The notes below the pieces were generated by a model that worked only from the letters and a program-made list of their open reading frames with translations, did not search any database and was not told the origin of the DNA. The translations under genes and the position numbers were made by a program. Below, piece by piece: positions 1 to 64,000 of a stretch of DNA of 64,000 nt. Origin of the DNA: Syncephalis fuscata (Eukaryota > Zoopagomycota > Zoopagomycetes > Zoopagales > Piptocephalidaceae); assembly GCA_025786725.1 (NCBI GenBank), contig JAHLTZ010000012.1, positions 62,001-126,000 of the forward strand, written 5' to 3'. Numbering within the stretch: position 1 is the stretch's first letter; each line of letters begins with the position of its first letter.

Positions 1-229
1 TAATACCTGTCTTAGTGCATAGAATACAGCTGTAGGTTGGCTACTACTATTATTATTGCCATCCATGCTTAATGCATAGTGTCGACTGATTAAAAGATTT
101 ATTTTACTGCTATTTAAAACATGGTGCTATTTGTTTATTCAGAGTTATTTTATAAATGGACAAAGCTTAATGATTTACTAATAATAATGGCAAGATGATG
201 ATGACTGTAAATAAGTCATGCTATAATAG

Positions 230-1538
230 TTAAATGTGATATTCTCCTCGTCTTGTTAGTAGTTGTGCATATTTTGGGTCAATGCCATTGCTAAGTAGAC
301 CTCGTCCATTGTTAATAACTGTGCTTTTATCGTAAAATGAATGAACGAGCGTTTCTGTTACCGGGCTGATATGTTTATCGTCAATACGTTGCTGATGCAT
401 CCGATTGTCCAATTTCCCGTACAGTGTCGATGCAGCTATTACTATAGCGGTACCAAATAGAAATAGACCACTGGGCTGAAACCCAAAGAACATATAGCTA
501 ATGACACCTGATAAAATAATGCTAATACTCGTGGCAAATCCTTTAAGAATGTTATCGGCATACTTAACAACAATGGCCACAAGTATACCACCAAGTGCCT
601 GGTTGGTCAATACAAGCCAAGTAAACATGTTGTAGCCCTGTAACATGCCGTCCTTCATGATGGCATGTCGGTCCTGCACTAACATGGCTAGTATGGAGAA
701 TAGCCCACCGGAAATGCCTAGTTGAATATTGCGTATCCACATACTTGTGCTGGTCGTTTTAAGAACGCGCTCAAAGTAACAGCCTGCAAATCCCGATAAC
801 AAACACGCTATCATTACAGCACCAAAGCCAATCAATGGATCTTGTGCAAGATGGAACTGTGTCTGTTTTTTATCTACACCTTGATTTAAATCCTTTTCTG
901 AGGCATGTGATGCAACCGATGTGCTAGTCACCGTTTGTAATTGTACAAATGTAACACCCAGCATTAGTAGTCCCAAGGATAGCCATTGTAGAGGCATAAT
1001 GCGTCGACCCAATATAATGACGGAGAAAATGGCTGTAGATAGGATCTTGACTTGATAAATGACTTGAAATGAAGCCGCCTCTAAATTAGACAGTGCAATG
1101 TAAAGTAGGTTATTTTGAATTGCGTACAATGCCGATGGAACCGCCATGAGCAGCAGATCCTTTGGTTGCTGTAAAATATCGCGCTTCACTCGTCGCTGAA
1201 ACGAGGCCCAGGAACTCGATTGTTTATACAAAATAAATAAGCAAGTAGGCAGTTTAATAATCTCAGCCAATACAACAGCCGTTGAGGCAATGTATACAGA
1301 CTGATCGGGTGATCGTACCATGCGAGAATACCGCATCATAAGAACTAGTGCGCTATTCTGCAAAATAAGCACAATGAGCGATAGATATTTTATCGGTAAA
1401 TTAAACATAAAAGGCTCGTTTGCAGCTAACACGTAAATTGGTTGTTATTATTCAATCGATATAAACATCAGGTAAACGCCTACCTTTTGCTGTTGATATA
1501 CGCGCCAATGGCAAGGAACTTGGCCGCGAGTACTTCAT
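230..1538 (-). CDS. Golgi nucleotide-sugar transporter (SLC35A / UDP-galactose transporter family)
   Basis: Two exons: 1538-1484 and 1425-230, 416 codons plus TAA. Exon 1 starts at the ATG at 1538 and ends in phase 1 before GTAGGC. The intron closes at TTAG, so reading continues into AANEPFMFNL. Without exon 1 the frame has only a GTG at its 5' end. About ten hydrophobic helices are visible. The family block NNLLYIALSNLEAASFQVIY, the KIL motif after it and a C-terminal KGFATSISIILSG block match SLC35A carriers, which exchange UDP-sugars for UMP across the Golgi membrane. Substrate (UDP-Gal or UDP-GlcNAc) cannot be told from sequence. Length is typical of the family. Confidence 0.9.
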
Positions 1539-2594
1539 GGTTTGCAACGCGTTAAAGAAACGCAAGTGCTGTGTAGTGGCAATTATGAATTAGCAAAAAT
1601 TGCCAGTATATTAAACTAAAACTAAAATAGTATTACTGAAAGGAAGATTGCGTTTGTATAATAATAATAATAATAATAATGGAATAATGAAAGAGTTAAT
1701 AGAGATGACTGTGTACTTGCCGCTATTGGTGTACAGCTTATTAGAAATATGAAGTAAAAAATTGCAAAAACAAGAAGACTTACAGAAAGGCAACACTGTC
1801 TCGTTTGATTGCCGAAGTGAGACAACATTTTCACGAGCTTTAATATCCGATATTGTGTGTGTGTGTTCTGTTGTGGTAAAAAGCATGCGCCTGAAGCTGT
1901 GCCTATTTTCTTTTTCTTGGTCCAACAAACCTTATCCCTTAATGCGTTCACCTAAGTTTCTTCCTACAGCTTGTCTCTTTTCTTTTTCTTTTCCTTTTCA
2001 AACACCAAGCCTAGCTGGCAGGTCAACATTCTGCATCGTGCATCCATAAAAAACGCATACTACTACTCATCTAATAAATATCATGCTATCTTTTAGATTG
2101 AAATATTGTTTAATATTTATTGCTATTGTATCCATTATTGCATAGCGCTGAGACTGCTGCGGTACTATTGATAACACTGTATTTGGTCACTGTGTGACAT
2201 TTGCAGATAATTGCTACAAGCATGATCGTCTAAATGATATCTAAACGATTTGCGTGTTTTCTTAATGCAGCATCTCAATAAATATCTTAAAACTAATATA
2301 GTAGTTGACGATTGCTATCTTGCAATGTAATGATAAACCAATTCAAAAAGCAACGTAGTTTAAGAAAGCCCCAGAACTTTATTGAATTTATTAGATGACG
2401 ATTAAACGTATATTTTCCTAAAATTAACAGATTTTAAAAAGCGTTGATTATCTGCTATTTAATTCATTCTACTACAACTATATTATATTATTATTCGATT
2501 TTATCGGCGTTAGCAAATACTTGACTGTAGTTTTATTTTGGTTAAATAAACTGATGAAAAAATGTAAATTTGTCTTTTGGTTCGCTTTTCAAAT
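1539..2594. other. Intergenic gap, no supported gene
   Basis: AT-rich. Holds a TAA-type triplet run near 1659-1680 and pyrimidine-rich stretches around 1900-2010. The short open frames here are low-complexity and show no splice-consistent extension or family similarity. Confidence 0.6.
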
Positions 2595-3944
<1,350 letters not shown>

Positions 3945-4119
3945 GGATGTAAGCTTTAATGGACCAGCAAATATAGAGTGTGGATAATAAGAAAGAAAAA
4001 ACAACACGCCACCGAATCATCGAAATGTATACGTGACGCCCTGGCGTATTCTTTCTCGTTCTTTCTTTCTTTTTTCCTACTACTGAATCTGCTTCTATTC
4101 TCTTGCATTTCAGCAGCAT
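3945..4119. promoter_or_regulatory. Putative bidirectional promoter TRM8 / EAF3
   Basis: Only 175 bp separate the two divergent start codons. It contains a strong pyrimidine tract (about 4045-4080). The promoter role is inferred from position only. Confidence 0.4.
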
Positions 4120-5471
4120 ATGTCGGTCAAGGATAAGTTAGTATTTGCAAAGGATCAGAATGTGCTCTGCTTCCATGGCCCGCTTTTATACGAAGCCAAG
4201 GTACGCCGCATACTGCTGAGCCAGCACTGGTGGCAAACAACAAATCTTTATTTTATTCTAACAAACTACTTGTATACTTGTTATTTTTATTGCTGTTACG
4301 CTTATTGTTGTATAGGTGTTAGAGGCAGAATGGTGGGAGGGTCGAGAGGATGCCGACGATGGTCCATATTATCTAGTGCACTACAAGGGATGGAAACAGC
4401 GGTAGGAACATACATGTGTAGCCTATGAGCATAGTAATAATTATATGCAGATGGGATGAATGGGTTCAAGAGACACGTATTATGGAGATCAACGAAGAAA
4501 ATCTTGGCAAACAAAAAGCGTTGAAGCAATCACACCGTACAAAAAAGTCTTCAAGCAAACAAACAGGACCTTCACATGTGGTTGGGTCGCGACACGAGAA
4601 ACAGGCGAGTGTCGATGAGAAGGGAAAGAAGCGACCGCGCGATGATGCTATTGAAGGAGTAAGTAGAATAAAATTACCTATTAATAGCAATTAATATACT
4701 AATCTTTATACAATTATTAAATAGGAAGAAGATTATATAGCACGTCCTGAAGTCCGCATTCCAATTCCTGGTCCATTAAAGGTACAATTGGTCGATGATT
4801 TTGAATGGGTTACGCGGCAACATAAGGTGGGATTATAGTGTAAAGAAATGATGGAATAATACTAATCACACCATGCTGAATAGCTGGTGCCGCTACCACG
4901 CCAACCAACTGTCACGCAAATCATTGAAATGTATTGTGAATCACGCGAAACAAAACATGCCACGTAAGCAATGTTACAAATCAAATGAGCTATTAGTAAC
5001 CGTTTCATAGAGAAAGCTATTTATCAGAATTTGCCGCAGGACTACGCATCTATTTTGATCGTGCACTTGGCAATCGTCTATTGTATCGATTGGAACGACA
5101 GCAATATGCGAGAATACTTGAAGAATACCCAGACACGCCCATGTCGGATATCTATGGTGCCGAGCATTTATTGCGTCTATTTGGTAAGTAATCGTTTCAA
5201 TAGTTTAAAATGGCTATTAATTAGCAATACATTATAGTTGAATTGCCAAAGCTATTAGCATTCACTAGTCTCGGTAAAGACGGAATGTCACGACTTAGAG
5301 AACAGCTACTGGATCTACTGAAGTAGGTTGATCTGAGTACCAATAGTAATTATCAATATAATATTTAACATTTGAATGCTTAGATTTTTACAAAAGAATT
5401 CCAAACAGCTTTTTACAGATGCATACGAAAGTGCATCTCCTGCACACATGAACATGCTTAAAGCAACGTAG
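4120..5471 (+). CDS. EAF3: MRG15/Eaf3 chromodomain-MRG protein
   Basis: Eight exons: 4120-4200, 4316-4401, 4451-4658, 4725-4826, 4884-4963, 5011-5183, 5238-5322, 5384-5471; 300 aa. N-terminal chromo barrel (roughly residues 5-85: [43 protein letters not shown]), a basic linker, then the MRG domain ([59 protein letters not shown]). Family members read H3K36me and sit in NuA4 acetyltransferase and Rpd3S-type deacetylase complexes. All joins keep phase and the length matches small fungal and animal MRG proteins. Tail-to-tail with EMC8, 88 bp apart. Confidence 0.94.
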
Positions 5472-5559
5472 TATAAACACACACACACACCACGCACGCG
5501 CACACATGCTTTGTTTACAAAGATTATTTTTCGTAATTAAATCCAAGTAGTATAAAACA

Positions 5560-6408
5560 TTAGTTGGTCAATTTGGCCGTAACCTTATCATTAAGTAGCC
5601 AGTCTGCATTGTCTGCATTGATGGCAGTCAGATGTGTGTCAAAATCCACGAGCAATCGATGAGCCTGGCTGGTAACAGCAGCTGCGGCCGTGTCAAGCGC
5701 ACTTGATCCCAATTGAAACTGCGGGTTCTTGGCATCTGCGGAACTGTTGTTTGATGAGCCATTTGGCTGATTACGCGCTACCACCCATTGTCCATCGCGT
5801 GCTGTATGAAACTAAAATATAAAAAGTAACGTATTATTAATAATGCAGCCGTTTGTTTATGTCGTCTGCACTTACGATAAGAGCGTTGGTGGGTTGAGTA
5901 GTCGATAGCTTGTTATTGTCAACCTAAATGGTATGTTGTTGTTAGTATGAATAGCTGTAGCAATGTTTGTTTTCGTTACCACTACGGCAAATGCTTCTGG
6001 TTGATATTCGCGAATTCGATTGGCAATATGCGTACCAACTAGGCTTAGCTCAGTTGAATCGAGCATTTCATTCGCTTGGTAATATCCAATAATGGTTTGA
6101 CCCGTCTTTTCACAGTAGATATCGAGCTATGTACGCGTTTGTGTTGTTGTCTAGTTAGTTGTTGATTGGATCTAGTATACGCACCAACTTACCTGTTCGA
6201 GAGCAATCTCTAGCATCGGTGAGAGATTCAAGCGCGTATGAAAAAGCGGCACCACGTCTGTAACGGCCACTGCTGACGTTTTAAGACTTGATGTCGTGGC
6301 GAGTAAAACGCCGTTAACGCTAGAACATGCATGAGCAGCGACGTGCAATACAATCTTTGCATAGGCACAGCGAGATACAGTGTAGGTAGCAGGTGTGGAG
6401 GAAGACAT
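5560..6408 (-). CDS. EMC8: ER membrane protein complex subunit 8/9
   Basis: Four exons: 6408-6193, 6126-5980, 5923-5876, 5811-5560; 220 aa. MPN-like fold: an N-terminal block YAKIVLHVAAHA, then PLFHTRLNLSPMLEIALEQ, IIGYYQANE and VGTHIANRIREYQPEAFAVV. It lacks the JAMM zinc ligands, as expected of EMC8/9. The subunit is a cytosolic cap of the EMC insertase. An Asn/Ser-rich insert (NGSSNNSSADAKN) lies in the C-terminal part. All joins preserve phase. Confidence 0.9.
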
Positions 6409-8696
6409 TGTCGTGTTGCAGTTGGTTGACTATGGCAGTCTGATATAACCGTAGTGTTCTCTGGTCAGTATATGTATGAAATGCGAACAAGCTTTATACA
6501 AAACTTGCCTGTTGAATAAACAATAAAGAATAAAAAGTACTAATGAAAAAGTGTGATGATCAGTAATTGGTGTTAATGTTTGTACAGTCATACTAATATG
6601 CTATGTGACAAAGTAATTATGAGCACACTAGATATCAAGTAAATATCTATTGCTTTAGACTGTGTAGATTATCAGTATTTACATTAAATATGTTCAAAGT
6701 AGTCATTAAATGGCATCGGTGCATAATATTAAGATGCAATAGGATTATTGTCGGAGACATGGTTCATATGAACTGCATATTTAACTCAACATTATATTTT
6801 ATCGTCTCATATATGCACCAAATACTTGGCAGCAATATAATGAAATCTATATTACGTTGTGTATTCACGCTGTGATGATAGCCAAGAATATATATAAGAT
6901 TATTGCATTCAAGTTAAACCAAAACATAAAAATCTATTAAGCTTAAAAGTAAGCAATTTTCATTCATCCCGCATGTAGGCTATTTATAAAAAAGATTATA
7001 ATTTTATTCAAATACTGTATAAAAATAGATATTTAATTTAATCTTGCTATAGCTAGTTAACTAGTATTGCTTGATTGCATTTTACTTTGAGTCTCCCCAG
7101 GGCAGTAAATCATTTTACGCAATCAATTGTAACGATTTAAATAGTCGACGATTTGATTAGATTAAATTGTGTTTAAATGATCATTCACAATAAATATTAA
7201 AACAATATTATTGTCCATTATCATTTCCATAAAACTGATTAAATGTAACAAAACATTGTATTAGTAACAATATTGAATATTTAAATAAAACTTGCATTTA
7301 ATATCTAAACAATCTCACAAGGAGAAGGCCTAGCATTACTTTGTTAAAAATGCCAAATAAATTGCTTATTTTACTTTGACTCCTACATTTTGAGTCTCCA
7401 AAGCAAAATTTGTTCTAATAAAAGTCATGCTGCTATGTTATTGCTATTGCCTAAATTACATGATTCAACAAAGTTCATTTTAAGCTTCATTGTACTCTAA
7501 TTAAGGTTTTTCCCCATCAGGGTTCATTGCATTTATGCGCTATTTAATCGCAGACAGTATTACAAATACTTAATACTGCCGGCCAAACATGAAATAAATA
7601 GCTTTCTTTACTTCCAATTGCTTTTAGCTTACTTTCAGGTTTATACAGTTGAAACTTTTGCTTTAAATTACTGAATAAAGCTATTTATTAATAATGAGTT
7701 GTTGTTAAGCTACTGAAATTTAATAATTCTTATTAATTTAAGTAATTAACATTTGACTAAGCCATCTTTATTACTCTTTCTTCTATCTTGGTTGCTTAGC
7801 AAACATTACATTACTATACATCTGTTTTTGTAACAATGTATAATATAGCTATATTATTTCCTATTAAAATGCTGTTAATAAAATAATTTAAATAAATAGT
7901 GTAATTTATTATTTGATTTTTTGAATTTATTAGCCATTTAGTATGATTTGTAGTTAAAATGACTAAATTTAATAACGCTCAATCTTTGGACATGATGATG
8001 GGTGATAAATGACATTAAATATCAAATTACAATGCTTTAAATACTTTACAGTAACAATAATATGAATTAACATTTATCTATTATTATCATTTATCTATTT
8101 ATTATATTTTATTCTAAGTAACATGAAATACTATTTTACATTTACTAACACTAATATTGGGTATTGAAAATAGTGCGGACTAAATCAATTTTACCTGAAT
8201 TAGCCGGAATTGATATAGCATTGCTTCAACAAATAACGCTTCTTAGTATTAAAAACTGATTAACAGTTATACAAAAAGTTTTATTGCTCTTTTGTCCTAT
8301 TTTAAACCATGGGATCCAAATTAGAATAGATTCAATTGACTAAATAATTAGGGGGTGGCGATAACCAGTAACCAATCATGTATATTAATAACATCCACCT
8401 TACTGGACTATTTTGTGTCAACATAGGCCAAATAAACTTGTTTCATGGTCGCACATTAGCTGTATACATGAGCTTCTATCCAGTTGAGTGGTTTATATTC
8501 ATAGAAAATGAAAGGCCTAGACTTATTGTTTCTACCTTATTACATGTGTTCTTTTCGATAAGGCAAAATCGCATTATTGCGTGTATTTAATCCTGCACTA
8601 GAGCAACAGAAACTACTTTCTGACATTTTATTACTTTACTTTGCGCAACATCATTCTTTTTGTCTAGTTCGTCTCGCTAATAGATCATTACTTAGC
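6409..8696. other. 2.3-kb AT-rich intergenic region with a decayed terminal-repeat relic
   Basis: No gene supported. At 7372-7419 the motif TACTTTGACTCCTACATTTT and following bases resemble the ends of the palindromic element at 35258-36076. A weaker partial match (TTTACTTTGAGTCTCC) lies at about 7080-7096. Otherwise long A/T runs. Confidence 0.5.
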
Positions 8697-10589
8697 ATGC
8701 TATTCTTTTTACTGTTGCTCTGTTTATTTTTTAGCTGTATAAATCAGCTACGGCCAGTTCTTGGCTCAGTTAAAGTACAAAACAGTGATGATTCAACAAC
8801 ATTTACCACCTATGACCCTTATCGAATCAACCAACAATTCGACGATATAGCTGGTGTAATACTACCCATTTCATTTGATGAGCACGATGATTGCAAAATT
8901 AAACAAATGGCACCGAGTATTTCTCCTAATAATAATATTGATGCTCTTCCTCGTGCCTTCATTGCCATGGTAAACGAAGGTAATGCAATGAAGGCCAAGT
9001 GCAGATCTATCAAACACGTAAGTTATTGAGCAATGTCGAAATACAGAATTGCTAATTTTACATGCAGATTGACTATGCCTTGATGAAGTATGACAAATGG
9101 CTGTTGGACCAAGGCCTGCCCTCGATCAAAACGGCTATCGTAGCTTTGCACTTCCCCAAAAACGATGTATCTGAGACGCTTCAAGGCGCGTTAAATTATC
9201 TATTTTTGCCAAACAATTCATTTAGCATTCCTATAACAATAGTATCTAATGAAGACTACGAACAGCTCAAGACTACGATTGCCCGCGTAACTGGTGCAGC
9301 TACCAGCATAGTTGTTCATGGTAATTAGTTCTAGTCAATTATATAGCTATTTAACTAATAGCTAATTATCAAGAACGTGGTTCATGGAATACGGTACTAT
9401 TTTCTGGCTGGTATCAGGCATTTCTGTGGATTGCCTTTATTATTAATGTGTCATTTATTTTACACGCATTATGGCGACTGACAATTGTATGGAAAAGCGG
9501 TGTATTCAGGCACGGAATACGTACAGCAGCCTTTATAATTGCACTGTGCTCTGTTATTCGTAAGCTGACTACTGCCATTACTATTGTTTTCAATTATTAA
9601 TCAGTTTACTTAGTTGTTCTTGTCAGCGTTCCCATTTATGGCTCGCCTTATTACGAAATAATTGCTCGTGCTGGATTATTACTTTTTAATGTTGCATTGT
9701 ACCTTGTTTTAATAATTTGGTAAGCCACAATTAACGCTATCCTCCATTTATTAATGATATTAAATCAAAACTGAATGCATTAGGTCCTCGCTAGATTCCA
9801 GTATGAATAATAGAAAAAGTACAAAAACGGTTAAATTAGGGATCCACGTAGTTTTTGCTATTATTCTATTGGTTCTGCTGTCCAACTGCATACTTCCGTT
9901 TATTGCACGATTCAATCGCATGTACGCAGAAAAGCACCTAACGATTCGTTTGGTAACAAGTGTATTACAAATGGTTTCTGGTCTGTTTTTCTTATATTTT
10001 GGTAAGTAAATTAGCCAAAAGCTGAATTCATACAATAAATAACTAGAAATACTAACATTGTATAACTAGGAATAAAATTCTACATAACATCCAAAACCTG
10101 CCTTACTCCATTAAACAGACGTACTTTATTACAGGTAAATAATATATCTTTATTTTTCTGTTATTTCATCTAACTAGTATTGCTTTCTTTAATTTATAGT
10201 TGAGCCTGATTTCCGTAATTTTATGTATAGCTATCATTTTGATCTGTCTTGATCCAATACTTAAATTCTCCAGAAAGGACTTTTCAAACTATTACTCTAC
10301 CGCAACTATTCGAACCACACTCAACATCATAGGACTTACCGGCCAATCGGCAAGCCTTTTGTACATGTTGGGAATACGCATGCCAAGTGACAGCACAACT
10401 ATACCATTGGCTGTTATGGCATCGCTGAAAAACATTTTGCCAACTCTTAGACAAAAAATGTCGAAATCTGCACACACCCACAAGCACCAGCTGACTGCGC
10501 TAAGCAATGATAACAGCGCCAATGTTAAATCAATCAAACATATAACCAGCGAGTCATCCATTGCATCTTATCCCGATAATATGGTATAA
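8697..10589 (+). CDS. Secretory-pathway 7TM protein with PA-like ectodomain
   Basis: Seven exons: 8697-9017, 9068-9320, 9362-9559, 9614-9719, 9784-10001, 10070-10134, 10200-10589; 516 aa. Start is the ATG before a signal peptide (MLFFLLLLCLFFSC). The ectodomain (about residues 25-210) has a protease-associated pattern: AFIAMVNEGNAMKAKC, then SIKTAIVALHF and IPITIVSNEDYEQL. Seven hydrophobic helices follow (for example WIAFIINVSFILHALW, VILVLVSVPIYG, GLLLFNVALYLVLIIW), then a polar tail of about 75 residues. The exon 4 acceptor was chosen at TTAG before 9614 because it alone keeps the helix open. A receptor role is inferred from architecture; no ligand or named family is claimed. Confidence 0.72.
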
Positions 10590-10915
10590 GTCAAAATATA
10601 CCATAATACCACCTGATAATTTCTGCGTTGCATCTAATTCTCTGCTGATTAACACCATGAACAACATCTATATTTATCGCGTGTATATTACTGCTATAAT
10701 GATGAAAAAACAAGTAAAATAGTCGGGGTAAAAAGCTAACTTGGCTGCATAACAGGTACTAAATCAGCAATTCCAAAGGCGCTTCATTATACCCGCGTTC
10801 TATTGTATAACCGGTTATGTCGTACAGCAATTTATGCAACAAACAAGGCAGCATTTTGATTTGTATCCTTCGTTATAATAAAATCTTTATTACCCACCCA
10901 GTGTATTAAGCAATT
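10590..10915. other. Short intergenic gap between two membrane-protein genes
   Basis: About 326 bp, AT-rich, no recognisable signal beyond its likely promoter role for the next gene. Confidence 0.5.
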
Positions 10916-12217
10916 ATGATTCCTTTTTCGTGCTATTTCATACATTTCTCCACTCTACTTTACGTCGCTTTTTCAAATATTTCTACTCAGCATTATTTAT
11001 ATTTATTAATGTATCTAACAAACAATTCAGAGGATACGCTCTGCTTTCCAGTAACATATGGATTTGAATGTGGACCCAGGTCTATAATCCTATACACAAC
11101 AATAGTTTGTCTTTGTATATCAATAGGCACGCTCATTCATTGCACAGCAGTGGCCGTCTATCGGCAACGCCATGGGTTATTCATGTCACTTTTCTACATG
11201 GCCGATGGCTATTTTATTCCAAAGCCCATGGATATCTTTATTGTAAGCCAAATCATTAGTGAATTGATGCAAATTTTTCAATACACCATTGCTTTGGCCA
11301 ATTGGCCGCGCAGTATAGTAATCAATTACATTATTAACGCTACCTCTGCCGCCATTATACCACTTACTGGATTTTGGGAATTGATTGGGATTGTTTCTCA
11401 TATCCCACCTGTGTTCGTGTACCAGCCTTCAGTTACGAGGTCAACCTTTCAGGGTCAATATCGAGAATTAGACGACACGGCAATTATACCATGTGCCAAA
11501 ATATATAGCATTTTTGTGCCATCTATCCGCACACTTTATTGGCTTAATATATTTTTTAGTATATTGTCAACGGTGCCGACAATCGGTCTGAGCGTCTGGT
11601 CTGGATGGGTTCAAGAGAATCATAAAATCGACATGGTTTCCAGTTCAGAAACCAGTTATTTAGTCTCCTACGGCCTGGTGAATACAATCTATACCAGTGG
11701 CGGCATCTATTACTACTACGGTTTTTATCGCATACTTAAGGCTTGTACAGAGCAGTCATCCGATAACCATCGTAATTATGAGGAAAAAAGAGAAATGGCT
11801 TCTGGATTCCGTAATATCTTTTTAGCCATTATAGTAGCAGGTATTACTGTGTGGTTTTTTACGATAGCTGGCCATTTATTTTCAAAACTTGAACACGAGC
11901 ATGAATGGTGCCATATAATCTCTATTGTTATCCAATACGCTATCATTTATCCAACCATTCAGTGGATTATCAGCTATTACGTATTGAAAAACTCAAAAAC
12001 TCAAGTGAAGCGCCAAAAACACATATCGTTAAGTGTGGTAGAAAAAGATGCTGCTAATTATATATCAGCCTGTAGAAGTGATATTTACGGTAACTCGTGT
12101 AATTTTGGCTCTACACGGGTGTATAGCTGCTTAGAACAAACCGATGGTTCATTAGTGTGGCATAGCTTTGTAACACATTCTTTACTAGCTTCTGATGATG
12201 TTGCAATAACTAGATAA
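10916..12217 (+). CDS. Lineage-specific 7TM protein, paralogue of 59058-60329
   Basis: Single exon, ATG at 10916, 433 aa. An N-terminal hydrophobic stretch (signal peptide or anchor) precedes a short Cys-containing loop (CFPVTYGFECG), then seven helices. Shared with the copy at 59058: R-x-R-x-GLF, P-x-D-F-I near helix 2, NWPRSIVI against DWPKSMLF, GIVSHIP against GIISHIP, YYYYGFYRIL against YYCYGFYRVL, FRNIFLA against YRNIFLA, and a C-terminal LVWHSF against LVWQTF. Polar cytoplasmic tail. Layout suggests a receptor-like protein, but I recognise no known family. No introns, unlike most neighbours. Confidence 0.75.
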   Translation: MIPFSCYFIHFSTLLYVAFSNISTQHYLYLLMYLTNNSEDTLCFPVTYGFECGPRSIILYTTIVCLCISIGTLIHCTAVAVYRQRHGLFMSLFYMADGYFIPKPMDIFIVSQIISELMQIFQYTIALANWPRSIVINYIINATSAAIIPLTGFWELIGIVSHIPPVFVYQPSVTRSTFQGQYRELDDTAIIPCAKIYSIFVPSIRTLYWLNIFFSILSTVPTIGLSVWSGWVQENHKIDMVSSSETSYLVSYGLVNTIYTSGGIYYYYGFYRILKACTEQSSDNHRNYEEKREMASGFRNIFLAIIVAGITVWFFTIAGHLFSKLEHEHEWCHIISIVIQYAIIYPTIQWIISYYVLKNSKTQVKRQKHISLSVVEKDAANYISACRSDIYGNSCNFGSTRVYSCLEQTDGSLVWHSFVTHSLLASDDVAITR

Positions 12218-12969
12218 AAAATACAGGTATTAGTTTGATAGATACTGTGCTGGTAAACACATGTATTTTAATTTAATTAATAAATACCTTCAACGATTTT
12301 TAATGATTGTAGTATTATTGTCCCAATACTATGGCCATACCCTTATGATAACGTGGCTAAGAAATACACCACGTAATTAAATAATCTTTTAAGATCGCAT
12401 ATAATTGCTGAAATAATAATATATATTGAATATTAGCACTAATCACTAGTAGCAAGCGACTTTTACAAATACGACCACTAAGTATTTGCTAGTTGTAAAC
12501 ATACAACAGCTATATGGACTGATATGCTGCGTTAATAATGAAATAGTACAAGGCATTTGGGCTTTACTATTAGCTATGTTTGTTATAAAATAATGGCTTC
12601 ATTTAGTTGCAATTTTTAATTAAAAACGTAACAGTATATACAATAAGTCATTAATATTAATTGAATAAACACTGCAACTTGCCTAATACTAGTGCGATAT
12701 TTTGCAAATAAACTATGTCCATTATTTCTTAATATGTTCTATCTATGCAAATGCAATATGCTAGTTAAAATACACGTAGTCTATATGAAATAACCGTCTT
12801 TTGTGTTAATGACTCAATAACTATATGTGCAAGAATGGCTAAAGGAAAATATATACCAATGATGCTGAATGATCTGTGATCTGATTTTCAACGTTTTGTC
12901 AAGATTTTGAAATGTACACGGATTCTGGCCAATAAACTTGAATTTATTGCTTCTGAGCCCTTTTAAGGA
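12218..12969. other. Intergenic gap
   Basis: About 750 bp of AT-rich sequence, no gene or repeat recognised. It ends where similarity to ADE4 begins. Confidence 0.5.
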
Positions 12970-13707
12970 TTGATTTTGTTGCAACATAGCCAACACGACA
13001 TTGATGTAGTTATTGTAGTACATCATAAGAGACTTGTGCCGGCGCTACAACTATCTCATAAACTAGGTCTGCCATATCGTGAAGGATTTATCAAGAATCG
13101 CTATATAGGACGCACATTTATTATGCCTGGACAAACAATGCGTCGCAAAAATGTACGCCGTAAATTAAATGCAATGGCTTTGGAATTTGCTGGCAAAAAT
13201 GTTTTGCTTGTAGATGACTCAATTGTACGAGGTACAACATCAAGCGAAATTGTTCAAATGGCACGCGATGTTGGAGCAAAGAAAGTGTACTTTGCATCGG
13301 CTGCACCAGCCATTAGGTGAGTAAATACAATACGAATCGATCGATTGATTAACTAGCCAATTAATTGCTGTTGATGTGTCTACAGACATGCCAATGTATA
13401 CGGTATTGATATGCCGACTCCACATGAACTTGTTGCCTACAATCGGAATGATGCTCAAATCGCTGAAGCCATCGGTGCCGACTATGTTATCTTCCAGGCC
13501 TTGCCAGACCTCATATCGGCCTGTAATAAGTTTAATCCAGCACTGGAGCATTTTGACACATCAGTATTTGATGGAAAGTACGTTACAGGTGACGTATCGA
13601 CAGAATATTTGCGTATGCTCGATAGCACACGCAATGACGAAGAGAAGACGAAACGTGATGCCGATGCGCCAGAGACCATTGGACTGCACAATAATTTTGG
13701 CAAATAA
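12970..13707 (+). pseudogene. ADE4: 5'-truncated amidophosphoribosyltransferase (ADE4/PurF) copy
   Basis: Only the C-terminal phosphoribosyltransferase half is present: 12970-13316 and 13386-13707, joined across a normal intron (GTGAGT...TACAG). The body is well preserved ([23 protein letters not shown] region split over the frame, [30 protein letters not shown]) with no stops. The N-terminal glutamine amidotransferase domain and its catalytic Cys are missing. There is no ATG upstream of the conserved part; the frame opens at a TTG. The loop that should read like PVPDTSR is VVHHKRLV, so decay starts at the break. The retained intron means a DNA-level copy, not a retrocopy. The intact gene is not in this window. 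Confidence 0.8.
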
Positions 13708-15114
13708 GCTGTCGACTTGTTTATTCGTTTAATAAATGGAGTACCCTTGTGAAGTTGCTTTATTTGTGTGCTAATGTTTCGTTAAAATAGCTCGATGCAG
13801 CTTGATGTACTTGGCAATAGAGTGGTATAGCTAACTAGATGCTTGAATGAATGAATAAACAGCAATCTTTCTTTTGGTAATTAAAATAATCCAGCTAAGC
13901 AATGGCTATCAAACACACAATTAGTATTTATTTACAGAAATATAACATTACGTGCTATTAACATATGAAGTGGCTATTCATGTTAATTTCTACTCAGTTG
14001 TATTGGATACAAAACCTACTAAAGGGCAAAGGTAGTATCCGTTAACTTCCTCATTCTATCATGAATTCAAGAGGTTAGGCCTTTTGGATTCAACAGCATT
14101 AGAAAGTAAATGCAAGGCCAGGATCAGGTTAATACGGCTGTATACAGACGTAACACTTGGCCGGATTTCATTGAAGGTGGAAATGGTGTAAACCTGTTAA
14201 AGGATATATGGCAGTGTACACCAATTAGACATGTCTACTGTTGTTCCATCCATATGCGCCAAGCAGCTTGTACCCCTAATCATTCTATCTTCTCACGCGA
14301 ACATTATATTTTTAAATTGACAGCTATTAAATGACAATTTAATAACGCACTGATGCTTACAATATTTAGTGCAGTATTTTAAAATATAGTATTCGCGTGT
14401 ATGATATCCGTATTAATTCTTCAGATGTCATAAAACTAAGGTGGCAACGATCATATAAAAATAAATAAATTATAATTGGTGGTTGATGTGCAATAGGCCA
14501 GTTGAACTATTACATTGTTTCAAAAATGCCGCTTTATTCACATGAGCAACAATATCTATTGATTGGATACATTCTATTTTGGTGATATTCTACTGCAGAC
14601 GAGACACTATGTCCTTTGTTGGCCTTTCTATTGCTTAGAACAGCAAATACTATTGGTTATAGGCTAAACATTGTGTGCCCCATTTCTGCATAGTTTAAGA
14701 CCAACCTGTTTTTATTGGGCTTTTGAATATCATCCCAATTTATCCATAGTAATTTACATGAGTAGATAGATGATGTTTTGTAAATTGATATTCTAGACAG
14801 ATTTTAATTGGACAAATGGCCTAAATGTTACAGACGAACCACTGCTCTGTTATTATGTGTCTGTTTGAAAATAGCACATGCATGTATTTTCATTGGTGTT
14901 AGCATATTTGCATCATGCTTCTATAGATAGAATCTCGACTGCTCGGTTTAAAGGATTGCAAACTAATTTAAATAGCGCGATGTTGAAGCGTAAATCCAAC
15001 TTCAGTACAACAACAGCTTTATTCCCCACTTTCTACATCCTACTTTTCTATACTCCAATACATATTCTTCTATTTGCTTTTAATAGCTTCTACTACCAAA
15101 TTAGCATCATCACC
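13708..15114. other. Intergenic gap upstream of the cysteine-rich secreted gene
   Basis: About 1.4 kb, AT-rich. Contains unsupported short frames (for example 14110-14334). The last 60 bp before 15115 are pyrimidine-rich and end in CACCATG, a good start context. Confidence 0.5.
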
Positions 15115-15552
15115 ATGAAGTTCTCTATTGCTACCGCTTCTGCTTTGGCCGTGCTCTTCGCAGTTAGCACAACTATGGCGGAAACTAGTTATGCTCCCAA
15201 GGGCAATCAATGCATTAAACACACCGATAATGGCGGTATTCTTGGCTGCCCTGCCTTCCAACTTCCAAAAGATAAAAAGTGCAAGGTTGTACCTGGTAAA
15301 TCTGGTGCTGCTTATCCTGATTGCTGTCCTCGCCCGGTTTGCGATGAACACAAAAAAGAGCCTGAAAGCCCAAAACAATGCATTAAAATCGATAAGAATG
15401 GCGGTATTCTTGGCTGCCCTGCCTTCCAACTTCCAAAAGATAAAAAGTGCAAGGTCGTACCTGGTAAATTTGATGCTGCTTATCCTGATTGCTGTCCTCG
15501 CCCGGTTTGCGATGAACACAAAAAAGAGCCTGAAACCCCAAAGAAATACTAG
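15115..15552 (+). CDS. Secreted cysteine-rich protein, two SVWC-like units
   Basis: Single exon, 145 aa, ATG at 15115 chosen because a clean signal peptide follows (MKFSIATASALAVLFAVS, then TTMA). Two nearly identical 56-residue units start at 15211 and 15379. Each has six Cys: C, GC, KKC, YPDCC, PRPVC. The YPDCCPRPVC ending is typical of arthropod single-domain von Willebrand factor C (SVWC/La1-like) proteins. Each unit ends in a Lys/Glu-rich linker. The 168-bp DNA repeats are almost identical, so the duplication is recent. The SVWC relation is my reading of the Cys pattern. A role as a secreted effector or surface protein is a guess. A relic copy lies at 62160-62260. Confidence 0.8.
   Translation: MKFSIATASALAVLFAVSTTMAETSYAPKGNQCIKHTDNGGILGCPAFQLPKDKKCKVVPGKSGAAYPDCCPRPVCDEHKKEPESPKQCIKIDKNGGILGCPAFQLPKDKKCKVVPGKFDAAYPDCCPRPVCDEHKKEPETPKKY
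15211..15546 (+). repeat. Tandem 168-bp coding duplication
   Basis: Units 15211-15378 and 15379-15546 differ at a handful of positions (for example HTDNGG against IDKNGG, KSGAA against KFDAA). The reading frame is kept. Confidence 0.9.
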
Positions 15553-15645
15553 AAACCAACTGAGGCTATTGTCCAATTCACAGCTTCATATAATTAAATA
15601 AATGGCCAATGTAAACAAATGTATTAGTTATTATGTTTTTTAGTT

Positions 15646-16830
15646 TATATACAAAGCTTCAGTTTATTCTTAGATCTATTTCACTGACTAATATATACCA
15701 TTATTACGTAAATAATTGGACTGGGTCTGATTTTGCCCACTAATTAACTAATTGTATAGTAAATAAATACACTGTATTTATCATTAACAGCTAAAATATT
15801 GCAGCTATTATAGATGTTTACAGTTAGCTATAAATGCAACATGCTAGATTGCAAACTATAGCAAACATCAAGGCTACACTTATACAATAGTGTTGGATAT
15901 CAGAGTGCAAATGTTAAAATATAACTGTTATTAACAACGAGTTGTTTATTTTGAATACCAAATGATAGCTTTAAAGATAGCTTTAGTATTTAAGGCTGTG
16001 TTGATATACTGCCATTGCTTACAGACTGACGAAAATATACATGCAGTTTAATACAATTGCCAATTTTATACCCAGTCTTTTTCTAGCATAAATTGCACAT
16101 TTTGATAACAGTAATATGCGCGCTAGGAACAAATTATAATAACTAATAAAAGAACAAAAATCAAATTGAATATAGTATTATTTCTATTTACAGCTTATTT
16201 ATTTGGTTCAACCAATGTTTTGGGTACCATATATTTATTAGTTTCTGCTAGCGTATATAATACTTTTGGTTTGTTCAGCGACTTTTTAGTTAGTTACTAC
16301 ATGCAAAAATGTATCAATTAAAACAAAGCAATTACAGGTGTATTTGCTAAATTGTAACATCTATTACAGCTATTTAATAAATGTGGTCGTAATCAATATG
16401 TAGTATAGAATAGCAATAACATTGCTGCTATTCTTATATTCTAAACAACATCTTGTAAGCGTGATTATTAACACACTATGTTATTATACAGCTCTGTTAG
16501 AATTACACGTGAACAGACAAGAATAATGCATATATCGAATTTCATCATTAATTCCTAACATCAAACAACTGTTACAAAGATATGGCGAGTAAACATTTGT
16601 TGAATATGAACATATGAACAATTACATAATTGATGTTGCTTTTTAGTAATGTATGAAGAAGAGCTTTTAAGTTCTATTCAATATTAAAGGCATTGCTGGT
16701 CTTTAGTTAGATTGTATTTATATTTAATACTATACAAGCTAGTCTTTTTATTATAATTGGGCTGTGCTAATTAATAACAAAAAATATAGCAGCAACGCAA
16801 TATTAACTAAATGAAATAACACATTGTGTT
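15646..16830 (+). repeat. 1.2-kb dispersed noncoding direct repeat, copy 1
   Basis: Near-identical (a few percent differences by eye) to 62363-63546 in the same orientation. It opens with TATATACAAAGCTTCA and ends near ATGAAATAACACATTG. No open frame, no LTR-type TG...CA ends and no clear target duplication. It sits immediately 3' of the SVWC-like gene; weaker similarity extends back into that gene's 3' flank. Confidence 0.92.
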
Positions 16831-16981
16831 TTGAAAGTTCAAATAATGATTAAAAAACACCAAAGATTAGTATTATAGAATAGCGTCAGTATAAGGTGTT
16901 GCTTAATCGGCTAAGTTACATTTTTTTAATTAGACAGTAACAGTATATTAAAAGTAAAAAACGAACATCACAGCTAATTAT

Positions 16982-19485
16982 CTACAACTCCATTAATAGC
17001 TCACTCAACAAATTAGTCATTATTTGTATAGCCGTTTCATTATCTGTAATCACTTGCGACTGTTGATGACCAATAATTAATCGAATATGAGCATTATTCC
17101 ATTGAGCGTGTATTATCATATCAGCATTAGATGTACCATCCTGCTCTACGGTTATTTGTTGCATGCGTAACTAAATATCAGTAAAGTTAGATACAGTCTA
17201 TACTAGTTAATTAACTTACTTGTTCCATACGCTGTCGTAGAATATCAACTGATAAATTGCCATAAAGCGATCTACCAGTACTGTCTGAGCTAGTATCCAC
17301 GTTATTTGAATTGTTTTGGCTGTCAAGCTGTGCCAACTGTTGTTGTTCACTATCGGTCAAAGGCTCGATAAATAGCTCGCCATGTCTCCATGACAGAGTA
17401 GCGCCACAATGGGCTGCTTCAACATTTGGTCCAATAGGACGTAGCCATAGTTGTCGCGCCACCTATCAGCAGAATATATTGTTTATAATACTGCTAACCA
17501 ACTGTTTGACTAATACTTACTGATTCTGATAACCATGCCTGCCGACTATTTGGATCTCCTGATACTGCATCTCCTTCTGCTCCATAATCCAAATGGACAA
17601 TATCACTTGATTTATAAATACGTGTATGTGGGCCTGGCACTTCTCGTGTATAACTATAGATGTGCTCTGGCACTAAATAAGTGGCCTTGTCGGGTAGATG
17701 GCCCGATAGTGATTGCCGACATTCTTCAGGAGTTAAGCGTAAATCGATAGGACATGTAATGATTTCGGCAGTCAGTGAACCAAAAGGCGCCACCGCATCG
17801 GCTACATTAATTCTTGGATCTATCACTAAAATTACTATCAAAATTATACTACTAAGTTTGTTGCATACCCGTAAATAGAATGGCATTTTTTGCATCACGT
17901 CCCCACATGGATATCATGTGCACGACTGGTCCAGCACGCAATGAAGGGTCTCCCGTAAATACAATACAAGGTTCACGGTATCGTTGCATAAAATTAGCAT
18001 CAAATCCTTTATGATAGCTTACACGGCCCGATTTGACCAATGTCTCATCAATAAGCGGGTTCTCTGGTACGTACATCCGATCACGATATGGTGACTGCAT
18101 CCTATCTATCAATTAGCCGTGTTTATCCATAGATATATCCACGTACCATTCGCCTAAAATATCCGAATACTGTCTAGATCGATCACCTATACCAGAAACA
18201 ACAAATATAGGTGTGAATAGATTGGATCGCTCCAACAGATTCGTCAACATAATCAACAGATCATAGTGGACGCCATGTGGATACATAGGCAGTAATAGAT
18301 TGCCACCACGTCGAATAACCAATGCTATAATCGAATTAGTTTATGGAGTATTGCAGTTATTGTATACGAACATGCATGATCTTGGAATCGTTCAAGCATA
18401 GAAGATACAGGCATTGCCGGATCCCGTCGAACATCGGCAACCAAGGCAACAGATAATGGCGCGCTAAGCACACTCGATTCAAATGCCATTGGATGTAATC
18501 CAGCAGCCATTGAGCTAGAGGATACATAGGCCACCTGTAAGTGCCAATAGTATTGGGATATGCATATCAATGGAAGTGCAAACTTACACAGAATGATTCA
18601 CGGCTAATTCTCCAATTGGCACTGCCCAAACAGTATCCAGAACTATAGGCAACAACCAATACATTGCTTACAAGCATCTACACAATATAAATAGATTATA
18701 GTAAAACAACAGCAACTTACAACATGTTCATGAAACCGAATCTCTTGTATACGATCTAGACTGCGTTCAATGTCATCTTCTGTATAGATAGGTCGATAGG
18801 CGCTTGTTGATGTGGAGGCACTAACATGTTTTGCTATAGCTATCAACATATATTAACAAGCTTTAGCTATCCTACCTTTCGCCTAGTAGTTGTCTGGCAT
18901 TGACTGGCCCAAATTGCTGCCGCAGCTCGTCCATATACAATCTAAGTTGTATAAGATAGAGCAATACAAAATAGCTGGTGCTTTTTATCTTACCTTGCAA
19001 AAATCACCGTTGGCTCTGTAGCTAGAATTCTGCCTCGAAATCCATGTCGCTCAGTTAGATAAGGCAGTGCGGCTATCTGCCAGTAATTGGATAGCAGCCA
19101 AACATCCACTGCAGATAAATCAAGATCCGACGGCAAGTCAGGCAGCGGAAATTGTACCGAAGTAAGCTGGTCGATTGCAAACGCAATACGCGTATCTAAT
19201 GCTGCATCGATTTTGTTTTGAGGGATTGCAATATCTCCTTTTACTGTAGCAATTGCCGATTCATTGTCATATGGTGGCACTCCTCCGGTTGAATCGTTAT
19301 TATCAAAACCGCCGACTGAAGTGCATTCCAGCCTATGCACGTCCAAAGCGGCATCGAGTAAAATGCGTACGTCATCCAGTTCCAATAAAAACCATGGTCG
19401 ATCCTTACCATAGCAATGCTGTTTCTTAGAATTAGAATACTACAGTTAGTTTAGGCTAATACAAATAACGACTTACAACACGCAT
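16982..19485 (-). CDS. INTS9: Integrator complex subunit 9 (INTS9)
   Basis: Eleven exons: 19485-19477, 19439-18994, 18941-18876, 18820-18721, 18677-18588, 18534-18372, 18324-18147, 18101-17869, 17819-17521, 17462-17220, 17170-16982; 671 aa, close to animal INTS9. Inactive MBL/beta-CASP homologue that pairs with INTS11, the RNA endonuclease. Landmarks: ILLDAALD, WLLSNYWQIAALPYLTE, RILATEPTVIFAR, SSGYCLGSANWRIS, LVIRRGGNLLLPMYPHGV, EPCIVFTGDPSLRAGPVVH, CPIDLRL, YLVPEHIYSY. The zinc-binding HxHxDH motif is absent, as expected. The C-terminal INTS11-contact region ends in LLSELLMEL. Exon 6 uses a weak donor (GTTCGT). Lies just downstream of the micro-exon gene on the same strand. Confidence 0.9.
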
Positions 19486-20157
19486 TATAGCAGCAAAGTA
19501 ACAAAAACAATGAATTTAAACTATTATCGTGTAATGTAAAACTCTAATCAGATTTACTATGTTTTGATTTGATCATTAAGTTATAGTCCAATGTGAACTG
19601 CACGCTCAAATCAGTGCTATTTTAGTTTTACCTATCTATTTATATAGACAATATAGCTGTAAACTAGAATTTTAAGGTTTTTCTCTTTTTATCGTACACT
19701 ATATCTCTGTCAATATAAACACATTGATTATATGTTATAGCCTCTATAAATAGTGTATATTAGTACACCACTCCCCTTCGATCATAAATCAGTATACGGA
19801 GCAACTATTATAACGTCCAACAGTATAGCCATACTAAATATACAATGTTCAATAGATACTATTTACTGAATATAAACTATAAATAAGCACGAACATAACA
19901 ATTGGATTACATATAACTAAAATGAAACCATGTGTTTATTACTACAATCTTGCATAGATAAGTAGGTAACTAAATATATATTTGTTCATAATATAATGGT
20001 GTTATTGATTAAAGTAGATAAACTGAGTATTGGATTGAATCTGGTATATGAACGGCTTGAGTAACAATTGCCAAATGGTCTTAGTTTTTATCAGACGTAA
20101 ACTATATAGAAACAGCGGTCCAGTCACAATATTAAAGTTAGTATCCTGAAAGACTTA
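19486..20157. other. Gap between INTS9 start and micro-exon gene stop
   Basis: AT-rich, about 670 bp. No further unit of the 80-bp array is recognisable below 20158. Expected to hold the 3' end of the micro-exon gene and the INTS9 promoter. Confidence 0.5.
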
Positions 20158-21932
20158 TTATCTTGAAGCTATAAATACATACAGAGTATTCATATAATTA
20201 GCGTATAAGTCAATAAAATACAATATCCCTTACCTCCTATCGATATTGTTATTAAGGACACAAAATACATAGCTCATGTTTTAATGTATAGTCGATTAAC
20301 AAAGAGATCACTCACCATCTAGCAATGCAATTTAGTGAGCACATAAGATACATGGCACATGTTTAACGTATACTCTAATCAATATACAATGCCACCTACG
20401 AACTATCGATAAAGGTTAAGTACACACAATACATAATGTGTAATTAGCGTATAGTTGACTTATATAGAATGTCACTTACTATCTAACGGTGTTAATTTAT
20501 CAAATACATAAAGTGAATAGCGTATATTTAGTGCTTATTCTTTTGATATACAATGCTACTTACTCTCTATTTATTAAAGCCATAAAGCACACACAGCGTA
20601 TAACATATGTTTAGTGAGTAGTTGCTTAATATAAAATGCTGCTTACTGTCTTTTGGTGTTGAATCATGTACAAATATTGTATAGTATATGGTCAGTAGAT
20701 AGTTACTTGTATGCTAGACTACTTACGAGCTATCGATACAATTCATTGAATACACAATACATGACATGTAATTAATATATAATTATTTAATTTATAATGC
20801 CACTTACTAACTATTAATAAGTCATTAAACACACGCACAAAATGTATAGCATATGTTTAGCGCATAGTTGGTTGATGCAAGATTTTACTTACCATCTATT
20901 GATGTTGAATTATTAAGCATATACAGTGTATATCGTGTAATTAGCACACAGCCGGTTAATATACAAATGCCACTTACGAGCTATTAATGTTAAACCGTCA
21001 AACACGCCAGTTTACAATATGTTTTAACGCATAGTTGATTAATATACAAGTTCACTTACGCCCTATCAATATAATTTATTAATAATTCATGATACATAGC
21101 ATGTAATTAACACATAATTCCTTATTATGTATACCACTTACGAACTATTGATAAAAGTTATTAAACATATACAGTACATGGTATGTAAGTAATGTATATT
21201 AATACGTAATTTTACTTACAACCTATTTATATCAAATCATTGACACGCACAGTGAGTACGTTTAGTATATAATTATTCAATATGCCAAACCACTTACGCT
21301 CTATCAATATAAATTATTAAGCGCAAATCGTGTACAGCATGTATTTAACGTATAATTTAATTAGCATACAATGCTACTTACTAGCTGTTAATAAATCATT
21401 AAGAGTATAGTGCATAACATACGTTAGCGCATAGCTGCCTAGTATACACTATTACTTACAATCTGATAATATTATATTAATTATACAACAGTGTTTTATT
21501 AGCTAAACAACAATTATTTCCACCGTAATTTACCTCCTATCAATGTAAATTTAGCATATTAATATCGTCATTGTAATACATTATATATTGCTTAATGGTA
21601 AACTTACTTTTATTCAGTGGTACTAATTTACCCATTATTTGGTGGCAATTAATCGTCAATTATCACACCAACAATCGTAAGTTTTTAAAACTTACTCTCT
21701 GGTTACATGTGTAAGGCATCACGCTGTAAGTATTGGAACAGCAGCCCATAATTGCAACTTACTAGCTAGCATTATTATTAATTAGCCATAATGCTAGTAA
21801 GTATAGCAGTTTGCACATTTATTATAGTTAAAACATACCATGGCCTAATGGAGTTGGTTTAGCATCCACCATGGCTGTATTAATCACAAAAGCCACTACA
21901 ATGGTGCAGACGACGGCAATAGAAGGCTTCAT
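20158..21932 (-). CDS. Micro-exon gene: secreted KR-containing peptide split into 22 exons, 19 of them 3 nt
   Basis: Exon 1 (21932-21839) encodes a signal peptide (MKPSIAVVCTIVVAFVIN, then TAMVDA) and KPTPLGH, ending in phase 1. Internal exons, by lower coordinate: 21763 CTA, 21696 AGA, 21608-21622 (15 nt), 21534 GAG, 21460 ATT, 21382 CTA, 21298 AGC, 21220 GTT, 21142 TTC, 21060 GGC, 20978 CTC, 20893 ATG, 20808 TTA, 20727 CTC, 20647 ACA, 20564 AGA, 20480 ATA, 20400 TTC, 20316 ATG, 20234 GAG. The terminal exon is 20168-20158, ending TAA. Each is preceded by NAG (mostly ATAG) and followed by GTAAGT or a near match. Joined, they give 58 aa, containing LNKR and DSKR and ending NIHGASR. The other two phases stop at once or in the 15-nt exon. 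Function unknown; a processed secreted peptide is inferred. Confidence 0.7.
20169..21838 (-). repeat. Array of 21 related introns, about 80-bp period
   Basis: Introns are 64-82 nt. Most share GTAAGTGGCATT or close variants at the 5' end, a central ACTATGCG(C/T)TAA-type stretch and a 3' end like TTTAATATCAATAG. They look like tandem copies of one intron. The triplets between them differ in nearly every unit. Confidence 0.88.
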
Positions 21933-23106
21933 GGCGATATTGATTTATAAAACAAACAAGTATAATAGACAATAGAGTTTAGTAGTATAAAGTAAGCAAT
22001 AGGTATTTGGCAGAAAGTAGAGTGTGATAATACTACTACTAGTCGGTTACGTGTATTGTGTGGCTATTTAAGTTTATGGTTATTCTAAGATGCCAACATG
22101 CCGCATTGTAGGATTATACTAGTGATGCATAATGTGGACCAATAACAACACACCCACGTGGGGCTTAAGGCATGCATATACCAATATATCGACAATGTGA
22201 TAGTATACAGCATAAGTTTGCTTTAATCAGGCCGCGATGAGACAGATAATGCGGCAACATCAATAATTCAGTACATGTGTGGTAAGAATGCACCTATTGG
22301 TGTGTATTGTGCTGTTGCACGATTCAGCTTTGCGGCGCAAACTGAATCTATTGGTTCTACAAAAACGCTGATGCGCATCGCTATGTCTTTGTTATTCCTT
22401 TCGTCAATAATCTCAATATCCTTTATTTCAATGCATTCAAAATATTGCTTAGCATTAATACGACAACAAATTAACGTATTAAACTTATACTCTTTAAAGC
22501 TATTTACTGTCGTGCGCAGACTAGCATGATTTTAACCCATAAGAATATACCGATTGATTTACTTATGCATTTAATTTTACATTGCAGCTTGGCTAAGTGG
22601 TAAGTAATTTATTGGATTTACAAACGACTTGCATCTAAACATAACATTGCGCGCATTGTACAGTTGTTGAAATCGGCTGTGCAACAGCGCTACTTGCAAT
22701 GTAATCCATTATATTATTTTTAATGGTTAAACAATCCATTTTGTCGCTGACCCCATTGTATGCTCAGCTATAAAGTAACTTGCATTGGCTAATTACATAC
22801 AATACAGTATGTAGACACTATGTTACGTGGATCTAGTAGTTTCGGCTATATACTGCTAGTTTTAAACACATAATGATCGCATTGTTGTATTATTAATTTT
22901 ATTGCACGATATTTCTATTCAAAATCAAATAAAAAGACTAGAATAGATAATAAAAGGTAGAACCAAAGAATATCGGGTTGAGCAAACAACTTCATTGTGT
23001 CATGTCTCCAGCAATGGTCATATCGCAGGGCAACAGAACGAAGACAGAACTAACATTTTAATGCTAATTGGTTGACTACAGAACACTAAACATTTCTTTT
23101 TTTGTT
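21933..23106. other. Intergenic region between divergent micro-exon gene and TCD gene
   Basis: About 1.17 kb. Likely promoters at both ends. An open frame at 22275-22529 (plus) has a hydrophobic middle but no splice-consistent context or family match, so it is not called. Confidence 0.5.
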
Positions 23107-24803
23107 ATGCAATTGGCACGGAATCTAGAGTTGGCGGCGGCAGCCGTGGTAGCTTCCATTGCTACTGCAACTTTAATATTCTCTTTCCAGTCGCGTCGTC
23201 GTCGTCAATACATTCGCAATATCAAACAGGATGCTAAGCTTTTAAGTGAGGAGCAAGGTATAAATTTAAACAAATTTGCTTCTGGTGCACGTTCATTACC
23301 AGGAAATGCCCAAGCTGAAGCCGACGATCGTGAACATGAGCAGCTACTCATGCGCGAACAGCTATCGCGCAATGTATCATTTCTTGGCGAGGCCGGTGTG
23401 GAAAAGCTCCAAAACGCGTTCGTTATTATCGGTAGCTTATTGATTACTTGTAAATCATATCATTTAACCTGACAAAAATATGTAATATTTAGTTGGAGCA
23501 GGAGGTGTTGGTTCCTGGGCAGCATTGATGCTAGCACGGTCGGGTGTAAAGCGTATGCGTATTATTGATTTTGATCAAGTAACGCTATCATCGCTAACCG
23601 ACATGCTGTTGCCAATCGAGCCGATGTTGGCACGCCAAAGTAATTGCCATTCGTGACCATCTACGCGTATTGTGCCACTTATTGAGATTGATGCGTGCGT
23701 GGAACTGTTTTCAAAAGACTCTGCCGACCATCTATTGCAAGGTAATAAAATACAGTCTAGTATTTGGTACAACTAACAGCCATATACTATAGACAATCCT
23801 GATATTGTTCTGGACTGTATCGATAATATTGACACCAAGATTGATCTGCTAGAGTATTGCCATAATCACCAACTGACTGTAAGTATGATCTGAACAACCA
23901 GCCAAGTATACCAATGCCATTTGTAGGTAATGAGCTCTATGGGGGCTGGTGCTAAAGCCGATCCATCTCGAATCCAATTGGCCGACATTAGCGATACCAA
24001 TGGCAAGTAGCAATAACATTGATTAATAGCAGTGTATAATAATACAATAGTTTATAGAGGATCATTTGGCACGTGCTGTTCGTCGACGTCTAAAACAGCG
24101 CAAGATCCTTTCTGGTATTGAAGTAGTCTACTCTACCGAGAAGCCAGGCGAAGTTAATTTATTACCACTTGGTAAATAAGAAAATAGTTTGCATATTTTT
24201 ATTAAATGCTATTTGTACAATTTTATTTATTAGATGAATCGCAAGCACAAGAATCAGATGAATTTGCCATCTTACCAGATTTCCGAGTTCGTATTATGCC
24301 GGTGTTGGGTCCGTTGCCAGCAATGTTTGGTATGGCAATGGCTACTTATGTGATTTGTAAACTGGCAAATCATAAAATTGAGCCATTACCGATAAAACTA
24401 CGTGGCAAGCTTTACGATCGACTACAGCGAGAGCTGATTGTACGTGAGGATAAGGTGTTTAAAAATAGGCAAGCTTGTTTAAAGCATTACGAAGAAAGCA
24501 ATTAATAATAGGTGAATTAATAGGGCGGGCATTCCATTTGATCGAGATGATATTGCTTATATCATCGAAGAGGTGTGGCGCGGAAAGAGCATTTTATCGG
24601 GCATGTCCGATAAATTGTGTCTAACTCGCTGGGACCGACGACTTCCCGTAACTTTCCAGAACTGCGTTTGCTTAACGAAACAAGAAGCAACTCGGCATGA
24701 TGCACACGATCCAGAAAAGCTGCACGAGCTTTATCCCGCAGAAGTAATGGCACTAGTCGAGAGGCGGTTTACAGAGGAACGTTATTACAGTCAATGGCGA
24801 TAA
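23107..24803 (+). CDS. TCD1: tRNA threonylcarbamoyladenosine dehydratase (TCD/CsdL, ThiF fold)
   Basis: Seven exons: 23107-23431, 23493-23741, 23793-23878, 23927-24002, 24058-24171, 24234-24468, 24524-24803; about 455 aa. It cyclises t6A37 to ct6A37 in tRNA using ATP, usually at mitochondria. N-terminal hydrophobic helix, then VGAGGVGSWAALMLARSG (nucleotide site), RIIDFDQVTLSSL, DIVLDCIDNIDTKIDLL, VMSSMGAGAKADPSRI, PVLGPLPAMFGMAMA. In exon 2 three single bases appear to be missing, near 23596, 23640 and 23665. Each would be a doubled base; without them a TGA falls at 23654, yet exon length stays in phase. Introns after 24002 and 24468 are GC-AG. Start is the first in-frame ATG. Confidence 0.85.
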
Positions 24804-24906
24804 TGCAGTTAATGTGTCCATGTCATGTTACACGCCTATAATAAAAGCCAAGAAAAGTTATAAATAAATTGGCCTTTGCAAAACATTCAAACTTTGGTTA
24901 GCATTA

Positions 24907-25751
24907 ATGAGTAGAATTGGAAGCTTTTTAAACCACCCATTCAATATATTGTGTTATTCATTTCTACTCAACTTTTTTAGCATTTTAATTGCTTTTTATA
25001 TCATGGATTCACCTCAATTAGTCCTTCCGTTGAATGATACGGCTCAGACAGTTTATAACTCGATCTCTCTAGCTGTTAATGCTGTTGCTTTAATATATTT
25101 GTAAAATCGCCAAAGAAAAACATTATGTCTCGTTTATGTTTCTGTCTTGTTGTTCGTAAGTCTATAAACGATACTCGCCATCCAGTAGTACTGATATACC
25201 TGTGCTCCAGTAAGTGCTGCCCTTTATATTGCCGCACTTGTCGGCCAGTGGTTATGGCCCCTAGAAGTGATTATTATATTTGGACGCAAGCTTATTACAA
25301 GCATTGGGTGGGGCAGACTATTGCGCTTAGAACTACGTAAAAGTATTTGGTATTGTTTGGGAGGATTTGGCTTTTTCCTTGCAGCTTGTGTTCGATTTGG
25401 CTGGTATACACCAATTGAAGATACCATTGCACTTGTAATATTGTGTATTCTTCTTATACTAAGTGCGTTCAGTCTACCACCCACCTTTAATTACTATCCA
25501 GTTGGAACGACGAAGCAAAAGTGGTTAAAAGTATGTATAGAAAGGTATTGTCAAGAAGCTTAACTAACGCAGCAACTATACAACTTGTATAGTTATCTTA
25601 CATATTTCTAGCGTTGCATGCCATATTGATACTGGCTTGCTTTTGCCATATTGCACTTATACCGTCCATTGGCGTGCCTCTAGACTGGATATGGACTATC
25701 GGCTCTATGTCAGTATTGGCCAGAGTAGTAACAGAAGAGAATAATATTTAA
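24907..25751 (+). CDS. Polytopic membrane protein of unknown function
   Basis: Three exons: 24907-25155, 25211-25530, 25593-25751; about 242 aa with 6-7 hydrophobic helices (for example ILCYSFLLNFFSILIAFYIM, RLCFCLVVLSAALYIAAL, YIFLALHAILILACFCHIAL). As given, the frame meets TAA at 25102. Adding one G there (GG read as G) both removes the stop and corrects the phase of the next splice, giving YLVKSPKKNIMSRL. I therefore treat it as an intact gene with a one-base assembly error. No family recognised. It follows the TCD gene on the same strand by about 100 bp. Confidence 0.6.
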
Positions 25752-26169
25752 TTTATTATATGGTCGTTAAACTTACTATTTCTGAGTATCGTAGTAAATG
25801 AACAATAAAGTACGCGAACATAGATAAGACGGTAAACAGCTGGATGTATAATAATGTTTATTATAAATATGTTAGCTTATGTACTAGCAATAACAATAGT
25901 ACTATGTTATGACGTGACATAATGATGATAATATACATTGTCATAGTTAAGTAAGTTATCGTAATACCGTCCGTATGTTAATCCATATAAATTGCCATAA
26001 AATTAATCATATAGATATTTAATCCATATGATTGTCCATATAGTAAATACTATCGTAAAACGTAAGTATGGCCAATTATTACCAGTTATCGAGTAAATTG
26101 TGTTAATTATAATTAAATAAAATTTATATAATTCGTAAAAAAGTAAGTTTCTTTCCAGTTGCTACAATC
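25752..26169. other. Intergenic gap
   Basis: About 420 bp, AT-rich, including repeated short CATATA/ATGTTA-type motifs. Nothing recognised. Confidence 0.5.
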
Positions 26170-27165
26170 ATGTCATTAATTTCATTTACACGCGGTGCAA
26201 AAACACTTGTCCATGCGCGTCCATCGCCACGATTAATCCGGGTAAGTCAGTGTTGGCTCTGCTATCTATACTGCTAAGCTTAAGCGCTTTGATTAGGCGC
26301 CGTTGACGCGTGGATTGCGTAGCAAGTCGGAGATTTCTGTTGAATTAAAAGAAACCATTCCAGAAGTTGGTAAAGCAGGTGCGTTGAAGCGTAACAAATC
26401 AGCAACCAATACTTACTAATTGCTCGATTTAGGCGACATTATTAAAGTTCGAGGTAAGTAATAAGGGAATAAATGGCTTTTATTTAACTATAGTAAATAG
26501 CCGGTTATATGCGTAACTTTCTATTTCGCTATGGTAAAGCAAAATACATACCACACGAACGCGTTATTCTTCCATTTGCCGATAAAAAAGCTATGCTAGA
26601 AGAGAATGCAGTTAAGCAACAACAGCAACAAGCATTATTAGAACAGCAGACAAGCATTTCAATGATGGTAAGTCGCAATAGCAACAAACTTAAAGAAATG
26701 AATGACTACGATGTGTAATCTATAAACAATACCATTATATTTACTTATATATATGCACTGTGTCTGTTATAGGAACAAGAACGCACGACACAAGTGCTAC
26801 GACAACGCTTGGAACAATTACGACGATTATCACCATTGAAATTTACACGTAAGGCACGTGGAGCCGCTCCATCAGCCGGTACACCAGATCGACGAGCCAT
26901 TTTCGGCTCAGTAAGCATTGATGATGTATTGCTACGTTTGCGTGAAGCACATCAGATTGCCGTTGAACGGGCCTGGGTTAGTTTGGCATCGACCGACGTC
27001 GATAGTGGCAGTAACGATCGTATTCGCCAGTTGGGCGGCGCACGTTTTGCTATACAAATACCTGGTGTGGGCACCACCACACTACGTGTTATGGTAGAAG
27101 CCGAACAAGAAGCTGGGGAAACTGAAACCAATGCCACAACGACAACTTCCGAGGAGACATCATAA
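26170..27165 (+). CDS. MRPL50: Mitochondrial large ribosomal subunit protein bL9m
   Basis: Five exons: 26170-26241, 26297-26378, 26433-26453, 26501-26667, 26773-27165; 244 aa. Basic mitochondrial presequence (SFTRGAKTLVHARPSPRLIR), then the bL9 core: VELKETIPEVGKAGDIIKVR, AGYMRNFLFRYGKAKY. A glutamine-rich helix (KQQQQQALLEQQ) links to a C-terminal lobe. Exon 3 is only 21 nt but in phase on both sides. The C-terminus is Thr/Glu-rich. Confidence 0.88.
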
Positions 27166-27466
27166 GCAAACACTCATAAATAAGTAAAATAGATGCCATC
27201 CTCGTTAATAATACATAATATATATCTATATATCTATATAGTTGTCTTGGTTATTTCTATTTAACAATTATACAATAATATTGCCACTACATATGTTCAG
27301 GTTGAACTCGTACAAATGAATATATTTTAGATGGCAAAAAAGAATCAGTAAAATACGGCAAGTTCAACAGGAAAAACAAATGCAATAGAATGAACGAGCA
27401 TCAGTCATCGGTCGTTGTATTGTTGTTGTTATTGTTGTTGTTATTGCTATTGTTATAATAGTAACT

Positions 27467-27502
<36 letters not shown>

Positions 27503-27657
27503 ATGGTTTGTTCTAAGCAGTTTCCCGCTATCGGCAATAATGGCATCAATACCATTTAAAGCCATATCATGGATGGTGTACAATGATTCACATATAATCA
27601 TCAAATAGAACACGATCCTTTTACCCTGCACGCCTTGCTCTTCTTATTTGGCCTTTC
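27166..27657. other. Convergent gap bL9m / RER1 with triplet microsatellite
   Basis: Contains a (TGT/TTA)n plus (TAG)n triplet tract at about 27416-27503. Frames through it read as homopolymeric peptides and are not genes. Confidence 0.7.
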
Positions 27658-28850
27658 CTAATTGGATCGGCTACCGTGTAGTGTACTTGTGTCTTTTCCA
27701 TAGTTCTTCTTGCCAATGTTAAAGGGTACATACCGATATTTGATCATATGTCGGATTTGACGACGCATTGTAACGGCTGCCAAAAATACAAAGTAAATAA
27801 GAAGAATTGGCCAGAACACAGGAATGTCAAACACATCAAACAACGTGCACGCAAGAGCAATAACTGTCGCCCGTGTGGCCGATACCCTGCCATTAGAACA
27901 TATAATATAAGATAATATACAAATTGTCCATTAGCTACTCAATACTATATGAATACCATACGCCATAACTTACCAAAACTTGAATTCAGGCAATCGACGA
28001 ATAAATGGACGGAATTCAGCATCGTTCCGTGTAGGCAGTACTGGCGTATTGTCAATCATAAGATCATCTTCACCCTCAGCCGTGCTTGTAAGAGCCGGAT
28101 CAAACTTTGGCTGAAGAAATAGTAAGAATAAACTTAACAGATAAATACCAAGTGCATAGCAAATGATATACCATCCATGAGTTATGAAAATACGCAGCAT
28201 AAATGTCACCAATAATAGACCAAAGACGCCCCATCGTACACTTGTGTGTGGTGTTGTAATATCTAGAAATGTTTGATACCGCTAATCATATAAATATTTG
28301 GTTAATATAAAATATTGTCATTAACATTATTAAGCCATCATAATGCTGTTTAAAGAACCGATAAGATCGTATTAATATTTTACCCCCAACGCACCAATAA
28401 TTGACACGTGATAATTAATAGTCGTGTTCAATGATCAGTAGCAGCATGCTTGTTATTGTTATTGCTATACTGATCTGTTACCATGCCACTCGTACACTTC
28501 CCACCTTGCACACACACAGACACACAAGGCCCACACATACAAGGCCCAATACACAAACACACACGCCCACAACGTATATCTATATATGTATATGTATATA
28601 CGTATATACGTTTGCATGCATAGACATGCACATAAGACCGTTAAATAAAAGTCAATACTATACACTCTATACTGCTCTGATGTATAACGTGTATTATAGC
28701 CTTTACTGAATGAATAATCATCGCTAGCATACTTACTCGGTCGAGGTAGTGTTTCCAGCGTAGAACATTGGAGACGGCCGTGTCAGGCGCATCTACACCG
28801 GCACTTGTCATGCCAGCGCCGAAAGCAGCAGCCGAAGTGGAAGCAGACAT
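27658..28850 (-). CDS. RER1: Rer1 Golgi-to-ER retrieval receptor
   Basis: Three coding exons: 28850-28737, 28281-27974, 27886-27658; 216 aa. Landmarks: YLDRRYQTFLDITTPHTSVRW (split over a junction), TLFDVFDIPVFWPILLIYF, MRRQIRHMIKYRYVPFN and GKKNYG. Four hydrophobic segments, as in Rer1, which returns escaped ER membrane proteins via COPI. The first coding intron (28282-28736) is unusually long at 455 nt and holds CA-rich low-complexity sequence. Upstream, GTAAGT at 28908 and ATAG just before the ATG suggest a 5'-UTR intron (28852-28908). Confidence 0.92.
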
Positions 28851-30808
28851 GCTATAGATCAATAATGGGTCAATCGATGAATCGTCGCTGTACACGTTTG
28901 CCACTTACCTTTATAAAGGGATCAGCAGTGTAGAAAGTTAATGATTCTTAAAAGTAGCGAAAGCAGTAGTCGCCTTGTGATGTGTTTAGCAGTAGTGGAT
29001 AGATAAAAGAAAGGAAGAAAGGAAGTCTGTGTGTAGTGTCGTTGGCAAGCGCTATTATTATACTGGTTGGTTGATTGGCTCCTATTTAATGATAAAGCTT
29101 GTAGTTTGAGAATACCCTTATGAATTACAGGCACAATGCACATGCACACACATACCACGTGGATATAATGTTTATTGTTTATTGGTGGTGAAGTAGTGAT
29201 CAAAAGGCAATAGCCCAATCGGTTGGGGCTGTGATCAAAGTGCCAGCAAAGAGGACTATGAAATAAAATAATTCTGAAGTGCGCCCACCTTGAGTGTCGC
29301 AGCAGTTGTGCCAATATGCCGGCTTTGATGTCATAGGATATAGCCAGGAATCCAAAGGATGGGTAAAAAGTGATGCAAAAAAGTTTATGATCAGCATGGG
29401 TAAGTAGATCCTTATCTTTAAATTCAGTGAGCTTTTACTATAATGTTTTAGTTTGTATAAATGCTGTGTATATTTTCGATAATCATTGCATCACAAGTCT
29501 ATATTGCATTGCAGATAAACATTCCGTGTAAATAAAAAACAAATAAAATAATATTTAGTTGAGTATGCAATTCACACTGGATTGTATTTTTTCAATAATT
29601 ATATTAGACTATAACATACCCACGATATCAGGATGGTAATAGTACAATATAAATCGCATTTAATTGTAAATAATTAGCTAAAGTACTAAAACATAGAATA
29701 GAATTAGCTTTATAACTAAACAAGATGAATTAGATGCTATTTATAAAATAGTCGTTATGTATAGCAGTTTTATATGTAGACAAGAATAGACTTGCATAGA
29801 TCAAGTGACCATTGTATAAGCTTTTACAAAATAGTAATTCAAATGTTAAGATTGCCAAAATAGCGTATTTGATATAGTAAATGGTTTTGCATTTGATACC
29901 ATAGTATTGGGTTGAACAGTGCAATTACAATATTTACCAATAATAGTCGGAAATTGTCAAGTTTTATAGTTTAGTATTATTACTTTAGAAGTTTATTAAG
30001 CTCTTATGATCATGTATAGCTATAGATAAAAAAAATGCATCTTTCCCTAAATTTAATAAACCTTTAGTAAAACTATTGGCATAACTAATGCAGCCTATAT
30101 ACTCTGATTTACTATGTCGTGTGTCTCAGTAAAAGTTATGCTATAAATTTCATGTATTTGATGAATAAATACAATGAAGCATTTTAAAACTTTAGTATTA
30201 TTGTTAAATCAGTAGCTGATACTTGTGTGCATATACAATAGATTTAAATAACGTGCATCTAGTGCCACCAAATCCACATAAAAGCATAATATTTTGCTTT
30301 AGTATTGATGGATTAGCAATCAAACTGGTCATACGGATTCTTTATGCTATTTTATCTGTCTAGCATTAGCTGGTTTTATTCTACATAATATTCTGTATTC
30401 TGTGGTATAAGCTACAACACCACAACCTACACAGTATTTGTAATATAAAACCTAACTAACTAAATGGCATGTTGGACAAAAGCACGCCATGGCAATGTTG
30501 GAGTATAGCCATCTAACAATCAATATTGTTTTGTGTAATGATTATACAAAGTCTTTTATTTTAACAATGCAAATATCAAATATAATCGGTTAAATTGAAA
30601 ATATGAGTGATGATGTACTCTACTAACTCTGATAAACAATCAAAAGAACAATTCAGCAACAATATATATATATAGTAGCAATACTAAAAGCGGATTAAAG
30701 GCATAAATTTAAACTAACAGACTAATCAACTGATGTGCTGGTTGCTAAAAAAAACAGTTTAATTAAACATAAAATCATATGAATGCAGTATATTCAATTA
30801 TACGCTTT
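28851..30808. other. Intergenic region
   Basis: About 1.96 kb. The first 60 bp probably carry the RER1 5'-UTR intron. A 65-codon frame at 29200-29397 (minus) begins with ATG and has one hydrophobic segment (FYFIVLFAGTLITA); I cannot tell whether it is real. The rest is AT-rich and featureless. Confidence 0.5.
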
Positions 30809-31998
30809 CTAGTTGGTAAAACCTTCGGGTCTTTTTTGTTTAAAACGGAGTAAAGACGCCAAACTATCTCTCTTGTTTAATTGTTGGTCGCGAGGAAGTG
30901 GAGCCACCACAGGATTTTCTCCCCTTGATAACGCCATTTGACGATTACGAGCAGCATTAGCACGATATGCCTTGTATAGAGGGCTAGAAGTGGGTGGATT
31001 ATCTACTATTATCCCCAAATCCCAGTATATGTTTTCAATATACTGTAGCGCCTCACTGAATGCATTGCTAGATTGAGTTTTCATATAAAACTCGATTAAG
31101 TTTTTCCATAGTAAGATATTTATGTTGAGAATTTCGTAATCATTTGCTCGATCAGAAATGAGATTCTTTATAGAGCGCACACGATCAACGGTAGTAAATA
31201 CTATGTGATTATTTGTGATACACGCATCTGACAATTATATTAGTATATTACTAGTGTAAACAATTAAAATGTAACTAACCACTTTCAATAGCCTCAGAAA
31301 TTGTCCAATCTTTTGCCTTCATGTTGCGTATAACTATTCAGCTATGCCTTAATAGCTTATTAGTATAAATAGTATTTACTTACTTGTTACAAGTTCTGAA
31401 AATAAAATCAACCCTTCTTGTCGGCTGGTAAAGCCGTTATCTATACGACTAGAAAGCTTTTCTTTACATTCTGGCTTAACAATGAAATAGCATTTATCTT
31501 CTTTCTTGGTGGGTAACAGCTTAATAGCATGATAGAATGGCTGTGACGGAGAAATGTCTTGAGGAATGTTATGATCTCCAGTATACAGCGTCTATCAATA
31601 AAGTTATTATGTCAACAACTCAAACTAATAATAAATATACATACATCGTATAAATTGAAGGGAAATAATTAGCAGCTTCCTTCTTTCTACATATAACTTC
31701 ACCGATAAGTATACGATTATTCTCTGCAAAATATTTTGCTTTCATCACATATCCATTGCTATGTTCGGTTGGACGTGATTTGATGATAAGGCCCTTGTCA
31801 CCAAATGCACCAGGCTGATTTAATTCATATTCACCAACTGGAGCTGTCGCTATAGTATAACGGTTATTGGATCAATAGCAAATTTACTAAACTGTTACCT
31901 TTTTGTTTATTAAGTATGCGTGGCAATACAGCCATACTCTGGCCAACTGATAGTAGTACCAGTAGCGGCAAAATAAGATTGATTCTAGCTAGCATCAT
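30809..31998 (-). CDS. Secreted protein of unknown function, paralogue of 56010-57101
   Basis: Five exons: 31998-31899, 31849-31641, 31591-31384, 31333-31280, 31227-30809; 329 aa. Signal peptide (MMLARINLILPLLVLLSVGQ) and no later membrane helix. The core has few Cys (VICRKK, CYFIVKPECKEKL, DACITNNH). The C-terminus is basic and rich in dibasic sites. Intron phases 1-0-1-1 and exon sizes (100, 209, 208, 54, 419 nt) match the gene at 56010-57101 (103, 197, 217, 51, 311 nt; phases 1-0-1-1). The second ATG, three bases later, is equally possible. No known family recognised. Confidence 0.72.
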
Positions 31999-32688
31999 TA
32001 ATCTTTTAAAAAAATCTAGATATTTGTAATTTTGTAAAATATTGGTAGTTGCAGCAATAAGAGCTATTAAAAGTAGAGCAAATTTTATGCGATAAAGCAA
32101 TAAAAAATTAACAACTTATTCAATTATTTATAGCCAATTGCAGTACAGAGTAATCAATGCAAGATCTACTGTTTAAGCAAGAAAGTGCGCATTTGGTGAT
32201 GGCCGGCATGAAAGTAAAACCAATTAATGACTTGATAATTCAAAATAGTATAACATAGACTTTTATAACAATCAAAATGCTAGACAAAATTTAAATGTAG
32301 TTTTTTTCTCGAATACTCAAATTACCATGTTGATAACTCGATATAAATATAGTAGTGAAAATCATCATCACTAAAAAAGAATAATCGGAGTTAATAACCA
32401 ATCTAGATTTCTATTCAGATTCTTAATTTATGGATTTGGCCATTAGATATTAGCATTAGTTATTTGCACATGTAATTGCTATTTTTTCTTAATTCACTAT
32501 TTATCAGTTTTAATGTTTAGGTTATTCATAAATCTACAAATAATTACTCTATTTTATTACAAACACACTAACTAAATAACAATACAATTAATTACGACTA
32601 AATAAGTATATTTATTGCTTCTTTTTCCACTCGTACTCCTAGTCTCCTTTTCCTGTTTGCGGGTTAGTACATGCTAATAATGACTATC
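31999..32688. other. Intergenic gap
   Basis: About 690 bp AT-rich sequence between two minus-strand genes. It should contain the promoter of the secreted gene and the 3' end of the KH-protein gene. Nothing else seen. Confidence 0.5.
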
Positions 32689-35072
32689 TCACCGACGACG
32701 TGACTGATGGTAGGTAGATGGCGGTGGCACGTTATGATATCCATTATCAGCACCGGTATCCTTGTAGCCCGGCTCTAACGGATCATCTTGACGACGACTC
32801 CGTTGGCTGCTTTCCTCCTTGCCACGACCCTGTCCATTAGTGGCCGCACCCGTACCCGATGCATCTTTATTATAGCTGCCTTGATAATATCCCTGCTGAT
32901 TATATCCACTACCGTAATTATAATCTTGACCATAGCCTTGTTGTTGATGTTGCTGTTGATAGTAATAATTACTGTCGTAGTATTGGCCATTCTGACCATA
33001 ATAATAGGCATTAGCATCGGTTGTGCCTGATTTCGATGCATCATCGGCAGTTGAAGATTTGCTAGGATTGGTAGTTGTAGCAGTACCATCAGCAGGCGCA
33101 TCAGATGACGGTGGTGGTGGCGGAGAAGAAGGCAGTGGCGGTGGGGGTGGTGGCGCTCCTTCTTGAGCTCCATCAGCTCCTGCTGTTTGGTATCCTTCGC
33201 CGTAGTTCTAAAAAAATAGTTCATTATCCATACTGTAATCGTCACTCTTTTATTATAAAACTTACACCATACTGTCCATAGTGTGCATCATAACCACCTC
33301 CATAATTATAATAATTGTTATTATAATAGCCACCACGTCCATAGCCACCATAATAAGATCCTTGCGGATTATTAGACACACGCTCAAATTCTTTTTTGAC
33401 AGTTTCTACCAAATCCTTGGCCAATTGAACCGCTTCATCTAGCGCTTCCTGTTTCAAATGTCTGTATAGCATCACAATAGTTATCATTACATTGATTAAC
33501 TAAACAATAAATTCGCCATTTACTTACGTCACTACTAGATGCATCGGTTCGTCTGCTTCTTTACCAGTTGCTGCCTCTATATAACCCGATCCCAACCCTC
33601 TAATGGTAACACGTGCACCTGTCTCGTTTTGAATATGCTTTACATACGCTCCCTAGATAACATATCAATCTCATAAATATGTAGCCAGTATAAACCATCG
33701 CTTTGTCAATTACCTGTGGTCCAATAAGTTTAGGCTTGGCATAGAATCCAGGTGTTGGTTCAAAAGTAAGATAGACCTTTTCAGCCAAATAAGTTTTCTA
33801 AATAAACCATAGTGTATGTATATATATCATTATCATTATCATTACACTCTACAGATAGCCATCATTACTTACTTCGCGTGGTTTAAATTCACGTTGTGGT
33901 GCTATTGTCGGTGTATATGCACCTGGCTCTTCAGACATCAAGTCATCGATACGCTTAACTGCTGCATCCAAATCCGCCTGAGTAGCTGCCGTGATATGTA
34001 AATGCAAGGCTGGCTCATCAGGTGTGGCCCGACTACGATCCGGATAATATTTGCCGCGTGTTGTCACATCTATATACATACGCGTATATATAAGCACAAA
34101 TACACTACACTAAGCCAAACTGTCCATTACCTGCACCAAAGTCTTTTTTAATCTGCTGTTGCGTAATACCCTTAGTAATGGCATATCGGTTACGACAATC
34201 ATTAATGTCGATATCCTTGACAAATTCATGATTTGCGCTACTACTTGTACTATAAGAATCTGCTAGAGGTGACTGTAGAACATGAAATGTTAATGATTAA
34301 ATTATGCTTATGCCTATGGATGGCCATCATCTTTTCCTAGAGACTGTCTATCCAGGAAGCGTACTTGGCATTGCCATAGTCGCCACAACCGTATTGCTCG
34401 TTGGTCGGCAATATACAGCCCGCATCGATGCATTAACGTCAATAAATCAATATATCGTATATGCATATGCATATATATATAAATAGTTGTGTGTGACTTA
34501 TGTCTTTTTTGTTCATGAGCTCATACGGCATATCATTTTAATAGCGATGAATGCATACTACTTACGGGTTCATTAGTTGTTGAACGTGAAAGAGGCATTG
34601 CTGCCTTCACCATCGGTTTAATTCCTTGTCGAGCAAGCATAGCTTCAACCTTGGCCGCTGCCGCCGCTTAAAACAGTACCAAAAACATCAATAAGCTACA
34701 TGCTATTTAGTTTGTTTGTTCGTTGTGAATTACCTGCAATCGCGGTCGGATCGAGTATACCCGCATGAATCGGTGGTGGTGGTGGTGGTGGTGACGACGG
34801 TGGCGGTGGCGGGGGACGAGCAGCTTCAGCAGGCTGATCCCACTTGCGCTTCCGACTAGCAAAGTAGTTGATAGCGTGTATATATAGTGGTGTGTTAAGG
34901 TTAATGGGTAATGGGTAATGCATGTATTCTATAGTACTTACGTTCGCGATTCCTCTTCCGATCCTACGCCATCTGGCTTAGGTGGCGGTGGTGGTGGTGG
35001 TGGTGGCGGTGGCGAGTCGGGCGGTGGTGGTGGTGGCCCGTAAGGAGGCGGTACAGGTGGCGGAAAAGACAT
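32689..35072 (-). CDS. KHDC4: KHDC4/BLOM7-type KH-domain RNA-binding protein
   Basis: Nine exons: 35072-34942, 34855-34734, 34666-34566, 34272-34131, 34069-33873, 33797-33714, 33652-33528, 33461-33266, 33207-32689; 538 aa. Proline-rich N-terminus, then RKRKWDQPAEA, DINDCRNRYAITKGITQQQI with VTTRGKYYPDRS (first KH-like part), and EKVYLTFEPTPGF, AYVKHIQNETGARVTIRG, GSGYIEAATGKEADEPMHL (second KH domain). The WDQPA motif and paired KH blocks match animal KHDC4, a splicing-linked protein, better than SF1/BBP. C-terminus is Tyr/Gln/Gly-rich, prion-like. The third intron is 292 nt, others 49-66. Confidence 0.85.
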
Positions 35073-37247
35073 ATAGTATGTAGTATATATATGTGTGTAT
35101 AACTCGTAACAGCTGGAAACAATTAACCAAGAAATAAAAAAAGGAATGTGTACATGTAATAACAATAATGATTTTTGTTAACTTTTCTGTCAATTAATTT
35201 CAACCACACGTGTGAAATTATGTCAATGACACATAGAACATATTAACTTTAGATTGAATCGTACTTTGACTCCCACATTTGGAGTTTTCAAGGTAAAATT
35301 CGCTCCAATTGAAATTTACGAGGCCTATCATTATTGTTGTTGGTCATGCGTAGAAAGATTAATCGAATATTAATAGAAGACATATGATTGCAATTCCATG
35401 TCATTTTGCAGTCGTTGTTGTTGCATCTATGTACAGTATGGATTATTGCGTCTAAATGGTCTCTTCTATTTCCTAATATTCTACTATTGTATTTTGGACA
35501 TATTTGTGATGTAAGATCAAGACCAATATAATTATTATAAATGCTGTTTATTAAACAGCCACTTTTCTATAGCCAATCTGACTAAATAAATGGCATTTAA
35601 ATGGTTAATATTATAAGAACAATATATATATTAAAGTAATAATAAAAATAATTAATTAATTACATTATTGTACTGATAATTACACGTGAATTTATTAATG
35701 TTGAATGTAATATTATACATGTTATAGTAACGAGTGAATGTTTAATTAACAATACAATAATGTAATTAATTAGTTATTTTTATTATTGCTTTAATATATA
35801 TATTGTTCTTATAATATTAACCATTTAAATGCCATTTATTTAGTCAGATTGGCTATAGAAAAGTGGCTGTTTAATAAACAGCATTTATAATAATTATATT
35901 GGTCTTGATCTTACATCACAAATATGTCCAAAATACAATAGTACAATAATGATAGGCTTTGTAAATTTTAAAGTAGTCAAATGAAAACATTATAACTATG
36001 TTTGTTGTACATAGCAGTACAACAATTGAAGCGAATTTTACCTTGAAAACGCCAAATGTGGGAGTCAAAGTACGATCTAACCATTATTACAGGGCCACAT
36101 CCCTTGAATTACTAAATAATAATTAAATATTATTAAAAATGTATTAATGCCATCTACATACTAATAATAACAATAATAACAATGTAAAACTGCAACATTT
36201 TACACTTGTCTATTAATATTTACATATATTTATAACACTTTACACCAAACATACATCTTTATACTAATATGTGTATGTATTACAACAAAACCTCTATATA
36301 TCTACCAATCTAGTGGACGACATAATACCTTTTAATTATTAATAGTCGACAATATTAATGCTGGCACCGTTTAAATAAGTCAATGAATATTTGAATAAGC
36401 ACTGTTATTTTATATCAACTTGCATCCTTTTGCTCTCTCTCTCCCTTTCTCTCCTTGCTCTGCCATTCTATTTAACTGAATATAATATAGTATATATATA
36501 TACAAGTGTATTAATACATACAGTATTTGTTGACACTCCTGTAATATCCAATAACCATTTGTGTGTACAATGATCCATAACACAAACCAGTTCAATTAAT
36601 CTTTTGAGAACACACGCGTGTGCCTATCCTTATCACACCCTGTTGGTGACTAGTGTCTATCCTTTTAACACTTATTCTCTTTCTTTTTTCTCTTTAAAGC
36701 TAACTATAGTTCTTTGGGCTGTGGCGTATAACCGATAGTATACCGTGCTATCCTGCCCCCTACTCGGTTAGTTCCATTGACTACTGCCATAGCGCCACCT
36801 GTCCACAGCACTTTCTATCGGCAACTCGGTGGTTGTGAAGCTGCACTAGAGCCAACAACCTTTTTCTCTTCTCATAACAACAACAACAACAACAACAAGA
36901 CCAACATCAGGCAAGTTAAAAGATGACGAGCTTCAAGTGTTTAAAGATGACTATGGGCACAGTATAAGTCATCTTGGTTGTTGACCATTTAAAGGTTGGC
37001 TCTAACCTGTTGCAAACAATAGTGGTTATAGATGTGTACTGTGGGTGGATGGGTGTACTGTAAAGTGTACGTTTCTATCTAAACTAAAAGTCTTTATGGG
37101 AATGGCTTTATAACCTGCATAATGTATCACATTTATCCTATTGATTGGAAAGGGTTTCCTTATTAATGAATAGAATTATTGTAAACAACTATCTAACATT
37201 AAAATGATTAGATTAATATACTGTGTAATAATAACAATATATTTACC
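35073..37247. other. Intergenic region containing the palindromic element
   Basis: Apart from 35258-36076 it has CT-rich (36431-36456) and AAC-repeat (about 36878-36898) tracts and no supported gene. Confidence 0.5.
35258..36076. repeat. 819-bp palindromic (foldback/MITE-like) element
   Basis: Inner arms 35482-35672 and 35753-35943 are about 191 bp each and almost perfect reverse complements, with an 80-bp loop. Outer arms also match inverted: GTACTTTGACTCCCACATTT at 35261 and its complement ending near 36075, with indels between. No coding capacity. A degraded end-like copy is at 7372-7419. No target duplication found by eye. Confidence 0.9.
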
Positions 37248-37857
37248 ATGGCGATCAACGAAATTGAACAATTCGAAGACATTTTGAGTGCCGAGGTACT
37301 CGTCGATATGGAGAAATTGAAAGATATGGCACGCTCAGGTGTACCCGATTCAGTCCGTGGTGTAAGTATCAGTGTATTGAATATACTATTTATTTAACCA
37401 TTACTATTTGATGCTAGGTGGTTTGGCGTTATTTATTAGGCGTTGAAAGTGCAGATCGATGTAGGTTAATCGTTATATTTATTCTTCTTCTTAAATACTT
37501 ATGATAACATTAATGATAGCACGTGAGCAGACCGATTCACGACGTCATATAGAAGAATACGAACAGTTGGACAAGGAAAATATGGAGATTTCAAAACGAG
37601 TACGCGGTGATGTACAACGGTATCAGCGTCGATTGGCCGCTGTTAATGCTGGCTACTCAGTAAACACACTAACTAGTAATAAAAAAGAGCCGGATACACC
37701 TGCAGTAACTACTGCGACAACAACAACAACAACACCAGCTACTGCTGATTTTACAGCCAATACTACTACTGCACTGTTACTGCTAGTACTACACCGATTG
37801 ATAGTGATGCTAGTAGTCATGATAGCAAAGATAAACATCACCACCACCATTATAATA

Positions 37858-37888
<31 letters not shown>

Positions 37889-38841
37889 TAGCCATCAATA
37901 TGGTCAAGATCAGGCCAGAATAATAGTTTGGCCGAACAATTGACCAATTTTGTGACTAGACACGATCTATCGGCGGTAGTAGAACGTATTCTCGCTGCGT
38001 ATATTAATGGCAATAAGCATGTAGAATACTCACCGGCTCTCGTCTCGTTGTGTATGCCATTTGTATTTGTTTGTCAAGCCGAATCGGATATGTATCATTG
38101 TTTCTCCCGTCTTATGAGTATGCTAGGTAATAGACCCACCGGTATAATAGCCACCATCTATACCATAAAACAAATAAGCTAACCATTTCTAATTACTGCT
38201 ACGGCATTATTAGATTATTATCTTGACGAACAAGGCATTCGCGAACGGATGGCCAATTTCATGACCCTATTCCGTGCACTCATTCCAGACCTGTATCCTT
38301 TAATCGGATCAACAATAGTTATATATCTATTGTTATTGTTTATTGATAAATTATACTTGACTAATTACTGCCCTAATCTAACCTATAGACATAACTACTT
38401 TATTGAAGAAGAGGTCGATGTCAATGAATGGGCCACTTCATGGCTACAATTCCTATTATCGAAAGAGCTGCCCCTTCCTTGTCTATTACGACTATGGGAT
38501 ATCTATTTCTCATTAGATGGTGTATTAGAAAACCATGTCTATGTCTGTCTTGGTAAGTCATTCATTATTGTATTTTATTACTATTTATTAATGTTGGATT
38601 ACATTGTATTATATAGCATTGTTACGACATTATAAAGATGCATTAGAAGAATTGGAACAATCAGAGATCCGCACGCTACTACTCCGCATGCCTGTACTAG
38701 ACATCAACGAGGTAACTAGCTAATAGTATATACTGGATATAATGGATATTTATCAATATACATAATTTATAATAGGTCATTCATCAAGCACTGAACATCC
38801 GCAGTGAAATCCTACAACGTCAAGTCTCTGAATCACTTTAG
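37248..38841 (+). CDS. TBC-domain Rab GTPase-activating protein
   Basis: Seven exons: 37248-37361, 37418-37460, 37520-38126, 38214-38292, 38389-38552, 38617-38711, 38776-38841; about 389 aa. TBC motifs: SGVPDSVRGVVWRYLLG (arginine-finger region), SREQTDSRRHIEEY, EYSPALVSLCMPFVFV, DMYHCFSRLMSML, DVNEWATSWLQFLLSKELP, LLRLWDIYFS. An Asn/His/Thr-rich insert splits the domain (about 37690-37920). Within it the frame shifts twice, near 37773 and 37914, consistent with two missing bases; exon length corrected by two restores phase at both ends. Activates an unknown Rab. An (AAT)n tract is inside the insert. Confidence 0.83.
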
Positions 38842-39197
38842 TAACAATATTATTAATCGAAAGGTCATGGCAACAATAACATTAATAGCAATTAGTAGCA
38901 GTTTATACAAAGAGTAGATTCTATTATCATTAATGACTATTATGATCAATATTCGTATTTGTATTATTAGAGATGTTTAAGTTTTTCATGATCTCTTTTT
39001 GTGTCATTATCGGATAACATTGGAACATGTATCCATGTCAATTATTCTATAGTTATAGTTATAGTTATACGTAATTATGTGGTTATAGGTGACATCATCA
39101 CTATCATTCTCTGTTTAAATACTGGTCATAGTAAACGTATTTCTTTTTCTTTCTCTCTTTACTACACTTCTTTCTTTTATCAATCACTATTAACAAA
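38842..39197. promoter_or_regulatory. TPI upstream region with pyrimidine tract
   Basis: 356 bp between genes. A CT-rich tract (about 39139-39180) lies just before the TPI ATG, a common feature of highly expressed fungal genes. Function inferred. Confidence 0.4.
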
Positions 39198-40234
<1,037 letters not shown>

Positions 40235-40510
40235 AGCATTACATTGAATAAAGCAACTCGATATACACACACTAATATTGATATTGATATACACTAATTA
40301 ATGGTAAACGCAATATTATTTCATTATAGAAATTGAAACGAATGACAATGCATATCTAATAATCAACAAGTATTATTAGTGTTATGCCTTGATATGCCGT
40401 AAATGATTTAAATGGTCTTTGTTAATACCAAAAGTGAACCAATCTATACTATACTATACTATACTATACTAGTTATAGTACTAGTACCAGTACTAGTCTA
40501 GACAGATCCC

Positions 40511-40833
40511 TTAATAGAATGATATAGAAGATGTACCACCTGGTGCTTGTTGTGGTCTAATCATAACAATTATTAGAATAAGTATATAATATATATATTA
40601 GAATATATATATAATATGAATACATACTTGAATACTGGGGCCCGTGTCTTCTCTTCATTCGTTGTATTAGGATCACGTATATTACCACGTGAACCATTAG
40701 AACGATGGTCTTCTTCATAATATTCTTTACTTAATTCACCCAGATTAGGATTACGCATACCACCACGTCCTGCTACACTCGCATTAGCCGGTCTTGGTTT
40801 AGCCAAATCATCATCTTTATCCACTTCAAGACC

Positions 40834-40864
<31 letters not shown>

Positions 40865-42241
40865 TTATATGTATATTATATGTATATTAGTATTTAATAT
40901 AGATATATATATGTATATAGTATCTTAATTACCAACTGAAGTACGGTCATCACAGAATACTAGACTTGATTTAGATGCATGGGTTATCCGTTGTTGCTTA
41001 TCACCATTAAATGTTGAATGTTTATCAGTCATCGACAGTTTATTAACACCTATTTATGTCACTCATTAACTAGTATTCTACACTTTTAGTAGATTACAAC
41101 TTACCTTTAGTGGCGGTATCAACATCATGGTCACCATCATCACCAAAAGCAATTTGAGACTTGCCACCTGTACTACTTGAATCCACAACTTTAAAAACTG
41201 GTCTATACTTATTCGTTGGTACATCTAAATAACCATATATATAATTAACACAATCAATACACTATAATATACTATACCATCTATCTACCACTTACCGGCA
41301 TGTCCATTGAATTCAAGGGTAGAATGGTTATTGTATCGTCCATTAGAGTCACCCCGAGTAATCCCTGTCACATCACTCGGTGTCTCTCCTTCATTGGTAA
41401 GCATAGACACATGGGTGGCGTGACTTGGATCGAGTACCCGAGAAGTAAGTTCAGTAGCACCAGGATCATGATCATCAGGATCATTACTCAATGTTAATTG
41501 AGATCGACCACCTGTACTGCTATGTGTCTCCAATATACGCACCGATGACACCGATCCCTTTTGATTCAATTCAGAATCAGAGTCAGATTCATCCCCGAAT
41601 TTAAGCTTTGATTTACTCATGGGATGCACAGGACGTGTCGTTACCACTGAACCATCATCATCATCATTATCGGCATTAAAATCAATACTCGATTTACCAC
41701 CCGTACCGCCAGAAGGTGGCATATATTTACGCTGTACCATGGCTGCCTTCTTCCGCTTCTCCTTCTCTTCTTCATCATCGCTATCAATGTCGCCTGATCC
41801 AAAACTGATACTTGATTTACCGCCTGTTCCACCGGAGCGTGAACCATTCACACTAGGCCGCCAAGCACTATGCGCATCTTCTCCGCCCTCATGTTCAGAG
41901 AAACTAATACTTGTGTTGCCTCCTACATTATGTCTAGTCGATCCTCTACTCGAAGGAGGCTGTCCCGCACTAACCGGTCCCTCTACAACCAACCAACCAA
42001 CCACTATAAGTATTGACGGGTATTCAGTAGTGGTCGCCTCTTACCAGTACGACCAAATGAAATACTTGATTTACCACCACCACTGGCATGTGCACCACCT
42101 GCACCACCCGTAGATCTCACATAGGTGTCCGCGTCATCATCACCTCCAAACGATATACTTGAATGGCCTATTAACAACAGTAATAGGTGTTATATGGTCA
42201 TCTAATAACTAGGTGTACCACTACTTACTAGTTCGACTCAT
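40511..42241 (-). CDS. Repeat protein with Jupiter/HN1-like GGKSSISFG motifs
   Basis: Seven exons: 42241-42229, 42167-42045, 41982-41296, 41224-41105, 41049-40933, 40832-40628, 40556-40511; 436 aa. At least nine copies of a short motif: SHSSISFGG, GGGKSSISFG, GGNTSISFS, GTGGKSSISFG, GTGGKSSIDF, TGGRSQLTL, TGGKSQIAFG, KSSLVFC and a last PGGTSSISFY at the C-terminus, separated by acidic or polar linkers. This resembles the PPGGxSS-x-x-[LF]G motifs of metazoan HN1/Jupiter (JPT1/2) microtubule-associated proteins, here multiplied. Otherwise disordered. Microtubule binding is inferred, not shown. Confidence 0.7.
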
Positions 42242-42758
42242 TGGTATAAAGTCAACTGGCTGTATTACTGACCACAATAGAAATAGTAGAGAAGTAGAGT
42301 CAATAAGATGAAAGAAGAAAAGAAAAGTGTTAATAAAGAAGACACAACGTGTGTGTGTGTGTGTATTTGTGTGTATTATAAATGAATGGTTCATGGTTAA
42401 TGCCATGCTCTATTAATTAGGCAATGACTTGTTCATTTCCGGTCTGTGCCACGCATAGAATAGGCAAGTCATGAACATCCATCACTTGTAATTGATAGGA
42501 TAGTAGAAGGGTTTAACCACGTGGTAAAATACTCGTATGTATATTAATAGAGATATGGATCATTAAATATAGACAAAGGGTTTCATCCTCGCATGACATG
42601 ATACAGTCATTGTTATAATAGACAAAGAATAGAACATATAACATATAACATATAATATATAATATATAATATATAATAAGGCCAATAGTAACACTATGTA
42701 TCATTTTAATACAATTCAATCAAGTAAAAAGAATGAATCAATAAATCAATGAAATAAA
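42242..42758. other. Intergenic gap with AT microsatellites
   Basis: About 520 bp. Contains a GTGTGT tract near 42350-42374 and TATAATA-type repeats at about 42636-42680. No gene seen. Confidence 0.5.
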
Positions 42759-43833
42759 TCAGCTTTTAACACGAGGTGATTGAGGAGATGATTGTTGTTG
42801 TAACTCTGATAAAAAGTCACTGCCATTAGCCATAACACCGCCTAATAGATACATTAGTATATTCATACGTTAATATGATACATTATGTATAATTTGTACT
42901 TACGGCGATGTCCCCATGCTCCTTGTTGACCAGCACGACTAGACCATGGTTGTTCATCAGATCGATAAAGCTCTGGTTTCTCTATTAGATATATTAATAT
43001 TAACAAACTATATAATAGAGTTAATATATAATATATAGTATATTTACCTGCCACGGGTAAACTACTATCGTGTAATTTCTCTAATACACTGGACCAAGCT
43101 ACATAACAAATATAGTTTAATATATATATAGTGTAGTATAGTATATTATGGTATATTTACCTTTGTTTAGGTTGGCTGATATCTCTGCACCATTAAAGTT
43201 GTTCATAGAGATATGATGTGATGATCGATTGTCTGACATGTTATGAATTGATGAATTAAATGAAGATGAATGAGAATTAGGTGAAGAAGGTGAATGATGA
43301 TGGTGATTATGGTGGTGGTGGTGGTGATGATGTCCACTATTGTTATGATTGTAACTATTGTTGTTATGGTTATGGTTATTATTGTTACCCCATCCACTTC
43401 CACTAAATCCACGTCCTATTAATGATAGTACATTAATATATGGTTATTATTAATGTTATTATCTAATATTTACCATGACCTGGTTTGTTATTGTTATTGT
43501 TGTTGTTGTTGTTGTTATTGTTGTTATTATTGTTGTTGTTATTGTTGTTATTGCTATAGGACGTTTTACGTTTAAAATCATTACGTCCTTTTTTAAATGC
43601 ACCACTGCCGTTATTGTTATGCATATTGTTGTTATTGTTATTGCCACTATTGCTGTTGTTACTGCTGTTGCTGTTATTGTTGTTATTATTGTATCGACTA
43701 TATAATAAATACATATAATATTAGTCATCTTGTTAATAGATATAGATACTTCACGTATTATTCAACATCTAGTCACATATGTTTACTATTGACCTAATCT
43801 AACTACTTACGGTCTATCGTCTGGACCCGCCAT
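42759..43833 (-). CDS. Asparagine/histidine-rich low-complexity protein
   Basis: Six exons: 43833-43811, 43697-43474, 43415-43161, 43098-43048, 42981-42904, 42841-42759; 237 aa. Long Asn runs encoded by AAT/AAC, a basic patch (FKKGRNDFKRKTS), a His-rich stretch, then ordered-looking segments AWSSVLEKLHDSSLPVAEKP and SDEQPWSSRAGQQGAWGHR. Six in-phase joins with good splice sites support a real gene despite the composition. No family recognised. RNA or condensate-related roles would be a guess. Confidence 0.68.
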
Positions 43834-44222
43834 TGTAAAGTAATTTAAAGGAATAGAGATATTCAGTAAAACCAAAGCGTATGAGAACAGTAGTAGTAGT
43901 GATCTACAATAGCTTATAGATTGAAGACTAAACGCTAAAGAAGCACTTTACGTGCAATAATAATCGCTTTGTTAAAAGACTCAAGTAGATAGAAAGAAGC
44001 ACAATCAATAGATACGGATGCGCGTATGATATGTTTGATAAGAATCCGATAGATGAAAGTAAAGATGAGTTGTGTTGTTGTTGTTGTTAGTAGAAATAGA
44101 AATAGAATGGTGGTGATGAGTGGAGTGTGGGTGTGAAACAAGTTTATTTAGTTTATTAATTTAGTATTATAATGACTATTAATATTTTGTATTAATAAAT
44201 GAATAGAAATGTTTTATTTAAT
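43834..44222. other. Intergenic gap
   Basis: About 390 bp, with GTT repeats near 44070-44090. No gene seen. Confidence 0.5.
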
Positions 44223-45482
44223 TTATACGGTCAATTGATGGACACCTAGAGTTACACTGTTGATATCTGGATTATCTTGAGGTGATCGACGTTTGAATCT
44301 ACCTTGAACAAATATACGGTGCATGGCTATTTCACGGCGTCTATTTACCGTTTCACGCTTCACGTAAGCCAGACTTGTATTAGTATTACTATTGGTATTG
44401 CTATTATCAGTATTATTAGATGGATCTGTGGCGGTCATTATAGTGTCTTCATCTAAGGGATGGTCATCTTCAATGACATCAAACCCGGCTTTGTCAAATA
44501 GTGTGCGTATTTCTTCAACGGAGAAATAATAGGCCATGGTGCCATCTTGTCGTACATACAAGCTTTCTTCAAGTTTGTGTCCTGGTTTAAATCGTAATTG
44601 GGCTTGATCATAAAGACCATAGTCACGGAATATAACGACACCGCCTGGTCTCATAATCTATTAAATCCATTATTAGTATATGTATATTTATATATAAAAT
44701 ATATATATTATTTGGCTTACTGATGCAATGTTGTCGAGTGCCTGTGCCATCTTCTCTGGTGGAATAGCCGATAGTACAAATATCATAGAGACAACATCAA
44801 TACCGGGCAGTGTTTCCATATCACGGGAATAAGTTCATTAAGAGGATCTTGTGTTAGATCACAGACAAAGGCATAACAACGATCAGTATCATATTCTGGA
44901 CTACTCTAAAGTATATATATATATATATATATAATAATAGATAGATAGATAGAGATATAAGATTTATAGTGGGAGATATCATTTATTTAGTTTACCTTGA
45001 CGAAATCAATAGCTCGCTTAGAAAAGTCACAGGCAAAAAAGCGATGTGTGGGATGTGCTTGCATCGTTGGAAATACAAAATTGCCTACACCACAGCCTAC
45101 TTCTAATACAAGCTACAATAGATAAAGTTAGATAGATTAGATGTTGCTATTTACTAGTCATCAGTATTGCTCTTACTTTTCTACGAGGATGTCCTTGGTC
45201 ATCGATACTTGGTGTACTTAACTCGTAGAATTCTCTATCAATCCAGTGTCTATCTTTAAAGAAATTGGTCGTATTTCTTTTATAGAACAAGTCCCTATAT
45301 ATTATAGATATCTATTAGATATAAATATATAGATGTATAGATAGATATAGATATATAGATATATAGATATATTACCAGTTACGAGCTGCTTCATTCTTGT
45401 ACTTCTTGGTCCAAAATTCCGATACTACCTGTGTATCTTGTGACAAGATATCTTTGGCACGTTCAACTAATGCTTCATCCAT
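44223..45482 (-). CDS. tRNA N3-methylcytidine methyltransferase (METTL2/6, Trm140/141 family)
   Basis: Five exons: 45482-45376, 45294-45177, 45112-44996, 44905-44721, 44657-44223; about 320 aa. Methylates C32 of some tRNAs. Motifs: EFWTKKYKNEAARNWDLFYK, RNTTNFFKDRHWIDREF, LVLEVGCGVGNFVFP (SAM site), FFACDFSKRAIDFVK, MIFVLSAIPPEKM, GGVVIFRDYGLYDQAQLRF, GTMAYYFS. In exon 4 one C appears missing from a C run near 44824; with it LNELIP continues as RDMETLPGIDVVS and the exon regains phase. C-terminus has an Asn/Thr-rich insert before KRREIAMHR-like residues. Confidence 0.9.
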
Positions 45483-46065
45483 TCTGTAGAATGACTGTAC
45501 TGTATCTAGTTAACTACTATTACTGCAGAATGAATACTAACAATAGCAGTGTTACTGGCTAGTTAGTAACAAGAATAAAAAAGAAAAGTAAATATGATGA
45601 AGTTTTGTAATAGTATGTCAATTATTGTAATAATGTATCAATCATATCAATATTAATAACTAGGTGTGAATTGGGTGTGTGTGGAAACTGTGAATGGCTA
45701 GGCAGGACTGTATGCGTGTAGCGGTCCCTCCTCTTTCTATCCTTCCTCCCTGTTGCTTTAACAACGCCAGTGAGGCCAAGATACACGCTTGACAGCCAAC
45801 ATGGGTCGTGTACGTAATGATAACATGATTAGCGGTACTAGTAATATAGATAGATAGATGGATGCATGGATGGATGGATGCATATATATATATACACATT
45901 ACATAGATGAATGCATATAGATGTTGTAGTAGTACTATTGCTATTACTAGGATGGATGGATGGCACGCGATGCCAGTTTATTGAGAATAGCTGTATTGAA
46001 TAGAGAATAGGATGGATGGATGGATGGATAGATAGAGCATATACATACATATACGATCATCTACG
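45483..46065. other. Divergent region m3C methyltransferase / eL20 with GATG repeats
   Basis: About 580 bp. GATG tetranucleotide runs at about 45857-45880, 45950-45963 and 46011-46036. Presumed promoters of both genes. Confidence 0.5.
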
Positions 46066-47140
46066 ATGTCCATGGTAGCTATATACTGCATCCATCCAGT
46101 CGCGTCTCTATTGAACGGTACTATGAATATTATTTAGAATAGTGGCTATAATGAAGTATATTGATTTATTGATACTAATAACAGACGGGAATAATTGCAA
46201 CACCTTTAGCATTATGAATAGACTAGGAATCGCTACGCATTCCTAGTATTTAGTGGTAAATACAGCATAGCATATAATAGAAATAGGACTATTTAATAGC
46301 ATATATACAGCTATAACAATAATACAATTAGATAAATGCCTATTAAGAGATAGGGGCATAGAGACTATGGTATTCATTTATCTATCTATCTATCTATATG
46401 CTATAACATATGATGCAATACAATAGTAAAGACTGTAAACTAACTAGTGGCTATTATGTTATTATTTCTATATTGTATTTAATAGCTGCACGAATATCAG
46501 GTGATCGGTCGCCATCTTCCGACCGAATCGGAGCCAAGCCCAAAGTTGTACCGCATGCGTCTCTTTGCACCCAATGATGTGATTGCCAAGAGCCGTTTCT
46601 GGTACTTCTTGAAGCGCTTCAACAAGGTTAAGCGCGCAACCGGTGAGATCATTGCCGTCAACGAGATCTTCGAAAAGGCCCCAGGTCAGGTCAAGAACTA
46701 CGGCATCTGGCTTCGTTACGACTCGCGCTCCGGTACCCACAACATGTACAAGGAATACCGCGACTTGAACCGTTGCAACGCCGTCGAATCCTGCTGTAAG
46801 TAAACCAGTAATAACACTAGTAGTTATAGTATACTATGGAACAAAACAATACATTGTTGCTATTATTACTATTATTATAGGCTATTTCTATTGTTACATG
46901 TACACTAATACCATTATTTGTATTTTAGACCAGGATATGGCTGCTCGTCACCGCACGCGCTTCCGCTCCATCCAGATCATCCGTGTTGCTGAGGTTGCCA
47001 CCAAGGACGTTCGTCGCCCTTACATCAAGCAGGTCGTTCAGCCAAAACTCAAGTTCCCGCTACCTCACCGTGTCCACCGTGCTTCCCACAAGCGCAACAC
47101 CACCATTTTCCTTGCCAAGCGCCCATCCACCGCCAACTAA
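46066..47140 (+). CDS. RPL20: Large ribosomal subunit protein eL20 (L18a)
   Basis: Exons 46486-46795 and 46929-47140 are certain; a 9-nt first exon (46066-46074, MSM) before a 411-nt intron is the best start found and is tentative. 176 aa. Diagnostic blocks: [83 protein letters not shown] and the RPST C-terminus. The coding sequence is more GC-rich than its neighbours, as expected for a highly expressed gene. Confidence 0.93.
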
Positions 47141-47366
47141 ATGGATATCAAACACTGCCAGCACAGGCAATCGCGGTTATTTAACGGTTGTCGCGATTAC
47201 CGCGATAATGGCAATGGCGACATGGAATAAATTGGCTATGCTTGCATTGAAAGAAACTAAATGACAATTTACTATAGTTTATTACATTTACAATTACAAT
47301 TACGTATTTTATCGTATCGTATGTATACATTTTGTGTGTGTGTGTGTTTTAAAAGATAAATTATGT

Positions 47367-47749
47367 TTATTTGCTATTACTAGTTGTAGTAGTTGTATCA
47401 TTATTCGTTGGATACACATGTACTTCCCAGGCTGGTCGATCTGATTCGGCGTTTTGTCGTATTTGATCAGCATTAATTGCGTACGGTGTCGCTGTTCATC
47501 CTTTTGTTTTGCTAATCGTTCACGTACTTCTTCAGGCAGTGACTAATAGCATAAGTAGTACATATAATCAATAGAACAGAGTCATTAGATGAGTATTAAT
47601 AATAATAATAATAATAGTATTCTCAGTATAATACTTACCGCCATGAATTGCTCTTGATTAGGCACGGTGAACTTGTAGAACCCATAGCCTACGAGTATAA
47701 TACCGCCCGAGGCAGCTAAGCCTTTCAGAAACTGAGATCGCGCAGACAT
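47367..47749 (-). CDS. CBP4: Cbp4-type cytochrome bc1 assembly factor
   Basis: Two exons: 47749-47639 and 47542-47367; about 95 aa. One N-terminal membrane helix (GLAASGGIILVGYGFYKF), then TVPNQEQFMA, SLPEEVRERLAKQKDEQ and, after adding one G near 47481, DQIRQNAESDRPAWEVHVYP, which matches the fungal Cbp4 ending. As given, the frame runs instead into unrelated residues. Cbp4 chaperones cytochrome b in mitochondria and is a fungal family. Divergent from the 6PGL gene by 256 bp. Confidence 0.8.
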
Positions 47750-48005
47750 GCCAAATAAAATAGTAAAGGAATGAAAGAAGAATAAAATAGTTAGTAAAAT
47801 AACTGGATTAATTAAAAGTATTTATTCGCCTTAGCGCGTTCTAGTCATTCATTGACGTCACACTGCCATAATAATAAAGTGGATCCATACGTTGTAGCTT
47901 GTTTCTTTCTCACTTTCCTTCGCTACACGGCTTTACGCCTTTCTTTTGTTTTTGCTACTACTCTACTGCACTACTGCACTATTGCACTTTGATTTGTTTA
48001 CGGCC
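47750..48005. promoter_or_regulatory. Putative bidirectional promoter CBP4 / 6PGL
   Basis: 256 bp between divergent starts; CT-rich just before the 6PGL ATG. Inferred from position. Confidence 0.35.
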
Positions 48006-48845
48006 ATGACAGCCAATCACCATAATACGCCATTTGTACCGCACGATGACCCACCCGCACCGGTTATCTATCAACATACCGACTTTATTGGTGCATTGGC
48101 TAATCATGTAGCCGGTATAGCTAATGACGCAATTAAACGCCACGACCGATTTACTATCGCTATTTCGGGTGGTTCGCTGCCCTCGCAACTACGTGGTCTA
48201 CTCGAGCCGACCATCCGTGACCAGATGGATTGGTCGCGTTGGCATGTATTTCTGGCCGATGAACGTTTAGTACCGCTAGATCACGAAGATTCAAACTACC
48301 GCCTAATTAAAGAGCACTTACTCGACCATGTGCCCATTCCCGCCAGCCAAGTCTATCCGGTGAATGCCGATCTACTCTCTAATCCGGAGGAGGCAGCCGA
48401 TGACTATATGGATACGTTGAAGCGTGTATTTGCGCATAAGGATTCGGTCAAGGTGCCGGTATTCGATCTTATCTTACTTGGTATGGGGCCGGATGGCCAT
48501 ACCTGTTCGCTATTCCCTGAACATGCACTATTAAAGGAGCATGTTGCTTGGGTAGCTTCGCTGACGGATTCGCCAAAGATGCCACCTCAGCGTATTACAC
48601 TAACGATGCCCGTATTGAATCATGCTCATAATGCAACATTTGTATGTGCAGGTCGTTCTAAGGATGACGCGCTACGTCGTATTTTGGTAAAGCCAGAACC
48701 GGGTACGGATATGGCACATCATCCATTACCTGCGGCACGTGTTCGACCATTGCATGGCAACCTAGTGTGGCTGTTAGATAACGATGCGGCTGAAGCCTTG
48801 GCAACCATCGATCCAGTAGTGCCTGTGCGCCAGTACAAGCTTTAA
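48006..48845 (+). CDS. SOL: 6-phosphogluconolactonase
   Basis: Single exon, 279 aa. Start at the ATG at 48006 (MTANHHNTPF); the upstream in-frame extension has no ATG. Pentose-phosphate enzyme hydrolysing 6-phosphogluconolactone. Motifs: FTIAISGGSLPSQL, HVFLADERLVPLDHEDSNY, FDLILLGMGPDGHTCSLFP, RITLTMPVLNHA, FVCAGRSKDDALRRIL. Convergent with TFB1M, 105 bp apart. It is one of the few intronless genes here. Confidence 0.95.
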   Translation: MTANHHNTPFVPHDDPPAPVIYQHTDFIGALANHVAGIANDAIKRHDRFTIAISGGSLPSQLRGLLEPTIRDQMDWSRWHVFLADERLVPLDHEDSNYRLIKEHLLDHVPIPASQVYPVNADLLSNPEEAADDYMDTLKRVFAHKDSVKVPVFDLILLGMGPDGHTCSLFPEHALLKEHVAWVASLTDSPKMPPQRITLTMPVLNHAHNATFVCAGRSKDDALRRILVKPEPGTDMAHHPLPAARVRPLHGNLVWLLDNDAAEALATIDPVVPVRQYKL

Positions 48846-48950
48846 ATACCATTTATTATGCTAGAATAAACATTTAAATGATGTTATTGATCAAATAATG
48901 GACTGTGTATGTTGTGTATTTATTAGATGAATGAGTGTAGTCTACAATAT

Positions 48951-50499
48951 CTAAGCGCTAGGAAGAGAAGAATCTGGTATCACTGTGCCTATTGCATAGC
49001 ATCGATCAGCCAATTGACAAAATGCTTCAACGGATAAATCTTGTGGTCGCAATTCAGCGACATTTTCACCAACTAGATCAAGTAAGAGTTCATCAGCCAA
49101 TGCACTGTCATCTTTAATAGCCCGTCTATATAACACGATTAGATGATAACAGTATTTGTGTTATTAATATGGTTGTTGTATGGTTACTGACTTACCGCAT
49201 AATATGTCGCATTGTTTTACGCCTTTTAGTAAATATATAACGAACTAAATCTTCTAGATATTCATAAGGTGCTATTGCCATCATGTATTAGTGTTAATGA
49301 TGACTATAGTAATTATTATTATTATTATTATTACCATGAATCAATAAATTATTTGATGGAGTCAGCTGAACAACACATGCATCGACCTAATTATTAATAT
49401 TGGTATTAATATACTATATAATAGCAATTCATTAAATATAATCATTATTACCTTTGGTCTAGGTACAAATACGCTGGATGGCACCACGTAAGTCAAACGG
49501 GCTTGACTTGCTGTTTGAGCCATAATCGATAATCGGCCACGGTTACGAGTGCCTGGATTGGCTACGATCCTCTAGTATATTCAATAAATATATTTACTAC
49601 TATAATTAATTGTTACCACTGCGTTTGCACTTACCTGAGCAACCTCTTTCTGAAACATAAGTGTCATACTCCAATCTGTAGCGATCTTTGATTGCTGTCT
49701 AATAGATCATCGCCATTATTATTAGATGCATGGACACCAAATAGGCCAGTTCTATTATAAGATGCTCGTAGCCACGACACTAATAATGGGCTAGCAATAT
49801 TAAAGGGTAGATTACCCAGTAGATGAACACTACGACAAGCAGCTTATACACATATATACTATATGTTAATTCGTTTCATTCAATTGATATTGATGATCTA
49901 TATTAATAATAATTACCTTGATCAGCTTGATTCGGGTAAGCCAGTTTTAGAATATCAGTGTGTGAAGTATTTAATGCATCACCAGAAAGTATTTGTAATC
50001 GACCAGGTGAACAAGCATCGGCTAATTGCTAATTAATAGTACATCTTGTTAATATTGCAATCATTAATATTGATATACTAATGTAATTACTCTTAGTGAA
50101 GGCAGAAAGCGGGTATCTTTTTCAATAACTACCAGTCGTTCAGCACCTGCATCCAAAATGGACCGTGTCAATAGACCAGGACCTAGTTATAAGCATTGTA
50201 TTAAATAAAGAACAACAGTACTCTTAATAATAGTTATACCTGGCCCAACTTCAACCACTAATGCATCTTTAAAGTTTAATTCAGCACTACTTAGTATTTT
50301 ATCTATTCATTTATTAAGTATTTTTATTTTATTTTTATTTTATTTTATCTATTCAGTTACGGCTGCACTTACCGGTAACATTTTTATCCAATATGAAATT
50401 TTGACTTAGTTCAGACTTGGCTCTTAGTCCGTAGATACGCACAAGATCGCGTACAGCCGGTAAAGGTGGGAGAGAGCGTACCACTCTAGCAGATGTCAT
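48951..50499 (-). CDS. TFB1M: Mitochondrial rRNA adenine dimethyltransferase / TFB1M (KsgA/Dim1 family)
   Basis: Nine exons: 50499-50373, 50302-50240, 50182-50091, 50028-49917, 49842-49635, 49571-49452, 49386-49335, 49271-49196, 49125-48951; about 341 aa. Motifs: SELSQNFILDKNVTG, LVVEVGPGPGLLTRSIL, LVVIEKDTRFLPSL, LLGNLPFNIASPLL (the NLPF catalytic loop), FVPRPKVDACVVQL. An intact catalytic loop favours an active 12S-type rRNA dimethylase. In exon 5 one base seems missing near 49697; with it DDLLDQQSKIATDWSMTLMF reads through and phase is kept. A likely mitochondrial, Arg/Ser-containing N-terminus. Confidence 0.88.
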
Positions 50500-50651
50500 A
50501 GCGAAAAGCCACGCAATATCAATGGCGGTATCAGTATCAGTACTAATAGCGTTATCGATAAAGTGAATCAATAAAAAAAAGAAATCTACTTTTCCTTTCT
50601 GGTGTAATTCTCTTTTCCATATTTTATTAACTTGGAACGGTGACTTTGACC
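50500..50651. promoter_or_regulatory. Putative bidirectional promoter TFB1M / ADE5,7
   Basis: Only 152 bp between divergent start codons. Position-based inference. Confidence 0.4.
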
Positions 50652-53844
<3,193 letters not shown>

Positions 53845-54149
53845 TCAATTGTTATTATGAATTGTTAGCATATTATTGCTTAATAAAAAAACACTGCTAT
53901 AGTTGTAGCAACTATATGGCCTACTATGCTATCATGTCTATTACAAATATTTGCTATATATCATTGGTAGAATGTAGCTATTTGTTGTTCACACACCCAC
54001 TTCCCCCTGATCATATTTTTAATTATTAAATAAAAATGTGATTTACACACCACATCTGGATTTCAGTATGCATATATCCTCTATATTTTTGCAAAAAAAG
54101 ATTACATATACACTTCTAGTTCAACATGCAATAGAAGCAAAAAGCAATC
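53845..54149. other. Gap between ADE5,7 and tRNA-Asn
   Basis: AT-rich, 305 bp, nothing recognised. Confidence 0.5.
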
Positions 54150-54222
54150 GCTCCCGGGTGGGCTCGAACCACCAACCTCCTGATTAACAGTCAGACGCGC
54201 TAGCCGATTGCGCCACGGAAGC
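54150..54222 (-). tRNA. tRNA-Asn (GTT)
   Basis: 73-nt cloverleaf read on the minus strand. Acceptor stem GCTTCCG pairs with CGGGAGC (one G-T pair), D-arm GCGC..GCGC region, anticodon loop CTGTTAA with GTT, TPsiC loop GGTTCGAGCC-like. No intron. Confidence 0.95.
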
Positions 54223-56009
54223 TTGAAAATTTAGCAAATAAATACTATATATAGCTAATTTTATTTTTTAAATTGCTAAATTTATACATTTAATGGGTAT
54301 GTTATTTATTTCTATATCCTACTTTGCAGTAAACTAATGGCATATTTGATAAGTACATTTGCTTTCATGCGGTTACTTGCTATTCTTTATTATTTACTGC
54401 TCCTATTGCACTAATTACTTTATTGTTTATTTATTTTATATATTGGTATTTAGTTTTATACGACATTTATATTTATTGTACTCACTATTTCACGGCTAAT
54501 ATGCTTTATAATGTACTGCCACTTTGGCTTGCTTGACTTTTAGTATTCATAATCTGTTTGTTACTTTGCCATTACTATCTGTGTTCCACGTATTTATAAA
54601 TATACTCTATCAATTGCACACCCAATAATCTACACCATTGTACTTTTTCTTTTCTTTACACTTGATGGTATTACAGCATCAGGCTGCACAGATGTACTAA
54701 CACTGCACACTTGTTCAGCACCCATACTGGTAATGCTTATAACATCGCTGTTATTACGTATTTACAGTTGCCAGCACGATTATTATGGCAACTATGTAAT
54801 GATATTTCTGCATCAATGGTCTTCCATACTTTATTTTACCACTTGAACAAATCCCTTACCTGTATTTCAATTTACTCAGAGTTTTATATGTACAATGACA
54901 TCCAATTTATAAATTGTATTAGTATATTGTGTATGTCATTTCATTTATTAATTAAATAAAAATAATATTATATATACTCTATTCATCTATATCATTCCCA
55001 TTCTGTCACACACTACTATATATCATGTTAGGACATATTAAATACATTTTATTGTATAGATGTTTCAATACACTTCACTCATTCCACTCATTACATTATA
55101 TCCACTATAATTTCAACATCGTTTTTATATTTTCTTATGTAAATATATTATTTTATGTATCATTCTATACTCGCCTATTCTTCATTTACCAAAACTATTT
55201 TTATTTTTGTTCTAGCACCATTATTAATAAATCTCACTAATGTCAGTCATCTGTCATGCATATATGCTCAATAGCTTTAACATTGCTAATCTCGTTTAAT
55301 ATTGCGTACTTAGTATAATGTTTATCATTTTATTATATATTGGTCATACGCTGTCTATAGCCGTTGTCGGTATGGTTCCAACTCTTTTATTAATAAAATT
55401 GACATATCGCAGTTTGTTCACTGAGTTATATTGATAGAACAAATAGTATGAATATGAATTAAGTTGTTTTATTAAGATTATTTATAAATAAACTAGATTA
55501 TGCCAATTAGTTATGCTTTTAATGTTAATCAAGCATAGTAATGATATAGGTAAATGATGGATATATGCATACTGGATAATAAATCTACAATGATGAGTAT
55601 TTGATGATGATGTCACTCACCACCCATCATCATGTTCAACAGGTTGGATGTTATTAAAAATAATTATTTAACCACCAAATCACAATAAATGTAATAATGT
55701 GACGATTAAATAAAACTCACCACTTGCTCCATGTTCAATAGATTGAATATGTAGCTCAATTACGCAGATGTTATTAGAAATAGCCATTTGACCTCTACAT
55801 TAAATTAAATTAATAACAAGTTGCTTAATGTTAATGTACTAACAATATTGCATTTGTTCACTGTATATGTATTTATTGCGCAATTATAACCTATTCATAA
55901 AGTTTTATTGCCAAAACTATGATATCTACATACAAGTGGCCATAAATGATTTATCCAATGGTACTTATAGCATAACAAACAAACTATACAATGTAGTAGA
56001 AAACTTGTA
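54223..56009. other. Intergenic region
   Basis: About 1.8 kb, very T-rich on the plus strand. Short hydrophobic frames at 54711-54959 and 55025-55240 are composition artefacts. Nothing supported. Confidence 0.55.
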
Positions 56010-57101
56010 TTAATTTTTTGGCGAAGATGGTTGGTATATAGGAGGTTGATTACTCTCTGAGCTTTTTATAAAGTAATGTCCTAATGGAGGATGTCGATCA
56101 TAGAGCGGCAGTGGCTCATACTTACCGGTAAGAGAGAATGATTCTGGATGATACAAAACAGTTTCTAAAACTTCTTTAATTTCCTTTATTCTAGCTTCGA
56201 GCCGAGCTTTTAAGCCATCTGGCATTATAATGTCGCCGATATCATCAATCTTAGCAGTGACTTGTTCTGCATTGCTATAGCCTGCAATAACAAGTCCTAT
56301 ATTGTCGCCACCACAAATATCTAACAAGACTATTGTTACGACGCGTATGCAATAGACTAAAATAAAACTTACCGTCTAAGCTGGGATTGACGAACCATCC
56401 AGTAGCAATCAGATATTCCAGGCCTAATTAGCAAACAGTCAGACTAGTTTCCTGTAATAGCCCATATACATACCATCTAAAATCATGTTGGGTAGATTTA
56501 TGATGTATTGATCTCTATCATTTTGATGATAGTGGGCGACTGTGTCGAGATGTTGTCTAAGTGTTACAGTGCATTGGTTTCGAGCAACATAGCAAACTCC
56601 ATCGGCCAAGGCAAATTGGCGCACAGGATACAAGGTATGATATCTTTTTTCAGGAAAAAGTAACCTATTGATACGAAAGCTTTTAATGCTCTGTTTCAAA
56701 GTAATAGCTTAGGCATGGTAAAATTAAGTTTTACTGCTAATTTACCTTGTAAACTTGAATGGTTTTATCCTCACTATCTTTGTTGCCGTTGCCACATGTT
56801 ATTATGGCCGGATCAGAGCGGTATTTTCCATATGCACGAAATACACCGCCAGAAAAGCTAAATTCTTTATCAAGAATAATATCTTTTTGATCCAAGACTG
56901 GCTGTCCTGGAGAGAGTTTAGGTAGATCTATTAACTTGTAGTCTATATGAATCCATTAATCAATCGTCATGTTGGAAGCACAGCATCTGTCTACCCACTA
57001 GATCCCCGTAAAAAAGATGGTGTAGCCAAGCCACAGTTAGAAAGCGTTAATTCTAGAGTGCAAGCGGCAATAATAGCAAGATACTTGAATTGAAATAGCA
57101 T
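56010..57101 (-). CDS. Secreted protein of unknown function, paralogue of 30809-31998
   Basis: Five exons: 57101-56999, 56942-56746, 56690-56474, 56423-56373, 56320-56010; 292 aa. Signal peptide (MLFQFKYLAIIAACTLELTL) followed by a soluble protein with scattered Cys (ITCGNGNK, CYVARNQCTVTL, DICGGDN). A charged helical segment (LKARLEARIKEIKEVLETV) precedes a Pro/Ser-rich tail. Intron phases 1-0-1-1 and exon sizes match the gene at 30809-31998, although residues align only weakly (CYVARNQCTVTL with CYFIVKPECKEKL). The first donor is GTGGGT, needed to keep phase. No known family recognised. Confidence 0.7.
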
Positions 57102-59057
57102 TATAAACGTAATTTTATTAAGGAGGAAGGGCATGTAAAAAAGTAATAAAAATTGGTATTCTGACCAGAAATTCTAGATTTTATACTAAATTGAATAATT
57201 TGCTTTTGGATATGCCAGCTCGAGATATACACAAAAGTGGCAAAAGTGGAATTTTTATTGTGATGACACGCAATAGAAGTATACCAGAATGGAAACCACG
57301 TTTTCTAATACCAAATTAAGCATGTACAAAAATGCGGGGATTGAAAATGAATGACGACTAATAAGCTCAATGACATATGATTATTTGATTAACATGACAG
57401 CCATGTTTACTGTAAGAATAAACCTACTTTGCTGTTGCTATCGTATGTGATAATGTCGTATAACAGCTATGAAGAAAATCCACTACGTAGAATAGATTAT
57501 TAATTGTAGCAGATAGTTTTTAAACAATGCCACGTGTATTAAATATTCAAATATTTCATGAAAATAGAATCTATTGCTTAATGTGGCTAAATTTGCAAGT
57601 GTTTAAATCCAAGGCATCTATGAATATCACTGCCACATGACATTATATAGATATACAGAAATGCTTAATCAAATCGGTCTTTTAAACCTTGTATAATTTA
57701 TAATAGTTTAATGTTTGAGCAGTCAGAAACAGTCTAATTCGAGAAAATTTCATATATAGTCTTTTATATGGAACCAAGTTTCCTCTTTTGCATAACTTTT
57801 TGGAAACTTTATTTAGTAAAAAAACGTAAAAATAAGGGCCTAATACTAAAAATACCTGGTAAACTAAAACTTTAGGCCAAAGTTTATGAAAACAAGCGCA
57901 TGTTTTTGTCGATGCAAGCACTGTTTGGACAAAAAGCAAATTGCACAATTGGTTGCTCTTTATTTCTATCACAATGGAGTAAAAATTCAGATTGCTGATA
58001 TATTAAAAATTAAAAAACCTTTGTTACATGAAAGTAGTGTGCGTTGAAAAAGTTCACAAAGTAGCGAATGTAATCTAGTGTTTAATATGACGAAAGCAAC
58101 GTAGTTATAAATCAAGCATAAAGCAGTTGAATCATCCAATTATACACATTTAATTTTCATTAAAAATAGTGTATTTCAAATTTATTATTAAGAAAAACGA
58201 GTACCACTACCGTTAAAATAGTCAATGCATACGTATTGCTTATGCGGATTCCAACGTTGGCTACATAATAAACTGGTCACGGCTATTAGGGGCAACAGAG
58301 GATGATGTTATCATAGCTAATTTACTACAAAATGACACTTGTTTTAGGTGTTTATCCACTTGCTCCGCCTTGGCTTATTCTATACATACAATATAAATTA
58401 CTCATCATTTTTCCTACAAGGCTAGTAAAACTTGCCCACCTGATAGTTTTATCAAGCAAGCGTGCAGCTATAAATGATTGCTTTACGCTGTTATTAAGTA
58501 TGAAAACCGATTTTAAAATAAATACTACTTTTTATCATTTGATAATGGACAGTAACAAAATTGTGTCTGTGGCATTGAATAGCAATACATCACGCTATCG
58601 CCAGCCATCTACATGATGATATGTATGTGTCTTTTGTATGTAACTTGGATAGACGTATACTTGTTAATGGGTCCATCGATGTCACAATGAGTTTTGGATT
58701 TAATCTGCTTGCGCAGTCGGCCGCCTATCAAGGGCGATACATAGTCTGGTAGACTTCCACTCGAAACCGTTTTTCATTGTTGTTATCGTCTGGGTGCCCA
58801 TACAATTAAAAAAAGCCTGGACACATGATAGCTAAGGTGAAATTAAAAGAACAACGTGCTGCATCAAACTGGAATTTAATAAACTAGCCAATTGCCCTGT
58901 ATAATAGACAAAAAGGACTGTAATCGCAAGATGTACTTTTTATTTTATTATTATCCGATTATAGCCACTTTGATCATCGATCAGCCATTGAAACGTAGCA
59001 TTACAGCCAATATTGCATTATATATTGATATTTTATGAATTTGACAAAGCTTGTACA
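57102..59057. other. Intergenic region upstream of the second 7TM gene
   Basis: About 1.96 kb. Open frames at 57682-57972 (minus) and 58332-58616 (plus) lack splice or family support. Sequence is less AT-extreme near 58680-58760, possibly decayed coding DNA, but I could not identify it. Confidence 0.45.
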
Positions 59058-60329
59058 ATGAGGTTACCTGATGTGTCGACTGGGCTTCCCTGTAATCCCT
59101 CTAGCAATGTCTATGATTGTCGAGATTATGCCAAGTTTTTCTATGTTGTAGTTTCCAACTGGATTGGGGCGTTCATAGTTTTTGTCGGCGCTATGGCTGT
59201 GCTTTACTATCGATGGCGGTATGGTCTATTTGGAGGACTATATCGCCGTATCAACAACTATTGGATTCCTGTCCCAATTGACTCATTTATGATATGCATT
59301 ATTATGGGTGAATTTATACGAGCCACCAAACACACGCTTGTATTACTAGATTGGCCCAAATCAATGCTTTTCCGCGACACGATGAACATGGTTGTAACGG
59401 TTTTGGATGCACTCGGTGTAGCCATGCTCACAGTAGGCATCATTAGCCATATTCCGTCTACGTTCACCCAACGCACCCAACACTATCCTATGGCGTCAGC
59501 AGCACAAGGATATTCAGAATCATACCTGCGAATCCTAGTACCAAGTACAAAATATCTATTTTGGATCTCTTTGTGCTTTTTTATACAGATGGTAGTCATC
59601 AACGTTAGTATGGGTGCGTTGGTGGGATGGGCTAAAGACCACGGAGTGAAGAGTATAGCATCTACAGCTGAAAAGATGGAAGCGCTATGTATGGCCATTT
59701 CTATCCTTACAATCGTGATCATCAACTGTTATTACTGCTACGGATTTTACCGCGTTCTGCATGCGCATGTCAACAAACTACAATACAGCTGTAGTGGTCG
59801 GCGCGATGCCGCACGTTGCTATCGTAATATCTTTTTAGCTGTTGCAATTCTATTCTCTGCATCAAGCTTGTTTGCCATCATGATTGGCGTATTTGATCGA
59901 CAGATTCGTAGTCGGACTGATTTGCGTATTATTATTGCTGTATTGCAGTTTTCTGTCGTCTATCCTATACTTGCCCTAGCTATTCTGTACAACATATGGC
60001 GGACATCACAACTACAAGTCCACCGCAATGCTGTGACAACATTGGCTACTGGTTCGTCCAAATCACCAGGTCCTTTATTAAATGGCAAACAGGACTACCC
60101 CACAGGAACGACAGCAATGACAGTCACTGATATTGCTGGTGATTGCAGTGGTGTCATGGAGCCCACATTGGTTTGGCAAACGTTCATTTCAGGCAATGCA
60201 CCGACAAATCACGACGTAACCTATTTAAATTATTCTACACGTGCTGGTGAAACGGCAAATGATAGCTTGGTTAATAATTACGGGGTCAATTACGACAGTT
60301 TCATTAATAATAATCGCATCATATGTTAA
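59058..60329 (+). CDS. Lineage-specific 7TM protein, paralogue of 10916-12217
   Basis: Single exon, 423 aa; start at the first in-frame ATG (MRLPDVSTGLPCNPSS). Short Cys-bearing extracellular N-terminus (LPCNPSSNVYDC), seven helices, polar tail ending after LVWQTFISG. Shared signatures with 10916: RYGLFGGLY against RHGLFMSLF, WIPVPIDSF against FIPKPMDIF, GIISHIP, PSTKYLFW against PSIRTLYW, CYGFYRVL, YRNIFLA. Same lack of introns. A GPCR-like receptor is inferred from topology only. Positive residues flank the loops as expected for N-out. Confidence 0.77.
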   Translation: MRLPDVSTGLPCNPSSNVYDCRDYAKFFYVVVSNWIGAFIVFVGAMAVLYYRWRYGLFGGLYRRINNYWIPVPIDSFMICIIMGEFIRATKHTLVLLDWPKSMLFRDTMNMVVTVLDALGVAMLTVGIISHIPSTFTQRTQHYPMASAAQGYSESYLRILVPSTKYLFWISLCFFIQMVVINVSMGALVGWAKDHGVKSIASTAEKMEALCMAISILTIVIINCYYCYGFYRVLHAHVNKLQYSCSGRRDAARCYRNIFLAVAILFSASSLFAIMIGVFDRQIRSRTDLRIIIAVLQFSVVYPILALAILYNIWRTSQLQVHRNAVTTLATGSSKSPGPLLNGKQDYPTGTTAMTVTDIAGDCSGVMEPTLVWQTFISGNAPTNHDVTYLNYSTRAGETANDSLVNNYGVNYDSFINNNRIIC

Positions 60330-60754
60330 AGGGTATGGCCACCAACAAAATGCACACTAATCATTCAGGTAAACTACCAAGTATTTGTACACTATTCAGA
60401 AATAAAGCATGATTACTCCAAATAATAAGTTATAGCATGTAGCAATCATCTGTTTAGTGGCTTGTCAATATTTCAAATTATAGTATTGGTGCTGGAACCT
60501 TGAAGTTGATGGTTGCACACCACGTGGCGGCATAGTTTCAATATGCGGATACTCGGCTTTCGCGGTGCCGTCCTATTTTCAAACATATGGTATGTTCGAT
60601 TATAAAATGCTCTTTGTTGTAGTCACCACCAGGCAGAGTCATTAATGCCCCTTCTTTTCCGTTAGTTACGCTCTTGGCTATATTGTGTTTTTTATGATTT
60701 TTTACAAATACTTTTGTCCACTATAGCAATAGCAGTAACAATACCAGTAAAGCC
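60330..60754. other. Gap between 7TM and secreted gene
   Basis: About 425 bp; a short GC-richer patch at about 60500-60580 is unexplained. Likely promoter of the next gene. Confidence 0.45.
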
Positions 60755-61589
60755 ATGAAGTTTCTAAACATATTTTTTATTATAAGTTGCTGTTCAGCAG
60801 CAGTCTATGCTACTCCGACTTTGTCGTCGGATGCTCGAACATCCTATGCTTTATTTCTCAATAATTACCGGCAAGAGACGTTGCCTCAAGCTATTCCTGA
60901 TCTAAAAAAGTTCCTGGCAACGGATAAATTTATTAGCAGTGCAGCAGCTGGTACAGTTGACGAGAACTTGGTTACTTTAGCTCAGCTACGGTATCAAGTT
61001 CAGCATACAAGCTCAGTTGTTCTATCCTATACCGAACTCGGTATATTGAAAGAATGGCTAGATACGCGTGAAAATCAACCAGCTACGGCTCAGGCCAACG
61101 AGGTGCTTAAAACGCTGCAAAAGCTTTATTTTGGTCTTGATAGTGTCGATAGTAGTCGTACCTTTACCGCACTCGTAAATGGCCATATTGAGCTCGAGGG
61201 ATTGTACACGAAGAAACCAATGGGCTTTTGGACTATTCAAGAGTTTATTTCTTTTCTTCAGTATCCAGCAATGTAAGTTAAATTACATAAATTGAATATA
61301 GATTGATTTATTTACCCAATTGATTATTAGTAAGCCAGCAGGACTTATCGCTAGTCTTATTGAAACTGGTGAAGATATTTTAAATGATAAACAATCGATT
61401 GACTTACCGTCATCATTGCATAAGCTTGATGTGCACGCCAGTGGTCTAGCTACTTTACTTAAAGAGCGGACGGAAATCACTAGACTGGCCAAAGAAATCC
61501 ACTCGTTCATTTTGACGTCGCCTAATATTGAGCAAATACGCTCAAAACTACACAGCTGGATTGCTTTGTTAAAACAACTAAATAAATAG
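60755..61589 (+). CDS. Secreted alpha-helical protein of unknown function
   Basis: Two exons: 60755-61272 and 61331-61589; 258 aa. Signal peptide (MKFLNIFFIISCCSAAVYAT) and then an almost entirely helical, Cys-free mature protein rich in Leu, Glu, Lys and Ala. The junction AT|T gives PAIKPAGLIASLI, in phase. No membrane helix after the signal. Helical secreted proteins of fungi include surface-binding types, but I see no diagnostic motif, so no function is assigned. Lies between the 7TM paralogue and the SVWC relic. Confidence 0.72.
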
Positions 61590-62159
61590 CTGTTTTACTT
61601 TTGATTTTACATTAAAACATGTAATCTTCTGTCGTGTGGACTTTTAAATGTTCCAAACCATTCAACGGAAGCAAATTGTTATTTTTCACATCAGGGAGGA
61701 AAAAAAAGACGATTTCCTGCCATTAAATCCAATGGATTTTACGATTATATTTTGACTTGATGTAACGATGCAAAGTATGTTTAGTGTTATTACATCGTGT
61801 ATACACATCGTACTGCAATATTTTATATTTTCACATAACATGTATTATGATTTGAGCAAACAGGTGTAATGTTGTTCAGTAATTTACACTAACAGCTCTG
61901 ACTTGTCAAAAACCAGCCAATATGTTAATTTAGCGAACCCATTGGGTTATCAGACAATATTTCGATAGTACTCAGTATCTTGTAGGTTCGACCGTATCAT
62001 AGGCAGCGAGAACGATATAATGGAATTACGAATCATACTGACTATGAAAAAAACCAAACGGTCGCCAATCCAGCATCGCAAAATGTCGTCAGTTTAAATT
62101 GTTGCTTCAATGAGATTAAAATTATTGTTTTAGATTCAAATAGCTGATTAAAATACACT
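61590..62159. other. Gap before the SVWC relic
   Basis: About 570 bp; may include further decayed gene sequence, but no alignment to the SVWC signal-peptide region is visible to me. Confidence 0.45.
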
Positions 62160-62260
62160 GTTTCCTAGTCTATGGATTGTAGAAAATGCAGAAAAGTGCC
62201 CGGTATAAAGAACGCTGCCTTTTCTGCTTGTTATTCTCGCCAAATTACGATAGGGACAAA
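62160..62260 (+). pseudogene. Relic of the SVWC-like gene
   Basis: About 100 bp align without gaps to the end of an SVWC unit at 15257-15520, mostly with transitions. Translation in the homologous frame keeps RKCRKVPG and AAFSACYSR where the gene has KKCKVVPG and AAYPDCCPR, but contains a TAG upstream and loses the final Cys. It sits upstream of repeat copy 2, as the intact gene sits upstream of copy 1. Confidence 0.6.
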
Positions 62261-62362
62261 TTATATTTAAAAAGCCAAACTAAAGCTGCAATCTAATCAC
62301 GGCTCATGTAATTAATTAAATAATTAAACAAATGTATTGAGTGCTATGTTCTTTGATTTATT

Positions 62363-63546
62363 TATATACAAAGCTTCAATTTATTCTTAGATCTATTTCA
62401 CTGACTAATATATACCATTATTACGTAAATAATTGGACTGGGTCTGATTTTGCCCACTAATTAACTAATTGTATAGTAAATAAATACACTGTATTTATCA
62501 TTAACAGCTAAAATATTGCAGCTATTATAGATGTTTACAGTTAGCTATAAATGCAACATGCTAGATTGCAAACTATAGCAAACATCAAGGCTACACTTAT
62601 ACAATAGTGTTGGGTATCAGAGCGCAAATGTTAAAATATAACTGTTATTAACAACAAATTGTTTATTTTGAATACCAAATGATAGCTTTTAAAGATAGCT
62701 TTAGTATTTAAGGCTGTGTTGATATACTGCCATTGCTTACACTGACTAAATATGCATGCAGTTTAGTACAATTGCCAATTTTATACCCAGTCTTTTTCTA
62801 GCATAAATTGCACATTTTGATAACAGTAATATGCGCGCTAGGAACAAATTATAATAACTAATAAAAGAACAAAAATCAAATTGAATATAGTATTATTCCT
62901 ATTTACAGCTTATCTATTTGGTTCAACCAATGTTTTGCTTACCATATATTTATTAGTTTCTGCTAGCGTATATAATACTTTTGGTTTGTTCAGCGACTTT
63001 TTAGTTAGTTACTACATGCAAAAATGTATCAATTAGAACAAATCAATTACAGACGTATTTGCTAAATTGTAACATCTATTACAGCTATTTAATAAATGTG
63101 GTCGTAATCAATATGTAGTATAGAATAGCAATAACATTGCTGCTATTCTTATATTCTAAACAACATCTTGTAAGCGTGATTATTAACACACTATGTTATT
63201 ATACAGCTCTGTTAGAATTACACGTGAACAGACAAGAATAATGCATATATCGAATTTCATCATTAATTCCTAACATCAAACAACTGTTACAAAGATATGG
63301 CGAGTAAACATTTGTTGAATATGAACATATGAACAATTACATAATTGATGTTGCTTTTTAGTAATGTATGAAGAAGAGCTTTTAAGTTCTATTCAATATT
63401 AAAAGCATTGCTGGTCTTTAGTTAGATTGTATTTATATTTAATACTATACAAGCTAGTCTTTTTATTATAATTGGGCTGTGCTAATTAATAACAAAAAAT
63501 ATAGCAGCAACGCAATATTAACCAAATGAAATAACACATTGTATTT
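62363..63546 (+). repeat. 1.2-kb dispersed noncoding direct repeat, copy 2
   Basis: Counterpart of 15646-16830, same orientation, 46.7 kb apart. Differences are scattered single bases and small indels. No open frame. Confidence 0.92.
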
Positions 63547-64000
63547 TAAGTGTTAAGTATTAACAAAGATTTAAGGCTAAACAATAAATAGCTTTAAGAT
63601 AAAGCATTACTTAGTCATCTAACTTCCAGCTTTTAGAATCAAATTGTAACAGCATTGTTATTACGTATAACAAAAATGGTCAGCTATAGTCATTTTGTTA
63701 CACATATTTGTCTCACGTGCTATTAACTATGGTCATTATGCAAATGCCTGCTTATTTGTTTATAGTTAGAATAATCGTGTAAACACTTTGACATCAATGT
63801 GCAATATCCATGAGTGTTATAAAATGCTTATTCTTTTATTTTCAATAACTATGACTGTGATCAAAACCTGCCATTCTTTGTTTCTAATAACCATGGCCAT
63901 TTTAAAAGCGATTTTGGTGTAATTAGGTGGTAAAAGACAATAAAATGCGAACTAAGAAGCAATAATACTTATTTATTTAATAATAAACTAACAGTATTAT
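63547..64000. other. Terminal gap
   Basis: About 450 bp AT-rich sequence to the window end, no feature recognised. Confidence 0.5.

Follow-up and report, generated by a model that had tools for sequence, protein, structure and literature searches.

The locus considered here raises the question of whether a gene can be written in such a manner that nearly every codon of the peptide it encodes is an exon of its own. The window, i.e., the whole 64,000-nt stretch of Syncephalis fuscata DNA that was analysed, carries on its minus strand, from 21932 to 20158, a signal-peptide exon followed by 20 short exons and a stop-bearing last exon (Table 1). According to the original prediction, 20 sites following the signal-peptide exon each comprise an AG, a tiny exon, and a GT, with 19 exons of 3 nt and one of 15 nt, and all are present. 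The recount of 17 donors starting with GTAAG among the 20 that follow the short exons (the other three are GTAAA, GTAGG, and GTGAG) and of lengths of 64–82 nt for the 21 GT-AG introns agrees exactly with what had been claimed, and the spliced coding sequence was reassembled through to the TAA at the predicted 177 nt, giving 58 amino acids (MKPSIAVVCTIVVAFVINTAMVDAKPTPLGHAKIPLNKRDSKRFRPHVTHKNIHGASR*). The motif [CT]AG-N3-GTAAG occurs 15 times in this gene versus 4 times in the remaining window, both strands included, and the pairwise difference per site within the array is 0.37–0.38 for the introns and 0.67 for the 3-nt exons. Dibasic sites are processing motifs of secreted propeptides, and the single 15-nt exon, which has a counterpart in CGCCATTGGCTAAAA (APLAKR) of L011 and L016 and in the uninterrupted AVEPLAKR of L014, corresponds to a conserved propeptide segment ending in such a site (PLxK|R).

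Table 1. Layout of the array gene in the window, with exons in the order of the predicted transcript.
Feature	Positions in the window	Strand	Size	Sequence or remark
Upstream flank	21933..22508	-		Homology to uninterrupted paralog L014, 71% over 672 nt, into exon 1
Exon 1	21839..21932	-	94 nt	Predicted signal peptide and start of propeptide; leaves phase 1
Tandem array	20169..21838	-		21 GT-AG introns around small exons
Exon 2	21763..21765	-	3 nt	CTA
Exon 3	21696..21698	-	3 nt	AGA
Exon 4	21608..21622	-	15 nt	TACCACTGAATAAAA; reads IPLNK+R; second dibasic site
Exon 5	21534..21536	-	3 nt	GAG
Exon 6	21460..21462	-	3 nt	ATT
Exon 7	21382..21384	-	3 nt	CTA
Exon 8	21298..21300	-	3 nt	AGC
Exon 9	21220..21222	-	3 nt	GTT
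Exon 10	21142..21144	-	3 nt	TTC
Exon 11	21060..21062	-	3 nt	GGC
Exon 12	20978..20980	-	3 nt	CTC
Exon 13	20893..20895	-	3 nt	ATG
Exon 14	20808..20810	-	3 nt	TTA
Exon 15	20727..20729	-	3 nt	CTC
Exon 16	20647..20649	-	3 nt	ACA
Exon 17	20564..20566	-	3 nt	AGA
Exon 18	20480..20482	-	3 nt	ATA
Exon 19	20400..20402	-	3 nt	TTC
Exon 20	20316..20318	-	3 nt	ATG
Exon 21	20234..20236	-	3 nt	GAG
Last exon	20158..20168	-		CTTCAAGATAA; carries TAA stop codon
Downstream flank	19920..20052	-		Family 3′ end; similar to region past the stop of uninterrupted L028, 72%, 138 nt, E 1.8e-13

Elsewhere in the window, an open reading frame on the plus strand at 14875–15552, with a likely signal peptide as judged by eye, matches SVWC domains (PF15430, E 1.2e-9) in two stretches and overlies a 168-bp tandem repeat with a 97% match. 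The SVWC domain is known mainly from arthropods, and its occurrence in a fungus of the Zoopagales is unexpected. Two long hydrophobic open reading frames on the plus strand, at 10910–12217 and 58992–60329, appear alike by eye, and the former has no Pfam match.

Taken singly, the open phase across the 20 junctions of one gene is weak evidence, as approximately 4% of shuffled junctions are stops; the strength of the one-codon-exon reading derives from a family-wide stop test and not from the window gene alone. The window gene is one member of a large family of putative secreted-peptide genes. Genome-wide, the motif TAATAG-Nk-GTAAGT occurs 2,716 times with a spacer of k = 3 (reversed control, 5) and only 26, 14, and 15 times with k = 2, 4, and 6 (controls, 36, 20, and 7, respectively). 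This strict form is fitted by 256 of the 445 modelled 3-nt exons, such that the genome may contain some 4,700 3-nt exons by extrapolation. The exon-1 peptide has at least 150 genomic matches (150 scored, of 303 candidates), and among the best 30 of these places, 14 lead into an array, 9 into an uninterrupted reading frame, and 4 into neither clearly, while exon 1 was not re-recognised in the remaining 3; the gene counts for the array family are lower bounds and refer to one genome. Runs of 3-nt exons are also found at L045 (plus strand), L046 (minus), and L051 (minus) with no family exon 1 recognisable nearby, and these may represent other signal exons, fragments, or more diverged genes. Neither of the two public gene models examined includes the array; one of them, P0122, is consistent with our model over exon 1 and the first intron, beyond which it reads on.

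Relatives of the family were sought by several routes. A profile search with the cysteine-rich members returned 15 proteins, all from Syncephalis fuscata, and among 138 candidates (relatives sharing 5-residue words) no named protein of another species was found at E 0.01. Pfam searches of the 15 members gave just two weak matches, each in one of the 15, a PDB search with family members gave one match at E 0.95, and Rfam gave one tRNA and nothing else. The AlphaFold2 model of one uninterrupted member is poor (pLDDT 64). Several array genes occur in inverted pairs whose partners are 18 to 57 kb apart: the pair at C1:476–478k (plus) and C1:531–534k (minus) is 4% different and differs by whole cassettes too, whereas the pairs at C1:575k (minus) and 610k (plus) and at C2:519–522k (minus) and 537–540k (plus) are near-identical, with introns differing by 0.4% and 0.1%, respectively.

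Gene models of the arrays were built by dynamic programming that scores splice sites and intron length and has no preference for exon lengths modulo three; genes with fewer than 4 internal exons, genes whose introns scored poorly, and the shorter copies where one gene appeared more than once were left out. The 19 modelled genes contain 483 internal exons, 445 of which are 3 nt long; 465 are multiples of three and 18 are not. By contrast with this fixed exon size, intron lengths are frame-neutral (166/161/175 modulo three), although most are similar, with 458 of 502 at 70–83 nt and a typical length of about 78 nt. Exon 1 leaves phase 1 in 17 of the 19 genes, and judged by exon length, 9 of these models stay in frame throughout. 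The exons that are not multiples of three could be model errors at array ends, assembly indels, or broken copies, and some copies do look broken: the gene at 543k has two 2-nt exons, L039 has a 5-nt and a 2-nt exon, and the exon-1 donor of L049 is without GT. The longest model, L050, comprises 87 internal exons, 84 of them 3 nt long, with an unbroken 3-nt run of 63, and its integrity is uncertain because it also contains exons of 10, 2, and 16 nt. Unbroken runs of 44 and 37 3-nt exons are found in L053 and L044, respectively, the latter being an in-frame model with 40 internal exons.

Whether the tiny exons are joined in order can be read from the stop codons that their joining would create. 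A phase-1 codon consists of the last base of one exon and two bases of the next, approximately 80 bp away, and the stops observed at such junctions were compared with 3000 within-gene shuffles of exon order, near-duplicates being left out beforehand (L011, L012, L039, and L043 from set A; L012 and L039 from set B). At adjacent junctions in phase 1, there is 1 stop in 362 versus 15.0 expected (sd 2.9), and 0 of the 3000 shuffles are as low; in set B, i.e., the gene models, the count is 1 in 365 versus 15.3, the single stop lying at unit 83 of 87 in L050. When the same phase is read across exon-skipping junctions at distances of 2, 3, and 4, stops number 13/324, 14/286, and 8/248, versus 13.2, 11.4, and 9.5 expected. 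Phase 2 is at chance for adjacent junctions (35/362 versus 38.3 expected) and is somewhat low in set B at distance 3 (27/307 versus 34.9, with 68 of 3000 shuffles as low). Stop triplets are also rare in phase 0 (1/400 versus 8.9 in column shuffles, which take the place of exon reordering in this phase, 1 of 3000 being as low), possibly because such triplets disturb the neighbouring splice signals. Since phase 0 is also low in stops, stop rarity alone does not single out phase 1, which is singled out by the phase that exon 1 leaves, by order dependence, and by peptide matches. Selection acts on the reading frame across the junction of each exon with the next, and this pattern is what ordered inclusion of every exon predicts; it would not be expected of a satellite, of an array that is skipped, or of combinatorial skipping under selection. 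The original prediction, in which almost all codons form 3-nt exons of their own and exon 1 determines the phase, is thus supported by stop avoidance across the family, and further by the exact 3-nt spacing genome-wide, the frame-neutral intron lengths, and the homology of several other members to paralogs.

Information regarding the encoded peptides comes from members that lack the array. In many family members, the common signal peptide and RR lead into a mature region that is short, frequently rich in cysteine, and encoded in a single open frame. The peptides assembled from 7 of the 19 modelled genes were compared with 26 uninterrupted rows, with the first 26 residues removed and 1,000 exon reorderings for each gene; the assembly was restricted to exons of at most 15 nt whose length is divisible by three, the cysteine pattern of L040, L044, L051, and L060 was already known before the test, and the 26 rows include some redundancy (L031 and L062 represent a single gene, L064 and L065 hardly differ) and one short row, L078. 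Reorderings that score as well number 0 for L040, 0 for L044, 1 for L060, 10 for L053, and 18 for L041 of 1,000 each. For L051, 200 of 1,000 are as good, and for the window gene, for whose mature peptide no homolog was found among the uninterrupted paralogs, 965 of 1,000; the case for these two genes therefore rests on anatomy and family. Scores against the uninterrupted rows are 17–24 for phase 0 readings and 19–58 for phase 1 readings. L040, L044, and L060 have a cysteine pattern in common, as displayed in an illustrative alignment (A1) of 15 rows, in which 4 assembled peptides were picked for their cysteines, C-terminal ends were set by hand at the last visible exon, the L063 row was shortened, and L043, a near-identical paralog of L044, is included. 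The best partner of both L053 and L041 is L014, and the propeptide PLAKR is common to all three. Uninterrupted L014 (C1:523550) encodes the repeated segments SSAIKHK, GSALKHHH, and VSALKHSK, which are, we presume, reminiscent of membrane-active peptides. The assembled peptides of L047/L048 and L050 are Glu/Gln-rich, helical by eye, and not cysteine-rich, and arrays therefore seem to encode several unrelated-looking mature peptides.

The uninterrupted and array forms can be aligned on both sides of the array. Uninterrupted L031 matches array gene L049 at 79% over 1,375 bp, approximately 1.26 kb of which lies upstream, the match ending at coding nt 97, close to where exon 1 ends, and a second block of 87% over 314 bp starts 1 nt before the stop codon. 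With L040, L051, and L060, whose exon 1 is 94–97 nt long, the first match of L031 ends at coding nt 96 and the second starts from 1 nt before to 12 nt after the stop codon. Judged from these alignments, the two forms are paralogs in place that differ by the array. The simplest reading of the uninterrupted form is in-place intron loss mediated by cDNA, with intron gain as the alternative. The alternative that uninterrupted copies were simply retroposed to new sites was rejected because L031 keeps homology for more than 1 kb upstream.

How the arrays themselves change is seen in close paralogs. The genes at C24:477k and C24:543k have identical or near-identical ends, introns included, whereas the middle differs by whole intron-plus-codon cassettes; cassettes with the same triplet often have an identical upstream intron, and the two 2-nt exons of the 543k copy are either a broken frame or an assembly error. 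The comparison shows that arrays evolve by gain and loss of whole cassettes. A block of units is also duplicated within L050 (units 36–39 and 76–79). Exons that appeared to change faster than introns between L011 and L012 (17/62 versus 64/1213) looked like positive selection and turned out to be a register shift due to whole-cassette insertions and deletions; exon and intron rates in the other four paralog pairs showed no difference at 0.05. Among 182 unit pairs from 13 genes in which the more different flanking intron differs by 3–10%, the triplets differ at 0.57–0.60 of positions, 155 of the 182 pairs being from one gene, L053. When the flanking introns are less than 3% different, the triplet is common to 7 of 12 pairs, and without L053, it is common to 4 of 5 pairs at less than 3%, 1 of 3 at 3–6%, and 4 of 24 at 6–10%. 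These figures do not distinguish codons that diversify under selection from introns that are homogenised around kept codons or from insertion.

Insertion leads to the alternative that survives best, an introner-like origin in which mobile introns invaded an uninterrupted gene between its existing codons. It concerns the origin and not the reality of the exons, and it is considered here for the arrays of one gene family. The divergence of triplets between similar introns, mostly in L053, would be expected under such an invasion, and the same anatomy would arise if each insertion duplicated a 3-bp target. Nevertheless, insertion leaves unexplained the exact 3-nt spacing and the constant phase over dozens of units, and the triplets that accompany the most similar introns, the block duplication in L050, and the turnover of whole cassettes all speak against it, such that we regard this origin as unlikely.

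Combinatorial alternative splicing, in which skipping of cassettes would yield many in-frame peptides per gene, fares less well. Because the 3-nt exons are symmetric in phase, any skip keeps the frame; however, stops at skipping junctions are at chance levels, from which it follows that skipped products are not under selection for openness. We therefore consider selected skipping improbable, although cassettes may be skipped at a low level or without selection. Still less probable, and in our judgement very much so, is a non-coding minisatellite that is removed in the form of a single long intron or a small number of them and whose splice-like motifs are a by-product of the repeat. Its units would indeed be tandem, homologous, and approximately 80 bp long, as found, and exon 1 of the window gene joined straight to the last exon retains a short open frame (...GHASR*), but full skipping leaves hardly any mature peptide, stops in the exon-1 phase are avoided at adjacent and not at skipping junctions, the spacer is fixed at 3 nt while intron lengths vary freely, and several assembled peptides are closer to uninterrupted paralogs than the products of reordered exons are. 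Pseudogenes or an assembly artefact, suggested by 1-nt changes that break the frame in some copies (the 543k gene), by L038, which looks like a frame-shifted copy of L028, and by a near-identical copy of the window locus at about 31 kb on the small contig C279 (1 mismatch and 158 gap columns over 3,106), is in our view the least probable, as the exons at 2,716 strict sites across the genome are exactly 3 nt long and an open phase persists in the sampled arrays.

Ordered splicing of one-codon cassettes remains the preferred reading, and we put at roughly 85% the probability that these genes are a family of secreted prepropeptides whose mature peptide is coded by tandem cassettes of an intron and one codon, spliced serially, a figure that reflects genomic sequence. 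The mature peptide would be written as tandem cassettes, in each of which a GT-AG intron of ~78 nt is paired with a 3-nt exon that supplies the second and third bases of one codon and the first base of the next. The introns would be removed serially by intron definition with every cassette normally included, and the product would undergo secretion and cleavage by a Kex2-like protease at dibasic sites (RR, KR) and would presumably serve against or within the host fungus. The donor and acceptor matrices of the arrays are GT-AG like those of ordinary introns of the same genome, and the candidate branch-point motif CTAAT, whose distance varies, occurs in 211 of 461 introns. Within the window, two ordinary introns, at 52303–52367 and 52830–52886 in what we read as a purine-synthesis gene, have GTAAGT donors and lengths of 65 and 57 nt (by eye); given ordinary introns with the same donor and a similar size, no special spliceosome is needed for the arrays, although the fidelity over dozens of splicing steps would be remarkable. 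Unequal recombination between homologous introns could add or remove whole codons with the frame kept, because each cassette is flanked by such introns, and codon turnover free of frameshifts suits fast-changing peptides. Some members may have lost the array introns in place via cDNA, resulting in an uninterrupted mature region. With less assurance, we also think it probable that this codon-is-exon form of gene is used genome-wide (2,716 strict single-codon exons, ~4,700 extrapolated), with dozens of serial splices per secreted peptide, the cassette as the unit of evolution, codon-wise recombination without frameshift, and finished versions frozen as uninterrupted genes via cDNA.

If this is true, the arrays are a limit case for splicing, as one small peptide needs dozens of splices. 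Exon definition has no room to operate where 3-nt exons follow one another by the dozen, and the genome thus puts intron definition, serial splicing, and splicing fidelity to a natural test thousands of times over. The genus Syncephalis has been called depauperate in secondary-metabolite genes in the excerpted text of a review (PMC10386755), and the family suggests a secreted peptide arsenal in this mycoparasite genus. It likewise suggests a mode of peptide evolution that proceeds codon by codon through insertions and deletions that are proof against frameshift. Since the arrays are missing from the public gene models examined, genes of this kind may have gone unnoticed elsewhere.

Several known systems resemble the arrays in part. 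In recursive splicing and intron definition, adjoining intron segments are removed serially from one donor onward; recursive sites leave no exon, whereas each step in S. fuscata would leave 3 nt in the predicted mRNA. Prepropeptide superfamilies of the conotoxin type combine a conserved signal peptide, dibasic cleavage, and a hypervariable cysteine-rich mature peptide, a layout to which the present family is similar, except that conotoxin-type mature peptides are not split by codon and those of S. fuscata are. The micro-exon genes (MEGs) of schistosomes, as excerpts of one account describe them, number 35, with 10–20 exons of 3–81 bp (6–81 in its text), most often 15 bp, and introns of 0.1–5 kb (PMC10526429). 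The likeness extends, in those excerpts, to secretion, a conserved signal peptide, tiny exons whose lengths are mostly divisible by three, genes that are hard to annotate automatically, and a parasitic organism (PMC10526429), and a signal-peptide exon followed by many small symmetric exons is present here as well. By contrast, 445 of 483 internal exons in S. fuscata are 3 nt long and do not span the size range reported there for MEGs, and the introns are short (458 of 502 at 70–83 nt, ~78 nt), mutually homologous in tandem, and fungal. Bicycle genes of aphids have, in the excerpted description, an average of approximately 17 exons in phase 2, with more than 100 microexons in one gene, and share with the present genes a putative effector role, many small internal exons in one phase, and fast coding evolution (PMC9168663). 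The S. fuscata arrays are in phase 1 (17 of 19 models) and not in phase 2, where stops at adjacent junctions are at chance, and exon sizes and tandem intron-plus-codon cassettes do not figure in that excerpted description (PMC9168663). No homology to MEG or bicycle proteins was found in the profile search among relatives sharing 5-residue words.

Exons of 3 nt had been called impossible by exon definition in the original prediction; exons so small are not impossible, since 1-nt exons with transcript support are described in the excerpted texts of two reports, one on Fusarium CYP621A (PMC12940212) and the other on plant APC11 and VPS55, in which intron loss mediated by reverse transcription was inferred for APC11 (PMC8831610). 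A 3-bp exon of Drosophila hth is likewise mentioned in an excerpt (PMC7392893). In these cases, exons of 1–3 nt are spliced and, as here, an intronless relative serves as a yardstick; theirs, as far as those excerpts describe them, are isolated, whereas those of S. fuscata follow one another by the dozen. Among the matches listed in open-licence PMC literature, runs of single-codon exons and Syncephalis micro-exons were not found. We accordingly rate the cassette array as the new part of these genes, and if all genes with small symmetric exons are counted as one kind, the arrays are its extreme variant.
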